From the NCBI GenBank assembly GCA_913064945.1, contig CAJYAN010000002.1, positions 62,001 to 126,000 of the forward strand: DNA of 64,000 nucleotides, given 5' to 3'. Both the position numbers and the translations under genes were made by a program. Below the pieces are notes generated by a model. The model had not been told where the DNA came from. It did no database searches and saw nothing but the letters and a program-made list of their open reading frames with translations. Below, in pieces: positions 1 to 64,000 of the stretch. How positions within the stretch are numbered: the stretch's first letter is position 1; each line of letters begins with the position of its first letter. The stretch comes from an uncultured Gammaproteobacteria bacterium (GTDB lineage Bacteria > Pseudomonadota > Gammaproteobacteria > UBA6429 > Thiohalophilaceae).

Positions 1-499
1 CAAGGATCTGGAGAATGTTCAGAACAGCTATACGACATCTCGAACAGCCTACCTGCGACAGAAGACATTACTCGATGGTGTCGACACCCAGAGTAAGGCA
101 ATAGGCCATCAACAAGGTGGACCATTATATCCGATCATTAGGGCACCTCATGACGGACAGGTCGTTGCAATTTCGGGAACGACAGGAAGCCATGTCTCCG
201 CGAATGACGTGATTGTTATTCTCCAGCGTAATGATAAGGTGCCACAGATTGCCATTTCTGTAGAGAATAAACATGCGCTTAAATTGCATATTGGTATGAA
301 AGCCAAAATTTACGTTCCATTCCAGGAAAAAAGTTACCTGGCTGAAATCTCATCTATCGGACGGGCTGCTATTAATACGGCACTCACCGAAAGTATGGAG
401 GCCAGTTTAAATGGAACGTTAATAACTCTGGCGTTCGATGATCCGTCCGTACGCCTGCCTTTTAACGCACGCGTACGTGTCTGGATTAAGACTTTGTAG
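1..499 (+). CDS. Membrane-fusion protein (HlyD/Alg44-like), C-terminal part only
   Basis: The reading frame is open from base 2 to the stop at 497-499, so the gene begins upstream of the window and 165 residues are visible. The first 40 or so are polar and helix-prone, like the hairpin of periplasmic adaptor proteins. Next comes a lipoyl-like half-motif (RAPHDGQVVAISGTTGSHV), the hallmark of HlyD/RND adaptors and of the periplasmic part of Alg44, followed by a beta-rich tail. Any PilZ c-di-GMP domain, as in Alg44, would lie upstream and cannot be checked. The glycosyltransferase gene starts 12 bases downstream, so the two are almost certainly co-transcribed. Likely role: bridging an inner-membrane polysaccharide synthase to an outer-membrane channel. 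The adaptor family is well supported; the Alg44 relationship is inferred from the neighbour. Confidence 0.75.
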   Translation, partial: KDLENVQNSYTTSRTAYLRQKTLLDGVDTQSKAIGHQQGGPLYPIIRAPHDGQVVAISGTTGSHVSANDVIVILQRNDKVPQIAISVENKHALKLHIGMKAKIYVPFQEKSYLAEISSIGRAAINTALTESMEASLNGTLITLAFDDPSVRLPFNARVRVWIKTL

Positions 500-511
500 G
501 GATACTGGCGT

Positions 512-3190
512 ATGGAACGCCGTTATGGACGCAGAGTAGCCTTACATTCGCTTGTCGCACCTGCCTTGTTTTACGGTTTGCTCGGTGTTGGCATATTATG
601 GTTGATGTGGCCCTATTTCTATTATGTGAAAAATGAAACCGTGTTACTGCTAGGAGCGTTCGCGCTGTGGCGGTATAGCTGGATGATATTAAATTTCTCG
701 CGCTCTTTGTTATACGGCTGGTATGTATATCCGCGTTTACAACAAAAGGCCTATACATTACCCGCTAAAGATAAATATCCCGACCGTATTTTTTTTGTTA
801 TTCCTTCTTATTGCGAGGAATCCTGGGTCAGTGTTGAATGCTTTCAGTCGTTATTTTCCGAACTGGCAAGTATTCCCTGCGCGGCAACCATTGTGGTGGC
901 GAGTGGCTCGGACCAGGATGATGCCGTGATTGCCGCCGCTTACAATGCCCATCCTGCACATTATAAAATCGACCTGGTATTACAACGACAGTCAGAAGGC
1001 AAGCGAATTGCAATGGGCCATGCGTTGCGTGCAGTAGCAAGACGATATCAGGATGAACCGAATAGTGTCACCATTTTAATGGATGGTGACAGCTATCTGG
1101 AAGCCAACACACTTCACCGAGTGTTACCCTTTTTTGCCGCCTATCCACGGTTGGGCGCCGTCACTACGAATGAGCTGGCTTTTATTAATACCAAGTCTCC
1201 ATGGTACAAGGAATGGTTTAATCTCAAATTCGGTCAGCGTCATGTCCTGTTTCAATCGCACAGTCTGTCACGCAAAGTTTTAACCTTAACGGGCAGGTTT
1301 TCTGTTTTCCGTACTTCTGCCGTGGTCAACGAGAAGTTTATTCGCCAAATTGAAAATGATGTTCTGACACACTGGCTACATGGGAAATTTAGATTTTTGA
1401 TGGGTGACGACAAGAGTAGCTGGTTTCATCTCTTGGCAAAGGGCTGGGATATGCTCTACCTTCCAGATGTGATGGTCTATTCGCTGGAAAGTCGTGATAC
1501 TGATTTTTTCGATCTGAGTTTGTCATTGCCTTATCGGTGGTATGGCAACACGCTGCGTAATAGTAATCGAGCTTTGGCATTGGGTCCAAAACGCATCGGC
1601 TGGTTTATCTGGTGGGCAATCCTGGATCAACGGATTAACATGTGGACAGCCCTGGTCGGTATCAGTGGTGCATTGATACTGACATTCAGCAAGTCGTTTA
1701 TTTATTTTTATTTCTATATCGCCTGGATCCTTATGGTCCGAGTTGTACAGATTTCTTTTATAGCCTTACGTGGTCACCCGGTGGGCATGCGTACGATACC
1801 ACTTATGATCTACAATCAGTGGTTTGGTGCCGTTATTAAAATACGCGCCTATTTTAATCTGGCAGATCAAAAATGGTTCAAAGGGGGAGAGACACAGACT
1901 GGAAATAACGATCATGTACCAATTCCTCATAAATGGGCACCCGCAATGGCAAAGACCTTGTTTTTATCGTCGATCTTACTATTTGGCTTTGTGATGCTTG
2001 TGGCAGAAGGCGCACTGTCACTGCCAAGTGCCGACCTGTTTAAACCAGATTCAAAGCGACTTGTCATACTGGCACAGATGTACGGTGTGACTCCGGATGA
2101 TGGCCGTGACGATGCGCTGGCATTACAGGCAATTTTAGATCGTCCCTCGAATGGGCAGACGATGGTCATCCGCTTACCGGCCGGACAACTTGACTTCTAT
2201 TATCCTGTACATATTCGGCGCGATAACGTTGAGATTGAAGGTATACCTGGAAATAAGACTTATATCCTTTCACATCTTAAAACGAGTAGTGGCAAGGCGG
2301 TGATTAGTATCGAAGGCGAGCGGGGGAAACGGCTTGCTGATCTGGCAGAGGATGCTGTACCTGATAGTCACTCAATTCGATTGCGCTCGGATCATGGTGT
2401 GCAGGCAGGTGATTATCTTTTATTGAGACAACCTAATGATGAAGCTTTTTTAAAATCGCTTGGTACTATTCGTTGGAGTAAGAAGTACCCTTATCTTCGA
2501 CAGTCGATCGTAAAAGTAACCTCTGTTCGAGGTCAAAAAATTACGTTTGATGGAGTTACAGGTGTTAAATTTTTCGCCAACGCAACAGAAATATTTCGAA
2601 TTCATCCTGTAAAAAATGTGGCGCTGCGTAAATTTACTATGCAGCAAAAGGTACCTGCTGCCGTGATTGCACCCTTACAGTTTGTTTATCAAAACCGTTA
2701 TCCCCAGTACGCGGTGAACGGTATCTCTCTCGACTGGACAACAAACGCTGTCCTGGAAAAACTGAGAATTATTGCGGCAGGGAGTCACCCAGTAGCGCTA
2801 AATAATAGTTATGGTGGAACGTTGAGGCAGGTATACATTAATGGCGCCTGGAACAAAGGTAAAAAGGGCAATGGCTATTTGCGTATTGCGCGTACCTATC
2901 ATACGTTATTGAGTGATATTACCGTATTGAACGTCCGGCATATTGCGATACAGTGGAGCTCTGCCTTCAATGTGCTGGAAAATATCCGTTCGAATGTCGA
3001 TATAAATTTCCACGGTGGTTATTCGCATGATAATCGTGTTAATGGTGCTCACGTGGTTATCCCGTCTGCACACCCCTGGCCAGCAGTGTTTCGTACACCA
3101 AAAAATGCTCGCTGGGCTCCTCCCGATGGAGATAATAACGTAATTACTGGATTGAATACCAGTCTACCCCTGGAAGGGGTTGAACCTTAG
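512..3190 (+). CDS. Alg8-like family 2 glycosyltransferase fused to a periplasmic beta-helix domain
   Basis: 892 residues, against about 490 for Alg8 of Pseudomonas. Membrane segments lie near residues 13-38 and 44-62. The cytoplasmic GT2 domain shows FFVIPSYCEES (94-104), DGD (191-193), TGRF (260-263), GDDKSSW (298-304) and RWYGNTLRN (342-350), a set typical of Alg8, the processive mannuronan synthase. More membrane segments follow near 375-418 and 480-500. Residues from about 520 to 885 are an extra domain that starts with a VTPDDGRDDALALQAIL stretch and continues with short Asn- and Gly-rich turns typical of right-handed parallel beta-helix (pectate-lyase superfamily) proteins. By topology it would sit in the periplasm. 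AlgG epimerase is also a beta-helix, but its DPHD motif is absent; the nearest is YSHDN near the C-terminus. Proposed role: synthesis of an alginate-like polymer and its modification or guidance at the exit site. The last 47 bases overlap the convergent TolC-like gene. Confidence 0.8.
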   Translation: MERRYGRRVALHSLVAPALFYGLLGVGILWLMWPYFYYVKNETVLLLGAFALWRYSWMILNFSRSLLYGWYVYPRLQQKAYTLPAKDKYPDRIFFVIPSYCEESWVSVECFQSLFSELASIPCAATIVVASGSDQDDAVIAAAYNAHPAHYKIDLVLQRQSEGKRIAMGHALRAVARRYQDEPNSVTILMDGDSYLEANTLHRVLPFFAAYPRLGAVTTNELAFINTKSPWYKEWFNLKFGQRHVLFQSHSLSRKVLTLTGRFSVFRTSAVVNEKFIRQIENDVLTHWLHGKFRFLMGDDKSSWFHLLAKGWDMLYLPDVMVYSLESRDTDFFDLSLSLPYRWYGNTLRNSNRALALGPKRIGWFIWWAILDQRINMWTALVGISGALILTFSKSFIYFYFYIAWILMVRVVQISFIALRGHPVGMRTIPLMIYNQWFGAVIKIRAYFNLADQKWFKGGETQTGNNDHVPIPHKWAPAMAKTLFLSSILLFGFVMLVAEGALSLPSADLFKPDSKRLVILAQMYGVTPDDGRDDALALQAILDRPSNGQTMVIRLPAGQLDFYYPVHIRRDNVEIEGIPGNKTYILSHLKTSSGKAVISIEGERGKRLADLAEDAVPDSHSIRLRSDHGVQAGDYLLLRQPNDEAFLKSLGTIRWSKKYPYLRQSIVKVTSVRGQKITFDGVTGVKFFANATEIFRIHPVKNVALRKFTMQQKVPAAVIAPLQFVYQNRYPQYAVNGISLDWTTNAVLEKLRIIAAGSHPVALNNSYGGTLRQVYINGAWNKGKKGNGYLRIARTYHTLLSDITVLNVRHIAIQWSSAFNVLENIRSNVDINFHGGYSHDNRVNGAHVVIPSAHPWPAVFRTPKNARWAPPDGDNNVITGLNTSLPLEGVEP

Positions 3191-4421
3191 CCTGTAACTG
3201 TAATAGCAGTCGATAGGCTTCGAGGCGAGCGATAAGAATATCCCTCTGTGTACTAAGAATTTTTACTGACATTTTTTCAAGTGACTTTTCAGGCGTATCG
3301 TTTAGCATCGGAACGACGTGTTGTAACTGTTTGCAATTGAGGCTCGACTCAGTCATTAACTGTGCATAATCATTTTTAAGTTGACGTACTGTGTCCTGCG
3401 CATAGTGAAATTGTTGTTTTAATGAGAGAAGTTGTTCCTGTAAGCGAGTTTTGTTAGCCGCATACTGCAGCGCCAAGAGGTGCATCTGGTGTTGCGTTAC
3501 TGCCTTATGATTCGTGTTGCCATCAACAGGAATGTCGAACTGTATGCCAATTTCATTTCCCTGTGAGCCGATGTAATCATGATAGCGTCGTGCATAGACC
3601 CCGACTCTAAGGTTGTCGCGCCAGCTTGGGATACTGAGGCTTGCCTGACGTTGAATTAACTGTTGAATTTCTTCCAGGCCAGAATTTTTGATTGCCTGTT
3701 GTTGCAGATTTTCTATCGGCATCAATACCAGACTTTCAATGTGATTTAGTAATTCCGCCGTAGTGGAAGTGATGGGACCATGGGGTAATGAATCATACAG
3801 CCTGCGCTTATCCTGGATCGTCTGCAGTTGAGATTCCTCCTGGCTAAGACTTACTCGCGTAGTGAAACCAGCATGCATTCGACGGCGATAAATATCTGTT
3901 ATATGACTTTGTTCGGTGAAAAGCCGATGGTAATAATAGGCCCGGATGGTATTCTGCATAAGATTGATCTGGTACATCGACTGGTCTAACGCCTGCTGTC
4001 GCAGGTTGCGTCGTAGCCGGTATCCATCAAGTAATGTCTGGCTGGTACTTAATTCAGACTTCTTCTGGCCTTCGAAATATCCGCGTCGAAATAGTTGCCA
4101 CTCCAGTCCAAGATAATCCTCATGCGTGTTTGTGGTAGTGCGTTGCGAGGCACTACCAATCACATAAAGGCCATGAAATGCATCCTTATTTTTAGACTCG
4201 CTCTGGAGTTGATTAAGGCTCTCCTGTGCCATGTTGGCCAGCTGACTAATTGGAGGTGGCTCGCTTGTTATATGTCGATCGGCGATGATGTTTTCGGGTA
4301 TCAATACCGCCATACCACGTACAGGTTGAGTCAGTTCTGAGGAAATACAAGTCTCGGCACTAAGCGGCGCTATAAGTGTCAAGGAGAGGCCGCAGAACAA
4401 TATGCTTGTGTGAATATTCAT
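3144..4421 (-). CDS. TolC-family outer-membrane channel protein
   Basis: 425 residues from the ATG at 4421. I chose this start because it gives a clean signal peptide (MNIHTSILFCGLSLTLIAPLSA, cut before ETC); the frame is open to 4505, but the extra 28 residues would precede the signal. The mature protein is rich in long polar helices with many Gln, Leu and Arg, interspersed with short beta segments (LGLEWQLFRRGYFEGQ; IGIQFDIPV), the pattern of outer-membrane efflux proteins. The gene faces the glycosyltransferase gene and their 3' ends overlap by 47 bases. An adaptor fragment, a synthase and a TolC-type channel in one locus suggest a tripartite export route for the polymer; that link is inferred. 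A terminator at 4648-4679 separates it from ppiC, so it needs its own promoter in 4422-4647. Confidence 0.7.
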   Translation of the reverse strand: MNIHTSILFCGLSLTLIAPLSAETCISSELTQPVRGMAVLIPENIIADRHITSEPPPISQLANMAQESLNQLQSESKNKDAFHGLYVIGSASQRTTTNTHEDYLGLEWQLFRRGYFEGQKKSELSTSQTLLDGYRLRRNLRQQALDQSMYQINLMQNTIRAYYYHRLFTEQSHITDIYRRRMHAGFTTRVSLSQEESQLQTIQDKRRLYDSLPHGPITSTTAELLNHIESLVLMPIENLQQQAIKNSGLEEIQQLIQRQASLSIPSWRDNLRVGVYARRYHDYIGSQGNEIGIQFDIPVDGNTNHKAVTQHQMHLLALQYAANKTRLQEQLLSLKQQFHYAQDTVRQLKNDYAQLMTESSLNCKQLQHVVPMLNDTPEKSLEKMSVKILSTQRDILIARLEAYRLLLQLQAKVQPLPGVDWYSIQ

Positions 4422-4647
4422 AATGGCTAGATGATTTGTGAAGGGTAAGACATCTAAGGATCTGCGATTCGATGTATGGTACACGACATGGAGCGGATAT
4501 TGCAAAGTAGTTTTACCGTTTGCTGTCTTGAGAGGCAGGGTTGACTGTCCAGGTCAAATCTTAACTGTACGGAAAGATGTTTTACGACATAAAGTGGTGA
4601 GGTGATCGTGACGGTGTCAGGGGCGGCATCGTCGGTACGTGAGGGGT

Positions 4648-4679
4648 AAAAAAATGCCGCATTACTGCGGCATTTTTTT
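4648..4679 (-). terminator. Rho-independent terminator of the yciB-yciI-ppiC operon
   Basis: An 8-bp stem (ATGCCGCA, 4654-4661, with TGCGGCAT, 4666-4673) and a 4-base loop are flanked by seven A on one side and seven T on the other. Read on the minus strand it follows the ppiC stop by about 20 bases. Its symmetry would let it work in both directions. Confidence 0.85.
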
Positions 4680-4697
4680 ACTTATTAGCGAACCAGC

Positions 4698-5486
4698 TTA
4701 TTTGATACTGACTTTCGCTTTTTGACGGAGGTCAGCAACATATTTCTGGATGCGCTGTTGCTGTAGCAAACCGCGGATCTGGTTTTTGACATCATCAAGC
4801 TTGGGTGGGTCGATTTTGCGGGTATCTTCAAGCTTAATTACATGGTAGCCGAACTGTGTTTTCACCGGCTTTTTAGTGTATTCACCCTTTTTCAGCTCCA
4901 TGACTGCCTTGGAGAATTCCGGGACCATCTGACCGGGTTTAAACCAGCCGAGGTCACCGCCTTTCTTGGCGGAAGGCCCGGTCGATTTTTCTTTGGCCAG
5001 TGTCGCAAAATCAGCACCCTTATCCAGTTTCTTGATAACAGCATCGGCATCGGCTTCTGTCTTTAACAGAATGTGGCGTGCCTTGAATTCCATGGGGTTG
5101 GAGTTGGCGCTCATTTTTTTATAGGTCGCTTCAATCTCACTCTCGGTTACGGGTGTCTTGTCGACAATCTCTTTCATTGCCGCTTTGGTCAACAGGTCAA
5201 TTTTTTGTTGCTCAAGCAGAAATTTTATTTCTGGATTCTTCTCCAGCTTCATGGAGAGCGCTGCCTGATGCAATAATTCACGATTGACAAGCTCATTGAT
5301 TAGACGTTTGCGATCAATATGCGCCTTGTTATCGTGTTGGCGCATTTCCAGCTGGCGGACATAGGCCTGGTACATTTCCTGGGAAATTTCCTTGCCGTTA
5401 ACGGTCGCTACTGCCGCCGCATTGGCCTGCATGGCGATCAAAAGTAACGAGGTGCCAATGGCGGCAGATTTGAGAAGTTGTAACAT
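4698..5486 (-). CDS. Periplasmic parvulin-type peptidyl-prolyl isomerase
   Basis: 262 residues. A signal peptide (hydrophobic stretch ending in MQANAAA near residue 25) sends it to the periplasm. The N-terminal helical chaperone-like part (about 28-130) has a SurA/PrsA-type VNGKEI opening. The parvulin PPIase domain (about 132-222) shows KARHILLKTE, GGDLGWFKPGQMVPEF and FGYHVIKLED, all standard for the family. It would catalyse cis-trans isomerisation of prolyl bonds in exported or outer-membrane proteins. The start lies 37 bases after the yciI stop, so the gene is probably last in the yciB-yciI-ppiC operon, and a strong terminator follows. It resembles the single-parvulin-domain foldases often labelled PpiC or CBF2 rather than SurA, which has two such domains. 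Confidence 0.88.
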   Translation of the reverse strand: MLQLLKSAAIGTSLLLIAMQANAAAVATVNGKEISQEMYQAYVRQLEMRQHDNKAHIDRKRLINELVNRELLHQAALSMKLEKNPEIKFLLEQQKIDLLTKAAMKEIVDKTPVTESEIEATYKKMSANSNPMEFKARHILLKTEADADAVIKKLDKGADFATLAKEKSTGPSAKKGGDLGWFKPGQMVPEFSKAVMELKKGEYTKKPVKTQFGYHVIKLEDTRKIDPPKLDDVKNQIRGLLQQQRIQKYVADLRQKAKVSIK

Positions 5487-5523
5487 AACAATTCCTTATG
5501 ATATTAATGGTTGATAAAATTAG

Positions 5524-5823
5524 TTAGGGCAGAACTTGTTTAAAGGGTTTGACACTAACGGCAGCGTAGACGCCCGCAGCGAGATAAGGATCCGCATCCG
5601 CCCATGCCTGCGCCTCGTTAAGATTATTAAACTCTGCGACAATCAGCGAGCCACTAAAGCCATTTGGTCCCGGATCATTACTATCGATAGCGGGGAAGGG
5701 ACCGGCCAGGATAAGTCGCCCTTCGTCACGCAGGTCGTGCAGGCGAGCAAGATGGTCTGGCCGCGCTGACAGGCGTTTTTCCAGACTGTTGTCGATATCC
5801 TGGCCAATAATGGCGTACAACAT
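5524..5823 (-). CDS. yciI: YciI family protein
   Basis: 99 residues covering the whole YciI fold (ferredoxin-like, dimeric). The family's typical features are visible: the opening [35 protein letters not shown] with a conserved His, and [17 protein letters not shown] with the conserved Asp-Pro-Tyr. The biochemical role of YciI in bacteria is not firmly known; His-Asp pairs suggest an enzyme. It is coupled to yciB by a one-base stop/start overlap (TAATG) and followed by ppiC. A yciB-yciI pairing is common in proteobacteria. Confidence 0.88.
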
Positions 5824-6416
5824 TAGTGATTGTCTCCTGACTGCTCGATCACCACGCTTTCATCCTTATCCTGCATATGACGGGCAAGATAAAAGGCCTG
5901 GGCGATGGTAAAGGCCAGTGTTAGCCCCATCATGCCAAACAGTTTGAAATTGACCCAATTATCATTACGAGCCTGGTCGGAGAGGTCTAGCCGATAGTAA
6001 AAAGCGACATAAAGATTGAGAACCCCCATGAGAATAAAAAAAGCGGTCCAGCTTATATTCAGCCGCTTCCAAACAGGTGAAGGGAGAGCGATATTACTGT
6101 CGAGCATACGCTGAATGACAGTTTTTTCTCCAAAGAAGTGGCTGCCGAGAAAGGTTATCGCAAACAACCAGTTGACCACGGTTGGTTTCCATTTGATAAA
6201 GTTTTCATCATGTAAAATTAAAGTTGCCCCCCCCAGGACCACCACCAGCAATAGCGTGATAATGTGCATTTTCTCAAAGCGGCGGTGCCGGAACCAATGG
6301 ATGCTGACCTGCAATGCCGAGGCTGCAATTATCACGGCCGTTGCCACATACATGCCATGCAGTTTGTAGGCAATGAAAAACAATACAATCGGGAAAAAAT
6401 CGAATAAAAATTTCAT
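5823..6416 (-). CDS. yciB: Inner-membrane septation/envelope protein YciB
   Basis: 197 residues from the ATG at 6416, chosen because the family begins with [19 protein letters not shown]; the frame extends 22 codons further but the extra residues are polar and atypical. Five or so hydrophobic segments are visible, with the conserved [15 protein letters not shown] and [13 protein letters not shown] motifs. In enterobacteria YciB (IspZ) interacts with the elongation and division machinery and affects envelope integrity. It starts divergently from the PHP gene across about 120 bases and is translationally coupled to yciI. Confidence 0.9.
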
Positions 6417-6535
6417 AAATAAATAATAGTTGTCATCACTTCGGCTCCGTATCCCATCAACTCTACCATAATCTTCAATCACAGGAACAGTGACGCTAGG
6501 CGCGTTTTGTACATTCCGTTACACTACCCGGCTCT

Positions 6536-7405
6536 ATGGATATCCGCTATGACTTGCATTGCCACTCCACTGCCTCCGACGGTAGTCTGTCACCGACGGC
6601 GTTGGTTGCGCGTGCCCGTGAAATGGGTGTCGATGTGCTGGCACTGACCGATCACGATGCGACTCATGGTCTGGCAGAAGCCGAGGCCTCTGCGAGGGGG
6701 CAGGGATTGGACCTCATCTCGGGGATAGAAGTTTCAGTCACCTGGGCCAATCAGACCATTCATATCGTTGGTCTTTTTATTGATCCCGAAAATATCGAAT
6801 TACAACAGGGACTTGAACGTTTGCAGGCCTTCCGCCGCTGGCGTGCCGAGGAAATTGCCCTGCGCCTGGAGAAGAAGCGTATCCCTGGCGCGTTTGAGGG
6901 GGCTCAGGAATTCTGCGGTGGGCAGATCATGAGCCGTACCCATTTTGCCCAATTCCTCGTCAAGGCAGGTTATGCGCCGGATATTCGCAGTGTCTTTAAA
7001 AAGTATCTGGTGCGTGGCAAACCCGGCTATGTGCCGGGGAATTGGGCTAATCTGGAAGAGGCCCTTGGCTGGATCCATCGTGCGGGTGGCCTGGCGGTCG
7101 TCGCGCATCCGGCGCGTTATCCCATGAGCGGCACCAAGTTGCGGGAATTATTAAAGGAATTCAAAGACTTTGGCGGTCTGGCGATGGAAGTCGTATCTGG
7201 CAGTCATAGCCGCGACAATATTCTGCACATGTCGAGTCTGGCCGCGAGTCTGGATTTGCATGCCTCCAGCGGTTCGGATTTTCATGCCCCTTCGACGGCC
7301 TATACCGAATTAGGCCGTCTACAGGCAGTGCCACAGGCCAATACGCCAATTTGGCGTAGCGCAGCCTGGCAGGAGAGGGCGGCACTCGCGGGAATCCGGC
7401 AATGA
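6536..7405 (+). CDS. rnm: PHP-domain phosphoesterase, RNase AM (YciV/TrpH)
   Basis: 289 residues. The PHP metal-binding motifs are in order: DLHCHSTASDGSL (6-18), ALTDHDATHG (36-45), SGIEVS (61-66), VVAHPARYP near residue 190 and GSDFHAP near residue 248. The E. coli homologue RNase AM (formerly TrpH/YciV) is a 5'-3' exonuclease that matures the 5' ends of rRNAs and degrades short oligonucleotides or 3',5'-bisphosphates. The gene overlaps yciO by four bases (ATGA), the same gene pair and order as in E. coli. It is transcribed divergently from yciB. Confidence 0.92.
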   Translation: MDIRYDLHCHSTASDGSLSPTALVARAREMGVDVLALTDHDATHGLAEAEASARGQGLDLISGIEVSVTWANQTIHIVGLFIDPENIELQQGLERLQAFRRWRAEEIALRLEKKRIPGAFEGAQEFCGGQIMSRTHFAQFLVKAGYAPDIRSVFKKYLVRGKPGYVPGNWANLEEALGWIHRAGGLAVVAHPARYPMSGTKLRELLKEFKDFGGLAMEVVSGSHSRDNILHMSSLAASLDLHASSGSDFHAPSTAYTELGRLQAVPQANTPIWRSAAWQERAALAGIRQ

Positions 7406-8028
7406 GCCAGTTTTTCCAGATTCATCCCGACAATCCCCAGGCACGCTTGATAAAACAGGCCGTGGATATGGTGCGCGAGGGGGCGGTGATTGTTTATCCC
7501 ACCGACTCAGCCTATGCGCTGGGCTGTCACGTGGGAGACAAGAAGGCCCTGGAACAGATTTGTCGGATTCGTCGCGTCGATACCAGACACAATTTCACCC
7601 TGGTCTGCCGTGACCTGTCAGAGATTGCGACCTACGCCAAGGTCGACAATAGTGTCTATCGAAGCCTGAAGGCACATACCCCGGGTGCCTATACCTTTAT
7701 TTTACAGGCGACCAGCGAGGTGCCACGTCGGCTGATGCATCCCAAGCGCCGCACCATTGGTATTCGCGTGCCGGATAACCGCATCGCCCAGGCATTGCTG
7801 GCGGAGCTGGGAGAGCCGTTAATGAGCAGTACCCTGATTCTGGCGGGTGACGACCTGCCCATGACCGATGCGGAAGATATTCGTGAACGGCTGGAGAATC
7901 AGGTGGACCTGATTATTGACGGTGGTAACTGCGGTTTTGAGCCGACGACGGTGATCGATATGAGCGACAAGCTGCCCGTGCTCATCAGGTTGGGTAAGGG
8001 CGATCCGACGCCATTTGCGACGGATTGA
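7402..8028 (+). CDS. yciO: Sua5/YciO/YrdC family protein YciO
   Basis: 208 residues, a single YrdC-like domain. Visible motifs: VIVYPTDSAYALGCHVGDKKA, then KALEQICRIRR, HNFTLVCRDLSE, PGAYTFILQAT and RTIGIRVPDN. YrdC/Sua5 makes threonylcarbamoyl-AMP for t6A tRNA modification; YciO is the paralogue with weak or no activity in that reaction in E. coli. The length and the rnm-yciO coupling point to YciO rather than TsaC, but a TsaC role cannot be excluded because the rest of the genome is unseen. Confidence 0.88.
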   Translation: MSQFFQIHPDNPQARLIKQAVDMVREGAVIVYPTDSAYALGCHVGDKKALEQICRIRRVDTRHNFTLVCRDLSEIATYAKVDNSVYRSLKAHTPGAYTFILQATSEVPRRLMHPKRRTIGIRVPDNRIAQALLAELGEPLMSSTLILAGDDLPMTDAEDIRERLENQVDLIIDGGNCGFEPTTVIDMSDKLPVLIRLGKGDPTPFATD

Positions 8029-8054
8029 ATGGTGAGCTGGCGTCGAGTTCACGG

Positions 8055-8072
8055 TATAATAACGACTATAAT
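8055..8072 (+). promoter_or_regulatory. Candidate trpS promoter -10 boxes
   Basis: Two perfect TATAAT hexamers (8055-8060 and 8067-8072) lie in the 122-base gap before trpS. Neither has a convincing -35 at 16-18 bases, so the exact promoter is uncertain. The leader of roughly 75 bases has no obvious Trp-codon attenuator. Confidence 0.4.
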
Positions 8073-8150
8073 TTCTAACATATTGAATATCCAAATTATT
8101 TACTCGTATCTCAGATCTCGTTTTCGGTTTATATCCAAGGAGAAACCCGT

Positions 8151-9368
8151 TTGAATTCTTTGCCTCATCAGCAGCAGCGCGTCCTGTCTGGCATGCGACC
8201 TACCGGCGCCCTGCATCTCGGTCACTACCACGGCGTTCTGAAGAACTGGCTCAAGTTGCAGCATGAATATCAGTGCTATTTTTTTGTCGCCGACTGGCAT
8301 GCCCTGACCACACACTATGATGAGGTCCAGATGCTGGAGGAGCACGTCTGGGATATGGTCATCGACTGGTTGGCGGCCGGGGTCAACCCCGGTTCCGCGA
8401 CCTTATTCATCCAGTCGCAAGTCCCGGAACACGCCGAGCTACACCTGCTGCTGTCCATGATGACGCCTCTGGGCTGGTTGGAGCGCGTCCCCAGCTATAA
8501 GGACCAGCAGGAAAAACTCAAGGAGAAAGACCTGGCCACCTACGGCTTTCTCGGTTACCCGCTGCTGCAAAGTGCCGATATCCTGATTTATCGCGCCGGT
8601 ATGGTGCCTGTCGGTGAGGATCAGGTCGCGCATGTGGAGCTGACCCGAGAGGTCGCGCGCCGTTTTAATCATCTGTATGGTCGTGAGCCCGGCTTCGAGG
8701 CGAAAGCTGAAGAGGCCATTACCAAGATGGGTAAGAAAAATGCCAAGCTCTACAACCAGTTACGTAAGAAGTACCAGGAACAGGGTGATGAAAGTGCCCT
8801 CGAAACCGCCCGCGCCCTGCTCAATGACCAACAGAATATCGCCCTGGGTGACAAGGAACGTCTGTTTGGTTTTCTGGAAGGCGGCGGTCGCGTTATTCTG
8901 CCAGAGCCTGAGGCCCTGCTAACGCCTGCCTCAAAAATGCCGGGGCTGGATGGTCAGAAAATGTCCAAATCCTATAAAAACACCATCGCCCTGCGCGAGG
9001 ACCCCAAGGACATTGACCAAAAACTACGGACTATGCCAACTGACCCGGCGCGAGTACGCAAGACCGACCCCGGTGACCCGGCCAAATGTCCCGTGTGGAG
9101 CCTGCATCAGGTCTACACCAGTGATGAGGTCCGCCTTGAGGTCAGCGAGGGTTGTCGTGCCGGGAGTATTGGCTGCCTGGACTGTAAACGACCTCTGATT
9201 GAGGCCGTGCTGACCGAGCTGGAGCCTATTCGCGAGCGGGCCAGGGAGTATGAAAAAGACCGTGGTCTGGTACGCAATATTATCCACGAAGGCAGTGACA
9301 AGGCCCGTGATGTGGCCCGTCAGACCCTGGAAGAAGTCCGTGCCGCTATGGGACTTTCCTACGAGTGA
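8151..9368 (+). CDS. trpS: Tryptophanyl-tRNA synthetase, long form
   Basis: 405 residues from a TTG start at 8151; a strong ribosome site (AAGGAGAAA, 8138-8146) decides it. Class I synthetase signatures are present: TGALHLGHYHGVL (HIGH box, about 19-31) and KMSKS near residue 272. ATP-dependent charging of tRNA-Trp is expected. At about 405 residues it is longer than the 334-residue E. coli enzyme because of an insertion around residues 190-250 (AKLYNQLRKKYQEQGDESAL). This long form is also found in Pseudomonas and Xanthomonas. A CRAGSIGCLDCKRPL stretch near 335 is normal for TrpRS. Confidence 0.96.
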   Translation: MNSLPHQQQRVLSGMRPTGALHLGHYHGVLKNWLKLQHEYQCYFFVADWHALTTHYDEVQMLEEHVWDMVIDWLAAGVNPGSATLFIQSQVPEHAELHLLLSMMTPLGWLERVPSYKDQQEKLKEKDLATYGFLGYPLLQSADILIYRAGMVPVGEDQVAHVELTREVARRFNHLYGREPGFEAKAEEAITKMGKKNAKLYNQLRKKYQEQGDESALETARALLNDQQNIALGDKERLFGFLEGGGRVILPEPEALLTPASKMPGLDGQKMSKSYKNTIALREDPKDIDQKLRTMPTDPARVRKTDPGDPAKCPVWSLHQVYTSDEVRLEVSEGCRAGSIGCLDCKRPLIEAVLTELEPIRERAREYEKDRGLVRNIIHEGSDKARDVARQTLEEVRAAMGLSYE

Positions 9369-9413
9369 TGTCAAGCTTGTCATTAACCCCAACGACTGGG
9401 ATAGTATAGCCCT

Positions 9414-10268
9414 ATGACTGAAACCATTCCCCAGCCCGCGCCGGAACAGACCGAAATGCCGTTTGCCATTTTTCATGGTCAGGCGGTGATGACGCTGCCC
9501 AAGGATTTATATATTCCGCCGGATGCGCTGGAGATCTTTCTGGCCGAGTCCTTTGAAGGCCCGCTGGATATGCTGCTTTATCTGATCAAGCGCCAGAACC
9601 TGGATGTGCTTGATATACCCATCGCCGAGGTGACCCGGCAATATATGGTCTATGTGGAATTGATGAAGGCGCTTAATCTCGAGCTGGCAGCGGAATATCT
9701 GGTCATGGCCGCCATGCTGGCCGAAATCAAGTCACGCATGCTGCTGCCCCGTCCCGTCGAAGACGACATGGACGAGGCCGATCCACGCGCCGAGCTAATA
9801 CGCCGACTGCAGGAATACGAACGCTTCAAACAGGCGGCGGAAGACATTGATGCGTTACCACGTGAAGAACGTGATACCCATACCATTGAAATCCAGGCCC
9901 CGGACCGCAAGGTCGTCAAGCTGCCACCGCGGGTTGATTTAAAAGAAATTCTCTTTGCTATGAAAGAGGTCATGGATCGGGCGCAAAAATATGCGCATCA
10001 TCAGATCCAGATGGAACCGTTGTCAGTACGCGAACGTATGTCGCGGGTCCTGGGTGCCGTCAAGGCCGATCAGTTTACCGATTTTGGCGCATTGTTTACG
10101 GTGGAAGAGGGGCGTTCCGGTGTTGTGGTGACCTTCCTGGCGATTCTGGAACTGTTAAAACAACACCTGATCGAAATGGTCCAGACCGAGTTGTATGGCC
10201 CGATTCATGTCAAGGCCGCCGGCAGCGAGCGGAAAGTAGATTTAGCGAAACAACAGGCAAATGACTAA
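9414..10268 (+). CDS. scpA: Segregation and condensation protein A (kleisin)
   Basis: 284 residues. ScpA links the SMC heads and binds ScpB in chromosome condensation. The N-terminal part shows FEGPLDMLLYLIKRQNLDV (about residues 44-62) and the following AEYLVMAAMLAEIKSRMLLP helix, both diagnostic. The C-terminal winged helix begins near residue 205 (FTDFGALFTVEEGRSGVVVTFLA). About 40 extra residues precede the conserved start, as in many gammaproteobacteria. The gene overlaps scpB by eight bases, so the two form one unit. No smc gene is visible in the window. Confidence 0.94.
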   Translation: MTETIPQPAPEQTEMPFAIFHGQAVMTLPKDLYIPPDALEIFLAESFEGPLDMLLYLIKRQNLDVLDIPIAEVTRQYMVYVELMKALNLELAAEYLVMAAMLAEIKSRMLLPRPVEDDMDEADPRAELIRRLQEYERFKQAAEDIDALPREERDTHTIEIQAPDRKVVKLPPRVDLKEILFAMKEVMDRAQKYAHHQIQMEPLSVRERMSRVLGAVKADQFTDFGALFTVEEGRSGVVVTFLAILELLKQHLIEMVQTELYGPIHVKAAGSERKVDLAKQQAND

Positions 10269-10986
10269 CACCATGAATGAGCAGGAATTAAAAAATATTC
10301 TACAGGCGGTCATTATGGCCTCCAGTACACCGATGACGATTGATAAGCTTCTGGCGGTGTTTCCAGAGAACGCCCAACCGGAGCGTGATGAGATCCAGGC
10401 AGCCTTACAGGGGCTTGCAGAAGATTGTAACGATAAAAGTTTCGAACTCAAGCAGGTCAGTAGTGGCTATCGTTTTCAGGTGAAGAAAGATTACACCGAG
10501 TATGTCTCCCGTCTGTGGGAAGAACGCCCGGCACGTTACTCTCGTGCCCTGCTCGAGACTCTGGCACTGGTGGCCTATCGGCAGCCCATTACCCGTGCCG
10601 AGATCGAAGGCGTCCGTGGTGTGAGTGTCAGTAGTACTATTATGAAAACCTTGCTGGAACGCGAGTGGGTCAAGGTTGTTGGCCATCGTGATGTACCGGG
10701 AAAACCCGCTATCTATGCGACCAGCAAGACCTTTCTGGATTATTTCAACCTGAAGAGTCTTGAAGACCTGCCACCTCTGGCCGAGTTGCGCGACCTCGAT
10801 AAGATTAATGAGGAGCTGGAACTTCGCTATCCGGATATGCCCAAGGAAAATATCGAAGAAGCTGCTGAGTCAGATGCTACCGACGATACCGCTGTCGTCA
10901 CGCTGGAGAGTGCAGAGGAAACAACTGAAACGGCTGCCGAAGAAGATAATAGCGAAACCCAAGAAGCTTTATCTGCCGAAAACTAA
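10261..10986 (+). CDS. scpB: Segregation and condensation protein B
   Basis: 241 residues. Two winged-helix domains typical of ScpB are present: an N-terminal part with LKNILQAVIMASSTPMTIDKL, and a second with RALLETLALVAYRQPITRAEI, then EIEGVRGVSVSSTIMKTLLER and GKPAIYATSKTFLDYFNLKSLEDLPPL. The last 60 residues are very acidic and of low complexity (Glu, Ala, Thr), a variable tail. ScpB dimers stabilise the SMC-ScpA ring. The alternative ATG at 10273 is possible; overlap with scpA suggests coupling from 10261. Confidence 0.94.
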   Translation: MTNTMNEQELKNILQAVIMASSTPMTIDKLLAVFPENAQPERDEIQAALQGLAEDCNDKSFELKQVSSGYRFQVKKDYTEYVSRLWEERPARYSRALLETLALVAYRQPITRAEIEGVRGVSVSSTIMKTLLEREWVKVVGHRDVPGKPAIYATSKTFLDYFNLKSLEDLPPLAELRDLDKINEELELRYPDMPKENIEEAAESDATDDTAVVTLESAEETTETAAEEDNSETQEALSAEN

Positions 10987-11044
10987 TGTAAGCATTCTGA
11001 ATTCCTGCCTTACCGATGGACAAGTAATAAGCACGTCATTTTAC

Positions 11045-11114
11045 TGTAGGCGCGGCGCCCTCGCCGCGATGTCACTTTGTATACTATATTCGTGGCGAGG
11101 GCGCCGCGCCTACA
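11045..11114. repeat. REP doublet (REPIN-like inverted repeat)
   Basis: Two 25-base arms (11045-11069 and 11090-11114) are inverted copies with one mismatch, separated by 20 bases. Each arm has the layout of a REP element: a GTAG tetranucleotide next to a GC-rich hairpin (GCGGCG/CGCCGC around a CCCT loop). This matches the architecture of Pseudomonas REP sequences, which are mobilised in trans by RAYT Y1 transposases. It sits in the scpB-rluB gap and could also end transcription of scpB. Only this copy lies in the window. Confidence 0.75.
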
Positions 11115-11178
11115 AAGATGTATAGTTTCTTTATGATTATAAAAAGTAAAACTATTTTGAAACCAAAATGCGACGACT

Positions 11179-12021
11179 ATGGCTATGGATGAGAAACTAC
11201 AAAAGGTACTTGCCAGTAGCGGGCTCGGTTCGCGTCGCGAAATGGAGGCATGGATAGCGCAGGGCCGTATTAAGGTCAATGGACAGGTGGCGACGACCGG
11301 CGATCGGGTGACACTCACGGATCGCATTGATGTCGATGGCCATCCGTTTTCACGTCGCAGTCAGGAAAACGATTTTACCCGGGTGATCATCTATCACAAA
11401 CCCGAAGGCGAGATCTGTACCGTCAAGGACCCCGAGAACCGACCGACAGTATTCCGAAACTTACCCAAATTAAAAACCGGTCGCTGGGTAAGTATTGGGC
11501 GTCTGGATATCAATACTTCAGGCATACTCTTATTGACGACAGATGGTGAGCTTGCCAATCGCCTTATGCACCCGAGTTATCAGGTTGAGCGTGAGTATGC
11601 CGTGCGAATACTGGGTAATGTGAGTGACGAAACACTGCAACAGTTGCGCAGCGGTGTGATGCTGGAAGATGGCCCTGCTCATTTTGATCACATTGTCGAT
11701 GCCGGTGGTGCGGGTGCTAATCACTGGTATCACGTTATTTTACGTGAGGGTCGTAATCGTGAAGTGCGACGACTATGGGAAGCCGTGGGGCACACCGTTA
11801 GTCGCCTGCAGCGGGTTCGTTACGGCAATATCAGCCTGGATCGAAGTATCAAAAGCAAAAAATGGCGTGACCTGACGCCCGTACAAATTCGCCAATTGTT
11901 AAAACTGGTCGAGTTGAAACGCGAAGCTGTATACGATGTGTATAAAAGCAGTCATGGACGAAACAAGAATTTGTTGGCTAGAAAAAAATCCTTTCGAAAG
12001 ACATCCCCACCCAGAAAATGA
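11179..12021 (+). CDS. rluB: 23S rRNA pseudouridine synthase (RluB type)
   Basis: 280 residues. An S4 RNA-binding domain (about 1-60: KLQKVLASSGLGSRREMEAWI, INGQVA-type turn) precedes the RsuA/RluB catalytic domain with GRLDINTSGILLLTTDGELA, which carries the catalytic Asp, and LREGRNREVRRLWEAVGH. RluB converts U2605 of 23S rRNA to pseudouridine. The tail is short and basic, as is usual. Overlap with the next gene by four bases indicates co-transcription. Position near yciO and trpS again mirrors the E. coli trp region. RluE or RluF assignment is less likely because of the motifs and context. Confidence 0.9.
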   Translation: MAMDEKLQKVLASSGLGSRREMEAWIAQGRIKVNGQVATTGDRVTLTDRIDVDGHPFSRRSQENDFTRVIIYHKPEGEICTVKDPENRPTVFRNLPKLKTGRWVSIGRLDINTSGILLLTTDGELANRLMHPSYQVEREYAVRILGNVSDETLQQLRSGVMLEDGPAHFDHIVDAGGAGANHWYHVILREGRNREVRRLWEAVGHTVSRLQRVRYGNISLDRSIKSKKWRDLTPVQIRQLLKLVELKREAVYDVYKSSHGRNKNLLARKKSFRKTSPPRK

Positions 12022-12671
12022 GTACGCCAAAAAAGTTCATGCAGGTCTTTGACAGACTGTATGCAGCTTACGGGCCACAGCAATGGTGGCCCGGTGACAC
12101 GCCATTTGAAATTATGGTGGGCGCCGTACTGACACAGAACACCTCGTGGACCAATGTGGTCAAGGGTATTGAAAATCTTAAGGCCAACCAGGCGCTAGAT
12201 CCACAGGCGATTGTCGATACGCATGCCAAACGCCTTGCGAAGTGGCTGACCCCGGTAGGTTATTTCAATGTCAAAGCACGGCGGCTTAAGAATTATTGTA
12301 CGTGGTATTTGCATGCAGGACAGTTCGAGGAACTGGCGAAACAGGACACTCATACCTTGCGGGAAAGTCTACTATCAGTCAACGGTGTAGGCCCGGAGAC
12401 TGCAGACGATATATTGCTGTACGCCTTTGACAGACCCGTTTTTGTGATCGATGCCTATACCAGGCGCCTGTTCTCACGCTTGGCTTATGTTAGCGAAGCA
12501 GAAAAATACGAGTCCTTGCGGGCAAGCTTTGAAAACAAGTTGCAGAAACAAAATGACAAAGTTCGATTATTTAATGAATACCATGCCCTGATTGTCAATC
12601 ACGCCAAATATTTTTGTAAGACTAAACCTGCCTGTGAGCATTGTTGTCTAAAAACACAGTGTCAGTACTGA
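12018..12671 (+). CDS. EndoIII-fold DNA glycosylase with 4Fe-4S cluster, probable monofunctional (MagIII-like)
   Basis: 217 residues. The helix-hairpin-helix is VNGVGPETADDILLYA, followed by the catalytic aspartate in VIDAYTRR. A C-terminal C-X5-C-X2-C-X5-C cluster (FCKTKPACEHCCLKTQC) binds 4Fe-4S. Bifunctional Nth has Lys in the hairpin (GVGRKTA); here that place is Glu, so a lyase step is not expected. The substitution and the DAILLYA-like helix resemble Helicobacter MagIII, a 3-methyladenine glycosylase. Substrate is inferred only. The gene is coupled to rluB by ATGA and followed closely by hrpB. Confidence 0.82.
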   Translation: MSTPKKFMQVFDRLYAAYGPQQWWPGDTPFEIMVGAVLTQNTSWTNVVKGIENLKANQALDPQAIVDTHAKRLAKWLTPVGYFNVKARRLKNYCTWYLHAGQFEELAKQDTHTLRESLLSVNGVGPETADDILLYAFDRPVFVIDAYTRRLFSRLAYVSEAEKYESLRASFENKLQKQNDKVRLFNEYHALIVNHAKYFCKTKPACEHCCLKTQCQY

Positions 12672-12682
12672 GGCAATTGCCG

Positions 12683-15313
12683 ATGCCGAAGTTACCGATT
12701 GATGATGTCCTGGATGAAATTAAAAGCACCTTAATGACGCACACGCGTGTTGTATTGCAGGCACCGCCCGGTGCCGGTAAAACTACCGTTGTACCGCTTG
12801 CCTTACTCAATGAGCCGTGGTTGCAGAGCAAACTAATTATGATGCTTGAACCTCGTCGTCTTGCGGCACGTAATGCCGCCACGCACATGGCAAGTCTACT
12901 CAATGAGAAAGTAGGGCAGACCGTTGGCTATCAAATACGACAGGATCACTGCTTCAATGCCAATACTAAAGTACTGGTCGTGACGGAAGGCATACTAACC
13001 CGAAAGTTGCAAGCCGACCCCGAGTTAAAGAATATTGCCCTGGTTATTTTTGATGAATTTCATGAGCGCAATTTACACGCCGCTCTTTCCCTGGCGCTCT
13101 GTCTGCAAAGTCAGCAGGTCCTGCGTGAGGATTTAAAAATACTAGTGATGTCGGCGACGTTAAATACAAGTGCAATTTCCGATCTGCTCAACAAGGCGCC
13201 GGTCATCCAGAGTGAAGGTCGTAGCTATCCTGTTGAAATTCGATATCTGAAGAAATCGATCAAACGAAATAGCAGTCCCCATCAATATCAACAGCGACTG
13301 CTATCAGCGTTGTGCGAGAGTGTGCAGACTTTTATCCGGCAGGATACAGGCAATTGTCTGGTGTTTCTACCGGGGGTGAAAGAAATTAATCAACTGGCGA
13401 AAAAGCTCAAGGCAAGTTTTGAAGTCGAGTCGATGGAGAATATACTGCTTGCACCGCTGCATAGCAGTTTGAGTAAGCAGCAGCAGGACGCGGCAATTGC
13501 ACGACCCTCGGAGGGTAGCCGAAAAATTGTCCTTGCAACGAATATTGCCGAGACCAGTTTAACGATTAACGGGGTTAGTGCCGTAATCGATTCCGGCATC
13601 GAGCGAGTGGCCTACTATAATCCGGCATCAGGCATGAATGGTCTGGATACACGAACAATATCGCAAGATTCTGCTGTGCAGCGCAGTGGTCGTGCCGGGC
13701 GACTGGGGCCGGGCATCTGTTATCGTCTGTGGACAGAGCAGGAACAGCAGGGGTTACACAAATCTTCCGCCGCCGAAATTTTACAAAGTGATTTATCCTC
13801 GTTGATGCTCGAACTGGCGAATTGGGGAGTACAACAGCCTGATGAACTTGAATGGCTGGATACTCCACCAGCCAGCAGTATCGTCCAGGCAGCAGAACTT
13901 TTACAGCAACTCCATGCCCTGGATTCATTCGGCAAAATCACTCAGCATGGACGTGACATGCTGGGTCTGGGAGCGCATCCTCGACTGGCACACATGATGT
14001 TATCAGCCCGGGAACATGGTCAGATATATCATGCCTGCTTAATTGCCGCGATTCTTACCGAGAAAGACCTATTTCGAGTGAAGGCCGAGAGAAGTGCCGA
14101 TATTCATGATCGTCTTAATGTGTTGCGACAGCTTAACTCATCCTCAAAGTCGCGGCACCGTCATCAGGATATTGATGTACAACAGTGTGAACGGATTATG
14201 CAAACCGCTAATGATTTTTTCAAACGACTGCAACAGCACGGCGGCAGAGCACGCAAGGAAGAACCTGATAATAGTTTCAGTGGTGTTCTACTGGCGCATG
14301 CCTATCCGGACAGGATCGCCAAACGACGAAATGCAAGTGAAGCACGCTATTTGCTTAGTAATGGAAAGGGCGCAGTGATCCCACCTCATTTAGAACAGCA
14401 GCAATATGAATACCTCGTCATCGCCAATCTCGACGTCAGAAGAAATGTTGCCAGTGATAATAAAGCAAGACAGGGTGAGGCAATTATTCAGCTTGCCGCG
14501 GAGATCAAGCTCCCCCAGTTTGAGGAGTACTTTGCTGATCTTATCGAGTGCAAAGAAATCATTGAATGGAATGAAACGGGGCAGCGTGTTGAATCCCGGC
14601 AAATCAAAACAACGGGTAAAATAACGCTGCTGGAAACGATTGTCGCGCCTGAAAACACCGTCGCCGTACAGGAATGCTTATTAGCTGCTATTGACTCGCA
14701 CGGCCTGAAGTCGCTTAACTGGACGGCTGGCGCCATTGGTCTGCAACAACGGGTTAATTTTGTCAATTATCACCTCAAGCAAAATCCTGTCTTAACAGCA
14801 CCGCCGCCAGGTGGTGAGATAGCCGATTTGTCAGAAGAGGCCTTGCTCAACACTTTGGTTGACTGGTTGCAGCCTCACCTGACAAACGAATCCAGTATCA
14901 AGCAGTGCCAGAAGCTGGATCTATATAATATACTTGTATGCCAGTTGAGTTGGGAGCAACTTCAATGGCTGAATATACATGCGCCGGAAAAAATCACTGT
15001 CCCCAGTGGTTCGGCGATACGCATCGACTACAGTGACCCGGCGCAACCGATACTCGCCGTAAGGTTACAGGAAGTCTTTGGTCTATATGAGACTCCTGAG
15101 ATATTAAATGGGCGATGTCGACTAATGATGCATTTACTATCACCGGCGAGACAGCCCATGCAGGTTACACAGGACCTGCACAGTTTCTGGCAGACCACAT
15201 ATCATGATGTAAAGAAAGAACTGCGTGGTAAATACAAACGGCATTATTGGCCGGACGACCCTTTCACCGCACAGGCTACGAGCAAATCCAAAAAAAATAT
15301 GCGTCGTGACTGA
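12683..15313 (+). CDS. hrpB: ATP-dependent helicase HrpB
   Basis: 876 residues from the ATG at 12683, which has GAGG nine bases upstream; the frame is open to 12641, but that would overlap the glycosylase gene. DEAH/RHA-type motifs are in order: APPGAGKTT (I), DEFHERN (II, DEFH variant usual for HrpB), MSATL (III), LVFLPG (IV), ATNIAETSLTI (V) and QRSGRAGRLGPG (VI). A HrpB-specific C-terminal region follows to the end (ending in RHYWPDDP). HrpB is an RNA helicase of still poorly defined function in proteobacteria. The family assignment is secure. Confidence 0.94.
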   Translation: MPKLPIDDVLDEIKSTLMTHTRVVLQAPPGAGKTTVVPLALLNEPWLQSKLIMMLEPRRLAARNAATHMASLLNEKVGQTVGYQIRQDHCFNANTKVLVVTEGILTRKLQADPELKNIALVIFDEFHERNLHAALSLALCLQSQQVLREDLKILVMSATLNTSAISDLLNKAPVIQSEGRSYPVEIRYLKKSIKRNSSPHQYQQRLLSALCESVQTFIRQDTGNCLVFLPGVKEINQLAKKLKASFEVESMENILLAPLHSSLSKQQQDAAIARPSEGSRKIVLATNIAETSLTINGVSAVIDSGIERVAYYNPASGMNGLDTRTISQDSAVQRSGRAGRLGPGICYRLWTEQEQQGLHKSSAAEILQSDLSSLMLELANWGVQQPDELEWLDTPPASSIVQAAELLQQLHALDSFGKITQHGRDMLGLGAHPRLAHMMLSAREHGQIYHACLIAAILTEKDLFRVKAERSADIHDRLNVLRQLNSSSKSRHRHQDIDVQQCERIMQTANDFFKRLQQHGGRARKEEPDNSFSGVLLAHAYPDRIAKRRNASEARYLLSNGKGAVIPPHLEQQQYEYLVIANLDVRRNVASDNKARQGEAIIQLAAEIKLPQFEEYFADLIECKEIIEWNETGQRVESRQIKTTGKITLLETIVAPENTVAVQECLLAAIDSHGLKSLNWTAGAIGLQQRVNFVNYHLKQNPVLTAPPPGGEIADLSEEALLNTLVDWLQPHLTNESSIKQCQKLDLYNILVCQLSWEQLQWLNIHAPEKITVPSGSAIRIDYSDPAQPILAVRLQEVFGLYETPEILNGRCRLMMHLLSPARQPMQVTQDLHSFWQTTYHDVKKELRGKYKRHYWPDDPFTAQATSKSKKNMRRD

Positions 15314-15576
15314 GTGGCTATTGTAGAATAGTCTCTGCTCGATTAAATAGTTGATTTGCTGGCTCGGTGCCACAGAAGAAATGATCTGCGCGTTGCCACA
15401 GATATGTTGTCGGACAGCTTATCGCAGGGTCATGTATCTGTCATTTTGTCGGAATTTTAGTCACTTTAAGTGTAATTGTGTTTAAGGCAGCAAAATTTAG
15501 TCGAAAAATTTTACAGTTTTGCTATTTTTAGATGCCACTGCAATTGTAAGTTATTGTAAAATATACACATGTTATA

Positions 15577-15593
15577 TTGGCGTGAAATTTGCT
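15577..15593 (+). promoter_or_regulatory. Sigma-54 promoter of the PEP-CTERM gene
   Basis: TTGGCGTG-AAAT-TTGCT matches the RpoN consensus TTGGCACG-N4-TTGCW with the invariant GG (15579-15580) and GC (15591-15592) exactly ten bases apart; the two mismatches are in the less conserved AC. A start near 15604 gives a leader of about 31 bases with GAAGG before the ATG at 15635. PEP-CTERM genes in other proteobacteria are known to be controlled by the PrsK/PrsR sigma-54 system. Confidence 0.75.
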
Positions 15594-15634
15594 GTAATTC
15601 TGACGTATTAATCCATAAATTTGAAGGCTCGACG

Positions 15635-15811
15635 ATGAAAATATTATATATAATCGCATTACTGGCAGTGAGTTCTGTTGTCATGGCCGACCCAACTCCA
15701 ACCTGCATTCCTGGCCAACCTTGTAATCCTGTGAGCTTACCAGAACCAGGTACGTGGTTACTCATTGGTGTTGGGTTATTAGCGGCAATCGGCGTTTCCC
15801 GTAAGAAATAA
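15635..15811 (+). CDS. PEP-CTERM microprotein
   Basis: 58 residues from the ATG at 15635 (GAAGG at 15623-15627). A signal peptide runs to VMA (residue 18). The exported segment is only DPTPTCIPGQPCNPVSL, about 17 residues rich in Pro with two Cys. Then comes a full sorting signal: PEP (36-38), GTWLLIGVGLLAAIGVS and the basic end RKK. Exosortase (EpsH/XrtA type) should cut near PEP and release or anchor the short segment. Small PEP-CTERM proteins accompany exopolysaccharide and, in Zoogloea, flocculation. No exosortase is visible here. It is preceded by a sigma-54 promoter and followed by a terminator, so it is a single-gene unit. Function of this particular protein is unknown. Confidence 0.85.
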   Translation: MKILYIIALLAVSSVVMADPTPTCIPGQPCNPVSLPEPGTWLLIGVGLLAAIGVSRKK

Positions 15812-15835
15812 AGAGTACAGGTTATATAATGTACG

Positions 15836-15865
15836 AATCCCGTCTATATGACGGGATTTTTTTTT
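15836..15865 (+). terminator. Rho-independent terminator after the PEP-CTERM gene
   Basis: A perfect 9-bp stem (AATCCCGTC, 15836-15844, with GACGGGATT, 15850-15858), a TATAT loop and a run of nine T (15857-15865). It lies 24 bases after the stop codon. Confidence 0.92.
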
Positions 15866-17238
15866 ACCGCTCCGAAATCAAAAAATAGAACTAGGTTCTA
15901 TCGCAGTAGATTAAAACACTAAGGCTCAGGAAAGATAGTGGGCGCTTAGTACAGCAAAATTTGGCTCCCCGTCATTGGACCTAGTACGTTCTCATGATCT
16001 CATTAAAAACCTCATGTTTCTGACTTACAACCTTCATTCTTAGATTAAAACATCAAGCCATTCTATGTGTTGATATGTACGTCACCTAATTCTCAGTAGA
16101 ACTTCGAGCTTGGTGATTTACATGTAATTATGCTGTTTACTAGTGGACTCATACTAAAATAACAAATGATATCTTACTGTAATGTTAACAATTAAGTTGT
16201 TAACGAGGTGAATACTTTTATATCTACCGCCCCGTGTAAGGAACGGTGAAAGTATATCCGCACGGAGTCAAGTCGTGATTAGAAATGTACGCCTGGTACG
16301 ATCACTAGTCGTTAGTAGACATGAATTAGCAAAATCATGTGAGGATGGTTATGTCTTCATGAGGGTTACTGAGGATATGGATTTAATGTTATAACAATAT
16401 TCGTTGCTTTGCTCGAATGTTGAGAGGAAGTACGAAAAGTCATGTTCTCAAATATAATTTCTCTAGTGGATATTTTAAACTGGAAATAATTTTTGTCGAA
16501 GTGCATCGCAAGTGAACTAATATCATGTTGCATGTTTAATGTTGCTACTGTTTATAAATGACAGAAGAAGAGATTTTTTAAATAGTGCAACAGAGAAAAA
16601 TACTTTGTGTATATTGTTTATGTGCTGCGATGGAGAAAAAAGTCGATTAGGTTCGTACGATCGCGTCGCGAAGGACTGGTATGCGCTATTGTCGAGAGAA
16701 TTCGTTGGCGTTATAGATTGTTGTTTTTAAGTTGATGGAGAGCGCTGCTCAATATGATGTCGCGTAGGGAATGGCTGTTGAGAGAATGTCATTTGTAATC
16801 ATTAACGTTGATCAGACATATGGAAAATAAATGTCGGGTTTCGTCCTACAAAATTTCTGCCGTTAATAACTGAACGCTAATTCCACGTATAATTAATCAG
16901 AATATTATGTCTGTAATTTAGGTGTGGTGACGTGCTGATCGTAAATTGAATTAATGACATTTTTTTATGAATTTGATGACTCGTTGCCATTGTCGTGCAT
17001 AAGCGTCGTTGTGTGGCTATGTTGTAAGAATCAGTAATCTATCAATATTTAAATTATTCCTGTTGCTGGTTCCAGTGTGACATTGACCTTGTCTGTGATT
17101 AGTTGTGTGAAGAGCCTGAAAAAATTTTATGGTGGTAATATTAAATGTTGTTGTCTTTATCAGTGGCAAGTTGACGATTAATCGATTTTCATCTGACAGT
17201 CTAAAGAAAAAAAAGCAGCATGCCGCTACATATGGCGT
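15866..17238. other. 1.37-kb stretch without a recognisable gene
   Basis: AT-rich compared with its neighbours, with stop codons in all frames at short intervals. The longest plus-strand frame (16539-16730, 63 codons) has no ribosome site and no family features. A possible RNA fold is present at 16213-16254 (TACTTT/AAAGTA closing ACCG/CGGT). The leader of the histidine kinase gene must lie at its end. It may be decayed DNA, a long regulatory region or an RNA gene; I cannot decide. Confidence 0.5.
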
Positions 17239-19833
17239 ATGTATAAGAAGCAAGATAGTTTTATTGTCGATGCGCGCAATGAGAACAAGTTCCGCTGGAA
17301 GATTGTGACTCATGCGGTACGTATGTGGATTGTCCTATCCGTAATTTTAGGAGGGGTATTCTTTTTATTGTATACAAACGAAAGAGACTCGCAGGATTTG
17401 ATTCTGAAGGCTAAAGCAGAGCGGGTATTAAATATTTCGTCACAAGTCATTCACTCGGAGTTGAAGGTACTTCGTGGCGATATTCTCTATCTCGCATCAT
17501 TATCGCTCTTGCATGACTGGCTAATAACAAAAGATGTGTCCAGCAAGAAACATGTGGTAGCGGATTTGTCGTCGTTTGCCGAGCAACGTCGCATTTATGA
17601 TCAGATTCGATTTATTGATATGACGGGAAATGAAGTTATACGCATAAACTGGAATACCGATGGGTCAAAAGTCGTCTCAAACAAACAGTTGCAAAATAAA
17701 TCAGAACGCTACTATGTAAAAAATACGCTCGCTTTAAAACGGGGCTCGGTATATATGTCCAAATTTGATTTAAATATAGAGGATAAAGAAATTGAAATCC
17801 CCCTAAAGCCAGTGATTCGCATTGGAACTCCAGTCTATGATGCAACTGGCAAGAAACGCGGTATGTTTCTTTTGAACTATCTTGGGCGACGAATCCTGGA
17901 TCAGCTGAATGAGATGAAAACCAAAAATTCAATACAGATCTGGTTGCTCAATAGTCAAGGTTACTGGCTGCTAGGTCCTGATCCGAAGGAGGAGTGGGGT
18001 TTTGCCTATGCAGAAAAAAAGGACAGTCGATTTGACAAAAAATATCCTGTTGTCTGGGAAGAAATGCATGATATGGAGTCCGGCAATCAGATAATGAAAA
18101 ATGGGAATCTTTTTTCTTATGTGAAAATAAGAACGGGGGAATCGCACGATGAATCAGGGATAAGGGACTGGATGCTGGTTACCTATATCCCGGAAAAGAC
18201 ATTTTTATCAAATACAGCTAATCATTTGCAAAGTTTTGTTGTGTTATACATTTTGTTATCAATGTTATTGGCCGTCATTAGTTGGCTGATCTCGCACAGG
18301 GAAGTCATTAAAGAAGCATCAGAAAAAAGAATCAGGGATAGTGAGATTCAATTCCGCAGTCTGCTGAACTCAGCCCCTGATGCCATTATTATCATTGATG
18401 CTGGTGGAAAAATAAAACATGTCAATGAACAGGTCGTAAAATGGTTCGGTTATACCCGCAGTGAGTTGATTGGTGAGAAAATTGAAAAATTAATTCCGGA
18501 ACGTTACGGTAGTTCTCATATACAAAGTCGAAATGGCTATCTTAATAATCCCCAGTCGCGGCCAATGGGCATCGATCAAGAGTTGTTTGGACTACGCCGG
18601 GATGGTAGTGAATTTCCGGTAGAAATCAGCCTAAGTCCTTTAAAAGCTGAGAGCGGCCTACTGGTGACCAGCATAATTCGTGACATCAGCGCAAGAAAGG
18701 ACGCAGAGCTGGCCAAACATAACCTTGAAGTTCGTTATCAAGATCTGATTAATAATCTTCCGGTGGGTATCTATCGTAATACATCGGAAGGTAATGGTCG
18801 GTTTTTGGAGATCAATCCTGCCATGACAACAATATTTGAGGCTGACTCCGTAGAACAGCTGCTAGGCCACACTGTGAGTGAATTATACGGTAGCGAAAAA
18901 GAACGCATTGATTTTAATGAAAAAATTTCTCTACAAGGTTATGTAACGGGTGAAGAATTGCACTTAAAGACGTTAGCGGGTAGACCATTTTATGCCTCTG
19001 TTACCGCTATTAAAAAACAACAAAGTGATGGCAGTATATATTTTGATGGCGTGGTCGAAGACATTAGCAGGCGCAAGGAAAATGAATTGAAAATTCAACA
19101 GCTGAATAACAGTTTGCGGGCACGTTCAATTGAGATGGAGACAATAAATCATGAATTAGAAGCGTTCTCCTATTCAGTTTCACATGATTTGCGAGCCCCG
19201 CTACGTGCGATAGACGGTTTTAGTCATATGCTAATCAATAATTACGCTGAGAAGCTGGATGACAAAGGACGCGATCGTCTTTCAAGAATTCGCGTCGGTG
19301 CGCAGCGTATGGCAAGCCTTATTGATGACTTACTAAAACTCTCACGTGTGAGCCGGCGGGATATAAGTTGTGAATTGGTCGATCTGTCTAAGATTAGTGC
19401 GGCAGTGTTTGATGAAATAAGACAGGCTGAACCGGGGCGTAAGGTCAAACTTATTATCACCGATTCATTGTTGACCAAAGCTGACCCACAATTGCTTCGC
19501 GTTGCCATGGTCAATTTGATTGGCAATGCCTGGAAGTTCACCAGCCAGAAAAGTAATGCCGAAATCGAAGTTGGTATTACTAATAATGACACTGACCCTC
19601 ATTTTTATGTGCGTGATAATGGTGCCGGTTTTGATATGGCATACGCCGATAAATTATTCGGTGCATTTCAACGACTACATGATAATAACGAGTTTCCAGG
19701 AACCGGGATTGGTTTGGCGACAGTGCAGCGCATTATTAATAAACATGGTGGGCGTATCTGGGCAGAGAGCACAGTTGGTCATGGTGCGACATTCCATTTC
19801 ACGCTAACTCAGGAGTCTACTAATGAACAGTAA
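17239..19833 (+). CDS. Membrane sensor histidine kinase (Cache-PAS-PAS-HisKA-HATPase)
   Basis: 864 residues. A first membrane segment (about 28-46) and a second (about 332-354) enclose a periplasmic domain with double-Cache features (IYDQIRFIDMTGNEVIRINW; RIGTPVYDATGKKRGMFLLN). Two PAS domains follow (about 368-484 and 498-614), then HisKA with the phospho-acceptor in SYSVSHDLRAPLRAIDGF near residue 649. The ATPase domain shows NLIGNAWKFT, DNGAGFDM and GTGIGLATVQRII. The dimerisation region resembles phytochrome-type kinases that signal to small Rcp1-like regulators. The gene overlaps its response regulator by 11 bases. The start is uncertain because no clear ribosome site precedes 17239. The ligand is unknown. 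Confidence 0.9.
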   Translation: MYKKQDSFIVDARNENKFRWKIVTHAVRMWIVLSVILGGVFFLLYTNERDSQDLILKAKAERVLNISSQVIHSELKVLRGDILYLASLSLLHDWLITKDVSSKKHVVADLSSFAEQRRIYDQIRFIDMTGNEVIRINWNTDGSKVVSNKQLQNKSERYYVKNTLALKRGSVYMSKFDLNIEDKEIEIPLKPVIRIGTPVYDATGKKRGMFLLNYLGRRILDQLNEMKTKNSIQIWLLNSQGYWLLGPDPKEEWGFAYAEKKDSRFDKKYPVVWEEMHDMESGNQIMKNGNLFSYVKIRTGESHDESGIRDWMLVTYIPEKTFLSNTANHLQSFVVLYILLSMLLAVISWLISHREVIKEASEKRIRDSEIQFRSLLNSAPDAIIIIDAGGKIKHVNEQVVKWFGYTRSELIGEKIEKLIPERYGSSHIQSRNGYLNNPQSRPMGIDQELFGLRRDGSEFPVEISLSPLKAESGLLVTSIIRDISARKDAELAKHNLEVRYQDLINNLPVGIYRNTSEGNGRFLEINPAMTTIFEADSVEQLLGHTVSELYGSEKERIDFNEKISLQGYVTGEELHLKTLAGRPFYASVTAIKKQQSDGSIYFDGVVEDISRRKENELKIQQLNNSLRARSIEMETINHELEAFSYSVSHDLRAPLRAIDGFSHMLINNYAEKLDDKGRDRLSRIRVGAQRMASLIDDLLKLSRVSRRDISCELVDLSKISAAVFDEIRQAEPGRKVKLIITDSLLTKADPQLLRVAMVNLIGNAWKFTSQKSNAEIEVGITNNDTDPHFYVRDNGAGFDMAYADKLFGAFQRLHDNNEFPGTGIGLATVQRIINKHGGRIWAESTVGHGATFHFTLTQESTNEQ

Positions 19834-20260
19834 GGTAATATTGCTGGTAGAAGATAATCCGGATGATGAGGTACTTACTATCGATGCGCTTGAAGCAAAT
19901 CATATCGGCAATGAGGTTATTGTGGCACGAAATGGTGTTGAGGCATTGGATTATCTATTTGCTACGGGGCAGTATAAAGGCAAGAGTATGACAGCGTTGC
20001 CAGCGGTTGTGTTACTTGATTTGAAGTTGCCAAAAATAGATGGCCTGGAAGTGTTGCGGCGAATTCGTGCTGATGAACGCACGCATTTGCTGCCGGTTGT
20101 GATATTGACTTCATCGAATGAAGACGAGGATCGTCTGAAAGGCTATGGCCTGGGCGCCAATAGTTATGTGCGAAAACCGGTCGATTTTGACGAATTTATA
20201 CGGACTGCCGGCCAGTTGGGACTGTACTGGTTGTTATTAAATCAGTCACCTCAGCAATAA
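19823..20260 (+). CDS. Single-domain response regulator (Rcp1/CheY-like)
   Basis: 145 residues, only a receiver domain. The acidic pocket is in VEDNPDD (9-15), the phospho-acceptor Asp in LLDLKLPKIDG near residue 69, the Thr/Ser in ILTSSNE and the Lys in YVRKPVDF. The loop KSMTALPAVVLLDL and the length fit the Rcp1 group of regulators paired with phytochrome-like kinases. It has no output domain, so it likely passes phosphate on or acts by protein contact, possibly to the downstream REC-GGDEF-EAL protein. It overlaps the kinase gene. Confidence 0.92.
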   Translation: MNSKVILLVEDNPDDEVLTIDALEANHIGNEVIVARNGVEALDYLFATGQYKGKSMTALPAVVLLDLKLPKIDGLEVLRRIRADERTHLLPVVILTSSNEDEDRLKGYGLGANSYVRKPVDFDEFIRTAGQLGLYWLLLNQSPQQ

Positions 20261-20288
20261 TTATTAAACAGTAGTTTGGGTGCCTACT

Positions 20289-22745
20289 ATGAACCGTGAC
20301 AAAAAATCGATTAGCGCACTTATCGTCGAAGATGTGGAAAGCGATGCGTTGTTGTTGATTGATAATCTTGAGACAGGTGGTTATAAGGTTGACTGGTGTA
20401 GAGTCGATACTGAAAAAGCCATGCAGTCTGCATTGCAGCAAGACTGGGATATTGTCTTTTCCGATTTCTCAATGCCAACTTTTAGTGGTGACAGAGCCTT
20501 GCGAGTTCTGAGAGATCACGATCTCGATGTGCCACTCATTTTTGTTTCAGGCACAATTGGTGAAGACGTTGCTGTCCAGGCAATGAAGTGCGGTGCACAG
20601 GATTATGTCATGAAGGGTAACCTGTCCCGTCTTGCTGTGACCGTTGAGCGGGAATTGCGTGATGCAAGAATGCGACGTGAACGGCGACAGTCTGAGGATA
20701 CATTACGAAAATTGTCGATGGTGGTTAGTCAGGCTGCAGACAGTGTCTTTATTACTGATCCTAAAGGTCGGATTGAATATATTAACCCGGCATTTATCAA
20801 GCTCACTGGTTATACAGAAAGCGAAGCGATGGGAAAAACACCGGCCCTTTTTCGCTCTAGCCATCATGATGCTACATGTTACAAGCAGTTATGGGAAACG
20901 ATCTTGAGTGGCAATATGTACCAGGGGGTGCTGGTTAATCAGCATAAGGGTGGTAAATTATTTCATGAGGAAAAAATAATTACGGCGCTAAAGGATGAGA
21001 CCGGTACTGTTACCCACTTTGTTTCAACAGGCAGAGATATTACTGAGCGCGTTCATGCCGAAGAGGCCAGAGCTCGGTTCGCATCTATACTGGAGGCAAC
21101 ACCTGATCTCGTTGCCATTCTCGAAGCCGATGGGCAATTATTACACTTAAATTGCTCGGGTCGTAAATTGCTGGGTTTGAGTCTTATTGAAGATGTTACG
21201 AACTACGCATTGGGTGATATATTCCCTGAAAAAATTCGTCAGCAGCTCGCCAGTGAGATTATTCCTGAGGTAATGCGCGTTGGTTCGTGGAGCGGCGAAT
21301 CACTTCTGACCGTAATGGATAAACATGAAATGCCTGTGTCTCTGGTTGTTCTGGCGCATAACGATGTCAATGGTGAGCTTGAATATCTCTCAACAATTGC
21401 CCGTGATATCTCTGAACGAAAACTCTTTGAAGAAGAACTTCGGCATCAGGCTACTCATGACAGCCTGACGAGTTTGCCTAATCGATTTTTTCTGCGGGAT
21501 CGCTTTGATACAATGCTTGGACATGCACGCCGCCATCAAAATTGCATAGCGGTATTATTCATGGATCTGGATAATTTTAAACGTGTTAATGATAGTCTTG
21601 GACATGAAGCTGGTGATTGTTTATTGAAACAGGTAGCCAATCGATTAATGAATACCCTTAGACCAAATGATACGATAGCACGTCTTGGTGGTGATGAATT
21701 TGCAATTATTATCGGTGATCTTGCTCGTTCGGAAACGGCTCTGATTATCCTGACGAAGCTTCGCGCTGCATTCGAACGCCCCATAATTATTGGTGTCCAT
21801 GAGGTCTATGTTACCTTTAGCACAGGCATTTCATTATTTCCACATGATGGCGAACATGTCAAGGATCTACTTCGACATGCTGACACAGCGATGTATCAGG
21901 CGAAGGCTTCAGGCTCAGATCAATATCGATTTTACGCCCCAGATATGAACGCTCGCGGGCATGAACTATTACGCCTCGAAGCAGACTTACAACACGCGTT
22001 GGAGCACGATGAATTTCGATTATACTATCAACCTCAAATTTCCTTAAAGACTGGTAAGGTGGTTGGCGCTGAAGCGCTGATTCGCTGGCAGCATGCATCG
22101 CGAGGGTTGGTTTCACCACTTGATTTCATACCCTTGCTAGAAAATTCGGGTTTAATTATCTATGTTGGCGAATGGGTGTTGCGCGCGGCCTGCAGGCAAT
22201 ACCAACACTGGATGAGTTATGGTTGTGATGACTTCCGTATTTCAGTAAATGTTTCCGCCTGCCAGTTTACCGATAAGGATTTCTTAAGCAAGGTTCGAAG
22301 AATTATCGAAGAGGAGAACATGCCCGCTAATAGACTGGAGCTGGAAATCACTGAAAATGTTGTCATGCAAAACCCTGATCATGCGACAGATATACTACGG
22401 ACTCTTAATGCACTGGGTGTGCGTACTGTAATCGATGATTTCGGCACAGGATATTCTTCGCTTGCCTACCTTAAACGGTTTCCGCTTAATGTTCTAAAAA
22501 TTGATCGGACCTTCATAAGTGAACTTGATGACAATTCCAGTGACGCAGCGATTGTTGATGCCAGCATCCATCTGGCCCAAAAGTTTAATCTTGAAGTTGT
22601 CGCAGAGGGGGTGGAGACTGAGGGACAACTTGAGTATTTGCAGAAACATCATTGTGATATGGTGCAGGGATTTTTTTTCAGTAAACCATTACCACATGTA
22701 GAGTTTTTGGCATTTATTAAAGATTATAATGAACGCAAGTTATAA
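20289..22745 (+). CDS. REC-PAS-PAS-GGDEF-EAL cyclic-di-GMP enzyme
   Basis: 818 residues from the ATG at 20289; a GTG at 20280 is the alternative. Order: receiver domain with phospho-acceptor in FSDFSMPTFSG (about 10-125), PAS (138-258), PAS (262-378), GGDEF (about 385-550) and EAL (about 565-815). The cyclase motif RLGGDEF is intact, with the inhibitory site RPND five residues before it. The phosphodiesterase domain keeps EALIRW near residue 594, ELEITENV, DDFGTGYSSL and KIDRTFI. Both activities are therefore possible. Third gene of the kinase-regulator operon, 28 bases after the regulator's stop. It probably adjusts c-di-GMP in response to the kinase signal. Confidence 0.93.
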   Translation: MNRDKKSISALIVEDVESDALLLIDNLETGGYKVDWCRVDTEKAMQSALQQDWDIVFSDFSMPTFSGDRALRVLRDHDLDVPLIFVSGTIGEDVAVQAMKCGAQDYVMKGNLSRLAVTVERELRDARMRRERRQSEDTLRKLSMVVSQAADSVFITDPKGRIEYINPAFIKLTGYTESEAMGKTPALFRSSHHDATCYKQLWETILSGNMYQGVLVNQHKGGKLFHEEKIITALKDETGTVTHFVSTGRDITERVHAEEARARFASILEATPDLVAILEADGQLLHLNCSGRKLLGLSLIEDVTNYALGDIFPEKIRQQLASEIIPEVMRVGSWSGESLLTVMDKHEMPVSLVVLAHNDVNGELEYLSTIARDISERKLFEEELRHQATHDSLTSLPNRFFLRDRFDTMLGHARRHQNCIAVLFMDLDNFKRVNDSLGHEAGDCLLKQVANRLMNTLRPNDTIARLGGDEFAIIIGDLARSETALIILTKLRAAFERPIIIGVHEVYVTFSTGISLFPHDGEHVKDLLRHADTAMYQAKASGSDQYRFYAPDMNARGHELLRLEADLQHALEHDEFRLYYQPQISLKTGKVVGAEALIRWQHASRGLVSPLDFIPLLENSGLIIYVGEWVLRAACRQYQHWMSYGCDDFRISVNVSACQFTDKDFLSKVRRIIEEENMPANRLELEITENVVMQNPDHATDILRTLNALGVRTVIDDFGTGYSSLAYLKRFPLNVLKIDRTFISELDDNSSDAAIVDASIHLAQKFNLEVVAEGVETEGQLEYLQKHHCDMVQGFFFSKPLPHVEFLAFIKDYNERKL

Positions 22746-22793
22746 AGTGCTAATTTGTTTTGCGGCAAGCCTACGTAAACACCTGCGATGATT

Positions 22794-23195
22794 TTAGCAG
22801 TTATCGTGTTGCCGTGATTTTAGTTCGGATATGTTTTTCTCCCAGTTCCGTCCATCGAACGGCGTTATTTTTATGTTCGTTATGGTGTCACTCTCCAGGC
22901 AGCGTGCATTTATGCTAATGCCATCCGGGTGTGAGCGCGGTATATAAAACGATTTTATGCCACAGGTCTTACAAAACAGGTGCTTTGCTTCATGGCTGTC
23001 GAATGAATAAGTCGTCAGGTTATTTTCGCCCTGTAGCAGTCGAAACCTGTCACTGGGGACAATGAGGTGTAAGTAACCAGACCGGGAACAAATGGAGCAG
23101 TTACACTCATCGACTTCAAGCTCCGCAGGTGCATCCACCTCGTACCGTACAGCCCCGCAGTGACAGCTGCCTCTGTGTGTTATTTTTTGGTTCAT
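22794..23195 (-). CDS. GFA/CENP-V family zinc protein
   Basis: 133 residues. Zinc-binding cysteines of the GFA fold are visible: GSCHCGAVRYEV (about 9-20), CNCSICSRSGYLH (about 31-43) and FCKTCGIKSFY (about 74-84). The family is named for glutathione-dependent formaldehyde-activating enzyme, but most members have no proven reaction. The gene faces the c-di-GMP operon with a 48-base gap and has no partner nearby (no formaldehyde dehydrogenase), so context does not help. Confidence 0.85.
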   Translation of the reverse strand: MNQKITHRGSCHCGAVRYEVDAPAELEVDECNCSICSRSGYLHLIVPSDRFRLLQGENNLTTYSFDSHEAKHLFCKTCGIKSFYIPRSHPDGISINARCLESDTITNIKITPFDGRNWEKNISELKSRQHDNC

Positions 23196-23542
23196 GGTTA
23201 TCTCCCACCCCGCTGGATTCTACCCCTGCTTGCTTAATCTGACCAGCTTTGTATTATTTGTCCGCTTATGTCGTATTACAGATGACATATTGTCTTTGCT
23301 GCTGATAAATCGGGGCAAAAAATTCTTTGTTCACTCTGTTGATTAGCTGCACAGCCAGTCTTATGGTCTTATGCAACGGTGAGTACATAGCACAGGATAT
23401 TTTAAGCAGCTTCTAATAAGTTGATTTTATCCTTAATGAGCAGCAGCGAGTGGTATCCTGGCTGAGACTACATCTGGTATTAAGTTGAAGTCTACTACTC
23501 TGGTCTTGCCGTCGCGGGGTGCTTTTCTAATATTGCTTAGCT
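23196..23542. other. Gene-free gap of about 350 bases
   Basis: Between the start of the GFA gene and the end of the LysR gene, both on the minus strand. No plausible open frame and no clear hairpin terminator. It must hold the GFA promoter. Confidence 0.5.
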
Positions 23543-24409
23543 TCACGATTTAATACTCGTTGTAAAGGATTGAGCGGCATTGGATAGCGTCCTGCCAGCA
23601 TGCCAGATTATTCCCAACTCACGTTTGAATTGCAGGTTAGGAAAACGTAACACCTTTAAAGAGCGGTTGATCATAGTGCGCGGTAAGACACTCCAGCCTA
23701 AACCGATACTAACCAGCATGCGTACTGTTTCGAGTGAGTTTGTCGACATGGCCGTGGTGGACAGCGGTTTTTTGACTTTCGCGAAGGCCGTCTGGATGAT
23801 TTCTCGGGTATAGGTTCCATGTTCGGGCAGGATCGCCGGTTGTTCGAGGAGTATCTCCAGATTCAGGTCGGTCCACTTCGCCAATGGACTGCTCGCACTG
23901 ATCATAATGTCCATCGGGTCATCCCAGACCTTTCTATAGCGTAGCGCCGATTCTGCTTCCTGTGGCAGTGTGACAATGCCAAGTTCGACATCGCCATGAA
24001 TGACCTGTTGCCAGACCGCCTCCGAGGCGAGGAAATGCAGGTCCAGTACTACGTCAGGATACTGATGATGATAGGCGCTCAATACTGATGGAAGCCTGTG
24101 TAGTCCGATATGATGGCTGGTGCCGAGGCTGAGTCTACCGCCAATCTTGCCACTTAGGTTTCGAATGACCCGGCGACTATCTTCGAGTTCATCCAGAATT
24201 TTACGGGCGCGTGGCAATAAAGCCCGGCCTGCCTCGGTAAGGCTGACGTGACGACCAATGCGGTCGAACAGCGCGACATCCAGCTCTGCCTCCAGTGAAG
24301 CGATTCTTTTACTGATAGCAGGCTGAGTCAGGAACAAGTGCTCCGAGGCGATCGAAAACGAACCCGTCTCGGCAACACTCAGAAATGTCTTTAAGTTATT
24401 GATATCCAT
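23543..24409 (-). CDS. LysR-type transcriptional regulator, probable regulator of the leu cluster
   Basis: 288 residues. The N-terminal winged helix-turn-helix is canonical (TFLSVAETGSFSIASEHL, FLTQPAISKRIASLEAEL). The effector domain has the substrate-binding fold with GRLSLGTSHHIGLHRLP and VSIGLGWSVLPRTMI. It is divergent from the methyltransferase-leuCDB genes, as is PA3122 next to leuC in Pseudomonas aeruginosa, so control of leucine genes is likely. The ligand is not determined; an isopropylmalate-type acid is a guess. The intergenic space has AT-rich palindromes suited to LysR binding. Confidence 0.9.
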   Translation of the reverse strand: MDINNLKTFLSVAETGSFSIASEHLFLTQPAISKRIASLEAELDVALFDRIGRHVSLTEAGRALLPRARKILDELEDSRRVIRNLSGKIGGRLSLGTSHHIGLHRLPSVLSAYHHQYPDVVLDLHFLASEAVWQQVIHGDVELGIVTLPQEAESALRYRKVWDDPMDIMISASSPLAKWTDLNLEILLEQPAILPEHGTYTREIIQTAFAKVKKPLSTTAMSTNSLETVRMLVSIGLGWSVLPRTMINRSLKVLRFPNLQFKRELGIIWHAGRTLSNAAQSFTTSIKS

Positions 24410-24538
24410 GCAAGTAATATGATTTTTTTGACTAAGCTAAGTCTAGCATAATATAACTATACGGAATGATAAATATGAAAAATATGAATTTGAGTTATAT
24501 AACATTTGTCGATAGCATGAGGGTCAGCTATCACCGGG
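24410..24538. promoter_or_regulatory. Divergent regulatory region of lysR and the leu cluster
   Basis: 129 bases separate the two start codons. It is very AT-rich and has a perfect 10-base palindrome GTTATATAAC (24494-24503) and a related half at about 24450-24460 (ATAATATAAC). Such spaced repeats fit a LysR recognition and activation site pair. Exact sites are inferred. Confidence 0.45.
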
Positions 24539-25375
24539 ATGGAACAAATGACGACAATGGCATACCCCTGGGACGCCGGGGATTATGCCCAGCACTCTGC
24601 GGTACAGGCCCGCTGGGCGAGTGAATTGTTGGTCAAGCTGGAATGGCCCTTGTCGCATGACGTACTTGATCTTGGCTGTGGTGATGGCAAGGTATCGGCA
24701 TTATTAGCGGGCCGGGTTCGGCAGGGATCGGTGACGGGTATTGATGCTTCACCAGAAATGGTGGCGTTGGCTTGTCGTTACCATGCTGAAAAAGATACCG
24801 CTAATTTACGCTTCGTTCAAATGGACGCACGTGAGCTGAGCTTTGATAGGCAATTTGATGTGATTTTCTCCAATGCCGTTTTGCACTGGATTGAGGAACA
24901 TCCGCAAGTCCTGGCGGGATGCCAGGGGGCATTGCGTCCAGGCGGGCGGTTATTATGACAAATGGGTGGCCGAGGCAATATGGAAACACTGCTTGGCACT
25001 GTGGATGAGCTGGTACAGCAGGCGAAGTGGCAAAAATACTTTTCCGACTTCGCACAGCCCTATTATTTTTATGCCCCTGCTGACTATGAATCCTGGCTAC
25101 CGAAGGCAGGTTTCTGCCCGGAACGTGTCGAGTTGATCCCGAAGGTCATGCAACATCAGGGGCGTGCTGGATTGACCGGTTGGTTGCGGACTACCTGGAT
25201 GCCTTACACTGGACGCGTCCCCGTGGATATGCGTGAGGAACTGCTGGATGACATGGTCACGGCCTACTTGCGAGCTTATCCGCTGGATGATCAGGGCATG
25301 GCGAGTGTTGGCATGATGCGTCTCGAAGTCGAGGCCTTTAAAGTTGAAGCAAGTAGTAGAGGTAAGCATGGCTAA
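24539..25375 (+). pseudogene. SAM-dependent methyltransferase (trans-aconitate/isopropylmalate-type) with in-frame TGA
   Basis: One continuous frame of 278 codons broken only by TGA at 24956-24958. Before the stop: motif I VLDLGCGDGKVSALL, GIDASPEM, and FSNAVLHWIEEH, as in trans-aconitate methyltransferase. After it the frame continues with QMGGRGN, which follows GGRLL in relatives, and a complete C-terminal half (YYFYAPADYESWLPKAGF). No frameshift is needed. A TTA to TGA change would explain it. The second half could restart at ATG 24962, but no ribosome site is evident. A methyltransferase also lies in the leu cluster of Pseudomonas aeruginosa, and yeast Tmt1 methylates 3-isopropylmalate, so a link to leucine intermediates is plausible. 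It ends eight bases inside leuC. Confidence 0.8.
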
Positions 25376-26771
25376 GAAAACTTTATACGATAAATTGTGG
25401 GATGCCCATGTGGTGCGTGATAATGGCGATGGCACCGCACTTATATATATAGACAGGCACCTGGTTCATGAGGTGACTTCACCGCAAGCCTTTGAAGGTC
25501 TGAGGCTTGCCGGGCGTAAACCCTGGCGTACGGATACTAATCTCGCAACACCGGATCATAATGTGCCGACGACCGACCGCGCCAGCGGCATTGCAGACCC
25601 TGTCTCGCGTATCCAGGTAGAAACGCTGGATGACAACTGCACCGAGTTTGGCATTACCGAATTCAAGATGGACGACATCCGCCAGGGGATCGTACACGTC
25701 ATCAGCCCGGAGCAGGGTGCCACCTTGCCGGGTATGACCTTAGTTTGTGGGGATTCTCATACTTCGACACATGGTGCGCTGGGGGCCTTGGCACACGGCA
25801 TCGGCACTTCCGAGGTTGAGCATGTCCTGGCGACGCAGTGCCTGGTGCAAAGTAAATCTAAAACTATGTTGATCAGTGTTGATGGAAAAGTCGGCACTGG
25901 CGTGACGGCCAAAGATATTGTGCTGGCCATTATCGGTAAGATTGGTACCGCCGGTGGGACCGGTTATGCCATTGAATTTGGTGGTGAAGCGATTCGTGAT
26001 TTATCTATCGAAGGCCGTATGACGGTGTGCAATATGGCGATTGAAGGTGGGGCGCGTGCCGGTATGGTCGCCGTTGATGACAAGACTATCGAATATGTGA
26101 AAGGTCGTCCCTATGCGCCGAAAGGTGAACAGTGGGAGCAAGCAGTAGCACAGTGGCAGGATTTACATAGTGATGCCGATGCGAAGTTTGATGCCGTAGT
26201 ACATCTGGATGCTGCGTCGATACAACCACAAGTAACCTGGGGTACGTCACCTGAAATGGTCGTGGCGGTTAACGGTAAAGTGCCTGATCCAAAAAATGAA
26301 TCCGATGCAGTTAAGGAGGATGGAATGCAAAAGGCTTTAGCCTATATGGGGCTACAGGCCAATACACCCATCACCGAGATTGTCGTGGACAAGGTGTTTA
26401 TCGGTTCATGCACGAACTCGCGTATTGAAGACCTGCGTGCGGCAGCAGAGGTCGCGAAAGGTCGCAAGGTGGTAGCGAACGTGAAGTTAGCCATGGTCGT
26501 ACCGGGTTCCGGTCTGGTGAAACAACAGGCGGAGAAAGAAGGTCTGGATAAGATTTTTATCGAAGCCGGTTTTGAATGGCGCGATCCGGGTTGCTCTATG
26601 TGTCTGGCTATGAATGCGGATCGTCTGGAACCGGGTGAGCGATGTGCCTCGACCTCGAATCGTAACTTTGAAGGCCGACAGGGGCAGGGTGGCCGTACTC
26701 ATTTAGTCAGTCCAGCGATGGCGGCAGCGGCGGCCGTCACAGGTCACTTTGTCGACGTTCGCGAATTGTAA
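25368..26771 (+). CDS. leuC: 3-isopropylmalate dehydratase, large subunit
   Basis: 467 residues from the ATG at 25368 ([14 protein letters not shown], preceded by AGAGGTAA); the frame is open further upstream within the methyltransferase gene. With LeuD it isomerises 2-isopropylmalate to 3-isopropylmalate in leucine synthesis. Aconitase-type 4Fe-4S ligands are visible in [13 protein letters not shown] and GCSMCLAMN, and the typical [26 protein letters not shown] is present. First intact gene of leuCDB. Confidence 0.97.
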
Positions 26772-26782
26772 GGAATAAGAAA

Positions 26783-27418
26783 ATGGAAAAATTTGAAACG
26801 CTAACCGCAATCGTCGCACCGATGGATCGACCCAATGTCGATACCGATGCGATTATTCCTAAACAGTTTTTAAAATCAATTAAGCGCAGTGGCTTTGGAC
26901 CAAACCTGTTTGATGAATGGCGCTATCTCGATCACGGCGAGCCGGGCATGGACAATAGCAAGCGCCAGATTAATCCTGACTTTGTCTTGAATCAGCCCCG
27001 CTATCAGGGTGCCAGAATTTTAATTGCCCGTGAGAACTTTGGCTGTGGTTCATCTCGTGAGCATGCGCCATGGGCATTAGCAGACTTTGGTTTTAAAGTC
27101 ATTATTGCACCAAGTTTTGCCGATATCTTTTATAGCAACAGTTTTAAAAATGGCATCCTGCTGATTAAGCTGGACATTGATGTGGTTGACCAGTATTTCA
27201 AAGAAGTCGCCGCCACTGACAGTTATCAGTTAACAGTAGACCTTGCGGCACAGAGCATTACGAAACCGAATGGAGACGTTATTAAATTTGATATCGATGA
27301 ATTTCGTAAACACCGTCTGCTGCAAGGTCTGGATGACATTGGTCTGACGCTGCAACATGTAGTAGATATTAAAGCCTACGAAGAAAAACGCAAACAGCAG
27401 ACGCCGTGGTTATTTTAG
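26783..27418 (+). CDS. leuD: 3-isopropylmalate dehydratase, small subunit
   Basis: 211 residues. Swivel domain partner of LeuC. Motifs: [17 protein letters not shown] near the start, [17 protein letters not shown] in the middle and [20 protein letters not shown], all diagnostic. It begins 11 bases after leuC, with AAGGAATAAG as ribosome site. The C-terminal end KQQTPWLF is typical for proteobacterial LeuD. Confidence 0.97.
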
Positions 27419-27488
27419 TGACAAGTTTCGTAGTGCGAGTGACGAGGTTCGTGTTAATGCTTTTACCTCGATGCTCGTAACTCGTGAC
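27418..27488. repeat. Imperfect inverted repeat between leuD and leuB
   Basis: Arms 27418-27448 and 27465-27488 are partly complementary (GTGAC...CGAG...GACGAGGT against ACCTCGATGCTCGTAACTCGTGAC) with several mismatches and a gap. It begins directly at the leuD stop codon. It could stabilise the leuCD message or be a decayed mobile repeat. No T-run follows, so it is not a standard terminator. Confidence 0.45.
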
Positions 27489-27531
27489 ATCTAAACGTTA
27501 GTATTACCTCTCTAATTGCAGGAAAATAGAA

Positions 27532-28608
27532 ATGACGAAAAAGATCTTAATTCTCCCAGGTGATGGTATTGGTCAGGAGATTGTTGCTGAAGCAGTAAAA
27601 GTGATTAAGGCACTACAAGCCGATGGTCTTGATGTGGAAATGCACGAAGGACTGGTTGGCGGTACGGCGTATGATGCTACCGGCACACCACTGCCAGAAG
27701 AGACACTCAAGCTCGCGAAAGAATCTGATGCGGTGTTATTAGGTGCCGTGGGCGGTTATAAATGGGAGTCACTGGATATTTCGGTTCGTCCGGAAAAAGG
27801 ACTGCTTGGCCTGCGTGCCGAGTTGGATCTGTTTGCTAATCTTCGACCTGCAATTTTATATCCACAGCTGGCCGATGCTTCGACACTGAAGCCGGAAGTC
27901 GTATCGGGTCTGGATATAATGATCGTTCGCGAACTAACTGGTGGGATTTATTTTGGTAAGCCTCGTGGTGTCCGCACACTCAAAAATGGCGAACGTGAAG
28001 GGTACAACACTCTGATCTACCGTGAATCTGAAGTGAAGCGCATTGCACAGGTGGCATTTGATATTGCCCGTAAACGTAACAGCAAAGTCTGTTCAGTGGA
28101 TAAAGCCAATGTGCTGGAATGTACCGAGATGTGGCGTGAAACGGTGATTGCATTGCATAAAAACAATCCTGATATCGAGCTCTCACACATGTATGTCGAT
28201 AACGCCGCCATGCAGCTGGTGCGTGCCCCCAAGCAGTTTGACGTCATGGTGACGACGAATATGTTTGGCGACATACTGTCTGATTGCGCTGCGATGTTGA
28301 CAGGCTCCATCGGCATGTTGCCATCAGCCTCATTAAATGCCAAAGGTCAGGGTATGTACGAACCCATTCATGGGTCGGCACCGGATATCGCGGGTCAGGG
28401 CATTGCCAATCCCTTAGCCACCATTTTGTCGGTTGCGATGATGCTGCGTTATTCGTTGAATGAAAATGCCATGGCCGAACGTATTGAAAAGGCAGTCGAC
28501 AAGGTTCTGGACCAGGGCCTGCGTACTGCAGATATCTATTCAGACGGTATGAGCAAAGTCGGTACAGCGGCAATGGGTGATGCAGTAGTTGCCGCGTTGC
28601 GGCAATAG
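27532..28608 (+). CDS. leuB: 3-isopropylmalate dehydrogenase
   Basis: 358 residues. It oxidises and decarboxylates 3-isopropylmalate with NAD. Motifs: [12 protein letters not shown] at the N-terminus, the Arg-rich substrate site ([17 protein letters not shown]), [20 protein letters not shown] and the NAD-binding [15 protein letters not shown] good ribosome site (GCAGGAAAA) precedes the ATG. It is 113 bases after leuD, separated by the inverted repeat. Confidence 0.97.
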
Positions 28609-28724
28609 TAAGGAGTTGCCAGCTGCGAGTATTACCCGCGATGTCCCTCGCATCTTGGAATTTGTAAATTGTGATTGGATATTGCGCAGCACTTTAAAAA
28701 AATTGTTCGAGAGGATATGCAGAA

Positions 28725-29837
28725 ATGAAAAGAGTTGGATTTGTTGGTTGGCGCGGGATGGTTGGCTCGGTACTAATGCAACGTATGCGCGAAGCAAATG
28801 ATTTTGCTGATATTGAACCAGTATTCTTTACCACATCCCAGGCTGGTTCAGCCGGGCCGGATGTGGGTAAAGATGTGCCCGTTCTTAAAGATGCCAAAAG
28901 CATTGAGGAATTGAGTGCAATGGAAGTCATCGTTACCTGCCAGGGTGGCGATTACACCAATGCGATTTATCCAGAGCTACGTAAGTCAGGCTGGAAGGGT
29001 TACTGGATCGATGCGGCTTCAAGTCTGCGCATGAAAGATGACAGTATCATTGTGCTCGACCCTGTCAACGAAAAGGTGATTAAAAATGGTCTGGCCAGCG
29101 ACATTAAGACATACGTCGGCGGTAACTGTACTGTTAGTCTGATGCTGATGGCGATCGGTGGTTTGTTTGAAAATGACCTGGTCGAATGGATTACGCCGAT
29201 GACTTACCAGGCCGCCTCGGGTGCCGGTGCACAGAATATGCGTGAACTGATTCGTCAAATGGGTGCTATCAATGACAATGTCAAAGCGCTCAACGATGAT
29301 CCTGCCACCGCGATTCTTGAAATCGACAAACAGATCACTGATTTTATACGTTCGGACGCTTATCCAATGGAAAAATGGCCAGCCCCGCTGGCGGCAAGCC
29401 TGATCCCCTGGATCGATGTACCACTGGAAAGCGGCCAAAGCAAAGAAGAATGGAAGGCGCAGGTTGAAACTAACAAGATTCTTGGTCGCTCAAACAATCC
29501 AGTTCCTATTGATGGATTATGTGTTCGCATTGGCGCGATGCGTTGTCACTCACAGGCACTGACGATCAAAATGAAAAAAGACGTTCCGCTGGATGAAATT
29601 AATGACATGCTGGCGGCCCATAACGACTGGGTCAAAGTCATCGCTAATGAACCCAGGGTTACGGTTAAAGAACTAACGCCTGCAGCTGTAACTGGTACTT
29701 TAACTGTGCCTGTCGGTCGTATGCGCAAGTTATCGATGGGTAGCGACTATCTGTCAGCCTTTACTGTTGGCGACCAGCTATTGTGGGGTGCAGCAGAACC
29801 ATTGCGCCGGATGTTACGCATCTTGCTGGCGGCATAA
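28725..29837 (+). CDS. asd: Aspartate-semialdehyde dehydrogenase
   Basis: 370 residues, the gram-negative form. NADP-binding [16 protein letters not shown] at the N-terminus; the catalytic cysteine in [10 protein letters not shown] (near 135); [15 protein letters not shown]; and the substrate His in [12 protein letters not shown] near 275. It makes aspartate semialdehyde for Lys, Met and Thr synthesis and diaminopimelate. It follows leuB by 116 bases, with GAGAGG before the ATG. It is coupled to the next gene by TAATG. Confidence 0.97.
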
Positions 29838-30826
29838 TGACAAATAAAATTAATCTTGCTGTTGTTGGCGCAACTAGCCTGAAAGGTGAAGCCTTCGTAT
29901 CGAAATTATTTGATGCGGAGCTCGATTTCGGCGAGGTGTTTTTACTCGATACTGAATCCATGGCTGGTGAGCATGTTGAATTTGGGCGAAAGGACAAGCT
30001 GGTAAAATCGGCCGCTGACTTTGATTTTACAAAAGTGCAGCATGTCGTGCTTATTGGTGATGCCCAATTAACTGAAAATGTTTATCCTGCTATTGAAAGG
30101 GCAGGCTGTTCAGTGATTGATGCAAGTAGTTTTCTGGGGCAAAAAGCTGATGTCAGTCTCGCCACTTTAATAGAGGACGATCATGTTCCTGCGGTAGTGG
30201 CCATTCCTGAAGCCACCACACTACAGTTATGGATTGTGTTGCAGCCACTATTACAGGAAACCTCCATCAGTAGTATAAGTGTTTCTGTTGCGCAGTGTGC
30301 CGCACAGGGTGGTAAAGCGGCACTCGATGATCTAGGTCAGCAGACTGCACGCTTGCTTAATTTTCAGGACGCCAACCCCGCCTTTTTTGCAAAGCAGTTG
30401 GCATTCAATTTACTTCCTCAGGTCGGAGAACTCACTGACAATGGTGATACGGAAATGGAGACCGTGGTGCGACAACAAATCTCCCGGCTATTTGTGTTAT
30501 CGCGCGATGAAATCGACATCACCATGCTCTGGTCGCCAGTCTTTTATGGTGACGTGGCTACCGTCTCTCTTCAGACTCAGGATAGCGTTGCCATGGCATA
30601 TATTGGCGAGCAGTGGCAAGTGAATCCATTGATAAATTTTTCGGCGACACAGTTGCAGACACCTGTTACTGAGGCATCCGGTAAAGGTATTATCAATCTG
30701 GGCCGTCTGCGTACATGGCAAACACCTGCGGACAACACACACGTATCATTTTGCGCCATGGCAGACCCGATTCAGCTCATTGCCGCGATGTGTCTTTTAG
30801 TGTTAAAAAATCAGCTATTGGGTTAA
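29837..30826 (+). CDS. usg: Usg-like aspartate-semialdehyde dehydrogenase paralogue, catalytic Cys absent
   Basis: 329 residues from the ATG at 29837, overlapping the asd stop by one base; the open frame upstream is inside asd. The N-terminus (INLAVVGATSLKGEAFVSKLF) keeps the Rossmann layout. The active-site segment reads IPEATTLQLW where Asd enzymes have Cys in an N-C-T context, so dehydrogenase activity is not expected. This agrees with Usg proteins, homologues of Asd of unknown role found beside truA or asd. It precedes fimV, as in Pseudomonas. Confidence 0.85.
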   Translation: MTNKINLAVVGATSLKGEAFVSKLFDAELDFGEVFLLDTESMAGEHVEFGRKDKLVKSAADFDFTKVQHVVLIGDAQLTENVYPAIERAGCSVIDASSFLGQKADVSLATLIEDDHVPAVVAIPEATTLQLWIVLQPLLQETSISSISVSVAQCAAQGGKAALDDLGQQTARLLNFQDANPAFFAKQLAFNLLPQVGELTDNGDTEMETVVRQQISRLFVLSRDEIDITMLWSPVFYGDVATVSLQTQDSVAMAYIGEQWQVNPLINFSATQLQTPVTEASGKGIINLGRLRTWQTPADNTHVSFCAMADPIQLIAAMCLLVLKNQLLG

Positions 30827-30873
30827 TCTCGCCGATAGTGTTGCAGGCGGCTCATTCCTCTAAAGTAGTTATT

Positions 30874-30900
30874 GAAATTTAAAGAGAAAATTTCATTTTT
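30874..30900 (+). terminator. Weak candidate terminator after usg
   Basis: A 7-bp AT-rich stem (GAAATTT, 30874-30880, with AAATTTC, 30888-30894) followed by ATTTTT. The stem lacks GC pairs, so efficiency would be low. It lies between usg and fimV. Confidence 0.35.
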
Positions 30901-31037
30901 CTTTGATTTCAGCTATAGTTACTGCAAACTTATAAAGATTATTCGAGCTTTCATTGGATAACTTATTGAAAAATAAGATAATTCACACCCCTGAGTGCCA
31001 TGCGGCTATGGGGGGATTTATGGAGTGGAGAGAAAAA

Positions 31038-34000
31038 ATGGCACGAAAGCTGTTTGTCATGTTGGCCGCTACGGTCCTTACGGTAATGCCTCTATCAGTC
31101 AATGCCCTGGGCTTTGGCAACATTCGAGTCACTTCAGCGCTCAACGAACGCATGGATGCTGAAATCGATTTGCTTGGTGCAACGGCTAATGATGTGAAAG
31201 ACCTGAAAGTTGGTCTCGCAACACAGAATGCTTTTCTGCGAGCGGGGATTGATCGCAGTGCACCGCTTCTAGGATTGAGCTTTAGTGTCAAGCGCCATTC
31301 AAATGGTACTTACTATATTAAAATGACATCAAGCGATAATATTCGCGAACCCTTCCTGAACTTTCTTCTTGAGATGAACTGGAAGAATGGCCGTATGCTG
31401 CGTGAATACACGGTCCTGCTGGATCCCCCGGATCGAATGCAACGCCAATCGACAGTCGTGGCGACACCACAGACCCAGGCACCTGCAAGTATCGCGAAAG
31501 AAGAAAAAATGGCGGCGGCCAAACAGGAGTCGCCTTTCATACCGGCACCAGTGCCTGCCCCCATTGTCAAACCCGAACCGACACAACAGGTCGATGATGG
31601 CAAGCCCTTTCCCAGTATTCCCTTAACGGAATACAAAGATAAAGATGCTCAAGCCGCCGAGAGTCAGACACCAGAAGTAGCAGAAGTGAAACCGGAACCT
31701 GTTAAGCCAGCGCCGGCAATGGAGCCGCTTATCCCGGAGCCTGAAAAGGCGACCCCGACAGAGCAGGCAACAGCGGCTGATTCGGCTGCACCAATGGCTC
31801 AAGATGAGCAGAAGACGGCGGCGAAGACTGAAGAGCAGCCATTTGAAGACGTCGATCAACTCTACCCGACGATTCCGCTATCAGCGTATACGGATGTTGC
31901 GGCAACCGATCAGACGGGTGGATCTACAGCACCGGCACCGGCAGCGGCAACGGGTAGCCTTGATTATGGCATCACGCAAAAAGGCGATCGTCTGTGGACC
32001 ATCGCTGCAAAACTCCGCAAAAATAAATCCGTTACCATTGATCAGGTAATGATGGCACTTTTGAAGAGTAATCCGGCCGCCTTTGTTAAGGGTAATGTAC
32101 ATCGGATGAAAGTCGGTCAGGTGTTACGTATTGAGGACCCGAGCCTGTTAACGGCAATGAGTGCGAAACAGGCGGCGCAGGAATATGCGACTCAAACACA
32201 GGCCTGGGAGGAATATCGCCAGCAAGTCGCGGCCGCCAAGACTGCCGCGCAACCAGAAATGGCCAGTGACGCTGGTCAGCAGACACCTGCAGAGACTCAA
32301 CAGGCGAATACACCTGAGGGTGAATTGGTGCTATCTGCGCCTGAGGCACCCGACCTCACCGCTGGAGTTGGTACGGCTCAAGGGAAGGCCGCTAAGACCA
32401 GCAAATCGGATGCCGATCTCCTGCGTGAGGAAGTTCGCAAGACGCTGGCACAGGCCAAGACTGAACAGGGTCAAAACACGGCCTTAAATGAACACTTACG
32501 GGAGTTAGAAGGTGAAGTGAGCAACCTGCAGCGTTCGATGACGGTTAAGGACGATGAGCTTGCCGCACTGCAACAGCAGCTGAGTGCCATTAATAAGTCA
32601 AAAGCATCGGTAGCCGATGAAACGGCCGCAGATAGCACGGCGGCGACTGATACGGCGACACCTGAAAATGAATCCCCGGCAAAAGAGACTCCGCCTGTAG
32701 AGACCTCGCCACCACAGGCGGCCATGGCACCTGAGACACCGGCGACGCCAGAAACACCTGCTGGAGACCTGACGGCACAGTCAGGACTGGCGGCCAAACC
32801 AGAGGCACAGCCGACACCACCGATAGCACCAGTGCAGGTGACACCACCAGAGCCTGGATTTATGGATAAGGCGATTGCGACTCTGGGTGGCGTGATCGCC
32901 GCTGCCGGGGGAGCACTGAGTACCTTCTCAATCGCGCCCCTGTATCTCGGTGTCATCGGTGCTGCTGTTGTCTTGCTGATAATCCTGACAATTATCCTGC
33001 TCAAACGTCGCAAGACAGCTGATAATTTCCAGGAGAGTATCCTTTCCGGGGCTGCCGTTGAGACAGCGAGTGAATCCGCGCCAGTGTCAGCGGCTGAACC
33101 TGCCTCCCTGGACACCAACTTTTCCGAAGAGTCCTCGTTCCTTAGTGATTTTGCGATAAGTGGTGCAGGTGCCATTCAGACGGAAGATAGTGAAGTAGAC
33201 CCGCTGACGGAGGCAGATGTCTTCATGGCCTATGGTCGCCACGAAGCTGCCGAAGAGCGGTTGGTAGAGGCGATTAAGCAGGATCCAAACCGTAAAGAGC
33301 TAAAGCTTAAATTGCTCGAACTCTATAACACCACCAAGAATCGTGATTCATTTGAACCATTGGCCGAAGAATTCTATGCCGGCATGGGGGAGAGTGCCGA
33401 TGGCGACCCGATGTGGGAGAAAGTGCTGGTAATGGGTGCTGAGATCGCGGCGGATAATCCGTTATTCAGCAATGCCCCGACGGCCTCTCTGCACCAGACG
33501 GAAGAAGATTTTTCGGATGTCTCCAACGCCAGCCTGAGTGACAGCCAGGTCATGGACATTGGGCTTGATACAGGTGTTTTCCAGACAAGTGATTTTGATG
33601 CGCTGGATGGATCACCGGCGTCGTCTGCGGCACCTGAAGATGAGAGCAGTGGTGCGCTGGACTTTAATCTCGATTTTGGTGAAAGCGATGCTACGGCCGA
33701 TGAGAGCACGGCCAGCCTGGATTTTAACCTCGGTGATGATGACGAGGATACGGCAACCCTGGATGCCCCGTCATCCCTACCGGATGCCACGGAGGCCGAG
33801 AGCGAAGAAGATAAACCGACCGAGATGGATCTGGATTTTAATTTTGATTCCTCCATGGAGTCTGATAATAACGAACCTACAATGAGCATGAAGGCCCCGG
33901 ATCTGGATGAAAGTGATATGTCGCTCGATTTTGATATGGGTGAGGCCGCGAGCGAAAGCACACCTTCTATCGATCTGGATATGACGGAAGAGACGCCCGC

Positions 34001-34271
34001 ACAAGCGCCGGCCGATGAGGAGTTTTCATTGGACCTTGGTGCTGAAGAAACGGCGGGTGGCTTAGATCTTAATCTGGATGCCACTGATGCCTCGACAGAT
34101 ATGGATGACGTTGGTGCGGTCGATGAAGTCGGTACCAAGCTGGATCTGGCCAAGGCCTATATTGATATGGGTGACCCGGAGGGTGCTCGTAGTATCCTCG
34201 ATGAAGTAATGGAAGAGGGTAATAGCAGCCAGAAGCAGGAAGCACAACAACTGATTCAACAAATCGTTTAG
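31038..34271 (+). CDS. fimV: FimV/HubP-like polar hub protein
   Basis: 1077 residues from the ATG at 31038 (GGAGAGA before it), which gives the classic FimV signal (MARKLFVMLAATVLTVMPLS, cut near NALG). The frame is open to a TTG at 30954. Order: periplasmic N-terminal domain with GFGNIRVTSALNERMDAEI; a long Pro/Ala/Glu linker; a LysM-like segment YGITQKGDRLWTIAAKL (about residues 310-365); a coiled coil near 490-520; one membrane segment (about 633-655); and a very acidic cytoplasmic part with repeated LDFN-type motifs. The conserved FimV C-terminal TPR is GTKLDLAKAYIDMGD. FimV promotes type IV pilus function and polar organisation. Confidence 0.93.
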   Translation: MARKLFVMLAATVLTVMPLSVNALGFGNIRVTSALNERMDAEIDLLGATANDVKDLKVGLATQNAFLRAGIDRSAPLLGLSFSVKRHSNGTYYIKMTSSDNIREPFLNFLLEMNWKNGRMLREYTVLLDPPDRMQRQSTVVATPQTQAPASIAKEEKMAAAKQESPFIPAPVPAPIVKPEPTQQVDDGKPFPSIPLTEYKDKDAQAAESQTPEVAEVKPEPVKPAPAMEPLIPEPEKATPTEQATAADSAAPMAQDEQKTAAKTEEQPFEDVDQLYPTIPLSAYTDVAATDQTGGSTAPAPAAATGSLDYGITQKGDRLWTIAAKLRKNKSVTIDQVMMALLKSNPAAFVKGNVHRMKVGQVLRIEDPSLLTAMSAKQAAQEYATQTQAWEEYRQQVAAAKTAAQPEMASDAGQQTPAETQQANTPEGELVLSAPEAPDLTAGVGTAQGKAAKTSKSDADLLREEVRKTLAQAKTEQGQNTALNEHLRELEGEVSNLQRSMTVKDDELAALQQQLSAINKSKASVADETAADSTAATDTATPENESPAKETPPVETSPPQAAMAPETPATPETPAGDLTAQSGLAAKPEAQPTPPIAPVQVTPPEPGFMDKAIATLGGVIAAAGGALSTFSIAPLYLGVIGAAVVLLIILTIILLKRRKTADNFQESILSGAAVETASESAPVSAAEPASLDTNFSEESSFLSDFAISGAGAIQTEDSEVDPLTEADVFMAYGRHEAAEERLVEAIKQDPNRKELKLKLLELYNTTKNRDSFEPLAEEFYAGMGESADGDPMWEKVLVMGAEIAADNPLFSNAPTASLHQTEEDFSDVSNASLSDSQVMDIGLDTGVFQTSDFDALDGSPASSAAPEDESSGALDFNLDFGESDATADESTASLDFNLGDDDEDTATLDAPSSLPDATEAESEEDKPTEMDLDFNFDSSMESDNNEPTMSMKAPDLDESDMSLDFDMGEAASESTPSIDLDMTEETPAQAPADEEFSLDLGAEETAGGLDLNLDATDASTDMDDVGAVDEVGTKLDLAKAYIDMGDPEGARSILDEVMEEGNSSQKQEAQQLIQQIV

Positions 34272-34275
34272 CCCA

Positions 34276-34917
34276 ATGCATCCGGTTATCCGGATCATCA
34301 CGTTTTTAATTATTGCCATTTTGTTGGCGCGCGCCCATCCCATGCAAATGGGGTGGGTGTTGTGCGTTATCGGTCTGACATTTATGTTTGAATCTGGCAA
34401 CGGACTCAGTGCAGCAGTCAAATTATTATGGCGCGTACGCTGGTTAATATTATCGATATTAATGATCTATGTCTGGATGCCGGTAGGTACGTTGTCAGAA
34501 TCATTATGGCTGGCATTTCATCGGGTGACATTACTTGCAACGATGCTGTTTGCCTTGCAGGCTTTGGTATTAAACATGCCGCGTGACGAGATCGTCATCG
34601 GCTTATATGTCGTTCTTTTGCCGTTAAGTTTTATTGGTATATCTCGTGAGCAACTGGTGATGCGATTAATATTGACCATGGATAGCGTTAAGCAGCTTCC
34701 CGCAGTTCTTAAATTATCTGTCGCAACGGATGACAAGACGGGCTCTCGTTTAAAACGGATTACAGAGCGACTGATAAGTGCCATTAGCCGAATACTTTTG
34801 TATTCTGAAGATGTTTCGCACGAGGCGATTTGTATTCACACGGATAATGTCGTGCCGCTATGGCAGTGGTTAGTGCCGCTATTCATCCTGTGTATCTTTT
34901 TTACGTTGCCCTGGTGA
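34276..34917 (+). CDS. Inner-membrane protein, possibly CbiQ/EcfT-like
   Basis: 213 residues, mostly hydrophobic with about five membrane segments (residues 5-20, 24-40, 52-70, 80-118, 195-213) and a cytoplasmic basic stretch (KTGSRLKRITERLISAISR). The HP-x-x-R start and the overall layout resemble the T component of energy-coupling transporters, but the Ala-Arg-Gly motifs are not clear and no ATPase or S component lies nearby. The start is four bases after fimV, and truA follows at 12 bases, so it is in the same unit. I treat it as an unknown membrane protein. Confidence 0.6.
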   Translation: MHPVIRIITFLIIAILLARAHPMQMGWVLCVIGLTFMFESGNGLSAAVKLLWRVRWLILSILMIYVWMPVGTLSESLWLAFHRVTLLATMLFALQALVLNMPRDEIVIGLYVVLLPLSFIGISREQLVMRLILTMDSVKQLPAVLKLSVATDDKTGSRLKRITERLISAISRILLYSEDVSHEAICIHTDNVVPLWQWLVPLFILCIFFTLPW

Positions 34918-34929
34918 GCAAGCTTAGTC

Positions 34930-35706
34930 ATGCGTATTGCCGCGGGTATCGAATATAATGGTCTACCTTATTGTGGCTGGCAATGGCAGGATCATTCTCC
35001 CTCCGTACAGCAGGAAGTTGAGCAGGCACTTTCGATAGTTGCCGATCACGAGGTGAAGGTTGTCTGCGCCGGCCGTACTGATACGGGGGTGCATGCGACC
35101 GGCCAGGTGATCCACTTTGATACCGAGGCCGAGCGCAGTGATTGGTCATGGTTGCGCGGGACCAATTCTAACTTGCCCCGTTCGGTTGGCGTGCTCTGGG
35201 TGAAACCGGTGCCCGATGAATTTCATGCGCGGTTTAGTGCCATTCGACGTGCCTATCGCTATATCATCAATAATCGGCGTGAACGACCAGTCATCCTTGA
35301 TGGACAGGTGACCTGGCAATTTAAACCACTGGATGTGCTGCGGATGCAGGCGGCAGCGACTTTTCTCCTCGGTCAACATGATTTCTCCTCCTATCGTGCC
35401 GCCGGTTGTCAGGCCAAAAGCCCGGTACGGGAGATATACAAACTCACACTGACACGACAGGCCGATATGATTTTTCTGGACATCGAAGCCAATGCCTTTT
35501 TGCAGCACATGGTCCGCAATATTGCCGGTGTGCTGATGACCATTGGTGCCGGCGAGGCAGAGATAGGTTGGTCGAAAGAAGTCCTTGAACATCAGGACCG
35601 GAGGCTTGGCGGAATTACGGCATCGCCAGCCGGGCTGTATTTGACCCAGGTGCACTATCCGGAGAGATTTCGTGTCCCGGTGAACACTAAGCACGTTTTT
35701 AGTTAG
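34930..35706 (+). CDS. truA: tRNA pseudouridine(38-40) synthase
   Basis: 258 residues. Motifs: IEYNGLPYCGWQWQ near the start, the catalytic Asp in CAGRTDTGVHATGQVIHF, FHARFSAIRRAYRYII and FLQHMVRNIAGVLMTIG. It modifies U38-U40 in the anticodon stem. It sits between the FimV group and trpF, as in Pseudomonas. Confidence 0.96.
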   Translation: MRIAAGIEYNGLPYCGWQWQDHSPSVQQEVEQALSIVADHEVKVVCAGRTDTGVHATGQVIHFDTEAERSDWSWLRGTNSNLPRSVGVLWVKPVPDEFHARFSAIRRAYRYIINNRRERPVILDGQVTWQFKPLDVLRMQAAATFLLGQHDFSSYRAAGCQAKSPVREIYKLTLTRQADMIFLDIEANAFLQHMVRNIAGVLMTIGAGEAEIGWSKEVLEHQDRRLGGITASPAGLYLTQVHYPERFRVPVNTKHVFS

Positions 35707-35815
35707 TAACCTGCCCGACCCGTAACAAAGTCAGCCTAATTGCGCTTACGCTAATGGCCTCCTGCCCTGGCATACTGTAAAATCAACGGCTTTGCTAAAG
35801 ACCTCAGGGGCGGCA

Positions 35816-36439
35816 ATGCGCACGCGAGTGAAAATCTGTGGTATTACCCGTCAGGAAGATGGTCTGGCAGCGGCACAGTTGGGCGCTGATGCGATAGGAT
35901 TAGTGTTCTACGAAAAGAGCCCGCGTTATGTTAGCCCGCTGGAGGCGCGGTCAATCACCTCGGCCTTACCACCTTTTATCTGTAAGGTGGGTCTGTTTGT
36001 GGATGCACCGGTAGCACAGGTGGAACAAACGCTGATTGATACCCGACTGGATTTGCTGCAGTTTCATGGAAATGAATCCGCCGACTACTGTGAACAGTTT
36101 GGGATACCATATATCAAGGCACTACGTATGCGCGAAAATATTAATGTCGCTGCCGCCGCGGAAGAATATCGTCATGCCGCTGGGATTTTGCTGGATACTT
36201 ATCAGGCGGGCGTGGCGGGGGGGACGGGACAGGTCTTCGACTGGACTCTGGTGCCAGCCGATCTTCCTGTGTCGATTATCCTCGCTGGTGGTCTCACGGT
36301 GGCGAATGTGGCGGCAGCGATAAGCTGTGTGCGTCCCTATGCCGTTGACGTCAGTGGCGGGGTCGAGAGCGCAAAAGGTATTAAAGATGCCGCCAAAATG
36401 GCGGCACTGATGAATGAGGTAAAACGTGTCGTCAACTGA
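35816..36439 (+). CDS. trpF: Phosphoribosylanthranilate isomerase
   Basis: 207 residues from the ATG at 35816 (TrpF starts with RVKICGITR); the frame is open eight codons further. Third step of Trp synthesis after anthranilate. Catalytic Cys in KICGITR and Asp in ILLDTYQAG, plus [17 protein letters not shown] and the phosphate site [15 protein letters not shown]. It overlaps trpB by 14 bases. Confidence 0.96.
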
Positions 36440-37634
36440 AAAATACAATTTACCCGATGACCGCGGTCACTTTGGTCAGTACGGTGGCCAGTTTATGGCC
36501 GAGACGTTAATGGAACCAGTTGCCGAACTGACTCGTGCTTATCACCATTATATGCAGGATCCAGTATTTCAGGCCGAACTGGATAAGGAATTACAACACT
36601 ACGTAGGTCGCCCATCGCCACTTTATTACGCCGAACGCTGGTCCAGCATGCTTGGCGGGGCGAAGGTCTATCTCAAGCGTGAAGACCTGAATCACACCGG
36701 CGCGCATAAGATTAACAACACAGTTGGCCAGGCCTTACTGGCGAAACGCATGGGTAAGACGCGCATCATTGCGGAGACTGGCGCTGGCCAGCATGGCGTG
36801 GCCTCGGCGACGGTCGCGGCACGACTGGGGATGGAATGCGTTGTCTATATGGGTGAAGAAGACACCCAGCGACAGGCGATGAATGTTTATCGGATGAAAC
36901 TCCTCGGCGCCAAAGTAGTGCCGGTCACGACCGGCTCACGTACCCTGAAAGACGCTCTCAACGAAGCCATGCGTGACTGGGTGACCAATATCGATAACAC
37001 CTTCTACATCATCGGTACCGTTGCTGGACCACATCCTTATCCTGCCATGGTAAGAGATTTTCAGGCGATCATTGGCCGTGAGACCAGGGAACAGATTCAG
37101 TTACACGAAGGCCGTCAGCCAGACGCCCTGGTTGCCTGTGTCGGTGGTGGGTCTAATGCGATTGGGCTTTTTTATCCTTTTATCGATGACACTGAAGTCG
37201 CGATGTATGGCGTAGAGGGTGCTGGTCATGGACTGGATACAGGCCGTCATGCGGCGGCACTGTGCGCAGGCGCACCTGGTGTACTGCATGGAAATCGTAC
37301 CTACCTGTTGGAAGATGCCCACGGCCAGATTATCGAGACACACTCAGTCTCGGCAGGGCTGGACTATCCGGGTGCCGGGCCAGAGCATGCCTGGCTGAAG
37401 GACGCAGGCCGAGCCCAGTACGTGGCAGTTACCGATAACGAGGCACTGGATGCCTTTCATGACCTGACCCGTATCGAGGGGATAATTCCGGCGCTAGAGT
37501 CCAGTCATGCCCTGGCGTATGTCAAAAAGCTGGCACCGACCATGAACAAAGATCAGATTATCGTGGTCAACTTGTCAGGACGGGGTGATAAGGACATACA
37601 TACCGTGGCCGCCCATGAGGGGATCGAATTATGA
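36426..37634 (+). CDS. trpB: Tryptophan synthase beta chain
   Basis: 402 residues from a GTG at 36426 inside trpF. It joins indole and serine using PLP. Visible: [16 protein letters not shown], the PLP lysine in [20 protein letters not shown], the phosphate loop [10 protein letters not shown] and, at the C-terminus, [10 protein letters not shown]. It overlaps trpA by four bases. Confidence 0.97.
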
Positions 37635-38443
37635 GTCGAATCGAAACCCGCTTTGCCTCCCTGAAGGCCGCGGGAAAAAAGGCCCTGATTCCCTATGTGA
37701 CGGCTGGCGACCCGGGACCCAGTGTCACTGTACCCCTGATGCACAAAATGGTCGCAGCAGGGGCCGATATCATTGAGCTGGGTGTACCCTTTTCCGACCC
37801 GATGGCAGAGGGACCGGTCATTCAGAAGGCCATGGAGCGTGCCCTGACACACGATGTGACCTTGACGGAAGTGCTGGGCATGGTGAACACTTTTCGTCAG
37901 CAGGATGATGCTACCCCGGTCCTGCTGATGGGGTATGCCAACCCGATTGAGGTGATGGGGTATCGCCAATTCGCCGAAAATGCAGCCGAAGCGGGTGTCG
38001 ATGGTGTCCTGATTGTCGATATGCCCCCGGAAGAGGCTGTTGAGCTGTTAGTCGAGACACAGGCCAGGGGTCTGGACGTGATATTTCTGGTGTCGCCCAC
38101 AACGACGGATGAGCGGATCCAGCTTGTCTCTCACGCGGGGAGTGGTTTTGTCTATTACGTCTCCCTGAAGGGGGTGACGGGTGCAGGTCACCTGAATGTT
38201 CAAGAGGTTGCGCAGAAAGTCACCAACATTAAACGCTTTGCCCAGCTTCCCGTCTGTGTGGGATTTGGCATTAAGGATGCTGAATCTGCGAGCCAGATTG
38301 CCAGGGTCGCCGATGGTGTGGTAGTGGGCAGTGCCCTGGTGAAAAAGATTCAGGAAAATCTGGGGCAGACCGATAAAATTGAAGCGGCGATCGCAGACCT
38401 GTTAAGCGCGATGCGTAACGCAATGGATCGCGAAAAATCGTGA
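37631..38443 (+). CDS. trpA: Tryptophan synthase alpha chain, Glu at catalytic position 60
   Basis: 270 residues. It splits indole-3-glycerol phosphate. The first catalytic residue Glu49 is present ([11 protein letters not shown]), but the second, Asp60 in E. coli numbering (same numbering here without gaps), is Glu (MAEGPVIQ; codon GAG at 37808-37810). The rest is normal: [34 protein letters not shown] and VCVGFGIKD. The gene is coupled to trpB by ATGA, which argues that the protein is in use. Whether Glu60 is usual in its nearest relatives is not something I can see. Confidence 0.96.
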
Positions 38444-38489
38444 TCTATGTCGAATGTTAATCCGATAGAAATACGTTAGAATTTACCAT

Positions 38490-39350
38490 ATGAACTGGTT
38501 CACAAAATTACTACCAAGCCGTATCCGTACCGAAGGCGGCTCTAAAAAGAGCGTCCCCGAAGGTCTGTGGGCAAAATGCACCTGCTGTGGTGCCGTACTC
38601 TATCGTGCCGAGCTGGAACGTAATGATGATGTCTGTCCCAAGTGCGACCATCATATGCGTATCGGCGCACGTCGGCGACTTGAAAGTTTTCTCGATGAAG
38701 ACACTGGCATTGAGATCGGCTCCGAGTTAAAACCGGTCGATGCGCTAAAGTTCAGAGACCTGAAAAAATATAAGGATCGCATTACCCAGGCACAAAAAAC
38801 CACGAACGAAAGTGACGCCCTGATTGTGATGCACGGCGAGGTGAAAGGCTTGCCGCTGGTCGTCGCGGCTTTTGAATTCAGGTTTATGGGTGGCTCGATG
38901 GGTTCGGTGGTCGGCGAGCGTTTTGTACGCGCGGTCAATTTCTGTCTGCAACATAATATTCCTCTGGTATGTTTTTCAGCCAGTGGTGGAGCCCGTATGC
39001 AAGAGGCCCTGTTTTCACTTATGCAAATGGCCAAGACCAGTGCGGCACTGACGAAACTGAGTCAACGCGGCATTCCTTTTATCTCTGTTATGACGGACCC
39101 TACGATGGGTGGCGTCTCCGCCAGCCTGGCGATGCTGGGAGATTTGAATCTGGCCGAACCGAATGCCCTGATAGGCTTTGCCGGGCCGAGGGTCATCGAG
39201 CAGACTGTGCGTGAAACTCTACCCGAAGGCTTTCAGCGTAGTGAGTTTTTACTGGAACATGGCGCCATCGATATGATCGTCGATCGCCGTGATATGCGCG
39301 ACAAGATTGCCCGTATCCTGTCGATCATGACGCACAAAACAGCGCATTAA
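38490..39350 (+). CDS. accD: Acetyl-CoA carboxylase carboxyltransferase, beta subunit
   Basis: 286 residues. A zinc ribbon ([20 protein letters not shown] then PKC, about residues 27-50) begins the protein, followed by the crotonase-fold carboxyltransferase domain with [30 protein letters not shown] and [17 protein letters not shown]. Together with AccA it transfers CO2 to acetyl-CoA for fatty-acid synthesis. It is 46 bases after trpA; the ribosome site is weak. Confidence 0.97.
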
Positions 39351-39387
39351 TCCCCCTTCACTCAAGACTGAGCAGCGAAAGCCACAC

Positions 39388-40650
39388 ATGCGCTTTTCTA
39401 CGCTAACAGACTGGTTGCTGTGGCAAGAGCAACTCCACGCCGAGGAGATCGAACTGGGTCTCGAGCGTGTTTGTCAGGTCTTCCAGCGGCTTCATTCTGG
39501 ACGGCCTGATGGTAAAGTGATTTCCGTGGCAGGCACGAATGGTAAAGGCTCGAGTGTTGCCATGCTGGAGGCCATTCTGCTTGCCGCCGGTTACCGAGTC
39601 GGCACTTATACATCACCACATTTATTGCACTATAACGAGCGTGTCCGCCTTCAGGGCAAGCCGGTGAGTGATGCGTTTCTTTGTGATGCCTTTGAACGAA
39701 TCGATCAGGCGCGTGCCGAGATATCACTGACATATTTTGAGTTTGGTACCCTCGCAGCACTGGATATTTTTTATCGTCAGCCCCTGGATGTGCTCATTCT
39801 TGAAGTTGGCATGGGTGGCCGACTGGATGCGGTCAATATTGTGGATGCCGATGTGGCATTGATTACAGCGATTGATATCGATCACGAAAAATGGCTGGGT
39901 ACTGATCGTGAGACGATTGGTTTCGAAAAGGCCGGAATTATGCGTCCGCAGCGCCCCGTCATTTGCAGCGACCCGGCGATACCGCAGAGTGTGATCCAGC
40001 ACGCGCAGGCGATTGGAGCGTCACTTTATTGTCTGGGAAAAGCGTTTTCCGCCGAACCTGAAATGAATGGTTGGACGTTTTACGATAGCGGCCGCGTCAA
40101 GCGAAATGCGTTACCCCATCCTGCCTTACGCGGTACGCATCAATTGCAGAATGCCGCTGGTGTGCTGAAAGTACTACAGTGCCTCGATGTGGACTTGTCT
40201 GTGACCTCTCAGGCCCTGCGCGAAGGACTGCTATCGGTTAGCCTGCCAGGCCGATTTCAAGTCATTCCAGGAGACGTGCCGATTATCCTGGATGTGGCGC
40301 ATAACCCTCAATCCGCCATGGTCTTGTCGCAGATGCTTAGTGAGCAGCCGTGCCAGGGCCGGACCCTGGCCGTCGTTGGGATGCTGGCAGATAAGCCCAT
40401 TGAGGCGACGTTGAGGTCACTTATACCCGGTATCGATGCGTGGTTTCTAGGCTCGCTTAACAAGGTTTCTCGTGGTGCGAAGGCTAAAGTATTACAGACT
40501 GCCCTAACCGGCGTGAAGGCCAGCACGACGCGCTATCCTGACGTTACACAGGCCTATCGTGCTGCGCGTTCGCAAGCGATCTGCGGGGATCGTATTGTCG
40601 TCTTCGGATCGTTCTATACAGTGGCAGAGGTCATGCTTCAGACCGTATAA
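39388..40650 (+). CDS. folC: Dihydrofolate synthase / folylpolyglutamate synthase
   Basis: 420 residues. Mur-ligase-type ATP site VAGTNGKGSSVAMLEA (near 45-60), then YTSPHLLHYNERV, EVGMGGRLDAVNIV, DHEKWLG and, in the C-terminal domain, DVAHNPQSA. It adds glutamate to dihydropteroate and folates. The order accD-folC-dedD-cvpA-purF is the E. coli order. Confidence 0.96.
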   Translation: MRFSTLTDWLLWQEQLHAEEIELGLERVCQVFQRLHSGRPDGKVISVAGTNGKGSSVAMLEAILLAAGYRVGTYTSPHLLHYNERVRLQGKPVSDAFLCDAFERIDQARAEISLTYFEFGTLAALDIFYRQPLDVLILEVGMGGRLDAVNIVDADVALITAIDIDHEKWLGTDRETIGFEKAGIMRPQRPVICSDPAIPQSVIQHAQAIGASLYCLGKAFSAEPEMNGWTFYDSGRVKRNALPHPALRGTHQLQNAAGVLKVLQCLDVDLSVTSQALREGLLSVSLPGRFQVIPGDVPIILDVAHNPQSAMVLSQMLSEQPCQGRTLAVVGMLADKPIEATLRSLIPGIDAWFLGSLNKVSRGAKAKVLQTALTGVKASTTRYPDVTQAYRAARSQAICGDRIVVFGSFYTVAEVMLQTV

Positions 40651-40681
40651 TGCGGATTTTAACGGTTGCAGGAATATTTCG

Positions 40682-41245
40682 TTGGACGATCGCCTCAAAC
40701 AACGTCTCGTCGGAGCCATAGTTCTGGTCGCCCTGGCGGTCATTTTTATTCCCATGATTCTTGACGGGGAGCATGGCCGGACGCTGCCACCTTTTGGTCA
40801 GGCAATCCCGGAGAAGCCTGCTGTCTTAAAAGACCTTGAGGCGGACAAAATACCGCCAGTGGCTGTACCACCGCCCCCTGGGATTGTTGAACGCCAGTTG
40901 GTGGATAAGAATACAGCGACGCTGAAACCGGAGACCACTGCTGTTGTGAAGACGACGCCAGCAACATCGGCAACCCGCACAGCAACAACGCCAGTAGCCA
41001 AAAAAGCAGTAAAGGCCTGGGTGGTGCAGGTTGGGAGTTTTACCAGCCGTAAAAATGCCATGGCGTTAAGTAATAAATTGCGTAAACAACAATACCCAGC
41101 CTTTGTTGAGGCGGTCAAGACAGGTGGCAACTGGACCTATCGAGTGCGGGTTGGACCAGAAGTTCGGCGTAGTTCATCTGAGGCGACCCAGAAAGCGTTA
41201 CGCATGAAATTAAAGATCAATGGTGTCGTCATGGAGCATCCCTGA
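40682..41245 (+). CDS. dedD: SPOR-domain cell-division protein (DedD)
   Basis: 187 residues from a TTG start at 40682, chosen because AGGAA (40670-40674) lies eight bases upstream and the protein then begins DDRLKQRLVGAIVLVALA, as DedD does. One membrane segment (about 8-25), a Pro/Thr-rich periplasmic linker, and a C-terminal SPOR domain (AWVVQVGSFTSRKNAMAL to the end) that binds denuded septal peptidoglycan. It overlaps cvpA by one base (TGATG). Confidence 0.9.
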   Translation: MDDRLKQRLVGAIVLVALAVIFIPMILDGEHGRTLPPFGQAIPEKPAVLKDLEADKIPPVAVPPPPGIVERQLVDKNTATLKPETTAVVKTTPATSATRTATTPVAKKAVKAWVVQVGSFTSRKNAMALSNKLRKQQYPAFVEAVKTGGNWTYRVRVGPEVRRSSSEATQKALRMKLKINGVVMEHP

Positions 41246-41733
41246 TGAGCTGGGTTGATGTTGGGATTATTCTGATTGTACTGATCTCGGTGTTGATCAG
41301 TCTGATGCGTGGTTTTGTTAAGGAAGCGCTATCCCTGACGGGCTGGGTGCTGGCCTTCTGGGTTGCCTTGACCTTTGCGGGTGGCTTCTCTCGCTTCTTC
41401 AGGACTTCGATCGAAGATCCAACGTTTCGACTGCTGGCGGCCTTTGTGGTGTTATTCGTCGTGACGTTGATTCTTTCCGCAGTGGCAAATTTTTTCGCGA
41501 GTCAACTCGTGCAGCGCACGGGATTATCAGGTACAGATCGATTTATTGGCGTGGTGTTCGGATTTTTACGTGGTATTGTGCTGGTATCCGCCCTGGTCTT
41601 ACTCGCCAGTTTAACCACGCTTCCGAAGGCAGCCTGGTGGCATGATGCATTGTTGCTGGATCAATTTCAGACGTTGGCAATATGGTTAAAGTCTGTTCTA
41701 CCCAGCGATGTTGCCAGGCATTTTGCTTTTTAG
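41245..41733 (+). CDS. cvpA: CvpA family inner-membrane protein
   Basis: 162 residues with four membrane segments. WVDVGIILIVLISVLISLMRGFVKEALSLTGWV at the start is reduced here to its key features: an aspartate in the first segment and the RGF-x-KEALSL turn, both diagnostic. It is linked to purF in E. coli, where it was named for colicin V production; its molecular role is still unclear. Confidence 0.93.
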   Translation: MSWVDVGIILIVLISVLISLMRGFVKEALSLTGWVLAFWVALTFAGGFSRFFRTSIEDPTFRLLAAFVVLFVVTLILSAVANFFASQLVQRTGLSGTDRFIGVVFGFLRGIVLVSALVLLASLTTLPKAAWWHDALLLDQFQTLAIWLKSVLPSDVARHFAF

Positions 41734-41761
41734 ATATTTAACGTAATCGGGTAGGTTTTTT

Positions 41762-43270
41762 ATGTGTGGCATTATTGGCATTCTTGCAAATTCTCCGGTA
41801 AACCAGTCTCTTTATGATGGTTTGACGGTGCTTCAACATCGTGGTCAGGATGCCGCCGGTATTATGACCAGCGATGGCGAGCGACTCTTTTTGCGTAAGG
41901 CCAATGGTCTGGTGCGTGATGTCTTTCATACTCGTCATATGTTGCGCCTGCAGGGCAACATGGGCATTGGGCATGTCCGTTATCCTACGGCCGGTTGTTT
42001 TTCGACGGCAGAGGCTCAGCCTTTCTATGTCAACTCACCCTTTGGAATTGCCCTGGCGCATAATGGCAATTTGACCAATGCCGACGAGCTTAAACGCGAC
42101 CTCTTTGTCGAAGATCGTCGACACCTGAATACGGAGTCTGACTCTGAAATTCTGCTGAATGTCTTCGCTCACGAACTACAACGTTCGACTAATCTGAATC
42201 TTGAAGCCGATGATGTATTTACCGCGATTGGTGGTGTTCATCGACGCTGCCGCGGGGCCTATGCTGTGGTGGCGATGGTCCCCGGACGCGGCTTGATCGC
42301 TTTTCGTGATCCGAATGGGATTCGTCCCCTGGTGCTTGGTGAGCGCCAGTCCGAACAGGGCAAGGAGTACATGGTGGCGTCAGAGAGTGTCGCCGTTGAT
42401 GCCCTGGGTTATGAACTGGTCCGGGATATTGCCCCTGGAGAGGCCGTGTTTATTAATCACCAGGGAGAGTTATTCTCAAAAATATGTAGCGATTCTGCCA
42501 AGCTGTCGCCGTGTATTTTTGAGTATGTCTATTTTGCCCGGCCTGACTCCGTCATGAATGGTATTTCAATTTACCAGTCGCGCATGCGTATGGGGCAGTA
42601 TCTGGCAGAAAAAATCCTACGTGTCTATCCTGAACATGATATCGACGTGGTCCTGCCGATTCCGGACACCAGTCGTACGGCAGCGCTACAGTTGTCCTAT
42701 ACCCTGGACATCAAATATAGCGAGGGTTTTATCAAAAATCGTTACATTGGTAGAACCTTTATTATGCCGGGGCAGAAACAGCGTAAAAAATCGGTGCGCC
42801 AGAAGTTGAATCCGATTGAAAGTGAGTTTGCCGGTTTGAATGTCCTGCTGGTGGATGATTCTATAGTCAGGGGCACGACGTCACAGCAAATCATTCAAAT
42901 GGCGCGAGAGTCTGGTGCCAATAAAGTTTATTTCGCCTCGGCTGCACCGCCGGTACGTCATCCCAATGTCTATGGTATCGATATGCCTTCGGCCAATGAA
43001 TTGATTGGTTTTGGCCGTGATGACAAGGCCATTGCTAGAGAAATTGGTGCCGACTGGCTGATCTATCAGGATCTGTCTGACCTGGTTCGCTCCGTGCAGG
43101 AAAGTAGTGAAGAGCTGTTACAGTTTGATACTTCGGTTTTTAATGGTGAGTATGTGACAGGAGATATTGACGATCTTTATTTAAAGCATCTGGAGACGAG
43201 GCGTAATGACAAGGCCAGAAAGAAACTCAATGCCGATGATGAAGTCATGGAGTTACACAATAATTACTAG
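41762..43270 (+). CDS. purF: Amidophosphoribosyltransferase
   Basis: 502 residues. The mature enzyme begins at the nucleophile Cys2 (MCGIIGIL), as in E. coli PurF, without a long propeptide. Glutaminase motifs: [20 protein letters not shown] and AHNGNLTNA. The PRPP site is [18 protein letters not shown]. It makes phosphoribosylamine, the first step of purine synthesis. Confidence 0.97.
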
Positions 43271-43275
43271 TGCGG

Positions 43276-43304
43276 TTGACAAGTTATCACTGTTCACCTA
43301 ATCT
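43276..43304 (+). promoter_or_regulatory. Sigma-70 promoter of metZ
   Basis: TTGACA (43276-43281), 17-base spacer, TAATCT (43299-43304). It begins six bases after the purF stop. A start near 43311 would place the first RNA base right at the riboswitch aptamer. Confidence 0.85.
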
Positions 43305-43310
43305 TTAGTT

Positions 43311-43366
43311 ACGCGCCGATTTGAGTTCACAGCTTGCGGGCGCATAATAAATTCAGCTAAAGCGGC
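43311..43366 (+). ncRNA. SAM-II riboswitch aptamer (SAM_alpha)
   Basis: The layout matches SAM-II: helix P1 GCGCC (43313-43317) with GGCGC (43339-43343), loop beginning GATTTGAG right after the first strand, GCTTGC before the second, then A/T-rich ATAATAAATTC and the conserved GCTAAAG (43356-43362) that forms the pseudoknot and the SAM site. SAM-II was described mainly in alphaproteobacteria in front of Met genes. Here it stands in front of metZ. Identification is from motif memory, not a covariance search. Confidence 0.82.
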
Positions 43367-43410
43367 GGTGATAAACCTGCTTTGGCGATTGCTGATGCGG
43401 GTTTTTTTTT
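43356..43410 (+). terminator. Riboswitch expression platform: antiterminator/terminator
   Basis: Two exclusive hairpins. Antiterminator: GCTAAAGC (43356-43363, part of the aptamer) with GCTTTGGC (43379-43386), eight pairs including one G-U. Terminator: AAACCTGC (43373-43380) with GCGGGTTT (43397-43404), eight pairs including one G-U, followed by T up to 43410. SAM binding would hold GCTAAAG, free the terminator and switch metZ off. Confidence 0.75.
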
Positions 43411-43452
43411 GCCTACATCACCATGCCCTGATTTGAGTAGAAGGAGAAAAGC

Positions 43453-44640
43453 ATGACAAATGATAATAACGACTGGGCACAGGCGACTCAGGCGATTCGA
43501 GCTGGACAGGTGCGAACGGCGGAAGGGGAGCATGCCGAGCCAATCTTTCTTACCTCAAGTTATGTCTATTCCTCTGCCGCCGAGGCCGCCGCTCGCTTTA
43601 GTGGCCAGGAGCCTGGCAATATTTATTCACGCTTTACCAATCCGACGGTGAGAACTTTTGAGGAACGTCTGGCAATCCTGGAGGGTGGCGAATCCTGCGT
43701 CGCGACGTCCTCTGGTATGTCTGCCATCTTAAGTACCTGCCTGGCATTATTAAAGCAGGGTGATCATATTGTTTCTTCGCGCGCCATATTTGGTTCAACG
43801 GTTATTCTGTTTAATAAGTACCTTAGTCGTTCTGGTATTGAGACCAGTTATGTCGCGCAGAGCAATTTACTGGAATGGGAAAAAGCTATAAAACCTAATA
43901 CCCGGCTGTTATTTTTGGAGTCACCATCAAATCCGTTAACCGAGATTGCCGACATTAAAGCTCTGGCTGCACTGGCGCATGCGAATGATTGTTTGTTGGT
44001 CGTCGATAACTGCTTCTGTACCCCGGCCTTACAAAAACCCCTCGCCCTGGGGGCTGATATTGTGATTCATTCGGCAACTAAATATCTCGATGGCCAGGGT
44101 CGTTGTCTGGGGGGCGCTGTGGTAGGGGATAAAAAGAACGTTGGCGAAGAGGTCTTTGGTTTTTTGCGAACGGCGGGGCCGAGCATGAGTCCGTTTAATG
44201 CCTGGGTCTTTTTGAAGGGCCTCGAAACCTTGCATATTCGTATGAAGGCGCACTGTGAAAATGCTACCAGTCTGGCGGAGTACCTCGAGGCTCACCCGGC
44301 GGTAACCAGAGTTTACTATCCTGGCCTGATATCACACCCCCAACACGCGCTGGCAAAACAACAACAATCCGGTTTTGGAGGTATTGTCTCCTTTGAGGTG
44401 CAGGGCGGTAAAGAAGCGGCCTGGAACGTGGTGGATAGTACCCGACTGCTATCCATTACGGCAAATCTTGGTGATACCAGGTCGACCATTACGCACCCCG
44501 CATCAACGACACATGGTCGACTGTCAGCGGAAGAGCGTCAGGCCGCCGGTATTACCGATGGTTTTTTACGTGTTGCCGTGGGCCTCGAAGATATTGTCGA
44601 CATTAAAATGGATTTGGCGCGAGGTCTGGATCGTTGTTAG
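43453..44640 (+). CDS. metZ: O-succinylhomoserine sulfhydrylase
   Basis: 395 residues. PLP enzyme of the Cys/Met metabolism group. Motifs: IFLTSSYVYSSAAEAAARF, YSRFTNPTV, SSGMSAI, ESPSNP, VVDNCFCTPALQKPLALG, the PLP lysine in HSATKYLDGQGRCLGG and SITANLGDTRSTITHP. It forms homocysteine directly from O-succinylhomoserine and sulfide. AAGGAG precedes the ATG by eight bases. It is controlled by the SAM-II riboswitch. Its 3' end overlaps the Nudix gene by four bases. Confidence 0.94.
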   Translation: MTNDNNDWAQATQAIRAGQVRTAEGEHAEPIFLTSSYVYSSAAEAAARFSGQEPGNIYSRFTNPTVRTFEERLAILEGGESCVATSSGMSAILSTCLALLKQGDHIVSSRAIFGSTVILFNKYLSRSGIETSYVAQSNLLEWEKAIKPNTRLLFLESPSNPLTEIADIKALAALAHANDCLLVVDNCFCTPALQKPLALGADIVIHSATKYLDGQGRCLGGAVVGDKKNVGEEVFGFLRTAGPSMSPFNAWVFLKGLETLHIRMKAHCENATSLAEYLEAHPAVTRVYYPGLISHPQHALAKQQQSGFGGIVSFEVQGGKEAAWNVVDSTRLLSITANLGDTRSTITHPASTTHGRLSAEERQAAGITDGFLRVAVGLEDIVDIKMDLARGLDRC

Positions 44641-45065
44641 TGAACAAATGTTGGGTAGCGTTGCAATAGGTGTCTGGTGGTTTTATTCAGATTTAACGTT
44701 GCCAGTTCGGTCTGACTAAACCAGCCTGCTGCACTGGCATCGCTTGCCGCCTTGAGCGCGCCACGAACATAGTCAGCGGCCAGGTCGACAATTACATAGT
44801 GATACCGAAGCACGCCGTTACTATCCTTCTCTATTAAATCAAAGCTATAAATCGCGTCTCTCGCCCTGATAATAATTCCGGTCTCCTCCTGAATCTCGCG
44901 TTCGGCAGCTTTTTGTAAGGTCTCACCGGGATTAATTTTTCCACCGGGGATGGCCCACTCTCCCTGGCGGGGTGGAGCAAGACGCTTAACCAGTAGCACC
45001 TTATTGTCATGAAATACGACGGCACCGACGCCTGCTTGTGGATGGGTTGCTGTGAGTTTACTCAT
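44637..45065 (-). CDS. Nudix hydrolase
   Basis: 142 residues. The full Nudix box is present: GGKINPGETLQKAAEREI then QEETGII. The N-terminus AGVGAVVFHDNKVLLVKR and APPRQGEWAIPGG are typical of ADP-ribose or 8-oxo-GTP-type hydrolases. The substrate cannot be read from the sequence. It faces metZ, and the stops overlap. Confidence 0.88.
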   Translation of the reverse strand: MSKLTATHPQAGVGAVVFHDNKVLLVKRLAPPRQGEWAIPGGKINPGETLQKAAEREIQEETGIIIRARDAIYSFDLIEKDSNGVLRYHYVIVDLAADYVRGALKAASDASAAGWFSQTELATLNLNKTTRHLLQRYPTFVH

Positions 45066-45093
45066 GGTCGTTTTATTGTCGGGGTATAATTGT

Positions 45094-45119
45094 AAAAATC
45101 CCTGAGCGTGTCAGGGATT
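45094..45119 (-). terminator. Terminator of the small membrane-protein gene
   Basis: A 9-bp stem (AATCCCTGA, 45097-45105, with TCAGGGATT, 45111-45119) and loop GCGTG. On the minus strand it is followed by five T (45094-45098). It lies 28 bases after the small gene's stop. Confidence 0.8.
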
Positions 45120-45146
45120 ATGCAGTGCCTATGATTGTAATGAGAG

Positions 45147-45335
45147 TTAGTTTCTTTTGTTGTAGGCTTTTCTTAAACGATACTTACGACGCAACGAGTA
45201 GATTAAGAACCCTGCCAGACCCAGGACAGTGCCTGAGAGGGTGGCAACAGCCGAGTCAAGTGTAGTGGCGGCTGTTACTCCACCAGTAATGTATAGTGCG
45301 GGTAACGTTTCATAAACAGGTGATGGTAGAAACAT
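45147..45335 (-). CDS. Small membrane protein of unknown function
   Basis: 62 residues from the ATG at 45335, picked because AAGGAGAG lies seven bases before it. A hydrophobic stretch (LPALYITGGVTAATTL) is followed by a stronger one (AVATLSGTVLGLAGFLIYSL, about residues 30-49) and then a very basic tail (RRKYRLRKAYNKRN). The hydrophobic-plus-basic end recalls sorting signals, but no PEP, LPXTG or similar motif is present, so I do not assign it. It has its own ribosome site and terminator, so it is probably real and monocistronic. Confidence 0.65.
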   Translation of the reverse strand: MFLPSPVYETLPALYITGGVTAATTLDSAVATLSGTVLGLAGFLIYSLRRKYRLRKAYNKRN

Positions 45336-45508
45336 AAATCTCTCCTTAGTCCTCACTTTTAATCCACATCAATTCCTGTGGCCCAATGATTAATGACTGG
45401 GGGGTAGGTTCTTTATAGCCAGACCTGGTGTTTAAAGCAAATCCACGGGCAGGGTGTTTTTTTGGGGTGCTCGTTAAATAATAATAAATCAAAGAGTTAT
45501 TACATATT

Positions 45509-46765
45509 ATGCATAATTCAATTGAACGACAGAATTTGCTCTCGGTGCTGGAAGCCACGTTGAAGTCCGTGAATGGCAGGCAAGCGGTGAGCCAGTTTGT
45601 TGAGCGAAATGACGTGGTGAGCCAGGACGTTGCGGTCCTGGCCATTGGCAAGGCGGCATTTTCCATGTTTGAAGGGGCCGCTGACATCCTGGCAAACCGG
45701 ATTGCCACCGGCCTGCTAATTACACGAGATGGTTATCTGGGCAATGCCAGAAAACTTAGCAGAACCGAATGCCTGCTGGCTGGACACCCTGTGCCGGATG
45801 AGCGTTCCCTGCTGGCGGGTCATCGATTGATCGAGTGGCTAACGGCACTACCTGTCGGTATGCCCCTCGTGGCACTTATCTCCGGAGGGACCTCAGCGAT
45901 GGTCGAAAAATTACCGCCGCCTCTTACCCTTTCCGATCTGCAGCAGCTGAATCAGTGGTTGTTGTCATCGGGTTTGAATATTGAAGCAATGAATCATATA
46001 CGTCAGTCGGTCTCGATGCTAAAAGGTGGACGTCTGCGGATGTATGGCGGAGTGCGGCCAGTAATCCAGTTGATGATATCGGATGTGCCGGGGGATGACC
46101 CGGCTATTATTGGCTCAGGTTTATTTATTGAGGATGCAAGGCAGACAGGGATGACTGTCGAACTTCCCGGCTGGCTGCGGCAAATACAGTCTCAGGCAAG
46201 ACAGGCGCTGGTAACGGGGTCCTGCAATGAAAATATTCAAACCGCTATAGTGGCCAGCAACAGTATTGCCTGTGAAGCCGCCAGACAGCAAGCGACGACT
46301 TACGGTTACCAGAGTCAGGTAGTGTCGCGCGTACTCCAGGGGGATGTACATACCTGCGCGGATCAAATTATGGTCTTACTAGATCGAGCGGACCCAGGTT
46401 GTTATATATGGGGAGGGGAAACGACCATACAACTCCCCGAGGCGGCGGGGCGTGGTGGTCGTAACCAGCATCTGGCGTTGTTGCTGGCGCGAAAGATGAA
46501 GCAGACAGAAAACTATTATATCCTGTGTATTGGCACCGATGGCTCAGATGGCAATACTGAAGATGCGGGTGCCCTGATCGATGGCGGCACTATTGAGCGG
46601 GGTACAAGTGCCGGTTTTGATGTTGATGAAGTCTTGCGACGGGCTGACGCGGGTTCATTTTTAGACGCCAGTGGTGACCTGGTTAATACTGGTCCTACAG
46701 GGACGAATGTAATGGATATGATCATTGCGCTGAAACTTTCGCGCGGTATACGCGATGACGTCTAG
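45509..46765 (+). CDS. Glycerate 2-kinase (MOFRL family)
   Basis: 418 residues. The N-terminal DUF4147 part shows VLAIGKAAFSMFEGAAD, LAGHPVPDERSLLAG and the loop ISGGTSAMVEKLPPPLTL. The C-terminal MOFRL part shows WGGETTIQLPEAAGRGGRNQ and GTDGSDGNTEDAGALIDGGT. These proteins phosphorylate glycerate at C2, feeding glyoxylate or serine carbon into glycolysis. The gene ends four bases inside the convergent gene at 46762. A methylotrophic serine cycle or photorespiration-type salvage are both possible roles. Confidence 0.9.
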   Translation: MHNSIERQNLLSVLEATLKSVNGRQAVSQFVERNDVVSQDVAVLAIGKAAFSMFEGAADILANRIATGLLITRDGYLGNARKLSRTECLLAGHPVPDERSLLAGHRLIEWLTALPVGMPLVALISGGTSAMVEKLPPPLTLSDLQQLNQWLLSSGLNIEAMNHIRQSVSMLKGGRLRMYGGVRPVIQLMISDVPGDDPAIIGSGLFIEDARQTGMTVELPGWLRQIQSQARQALVTGSCNENIQTAIVASNSIACEAARQQATTYGYQSQVVSRVLQGDVHTCADQIMVLLDRADPGCYIWGGETTIQLPEAAGRGGRNQHLALLLARKMKQTENYYILCIGTDGSDGNTEDAGALIDGGTIERGTSAGFDVDEVLRRADAGSFLDASGDLVNTGPTGTNVMDMIIALKLSRGIRDDV

Positions 46766-47190
46766 CCGGTTTGTTTCATCTGATGTTTGGAGCGAAGCGT
46801 AAAGGGTTTGAGTGACTTTGGTAGATCGATAAACTCGCCCAGCAGGATGATCACCTTATCGGCATCTCCAGTGGCGATCTTCTTCACCTGATTGACGATG
46901 GCTTCATTCTCCATCTCACGGTTGAAGTTCTTTAGTATATAAATCCCGAAGTGTTTGCATTTATCGATATGCGTGAGCATTTCACGGGGATTCTGGGTGC
47001 GGGGGATCTTGATATGGTTGGCACCAACGCGATGGATGCCCTCGCCGGGGACCCCCAGATAATAGGCCCGACTGCTAAATCGACTGAGTTGCGTGAAGAG
47101 CTCCTCAACCCGCTCAGGATCATAAGTTTCAATGGTCACCAGGCGGTAGCCGGTATCCAGCATATTTTCCAATTGATCCAGGTATTTCAT
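46762..47190 (-). CDS. Orphan protein resembling the N-terminal domain of Ycf46-type AAA proteins
   Basis: 142 residues from the ATG at 47190 (AGGA nine bases upstream; the ATG two codons earlier is too close). The pattern YRLVTIETYDPERVEELFTQ, then HFGIYILKNFNREMENEAIV, then KVIILLGEFIDLPKSLKPF recalls the non-catalytic ATPase-like half of Ycf46-type AAA proteins (Walker-B-like strand, then a strand ending in a Leu-Pro). There is no Walker A and no second half. It may be a separated regulatory domain. This is pattern recognition only; I do not assign a function. Confidence 0.6.
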   Translation of the reverse strand: MKYLDQLENMLDTGYRLVTIETYDPERVEELFTQLSRFSSRAYYLGVPGEGIHRVGANHIKIPRTQNPREMLTHIDKCKHFGIYILKNFNREMENEAIVNQVKKIATGDADKVIILLGEFIDLPKSLKPFTLRSKHQMKQTG

Positions 47191-47307
47191 CGCCATCTTT
47201 CCTAACGGGAGTCGTTACATATTGTAACTATAGTCGGTCAGACGGGTCCATCTTTGCAGCATCAATGTCCAGAATGTGAACTTGGTCTAAATTCTGAGTC
47301 GAAGTTG

Positions 47308-48246
47308 CTATTTTGCCTGCTGTAGCGGGGCCTCCGAGGTAAAAAACTGGACCTGGTTGCGTCCACCGTGCTTTGCCTGGTAAAGCGCTGTATCGGCCTT
47401 TTCAAAGAGCTGTTTGGCGTCATCCTGGCTGGCCAGGGAGGCCACGCCGATGCTGGCGGTGACCGGGATTTCCTTGCCATTGTAGATAAAGGGGTAGTTC
47501 GCCACGGCGCGACGGACACGCTCGGCAAATTTGTAAGCGCCTTCCTTATCCGTACCGGCCAACAGGAGCGTAAACTCTTCACCACCATAACGAAACAACA
47601 TATCACTGGAACGCATGGTGTCGCTTAGACAGGTGACGAGGGTCTTGAGGACATAGTCACCGGCAATATGGCCATATTCGTCATTGATTTTCTTAAAGAA
47701 ATCCAGGTCAACGACTAATAACGACAGGGGGTTGCGCTGACGATGGGCCAGTTCAATTTCACGCTTCATGGCCGCATCCATCGCCGCACGGTTGTTGGAG
47801 CCGGTCAAGGGGTCTAGCTGTGCAGCACGTATGGCCTTCTGATACATCAATGTGTTTCGTAAGGGATAAATAAGATGGAAGAGCAGATTTTCCAGGGTTT
47901 CCATCTCGGCCGGTGTAAAAGGGCTGCGTCGACAAATGGTCAGTTTACCGAGATATTCCTCCGATAGGCGTATATTATAGTGGCAACGATGCTGTTCGCG
48001 CCGCCCATAGACATAATTCAATGCCAGCGACTCATATTCATAAATCGCACCAGCAAATTTAACGGTTTTCTGCGCTGACTCGAGAAAGAGCTGTAATACG
48101 GTCTCAACTTCCAGGCTGGTCTGCAATAAGCCCGCCATTTCCATGGTCCGGTGCAGATCATCCAGGCTGAGGCCTGTTTGCTCCAGGTAGGGATCAACGG
48201 GAGTAATTTCTGCACTCTGCTGATCATTAATAATCTGTATCGCCAT
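47308..48246 (-). CDS. Diguanylate cyclase with N-terminal GAF-like domain
   Basis: 312 residues. Residues about 25-140 form a GAF-like sensor part (VETVLQLFLESAQKTVKFAGA). The GGDEF domain (about 148-305) has DPLTGSNNRAA, DLDFFKKINDEYGH and the active site YGGEEF, with an inhibitory site RSSD five residues before it. It is soluble, with no membrane segment. It should make c-di-GMP. It has no operon partner; the minus-strand gene downstream starts about 120 bases away. Confidence 0.92.
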   Translation of the reverse strand: MAIQIINDQQSAEITPVDPYLEQTGLSLDDLHRTMEMAGLLQTSLEVETVLQLFLESAQKTVKFAGAIYEYESLALNYVYGRREQHRCHYNIRLSEEYLGKLTICRRSPFTPAEMETLENLLFHLIYPLRNTLMYQKAIRAAQLDPLTGSNNRAAMDAAMKREIELAHRQRNPLSLLVVDLDFFKKINDEYGHIAGDYVLKTLVTCLSDTMRSSDMLFRYGGEEFTLLLAGTDKEGAYKFAERVRRAVANYPFIYNGKEIPVTASIGVASLASQDDAKQLFEKADTALYQAKHGGRNQVQFFTSEAPLQQAK

Positions 48247-48552
48247 GCTTAAAACCTCAAAGACATCGGTACATTGCCTAATGCGAAAAGTGTGCCAGCA
48301 TAAATATAAAATAAAGCAACAATTAAAAGCATATAAAACAATAAGATATGGTAGGTATCCTGCTGTTGAAAAATAAAAGTCAAAATACCGTCACTTTTCC
48401 GGGCGGTAAATGACCGGCGAGCGGTGATTTTTTGCCGGTATGTCGGGATGACTTGCTAAATTCTTCACTTCGTCAGAATATAATCAGATAGACCGACCGG
48501 CGGCATATCGGCTCGCCGTGCCAGCCACCATCGGATATTGGAGATAGGCATT
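48247..48552. promoter_or_regulatory. Divergent intergenic region of the cyclase and thioredoxin genes
   Basis: About 300 bases without a frame. A perfect TATAAT is at 48479-48484, with TTGCTA 20 bases upstream (48453-48458), longer than ideal, so the promoter toward the thioredoxin gene is only suggested. Confidence 0.4.
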
Positions 48553-49596
48553 ATGTTGAAACGTCAGATGTTGCTACGAATATTGGTGCTGGTGATGCCA
48601 CTGGCCTGGACGAGTGTGCCCGCCGCTGAGTCACTGGAGCAGGGACTGGTCAATCCCGGCCATGAAGACAAACCCGCCTGGTTTAAGGAATCCTTTCTGG
48701 ATTTACGGGAAGATGTGCAGGAGGCCGGTAAGCAGCATAAGCGGGTGTTGCTGTATTTTTATCAGGATGGCTGCCCCTACTGTGCCAAACTGCTACACGA
48801 TAATTTTGGCCAGAAGGCGATCGCGGATAAAACACAAAAGTATTTCGATACCATCGCCCTTAATATGTGGGGTGATCGCGAAGTGACGGATCTCGACGGC
48901 AAACAATATACCGAAAAAACCTTTGCCGAAAAAAAGCGGGTCATGTTTACCCCGACGCTGTTATTTCTGAATGAAAAGGGTGGTATCGCTTTGCGAGTCA
49001 ATGGCTATTACCATCCTGCCAAGTTTGATGCCGCCCTTGACTACGTACATGGCAAATATGAAAGCAAAATCAGTTTTAATGATTATTTTGCCAAGCGCAC
49101 ACCGGTTAAGGCCAGTGGCCTGTTACACCCCGAGACGTTTTTTCTTAAGCCTCCCTATGATTTGAGTAAACTGATGGGGGATGACAAAAAGCCATTGCTC
49201 GTCCTGTTTGAGCAAAAGGTCTGCCAGACCTGTGATGAACTACATGATGAAATATTCAAACGTCAGGCGACGCTGGAGCAAATACGTCGATTTAATGTGG
49301 TGCGTCTGGATATGTGGAGCAAGGACAGCATGATCACCCCGCAGGGGAAGAAAACTACCCCCGCGCGTTGGGCAAGAGACATCAAGGTCCAGTTTGCCCC
49401 CAGTCTGGTGTTTTTCGACAATCGTGGTAAGGAAGTCATTCGCATCGAGGCTTATTTAAAGGCCTTTCATACGCAATCTGTCATGGACTATGTGGCCTCT
49501 GGGGCCTATAAAAGCCAGCCCAATTTTCAGCGCTTTATCTCCAAACGCGCGGATGAGTTGGAAGCAAAAGGTATTCATGTCGATCTGATGAAGTAA
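48553..49596 (+). CDS. Exported protein with two thioredoxin-like domains
   Basis: 347 residues from the ATG at 48553 (GGAG at 48540-48543); the frame runs back to a TTG at 48538. A signal peptide ends near VPAAES. The first thioredoxin-fold domain has CPYC at 74-77 (YFYQDGCPYCAKLLHDNF), the second CQTC at about 224-227 (LFEQKVCQTCDELHDEIF). Both carry the TPTL/APSL strand with the cis-proline and share the LNMWGDRE / LDMWSKDS feature, so they look like an internal duplication of a SoxW/DsbD-gamma-like domain. It would act in periplasmic thiol chemistry. The partner is unknown. Confidence 0.85.
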   Translation: MLKRQMLLRILVLVMPLAWTSVPAAESLEQGLVNPGHEDKPAWFKESFLDLREDVQEAGKQHKRVLLYFYQDGCPYCAKLLHDNFGQKAIADKTQKYFDTIALNMWGDREVTDLDGKQYTEKTFAEKKRVMFTPTLLFLNEKGGIALRVNGYYHPAKFDAALDYVHGKYESKISFNDYFAKRTPVKASGLLHPETFFLKPPYDLSKLMGDDKKPLLVLFEQKVCQTCDELHDEIFKRQATLEQIRRFNVVRLDMWSKDSMITPQGKKTTPARWARDIKVQFAPSLVFFDNRGKEVIRIEAYLKAFHTQSVMDYVASGAYKSQPNFQRFISKRADELEAKGIHVDLMK

Positions 49597-49615
49597 GCCC
49601 GCGAACCGTCATCAT

Positions 49616-50374
49616 TTATTGCGCGTTGAGTTGCTGGCCAGTAACGCCTTCACTATCGGCACCGAGCAGATATAAAAAAGCGGGTGCAATTGCGGCGGGT
49701 TTTGGCAGTGTGTTCGGGTCCTCACCAGGGAATGCAATACGCCGCATGGCGGTTCGGGTGGCGCCAGGGTCGAGGCTGTTGACACGAATGTTTGTATTGT
49801 TCTCCACCTCGTCGGCGAGGGTCTGCATCAGGTTTTCACAGGCCGCCTTTGACGCCGCATAGGCACCCCAGTAGGCGCGGCCATGACGCCCCACACTACT
49901 GGAGACAAAAATGACGGAAGCGCTAGCGGATTGCTTGAGTATGGGCAGACATGCCTGTGTCATCAGGTAGGGCGCATGCAGATTGACCTGTATCACTTTC
50001 ACCCATTGTTCTATCAAAGGATTCGCCATTGGCGTTAAGCCACCTAATAAGGCGGCGTTATGCACCAGGCCATCCAGTTTGCCAAACTCTTTTTCGATAA
50101 TTTCCGCCAGTTGCTGGTATTGATCCTCACGTGCCTGTAGCAGATCCAGTGGATAAATTGCCGGTTCAGGATGGCCGGCCTGGACAATATCGTCGTAGAC
50201 TTTTTCCAGTTTTTTGACGGTTCTGCCGAGGAGAATGACGGTCGCGCCTTTTGCTGCACAGTCTTTAGCGACAGCTGCGCCAATGCCATCACCTGCACCC
50301 GTGACCAGAATGATTCGGTCTTTTAGAAGTGTCTCTGGAGATTGATAGGTGTTCAAGGGAGTCGGTATGTTCAT
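49616..50374 (-). CDS. yciK: YciK-family short-chain dehydrogenase
   Basis: 252 residues. NAD(P)-binding VTGAGDGIGAAVAKDCA, HNAALLGGLTPM and the catalytic Ser-Tyr-Lys (VSSSVGRHGRAYWGAYAASKAA) are intact. The opening YQSPETLLKDRIILVTGAG is typical of YciK. The substrate is unknown. In Pseudomonas this gene follows mupP; here it is instead last in the hpnCDE operon, overlapping hpnE by four bases. Confidence 0.88.
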   Translation of the reverse strand: MNIPTPLNTYQSPETLLKDRIILVTGAGDGIGAAVAKDCAAKGATVILLGRTVKKLEKVYDDIVQAGHPEPAIYPLDLLQAREDQYQQLAEIIEKEFGKLDGLVHNAALLGGLTPMANPLIEQWVKVIQVNLHAPYLMTQACLPILKQSASASVIFVSSSVGRHGRAYWGAYAASKAACENLMQTLADEVENNTNIRVNSLDPGATRTAMRRIAFPGEDPNTLPKPAAIAPAFLYLLGADSEGVTGQQLNAQ

Positions 50375-51705
50375 AATGCTCTCGTAATATTTGATTTCAA
50401 AATCGCAGTGGCCGCTGTCAATCCACTCTGGACAGCGCCTTCCAGCGTGGCGGGATAACCCGTGTCGACATAATCACCCGCCAGAAACAGACCGGTAATC
50501 GCCGTTTCCGTCTGGGGGCGAATGCTATCAATTCCGACGTGACATGCAAAGGTAGCGCGTTTTTCCCGGATGACTTTAGCGCTGATATGGTTAGGCCAGT
50601 CGGGAAAACAGTGCGCCAATTCAGATGCGACGGTCGCTGTGAGCTGTTCGTTGTCCATGCCCATATGGGGACCGCTGCTACTGACAACGACCGCAATGAC
50701 ACCGGCTTGTTGACAGACACGTCGATCAAAGACCCATTGGCTGAGGGTGTCGCTCATGCCGATGATGGGTGTGGCCGTGGGCAAGCGGGTATGTTCAGGG
50801 TAACGCAAATAGACGGTGCAAATCGGATGATAGGAAAATGCGGATAATTGTCTCTTGAGTTCACTGAGCTGAGGTATACCAGAAAGGAGACTGGCTGCCT
50901 GGTTAGGCGGAGTACTGATAACAATATTATCTGCCTCGATAACGTTATCCTGGCATTGGACGGCAATGACGCGATCGTTCTCCAGTAAAATTTTCTCGAC
51001 CCGATGGGCGAGGGAAATACGGCCGGCATTTTTTTCAATAAAGGTCATCGCCGGGTCAACAAAGGTGCCACTCAGATCCTGGCGTGGAATGAGATAGTTA
51101 CTCGCCGAGGCAGACTCAAGAAAGGCATCTGTGAGTACACGTACAAAGCATTTCGCGGAAGCCTCCTGGATAGGGGTGTTCAGTGTCGCCAGGCACAGGG
51201 GTTCCCAGAAGGCACGGCTAAGCGTCTCGGTTTGCTGGTGCAGCAGTAGCCAGTCGCTTACACTGATATCCTGGTGAGCGATACTGTTTTCCTTCCAGAG
51301 TTTATGCCCGAGTACAATGGCGCGGTACTTGTCGTGCCAGCTTAGGCCGCGAGCAGTGAATAGACCTGCCAGTAAGTGAAACGGCGCAGGTGCTGAATAG
51401 CCATGAACTTGTACGCGCGGATGAACCGGTGAAAAAACCTGCCAGTCGAGCGTGTGGCGCTGTAGAACCGTGTCACTATCCAGCCCAATCGTTTTCAGTA
51501 ATGCCAGTGTCTGTTTATAGGCGCCGATGAGTAAGTGTTGTCCATTATCGAGGGAGTCCTTATCAAAAGGGACTCGACGCGCGCGCCCCCCCAATTGTTT
51601 TGCAGATTCGAGTAAGTGAGCCGTTTGCCGCTGACGACTAAGTTCAATCATGGTAGCAAGCCCGGCCCATCCGCCACCGATTACGATTGTTTTTGCCGAG
51701 TCCAT
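50371..51705 (-). CDS. hpnE: Hydroxysqualene dehydroxylase
   Basis: 444 residues. An FAD-dependent amine-oxidase-type fold with VIGGGWAGLATMIELSRQ at the N-terminus, then GGRARRVPFDKDSLDNGQHLLIGAY in the substrate region and LFLAGDYVDTGYPATLEGAVQSG at the C-terminus, which binds FAD. HpnE reduces hydroxysqualene to squalene as the last step of the HpnCDE route. It is six bases after hpnD. Confidence 0.92.
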   Translation of the reverse strand: MDSAKTIVIGGGWAGLATMIELSRQRQTAHLLESAKQLGGRARRVPFDKDSLDNGQHLLIGAYKQTLALLKTIGLDSDTVLQRHTLDWQVFSPVHPRVQVHGYSAPAPFHLLAGLFTARGLSWHDKYRAIVLGHKLWKENSIAHQDISVSDWLLLHQQTETLSRAFWEPLCLATLNTPIQEASAKCFVRVLTDAFLESASASNYLIPRQDLSGTFVDPAMTFIEKNAGRISLAHRVEKILLENDRVIAVQCQDNVIEADNIVISTPPNQAASLLSGIPQLSELKRQLSAFSYHPICTVYLRYPEHTRLPTATPIIGMSDTLSQWVFDRRVCQQAGVIAVVVSSSGPHMGMDNEQLTATVASELAHCFPDWPNHISAKVIREKRATFACHVGIDSIRPQTETAITGLFLAGDYVDTGYPATLEGAVQSGLTAATAILKSNITRAL

Positions 51706-51711
51706 TTTGTG

Positions 51712-52569
51712 TTAATGATGAAACAGGTGGCGGAATTTTTCCTGGAACAGGATCTTCATCGCAATCCAGAGTTTTCTCGAAGCAGGCAGGCTAATACGAT
51801 GTTGCATGACCTGAAATTCATCCCGTTCAACTTCGTCTAGCACAGCCAGATATATGGCGGCCATCATTAATCCAGCACGTTGTGCATAACGGTCTTCATT
51901 TCGCAAATGTGTAAATGCCTTTTGATAATAATGTTTAGCCTGCGAGGCTAATTCAGCAAGAAGCTGGCTAAGTTCAGTGGTTTGTTTGAGTTGCAGTATG
52001 TCGTCTTCACTGACGTGAAATTCTACCAGCATGTCCTGTGGTAGATAAATGCGATTGCGCTCGGCATCTTCCCGAACATCTCGAATAATATTCGTGAGTT
52101 GAAAGGCCATTCCCAGGTCGCGCGCATATTTCTGAGTTTGATGATGGTGATAACCAAATATATTGGCAGCCAGCAGACCGACAACACTGGCAACGCGATA
52201 GCAATAGAGAGAAAGATCTTTAAAAGTACTATAGCGGTTTTGCTCCAGATCCATGTTCATACCATCCAGAATCTCCTGTAACTGTTCTTTGGGGAGTTCA
52301 GTATGTTTGAGGACCTGGGCGAGCGCCTGCGTAACAGGGTGTTGGGGCTGTCCCCGATAAAGCCGTTCAAGCTCCTCGCGCCACCAGTCCAACTTCGCCT
52401 GAGCAACAGCAGGTTCGGTAATATTGTCGACGACATCATCGACTTCACGACAAAATGCGTATAAAGCAGTGATGGCCTGGCGCTGCTTTTTTGGGAGCAC
52501 CACAAAACTGTAGTAAAAACTGGAACCGCTTTGCGAGGCTTTGTGCTGACAATAATCTTCAGGGGTCAT
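51712..52569 (-). CDS. hpnD: Presqualene diphosphate synthase
   Basis: 285 residues, squalene/phytoene synthase family. First Asp-rich motif FCREVDDVVDN (about 41-51), second motif NIIRDVREDAERNRIYLP. HpnD condenses two farnesyl diphosphates to presqualene diphosphate. It is four bases overlapped with hpnC upstream. Confidence 0.92.
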   Translation of the reverse strand: MTPEDYCQHKASQSGSSFYYSFVVLPKKQRQAITALYAFCREVDDVVDNITEPAVAQAKLDWWREELERLYRGQPQHPVTQALAQVLKHTELPKEQLQEILDGMNMDLEQNRYSTFKDLSLYCYRVASVVGLLAANIFGYHHHQTQKYARDLGMAFQLTNIIRDVREDAERNRIYLPQDMLVEFHVSEDDILQLKQTTELSQLLAELASQAKHYYQKAFTHLRNEDRYAQRAGLMMAAIYLAVLDEVERDEFQVMQHRISLPASRKLWIAMKILFQEKFRHLFHH

Positions 52570-53438
52570 GTTGTAGGTAATTGTTTTGTCAGGGCATGCC
52601 AGAGAATGGACAGGCCATCGAGTTTACCAAGGCGGGGACGTCGAAACACATTTTCCGTATTGTTCTGCAACTGTTGGAGCACACACATACCACCGAGATA
52701 GATTGCCCGCATATTAAAACCGATTCTGCCTTTTAATGACAGCCCTAATGGGTGGCCATCGCTAAAAAGTGTTCTGGTGCGTCGATACTCAAATTGCATC
52801 ATTTCACGCATTGCATTATCAGAGCGTTGTTGTTGAAAGTGTTGTTCAGTAACTCCATACAGTTGCCAGTCCTCCTGCGGAATGTAAATGCGGTTATTCT
52901 CATGATAGTCCTGCGCCAGATCCTGATAAAAATTGATAAGTTGTAAGGCCGTGCAGATGGCATCGGATTGTTGCAGGTTTGGCGCAGAGGCCGCGTTATA
53001 CAGATGTAATATCAGACGGCCGACGGGATTTGCAGAGTGCCGGCAATAATACAAGACGTCCTGATAGGTGGCATAACGATGCGTCGTTACATCCTGTTTG
53101 AAGGCATAGAGCAGGTCGTGAAACAGTTGAACCGGCAGCTGGTGTCTTGCAATGGTATCCTGAAGTGCAATAAAAACAGGTAATTCAGCTGTCTGATTTC
53201 GCTCAATCGCCTTGAGCTGGGCGGTGTATTCATCCAGTTGTCGTAAACGCTGTGAGACTGTTGAGTGACCTTCATCGGCAAAGTCATCAGCCGTGCGGGC
53301 GAAGGCATAGATCGCGGCAACGGGTCGTCTCAGGTGTTTTGGCAGTAAACTACTGGTCACCGGAAAGTTTTCATAATGGCTCTGTGCCATTGTCAGACAA
53401 TACTGGTAGGCGGCATCAACGGAATATTTTCGTGTCAT
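52566..53438 (-). CDS. hpnC: Hydroxysqualene synthase
   Basis: 290 residues, a paralogue of HpnD. Asp-rich motifs are FARTADDFADEG and FYQDLAQDYHENNRIYIP. It converts presqualene diphosphate to hydroxysqualene. The order hpnC-hpnD-hpnE is the standard squalene block of hopanoid producers. The cyclase gene hpnF is not in the window, so the end product (hopanoid or another squalene derivative) is open. Confidence 0.92.
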   Translation of the reverse strand: MTRKYSVDAAYQYCLTMAQSHYENFPVTSSLLPKHLRRPVAAIYAFARTADDFADEGHSTVSQRLRQLDEYTAQLKAIERNQTAELPVFIALQDTIARHQLPVQLFHDLLYAFKQDVTTHRYATYQDVLYYCRHSANPVGRLILHLYNAASAPNLQQSDAICTALQLINFYQDLAQDYHENNRIYIPQEDWQLYGVTEQHFQQQRSDNAMREMMQFEYRRTRTLFSDGHPLGLSLKGRIGFNMRAIYLGGMCVLQQLQNNTENVFRRPRLGKLDGLSILWHALTKQLPTT

Positions 53439-53492
53439 GATTCTGTGCTACAGTCCCGCTTATTGGCAATATCCATCAGGGGATTATAAACG

Positions 53493-53714
53493 ATGAAATC
53501 GATTAAATTGGCAATTATATGGCTGCTGTTGGGGGTTATATTAGGACTATGGTTTGGCGTTAATATTGGCCGCGATAGAGCCCTTTACAGTAACCCCTTT
53601 GAAGCCAATAGTTTGAAGCAGAAATTTAAACAGGCCGGTGAGGGGGCTCTGGAAAAGAGTGGCGAGGCGCTGGAGAGCGCGGGTAAGGCAATTAAACAGG
53701 GTTTAAAAAAGTAA
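53493..53714 (+). CDS. Small membrane-anchored protein with amphipathic helix
   Basis: 73 residues. One N-terminal membrane segment (LAIIWLLLGVILGLWFGVNIG) followed by a polar helical tail of EALESAGKAIKQGLKK type, like YtxH-family or stress-related small proteins. A purine-rich ribosome site (AGGGGA) precedes the ATG. It is divergent from hpnC and convergent with rmuC. Function not known. Confidence 0.7.
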   Translation: MKSIKLAIIWLLLGVILGLWFGVNIGRDRALYSNPFEANSLKQKFKQAGEGALEKSGEALESAGKAIKQGLKK

Positions 53715-53721
53715 GCTTCAC

Positions 53722-54978
53722 TTATTCCGAATGATTTTCCGCTGTCCGTGGCGACGTCTCAATCTGGTCGGGGCCATCGAGGCTCTTTTCTGTCTGCACA
53801 CCAAGCTCTGCAAATTTGCGGGCGCTCGGCAGAATGCGGCTATCGTATGAGCCCACGGCGCTATTATAATGTTTGACACTGCTTTCCAGGCTTTTGCCCA
53901 GACGGCTTAGGTGATCGGTATAGGTGACGAGGCGTGCATATAGTTCTTCGCCGACCTGACGAATATGCTCGGCGTTTTCCGCCAGTTGTTCCTGGCGCCA
54001 GCCATAGGCAATTGCGCGTAGCAGGGCGACCAGACTGGTCGGTGTTGAGAGAATGACCTTTTGTTGCAAGGCAAATTCGAGCAAGCCCTTATCCTGGTCC
54101 AGTGCGGCGGACAGAAATTGATCCCCGGGGATAAACAGTACAACGAAGTCGGGGGTATTTTTCAGGCTGGACCAGTAACTCTTACTGGCCAGTTCCTTGA
54201 CGCGCTCACGGACGTGACGGGCGTGGGCCTGGAGTTCCTGCTGGCGAAGTTCATCCGTCGGCGCATCCAGGGCCCGTAAATAGGCATCCAGAGGCGTTTT
54301 GGCATCGACCACGATGTCGCGTCGATCCGGCATGCGGACGATCATGTCGGGCCGTTGATTGCCAGTATTGGTTTTGAACTGTTCCTGTTCGTAAAAGTCA
54401 CAGTGTTCCACCATGCCGGCCAGTTCCGCCAGCCGTTTCAAGGTCATTTCTCCCCACTGGCCACGTACTTCCGGACGGCGTAGAGCCTGCACCAGGTTGC
54501 GTGTCTCATCCTGAAGCGTGGCCTGAGTCTGGGCCATAGTTTCCAGATGTTTGTGCAGAGAGCCATAGGCCTCTTTGCGTTCTTTCTCGACTTCACGAAT
54601 CTGCTGCTCGGTTTTGCTGAGGGCCTCTTTAATGGGTCTTAACAGATTTTCGACTGCCTTTTCTTTTTGCTGTAGCTGACCTTCGGCATGGGTCTGAAAC
54701 TTTTTCAGGTTTTCCTCGGCGAGTTTCAGGAAGGTCTCACTATTGTGCTTTAAGGCCTCGGTCGATAATTGATTGAAGGTCTCGGCCAATTGCTGGCGGG
54801 CCTGTTCAAGGCTGGCGCTTTTTTCATGATATTGCTGACGCTCCATGTCCAGGGTGGTTTGCAGGCGCATTTGTTCCGCCTGGGCCGAACTGATTTTTTT
54901 ATGTAACCACAGGTAGACCATTGCGGCACCGAGCAGGACGCCAGCCGCAAAAATCAGAATGTTGTTTATTTCATTCAT
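53722..54978 (-). CDS. rmuC: DNA recombination protein RmuC
   Basis: 418 residues. An N-terminal membrane segment (ILIFAAGVLLGAAMVYLWL), a long coiled coil (about 25-160), then the RmuC nuclease-like domain with RGQWGEMTLKRLAELAGM, RPDMIVRMPDRRDIVVDAK, FVVLFIPGDQFLSAAL and VILSTPTSLVALLRAIAYGW. RmuC limits inversions at short repeats in E. coli. It lies seven bases after the mupP-like gene's start and is likely co-transcribed with ubiG-mupP. Confidence 0.94.
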   Translation of the reverse strand: MNEINNILIFAAGVLLGAAMVYLWLHKKISSAQAEQMRLQTTLDMERQQYHEKSASLEQARQQLAETFNQLSTEALKHNSETFLKLAEENLKKFQTHAEGQLQQKEKAVENLLRPIKEALSKTEQQIREVEKERKEAYGSLHKHLETMAQTQATLQDETRNLVQALRRPEVRGQWGEMTLKRLAELAGMVEHCDFYEQEQFKTNTGNQRPDMIVRMPDRRDIVVDAKTPLDAYLRALDAPTDELRQQELQAHARHVRERVKELASKSYWSSLKNTPDFVVLFIPGDQFLSAALDQDKGLLEFALQQKVILSTPTSLVALLRAIAYGWRQEQLAENAEHIRQVGEELYARLVTYTDHLSRLGKSLESSVKHYNSAVGSYDSRILPSARKFAELGVQTEKSLDGPDQIETSPRTAENHSE

Positions 54979-54985
54979 ACGTTAA

Positions 54986-55669
54986 TCAGGTGACCTGTTC
55001 GTTGTGTTTATCCAGCCAGGGCAGGATTTCAAGCGGCTGTTGTATCATGGTATCGGCCTGCCAGCGTTCAGGAACGTCATTTTCACCCAGATAGCCAAAC
55101 AGCGCCAGCAGGGTTTTCATATTGGCAGACTTGCCGGCGGTAATATCGCGTTCGGCATCACCTACATAGACACATTGTTCGGCTTGACTGCCTGCAAGCT
55201 GGCAGGCGTGGAGCAGGGGGGCCGGGTGTGGTTTGCGTTGCGTTAAGGTGTCACCACTGATGGTACAGATACTGCGCTTATCCAGCTGTAGCGCTGTCAT
55301 TAACGGGTCTGTCAGCCAGGAAGGTTTATTGGTCACAACGCCCCAGTTAAAGCCGCGTTGCTCGATACCCGCGAGCACCTCATTCATACCTGGAAACAAG
55401 TTGGTCTTGCGGGCGATGTTGGCTTGATAAAAATTTAGAAATTCCTGACGGAGTGTCTCAAGCTGCGGGTCATCCGGTTCAATCTGGAAGGCGTTTTGGA
55501 GCATGATCTGGCCACCATGCGAGACCCAGGGACGAATCGTTTCAAGGGATAGTTCAGGGCACTGGTGTTGATGCAGTACATGATTCAGGGCATCGGCCAG
55601 GTCGGGGGCAGTATCTGCCAGGGTGCCGTCGAGATCGAACAGCACGGTTTTAATCAGGGCATGGCTCAC
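54986..55669 (-). CDS. mupP: HAD phosphatase, MupP/Gph family
   Basis: 227 residues. HAD motifs: FDLDGTLADTAPDL (I), VVTNKP (II), KPHPAPLLHACQ (III) and VGDAERDITAGKSAN (IV). The sequence would usually be labelled phosphoglycolate phosphatase. The position directly after ubiG and near yciK and mtnA-gyrA is that of MupP in Pseudomonas, the MurNAc-6-phosphate phosphatase of the AmgK/MurU recycling route. I prefer MupP on synteny; Gph remains possible. Confidence 0.82.
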   Translation of the reverse strand: MSHALIKTVLFDLDGTLADTAPDLADALNHVLHQHQCPELSLETIRPWVSHGGQIMLQNAFQIEPDDPQLETLRQEFLNFYQANIARKTNLFPGMNEVLAGIEQRGFNWGVVTNKPSWLTDPLMTALQLDKRSICTISGDTLTQRKPHPAPLLHACQLAGSQAEQCVYVGDAERDITAGKSANMKTLLALFGYLGENDVPERWQADTMIQQPLEILPWLDKHNEQVT

Positions 55670-55693
55670 AGGGCTGTTATGTCGTATTCGAAG

Positions 55694-56404
55694 TTAGTCA
55701 ATGCGCTGACAGTGCGCGAGATAATTGACATTCACATCATATCCCAGGGTGTAACGCTTGCTTAGGGGGTTATAGCTCATGCCGGTGATTTCACGGACGT
55801 TTACGCCCGCCTGGCGACACCAGGCTTCTAATTCTGAAGGACGAATAAACTTTTTATATTCGTGGGTGCCTTTGGGTAGCATATTCAACACGTATTCAGC
55901 GCCGACAATGGCAAACAAAAATGCCTTGGGGTTGCGGTTGATGGTCGAAAAGAAGATGTTGCCACCGGGTTTGACCAGTTTGGCGCAGGCGGCGATGGTC
56001 GAGGCCGGGTCGGGGACATGCTCGAGCATTTCCATGCAGGTAACGACATCATAGCTGGCGGCATTCGCTGCGGCATATTCTTCGGCGGTAACTTTCTGGT
56101 AATCGACATTGATGCCGGATTCCAGTTGGTGCAGCCTGGCGACGGACAGGGGCGCCTCACCCATATCGATACCGGTAACGCTGGCCCCCTTTGCGGCCAT
56201 GCTTTCGGCGAGGATACCGCCACCACAGCCGACATCAATGACCTTTTTGCCTGTCAGGCTGGCGCGGCGATCGATATATTCCAGCCGCAGCGGATTAATG
56301 TCATGCAAGGGTTTGAATTCGCTTTGCGGATCCCACCAGCGTGAGGCGAGGGCTTCAAACTTGGCGATTTCCTGGGGGTCGAAGTTGGCAGTGGTCTCAG
56401 TCAT
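55694..56404 (-). CDS. ubiG: Ubiquinone biosynthesis O-methyltransferase
   Basis: 236 residues. Start [21 protein letters not shown] and [15 protein letters not shown] are UbiG signatures; SAM-binding [16 protein letters not shown] follows, then GIDMGEAPL and EMLEHVPDP. It does both O-methylations in ubiquinone synthesis, so the organism likely respires with ubiquinone. It starts 32 bases after the mtaD stop in the same operon. Confidence 0.96.
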
Positions 56405-56435
56405 GGGCGTAGCATACCGCGAACGGCGGCAAGAT

Positions 56436-57752
56436 TTAAGCTATGGGTGTATTTAACTTGTCCTGCCATTGGCGTGTCTTGCTGAGAATCTGTTTTTCAT
56501 CCAGCGTGGTGAGCTGGCGTTCTTTCAGTAAATGTTGCCCCGCGACCCAGACATCGGTGACACGCTCTCTCCCGGTAGCATAGACCAGTTGTGACAGGGG
56601 GTTGTAGAGTGGTTCTGTTTCGATGCCTTGCATGTTGATCGCAATGACATCGGCGGCCTTACCCTTTTCCAGTGAACCGATTTTGTCGTCCAGGCCCAGG
56701 GCTTTGGCGCCATTGATGGTGGCCATACGCAGGACAGTTTCTGCGGATAAGGCAGTGGCATCGTTGGCGACGGCCTTACCAATCAGGGCGGCGGTACGCA
56801 TTTCACCCAGCATATCGAGGTCATCGTTACTGGCAGCACCATCGGTGCCAAGGGCCACATTGACACCGGCCTGCAACAGTTTGTCGACTGGGCAAAAGCC
56901 ACTTGCCAGCTTGAGATTGGATTCCGGGCAATGGATGACGTGGGCACCGGCGGTGGCATAGTCACGAATTTCTGTGTCGGTAAGTTGGGTCATATGCACA
57001 CCGAGGAGTCTCGGCGTGAGCAGGCCGAGCTGTTGTAGGCGCGCCAGGGGGCGCTGGCCATTTTGCCGAAGGGCATCTTCCACCTCGAAGGCCGTTTCGT
57101 GGATATGCATGTGGATGGGGATATCGAGCTCTTCAGCCAGGGTGGCGATACGTTGCAGGGGTTCGTCACTCACCGTGTAGGGGGCATGGGGAGCGAAGGC
57201 GGTCGAGATCAGTGGGTGGTTTTTGAGCTGATCATGCAGGTCCAGGCCCTTATGGATGTATTCATCGGCATTTTGCGCCCAGGCCGAGGGGAAGTTAATC
57301 AGGATCAGGCCAATAGTGGCACGGATGCCCGCGGTCTCGGCGGCACGCACGGTATCTTCCGGGAAAAAGTACATGTCGTTAAAACAGGTGGTGCCGCCGC
57401 GTAACATCTCGGCGCAGGCCAACAAGGTGCCATCATAGACAAACTCGCTGTTGACCCAACGCTGTTCTGTCGGCCAGATGTGGTTCTGTAACCAGTCCAT
57501 TAGCGACAGGTCATCGGCGATACCCCGCATCAGGGTCATGGCGACATGGTTATGCGCGTTCACCAGACCAGGCATGAGTAAGTGCTGTGGCAGGTGAATG
57601 CTCTGCGCCGGTTGAAATTGATCGGCCTGCTGCTGTGGGCAAATGGCGACAATATGACCATCCTGAATGGCCAGGGCGTGTTCGTGCAGTACGGTACCGG
57701 CCGGTTCGATCGGGACGATCCAGCGGGCTTTAATCAGCGTATCGATTTCCAT
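56436..57752 (-). CDS. mtaD: 5-methylthioadenosine/S-adenosylhomocysteine deaminase (TRZ/ATZ family)
   Basis: 438 residues from the ATG at 57752 ([17 protein letters not shown], the family's usual start); the frame is open to 57824. Metal and substrate motifs: [48 protein letters not shown] and [15 protein letters not shown]. In Pseudomonas aeruginosa the gene at this place (PA3170) deaminates methylthioadenosine, opening a salvage route through methylthioinosine. It is divergent from mtnA, and the ubiG-mupP-rmuC genes follow. Confidence 0.92.
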
Positions 57753-57852
57753 GGCCGCAACGATACCGGTGATTGAATGGTCAGTACAAGTATTGTTGAA
57801 GTGATGTTTGTCAATACTGTTCAATTGGCAAGAGTTTGTTTATCGTAGCCGG

Positions 57853-58893
57853 ATGACAAACGACAATCATAATCTTGCCATTCAGTGGCTGGATGAGCAT
57901 CTGGTGCTACTCGACCAACGTATCCTGCCCTTTGAAATTAAGCATCTCCACTGTCGTACAGCTGCTGAGACGGCATTGGCCATCACTGAAATGGTAGTAC
58001 GTGGCGCACCCGCTATCGGCATTAGCGCCGCCTATGGTGTGGTGATGGCGGCGCAACAACGTTTTGCAGAGTCTGCTCGAGAGTGGAAATCACTGATCCA
58101 GCAGGATATGCAAACCCTGGCGGGTTCGCGTCCTACCGCGGTCAATCTTTTTTGGGCCCTGGAACGGATGCAAAAATGTATCGACGCCTTGCAAGGCGCC
58201 CCTGTTAACGTTCTGCTGGAAGAGGCAAAGGCTATCCATGAAGAAGATATTGCAGCGAACCGTAAAATGGGTGAGTTCGGCGCCTCGCTCATCGATCCAG
58301 GTAGTGCTGTCCTGACACACTGTAACGCCGGTGCGCTGGCCACGGGGGGGTATGGCACAGCGCTGGGTGTGATTCGCAGTGCCTATGCACAAAACAAGCT
58401 CACCCAGGTCTATGCCGATGAGACACGCCCCTGGTTGCAGGGCGCGCGCCTGACAGCCTGGGAGTTATTACAGGATCAGATCCCGGTAACCATGGTCGTC
58501 GAAGGGGCCGCCGCCTGGCTCATGCAGCAGGGCAAAGTACAGTGGGTCATTGTCGGCTCGGATCGGATTGCCGCCAATGGTGACGTGGCGAATAAAATCG
58601 GCACCTATAGCCTGGCGGTACTGGCCAGACAGCATGGGGTAAAATTTATGGTGGCGGCACCGACATCAACGATTGATATGAATGTTGCCGAGGGTAACGA
58701 TATCCCCATCGAAACACGGGCCACGGCAGAGATACTTTCCTGTGGCAAAACGCCTATCGCCGCACCCGGTGCCGGTGCCTGGAATCCGGTCTTTGATGTC
58801 ACCCCGGCCGCGATGGTAGACGCGATAGTAACAGAGCGTGGTATAGTTACGTTACCCGATCATAACGGTCTGCAACAACTGTTTGCAGAATAA
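57853..58893 (+). CDS. mtnA: Methylthioribose-1-phosphate isomerase
   Basis: 346 residues from the ATG at 57853 ([22 protein letters not shown]; open frame begins 15 codons earlier). Signatures: [14 protein letters not shown], the catalytic Cys region [19 protein letters not shown], the catalytic Asp in [18 protein letters not shown], and [15 protein letters not shown]. It converts methylthioribose-1-phosphate to methylthioribulose-1-phosphate. Pairing with mtaD suggests the route MTA, methylthioinosine, MTR-1-P; a methylthioinosine phosphorylase should exist elsewhere. Confidence 0.95.
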
Positions 58894-58917
58894 CAATACG
58901 CAGGTAGATAAAAATAT

Positions 58918-60033
58918 ATGGCTGAAGTAACAGAGTATTACGACCGTCGCGAAAATAAGCATCACCAGGATGAAGACGAGATCAGTTTGCTGGATCTATA
59001 TCTGGTCCTGGCGAGAAGAAAAACAACGATATTGACGACGCTTGCAGTTGTTCTCGTTATCTCTGGTGTCTACGCATTCCTCTCGCCGAAGGTTTATCAG
59101 GTCTCAGCACGACTGTTGCCACCATCCGCGAGTCAGATTTTTCTGACGGACATTGATGGTGTCAAAATATTACTTTCACGAAATAACGTAAAAGAGGATG
59201 CCCAAGATACCGCGCGTGTGGTTGTGCCCGCGCATACAGTTAAAGATATTTTTAATTCTCTTAAAGAGACATTACAGTCAGATGCGGCGTGGAATAGCTT
59301 TATTAATAAACACCCGGACTGGTTCGTGGCTGAAGATCAACAGACCGATAGTGCAAACACTATTGAAAACCCGTTAAAATTTAGCACCGATAAGGATTTT
59401 GTCGGCGAGAATATCCTCGTTACTTATGATGACCAGAAGCGGGATCATATCGTCAATATTCTAGATCAATACTTACTGGAAACTGAAAAGGAATTTATTG
59501 CGGCGCAAAAGCGCCTGACCAGCCAGAGGGTGAATTTTTATATTGCCTCTTTGGAGTCAGAAATCCAGGACAGTCGTGCCGTGGCCAGGACCCAATTAGC
59601 AGATGAAATTCTCCGCCTTAAAGATAGTCTGGCGATTGCGAAGAAGTTGGGTATTCTCGATAACCATCTTGTGACACTAAAAAATCCACAAAGCCTGACG
59701 GTGGTAACGTCTGACCTGAAAACGCCCGATTATATGCGTGGGGTAAAGGTGCTTACGGCAGAACTGGAGCAGCTGCAAAATCGCACCTCCAGCGATCCCT
59801 ATATTAAAGGGCTCCGTCTAAAACAGAATGCATTACAACGCCTGCAGTCCTTCAAGTTTACCCCGGAAACTTTTCATCCCTTGAATCTTGATGGTGGTAT
59901 TAGTTCCCCTAAACGTGTAAAGCCGAAAATCAAGTTAATTCTGGCCCTGGGAATCGTCCTGGGCTTGATGCTGGGTGTATTCGGTGCATTTTTTGTCGAG
60001 TTTTTACAAAAAGCACGTTCGTATAAATCCTAA
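58918..60033 (+). CDS. Wzz-like polysaccharide co-polymerase
   Basis: 371 residues. An acidic N-terminus, first membrane segment (about residues 40-57, TILTTLAVVLVISGVYAFLS), a periplasmic domain of about 280 residues with coiled coil (about 200-310), and a second membrane segment near the C-terminus (LILALGIVLGLMLGVFGAFFVEFL). This is the Wzz/FepE (PCP) layout, with EISLLDLYLVLARRKTTI as the N-terminal Wzz motif. It sets the chain length of a Wzy-made polysaccharide. It lies 24 bases after mtnA without other polysaccharide genes around, so its partner system is elsewhere. Confidence 0.85.
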   Translation: MAEVTEYYDRRENKHHQDEDEISLLDLYLVLARRKTTILTTLAVVLVISGVYAFLSPKVYQVSARLLPPSASQIFLTDIDGVKILLSRNNVKEDAQDTARVVVPAHTVKDIFNSLKETLQSDAAWNSFINKHPDWFVAEDQQTDSANTIENPLKFSTDKDFVGENILVTYDDQKRDHIVNILDQYLLETEKEFIAAQKRLTSQRVNFYIASLESEIQDSRAVARTQLADEILRLKDSLAIAKKLGILDNHLVTLKNPQSLTVVTSDLKTPDYMRGVKVLTAELEQLQNRTSSDPYIKGLRLKQNALQRLQSFKFTPETFHPLNLDGGISSPKRVKPKIKLILALGIVLGLMLGVFGAFFVEFLQKARSYKS

Positions 60034-60100
60034 AATCCAATGAGCCGTCCCTATTCTCTTTGTCGCATTGCCTTTAGGTGATGCGGTGGGGGGGCGGCTA

Positions 60101-60109
60101 TGATATAAT
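60101..60109 (+). promoter_or_regulatory. Extended -10 promoter of gyrA
   Basis: TGATATAAT (TGn plus a perfect TATAAT at 60104-60109) with no good -35, which suits an extended -10 promoter. The leader would be about 38 bases. Confidence 0.5.
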
Positions 60110-60153
60110 TTCCGCTCTTAAGCTGTCTGGTTTCGTCTGGTGGAAATAACCCT

Positions 60154-62697
60154 ATGAGTGAATTTGCCAAAGAAATCCTCCCGGTCAATATTGAGGAGGA
60201 AATGAAGCAATCCTATCTGGATTACGCCATGAGCGTCATCGTGGGTCGTGCCCTGCCGGATGTCCGTGATGGCCTCAAACCGGTACACCGTCGCGTGCTT
60301 TTCGCCATGCGGGAGCTGGGCAACGACTTTAACAAGCCCTATAAAAAATCGGCCCGTGTTGTCGGTGATGTTATCGGTAAATATCACCCCCATGGTGATA
60401 CGGCCGTCTACGATACGATTGTCCGTATGGCGCAGCCGTTTTCATTGCGCTACATGCTGGTGGATGGTCAGGGTAATTTCGGTTCGGTCGATGGTGATTC
60501 CCCCGCGGCCATGCGTTACACCGAAGTACGTATGTCAAAAATCGCCCATGAACTGCTGGCAGATATTGAACGTGAAACGGTCGACTTTGTTCCAAATTAC
60601 GATGAGTCCGAGTCTGAACCGGAAATTCTGCCTGCGAGGATCCCCAATCTACTGATTAACGGTTCTTCCGGCATTGCCGTAGGCATGGCGACTAATATCC
60701 CGCCGCATAATCTCTCGGAAGTCATTAATGGCTGCCTGGCACTGATTGATAATCCGGATATGACGATCCAGGAAATGATGAATATTATTCCTGGTCCGGA
60801 TTTCCCCACCGCCGGTATCATCAATGGCGCCCGCGGCATTGCCGAGGCCTATGCCACCGGTCGTGGCCGTATCTATGTGCGTGCCCGCACCGAAGTCGAA
60901 GAAGACGCCAAGGGTAAGCAGGCTATTATTATTACCGAGTTGCCCTACCAGGTGAACAAGGCGCGTCTGATCGAACGTATTGCCGAGCTGGTGAAAGAGA
61001 AAAAACTCGATGGTATTACCGGCCTGCGCGATGAATCGGACAAGGACGGCATGCGTGTTGTCATTGAGTTGCGTCGTGGAGAGGTTGCCGAAGTCTTATT
61101 GAATAATCTCTATCAGCATACCCAAATGCAGAGTGTGTTTGGAATTAATATGGTGGCCCTTGTCGAGGGACGGCCACGTCTGCTGAATATTAAGCAAATC
61201 CTGCAGGCCTTTATTCGGCATCGTCGTGAAGTCGTTACCCGACGCACCGTCTTCGATTTACGCAAGGCACGTGAAAAGGCGCACATCCGCGAAGGTCTGG
61301 CAATTGCCCTGGCCAATATCGATCCGATTATTGCCATGATTAAAGCGGCGGCCAGCCCGGCAGAGGCCAAAGAAAAATTGATGGGCAATGCCTGGGCTCC
61401 GGGTATTGTCATCCAGATGTTAGAGCGTGCCGGTGCCGCGGCTTCACGTCCGGATGGTCTCGCTGAAGCCTTCGGGCTGGTCAGTAATAAATACCATTTG
61501 TCGGATGTCCAGGCACAGGCCATTCTGGATATGCGTCTGCATCGCCTTACCGGTCTTGAACAAGACAAGATCATCAAGGAATATGAAGAACTTCTCACGA
61601 TTATTGCCGACCTGCTGGACATCCTTTCTAATCCCGAACGTCTGATGCAGGTCATTCGCGATGAGCTGGTCGATATGAACGAGCAGTATGGTGATAAGCG
61701 TCGTACGGAAATCATCGCCAGTCATGAAGACCTGACCATTGAAGACCTGATTACCGAAGAAGATGTGGTCGTCACCCTGTCGCATGAAGGTTATGCCAAG
61801 GCGCAACCGTTAACGACCTATACGGCACAACGTCGCGGCGGCAAGGGCAAGGCAGCGACCTCGGTTAAAGATGAAGACTTTATTGATAAACTGTTTGTTG
61901 CCAATACCCACGACACGATTTTGTGTTTCTCGAATCGTGGCAAGGTTTACTGGCTTAAGGTCTATGAATTGCCGCAGGCCAGCCGTACGGCGCGTGGTAA
62001 ACCTATCGTCAACCTTTTGCCGCTAACTGAGGGTGAGCGCATAAACGCGATTTTACCGATCCGTGAGTATGACGACGAACATTTTATTTTCTTTGCCACC
62101 GAAAGCGGTACCGTGAAGAAGACGCCACTCAAAGATTTCTCACGTCCACGCGCCTCCGGTATTATTGCGATCGAGCTGCGTGAGGGAGATGCCCTGGTGG
62201 GTGCCGAACTGACTAGCGGCAAGAGCGACGTCATGCTGTTCTCCAGTTCCGGTAAGTGCATTCGATTTAATGAAGCCGATGTGCGTCCGATGGGGCGTGC
62301 CTCTGTCGGGGTCCGTGGTATTAAAATGCTGGCCGAGCAAAAGGTCATTTCCCTGATTATTGAAGGTGAGGGACATGTCCTGACGGCCACTGAAAATGGT
62401 TACGGTAAACGTACTGCTATCGATGACTACCCACGTCATGGCCGCGGTGGCATGGGGATTATTTCTATTCAGACGACGGAACGCAATGGCGATGTGACGG
62501 GAGCCGAACTGGTCGGTGAAGACGACGAGATCATGTTGATCACGACCAATGGTACATTGGTGCGTACCCGCGTTAACGAAATAAGCGTCATGGGAAGAAA
62601 TACCCAGGGTGTCAGATTGATTAGTCTGGGCGCGGATGAGAAGCTCTCCGGGATAGAGCGTATTGAAGGTATCCAGGAAGACGAACAAGAATTATAG
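60154..62697 (+). CDS. gyrA: DNA gyrase subunit A
   Basis: 847 residues. Catalytic Tyr122 in [11 protein letters not shown], the quinolone region [17 protein letters not shown] and the GyrA-box QRRGGKGK near residue 560, which distinguishes it from ParC. The C-terminal beta-propeller repeats are complete. Position 83 is Thr and 87 is Asp in E. coli numbering; Thr83 is also the normal residue in Pseudomonas aeruginosa. The order mtnA-(wzz)-gyrA-serC matches Pseudomonas except for the wzz-like insertion. Confidence 0.98.
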
Positions 62698-62713
62698 ATT
62701 CCAGACTGTGTAA

Positions 62714-62740
62714 ACCGGAGTATCGCTCCGGTGTTGTTGC
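62714..62740 (+). terminator. Candidate terminator after gyrA
   Basis: A 7-bp stem ACCGGAG (62714-62720) with CTCCGGT (62726-62732) and loop TATCG. The T-run is poor (GTTGTTGC), so termination may be partial. Confidence 0.5.
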
Positions 62741-62801
62741 ATAAACTGCATTTTATCTTTGATTGATCAAATACAATTTGCCGACGTAAGGAGTGTGTTA
62801 A

Positions 62802-63884
62802 ATGTCTCGCCCGTTTAATTTTAGTGCTGGCCCCGCCATGTTGCCACAAGCTGTACTGGAAAAGGCGCAAGCCGAAATGCTGGACTGGCATGGCAGCGGC
62901 ATGTCCATTATGGAAATGAGTCATCGTGGCAAAGAGTATTTGTCCGTTGCCGAGAAGGCCGAGTCGGATCTGCGCTCACTGATGAACATTTCCGATGACT
63001 ATGCCGTCCTGTTTTTACAGGGTGGTGCCAGTAGTCAGTTTGCTATGGTGCCTATGAATCTATTGCGGGGGAAGCGCAAGGCGGATTATATCAATACCGG
63101 TGCCTGGTCGAAAAAGGCAATTGCCGAAGCTAAATTATTCTGTGATGTCAACGTGGCGGCCAGTAGTGAAGATAAAAAGTTCAGCTATGCCCCTGCACAG
63201 GATACCTGGCAGCTGAGTAATGATGCCGCCTTTGTACACTATACGCCGAATGAAACAATCGGCGGTGTTGAGTTTCACTGGGTGCCTGAGACGGGCGATG
63301 TGCCCTTAGTTGCCGATATGTCATCGACAATTTTATCCCGCCCCATTGAGGTATCAAAATTTGGTGTGATCTATGCCGGCGCGCAAAAAAATATCGGTCC
63401 GGCAGGACTGACGCTGGCAATCGTTCGCAAGGATCTTATGGGACAAACCCTCGCCGGTACGCCGAGCATGTTTGACTACAAGATCCATGCGGATAACGAC
63501 TCGATGTACAATACACCGTCTACCTATGCATGGTATCTGGCCGGGCTGGTGTTCGAGTGGCTACAGGAGCAGGGTGGCCTGGAAGGTATGGCGAGGATCA
63601 ACCAGCGCAAGGCACAAAAGCTCTATGCCGCGATCGATAATTCAGATTTTTATGCCAATCCTGTACAGGTAGACTGTCGTTCCTGGATGAACATTCCGTT
63701 CACTCTGGCAAATGCCGATCTGGATAAGACCTTCCTGGACGAAGCCCTCAAGGCCAATCTTAAAACCTTAAAAGGTCACCGCTCTGTGGGTGGTATGCGC
63801 GCCAGTATTTATAATGCCATGCCAGAGGCTGGCGTCGATGCGCTGGTTGAATTTATGCAGGACTTTGAAAAACGCTACGGCTAA
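62802..63884 (+). CDS. serC: Phosphoserine aminotransferase
   Basis: 360 residues. FNFSAGPAMLPQAVLEKAQ at the start, GGASSQFAMVPMNLL, the PLP lysine in YAGAQKNIGPAGLT and GHRSVGGMRASIYNAMP near the end. It makes phosphoserine (and phosphohydroxythreonine for PLP synthesis). AAGGAG precedes the ATG. Confidence 0.97.
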   Translation: MSRPFNFSAGPAMLPQAVLEKAQAEMLDWHGSGMSIMEMSHRGKEYLSVAEKAESDLRSLMNISDDYAVLFLQGGASSQFAMVPMNLLRGKRKADYINTGAWSKKAIAEAKLFCDVNVAASSEDKKFSYAPAQDTWQLSNDAAFVHYTPNETIGGVEFHWVPETGDVPLVADMSSTILSRPIEVSKFGVIYAGAQKNIGPAGLTLAIVRKDLMGQTLAGTPSMFDYKIHADNDSMYNTPSTYAWYLAGLVFEWLQEQGGLEGMARINQRKAQKLYAAIDNSDFYANPVQVDCRSWMNIPFTLANADLDKTFLDEALKANLKTLKGHRSVGGMRASIYNAMPEAGVDALVEFMQDFEKRYG

Positions 63885-63914
63885 TAAAAAAGCATAACGA
63901 TAAGGAATTGATGG

Positions 63915-64000
63915 ATGTACAAGATTCGCACGCTAAATAATATTGCTATTGCCGGACTGGAACGCTTACCTCGTGCTACCTATGAGGTTGCCTCAGAGAT
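63915..64000 (+). CDS. serA: Phosphoglycerate dehydrogenase, N-terminal fragment (cut by window end)
   Basis: 28 residues are visible from the ATG at 63915 (AAGGA at 63902-63906): MYKIRTLNNIAIAG then LERLPRATYEVASE. This start matches the short SerA form found next to serC. The remainder is outside the window. Adjacent serC supports the call. Confidence 0.7.
   Translation, partial: MYKIRTLNNIAIAGLERLPRATYEVASE

Follow-up and report, generated by a model that had tools for sequence, protein, structure and literature searches.

SAM-II (SAM_alpha; RF00521) was described by Corbino et al. 2005 as an element of alphaproteobacteria and, in a few cases, of other proteobacterial lineages, and that study noted near-consensus promoters a few nucleotides 5′ of the P1 stem as well as putative intrinsic terminators in many of the leaders (PMC1273637). 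Gammaproteobacteria were among the SAM-II hosts listed by Barrick & Breaker 2007, who singled SAM-II out as the class with the most frequent link to terminators among alpha- and betaproteobacteria (PMC2258182). In Sinorhizobium meliloti, Scheuer et al. 2022 reported a SAM-II element before metZ, together with an sRNA of ~100 nt and a terminator predicted to be induced by SAM (PMC9373788). Leyn et al. 2014 described as novel a 'metXZ' RNA element of betaproteobacteria, in which a pseudoknot and a terminator precede metX/metZ, and found SAM_alpha in two alphaproteobacterial orders only (PMC4239095), so the spread of SAM-II in uncultured gammaproteobacteria may be underappreciated. Here we analyze a leader in the window, a 64,000-nucleotide stretch of DNA from an uncultured gammaproteobacterium, and conclude with high confidence that it is a SAM-II riboswitch that ends transcription early and thereby represses metZ.

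Results

The purF-metZ gap contains a SAM-II aptamer

In the gap between purF and metZ, a promoter is followed by a SAM-II aptamer, then by a terminator hairpin with nine T, and last by a Shine-Dalgarno sequence, all on the plus strand. The upstream gene, given for context only, is the open reading frame of purF (amidophosphoribosyltransferase; 41762-43270, plus strand; TIGR01134, 524 bits), which ends just 5′ of the promoter. The downstream open reading frame is metZ (43453-44640, plus strand), encoding a 395-aa O-succinylhomoserine sulfhydrylase that matches NF006003 with 704 bits (cut-off 522) and TIGR01325 with 579 bits, both above cut-off. The metZ Shine-Dalgarno sequence, AAGGAG at 43441-43446, lies ~30 nt past the T-tract and outside the switch.

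The original prediction had identified the leader as SAM-II and named the SAM_alpha (RF00521) covariance model as the way to check it. This search returned a significant match of 34.4 bits at 43303-43381 on the plus strand, covering the full model (positions 1-79), with an E-value of 1.5e-6 on a 191-nt stretch and 6.0e-6 across the whole 3.2-Mb genome; the core aptamer spans ~43311-43365. The runner-up in the genome reached 18.6 bits within the metH coding sequence, and we took it and all lower matches as chance, which leaves 43303-43381 as the sole credible SAM-II element of this genome. Since the score is 1.6 bits short of the Rfam gathering score of 36, a default Rfam scan of the window gave no match.

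To the extent that it can be read from the letters, the aptamer has the parts of SAM-II. The conserved core letters GATTTG, GCTTGC, AATAAA, and GCTAAA are all present, and the element lies in the leader of a methionine gene, metZ, as SAM-II elements do. The P1 stem (43313-43343) pairs GCGCC at 43313-43317 with GGCGC at 43339-43343 over 5 bp, and the P2 pseudoknot (43332-43363) would pair the P1-loop strand GCTTGC at 43332-43337 with GCTAAAGC at 43356-43363. The outermost P1 pair in the window is a C-A mismatch, which counts against the aptamer.

We gathered 122 related elements, 93 of which precede metZ, while the rest mostly run into metK (N-terminus LFTSESVSEGHPDK) or an apparent metF (SFEFFPP), as judged from reading frames; two regex matches (L067 at 4037 and L073) were excluded as they lie in coding DNA. 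The five core P1 pairs form in 112-118 of 121 related elements, and the next outer pair covaries among these 121 (A-T, C-G, T-A, T-G, G-C). For P2, comparison of the sequences gave four invariant inner pairs (118/118 elements) and two outer pairs that form in 97/118 and 77/118 elements.

A promoter-like pair precedes the aptamer

A consensus promoter had been proposed immediately before the aptamer, and this held for the −35 element but not for the −10. The promoter at 43276-43304 (plus strand) combines a perfect −35 (TTGACA, 43276-43281) and a 17-nt spacer with a −10 (TAATCT, 43299-43304) that matches at 3/6 positions, namely the three that are most conserved. At the same spot, 78/122 relatives have promoter-like pairs with at least 9/12 matches, as against ~3% in shuffles, and the spacer is 17 nt in 57 of those 78. 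A sigma-70 scanner did not list the site at 43276-43304, because TAATCT has only 3/6 matches, and listed two weaker sites within the aptamer instead.

Predicted terminator and antiterminator helices are mutually exclusive

The intrinsic terminator (43373-43410, plus strand) pairs AAACCTGC at 43373-43380 with GCGGGTTT at 43397-43404; its inner stem is TTGGC/GCTGA, and the pairing of 43376-43380 with 43397-43401 is followed by nine T at 43402-43410. A terminator scanner did not list this metZ-leader hairpin because the hairpin loop exceeds the scanner limit of 8 nt. A T-tract together with a GC-rich stem of 5 bp or more was found in 100/122 relatives, and the stem shows compensatory changes (CCTGC/GCGGG, CCTAC/GTAGG, CCACC/GGTGG).

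The alternative pairing that was said to exclude this hairpin was recovered as well: GCTAAAGC at 43356-43363 is predicted to form 8 bp with GCTTTGGC at 43379-43386, inside the terminator hairpin with its nine T, giving an antiterminator helix that spans 43356-43386 on the plus strand. Predicted folds and conservation show that antiterminator and terminator are mutually exclusive and that the antiterminator competes with the ligand-bound fold. In stepwise folding, the antiterminator had a probability of ~1.0 for transcripts ending at 43386-43394 and still 0.86-0.99 for ends up to 43400, and the terminator took over from 43404 (0.93-0.96). When P1 was forced and both P2 strands were blocked in silico, a mimic of the bound state, the terminator was the minimum. 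For the full-length free RNA, the terminator fold came to −31.5 kcal/mol and the forced antiterminator fold to −28.5 kcal/mol; since the free minimum is thus the terminator by 3 kcal/mol, the ON state must depend on folding kinetics, a dependence that is common among such switches.

A full 8/8 complement of the 3′ P2 strand was found downstream in 60/122 elements compared with 1.8% of shuffles, and after removal of near-duplicates in 52/110 elements compared with 3.1% of shuffles. This 8-nt complement is not due to chance. The complement of GCTAAANN is kept downstream across the 122 elements, and where the P2 strand varies the complement sometimes changes with it (GCTAAACG/CGTTTGGC in three Solimonas elements, and GCTAAAGA/TCTTTGGC). 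Column statistics at the variable P2-strand positions were weaker (103 vs 97 expected, and 72 vs 63.5 expected, the latter for antiterminator pairing in 72/111 elements at variable position 8). Because GCTAAA itself is invariant, the antiterminator partner is mostly conserved and not strongly covarying, and with the column statistics weaker, the case for the antiterminator is carried mainly by the conserved complement, a CTTTRG motif, which lies inside the terminator hairpin in 76/77 elements that have both.

SAM-II matches in the same GTDB class

To place the window element, we surveyed 369 genomes, one per species, of the same GTDB class as the window, with an RF00521 cut-off of E ≤ 0.01. 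Matches were found in 136/369 genomes, a figure that is not purely gammaproteobacterial because the GTDB class may include betaproteobacteria, and only 31 genomes had a match above the gathering score; most SAM-II switches of this class thus go unreported at the Rfam default threshold. Within the family to which the window belongs, a search by DNA similarity alone was enough to find the aptamer in most of the genomes covered, as a rule together with the terminator. The same layout was seen at named gammaproteobacterial metZ loci, including those of Sulfuriflexus, Solimonas, and Cocleimonas, and the best relatives of the window MetZ are nearly all gammaproteobacterial.

Genes other than metZ also follow SAM-II elements. 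The SAM synthetase gene metK lies directly 3′ of SAM-II, in most cases with a terminator, at 13 loci (L018, L031, L037, L143, L146, L147, L149, L153, L156, L158, L159, L169, and L187), and relatives with this SAM-II-metK arrangement include members of the window's own family. By reading frame, SAM-II lies 5′ of an apparent metF in L164 and L183 and 5′ of an apparent MetN-like ABC transporter ATPase gene in L161. Tandem SAM-II elements, of which 44 cases have already been published (PMC9481103), were seen in L020, L029, L181, L182, and L184, where a terminator-type copy is followed by a second copy with no clear T-tract.

RF02424 is probably a SAM-II leader filed on the wrong strand

The Burkholderia 'sRNA' family RF02424 (Bp2_287) is filed as an opposite-strand sRNA, and its reverse complement holds the SAM-II core 5′ of metZ. 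The class survey gave RF02424 matches in 64 genomes, and 20/20 of the weaker loci fetched there had a SAM-II core on the opposite strand. A phylum-wide survey gave three loci above the RF02424 cut-off, with 204, 157, and 108 bits (L199:1501-1673, L200:1501-1677, and L201:1501-1703), each antisense to a SAM-II core that lies directly 5′ of a metZ homologue with 57-58% identity to the window MetZ. RF00521 was not listed at these three loci at E ≤ 0.1, which makes them a diverged form of SAM-II by that model. At some weaker RF02424 matches outside this group (L203, L205-L207), no SAM-II core was found by pattern; the L203 match sits among tRNA genes, and these weaker matches are probably chance. 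With an opposite-strand SAM-II core at all three above-cut-off loci and at the 20 loci fetched in the class survey, RF02424 looks strand-inverted, and comparison of these sequences suggests that it is probably the SAM-II metZ leader.

Discussion

A terminator/antiterminator switch that turns metZ off with SAM in a gammaproteobacterial host had been predicted, and the aptamer match, the folds, and the conservation support this identification. The window carries the aptamer match and the parts of such a switch, the parts are conserved, and the two pairings exclude each other; from these we infer that SAM binds, that control runs in the OFF direction, and that transcription starts just 5′ of P1. 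At low SAM, the free 3′ P2 strand GCUAAAGC would capture the emerging GCUUUGGC to form the antiterminator, which would occupy the inner stem, along with the two uppermost pairs of the terminator stem, and so let the polymerase continue into metZ. Once SAM is bound, the P1/P2 pseudoknot would hold GCUAAAGC, the terminator hairpin would form ahead of nine U, and transcription would stop ~100 nt from the start.

The main alternative accepts the aptamer but takes the hairpin for a constitutive attenuator, with SAM acting chiefly through mRNA stability or at some other level. In its favor, the terminator is the full-length minimum without any ligand, and S. meliloti offers a partial precedent in metA and metZ, as its SAM-II mRNAs are also stabilized under high SAM (PMC9373788). 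However, a SAM-independent terminator would not need a complement of the P2 strand, and such a complement is far commoner than in shuffles and lies within the terminator in nearly every relative that has both; in addition, the metZ Shine-Dalgarno sequence is outside the switch. We consider a constitutive attenuator improbable.

The two remaining readings concern the RNA itself, and we give each almost no weight. A functional RNA on the minus strand, of the Bp2_287 (RF02424) type, would account for the minus-strand RF02424 match in the window (43393-43317; 18.8 bits, E 0.018), but the plus-strand RF00521 match is far stronger (34.4 bits), the promoter, the T-tract terminator, and metZ are all plus-oriented, and at the fetched RF02424 loci the SAM-II core itself is on the other strand; we therefore rejected it. 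A SAM-II-like aptamer with a changed ligand would fit a score slightly below the Rfam gathering cut-off, but the four core motifs are intact and common to relatives scoring up to 48 bits, and metZ is a standard SAM-II target. The SAM-repressed metZ terminator switch is thus the reading that we keep.

The window element, which goes unannotated under the Rfam default cut-off, supports regulation of metZ in this genome. Taken together, the observations make it reasonably probable, in our judgment, that terminator-type SAM-II is a main methionine control in several uncultured gammaproteobacterial lineages, with a shared antiterminator of ancestral origin in which the complement of the invariant P2 strand is copied, and with additional control of metK/metF, and that RF02424, on the wrong strand, and perhaps the betaproteobacterial 'metXZ element' (PMC4239095) are unrecognized forms of it. 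For its part, the 'metXZ' element may be a diverged SAM-II.

Comparison with known systems

Like SAM-II/SAM_alpha (RF00521) as first described (PMC1273637), the window element has P1 and a P2 pseudoknot, the core sequence, a promoter just before P1, an intrinsic terminator placed after P2 and ahead of the gene, and a methionine-synthesis target; it differs in scoring below the gathering threshold and in its CAGCTTGC / GCTAAAGCG form, which it shares with gammaproteobacterial relatives. SAM-II long loop (RF01726) and SAM-V have the same pseudoknot plan. We rejected RF01726, which gave 12.7 bits (E 6.2) against a gathering score of 44, and SAM-V is reported to control translation (PMC6061858), unlike the terminator-type switch of the window.

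Another close system is the S. meliloti metZ SAM-II (PMC9373788), which likewise lies before metZ with predicted SAM-induced rho-independent termination and yields a terminated sRNA of ~100 nt, but in an alphaproteobacterial host. The original prediction had considered both the host and the terminator platform noteworthy, since SAM-II was known mainly from alphaproteobacteria and usually close to the ribosome site. Neither point carries over: gammaproteobacterial SAM-II was already reported in 2007, in the same study that named SAM-II as the class most often terminator-linked among alpha- and betaproteobacteria (PMC2258182), and a metZ terminator switch is not new given that of S. meliloti. 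As the host group, promoter, terminator, and metZ target are described in PMC1273637, PMC2258182, and PMC9373788, the window element is a known kind of element, a clear gammaproteobacterial example of a switch type whose host group and terminator arrangement had been described before. The result for RF02424, an sRNA family that probably records such a riboswitch with its strand inverted, is more unusual than the metZ switch itself.
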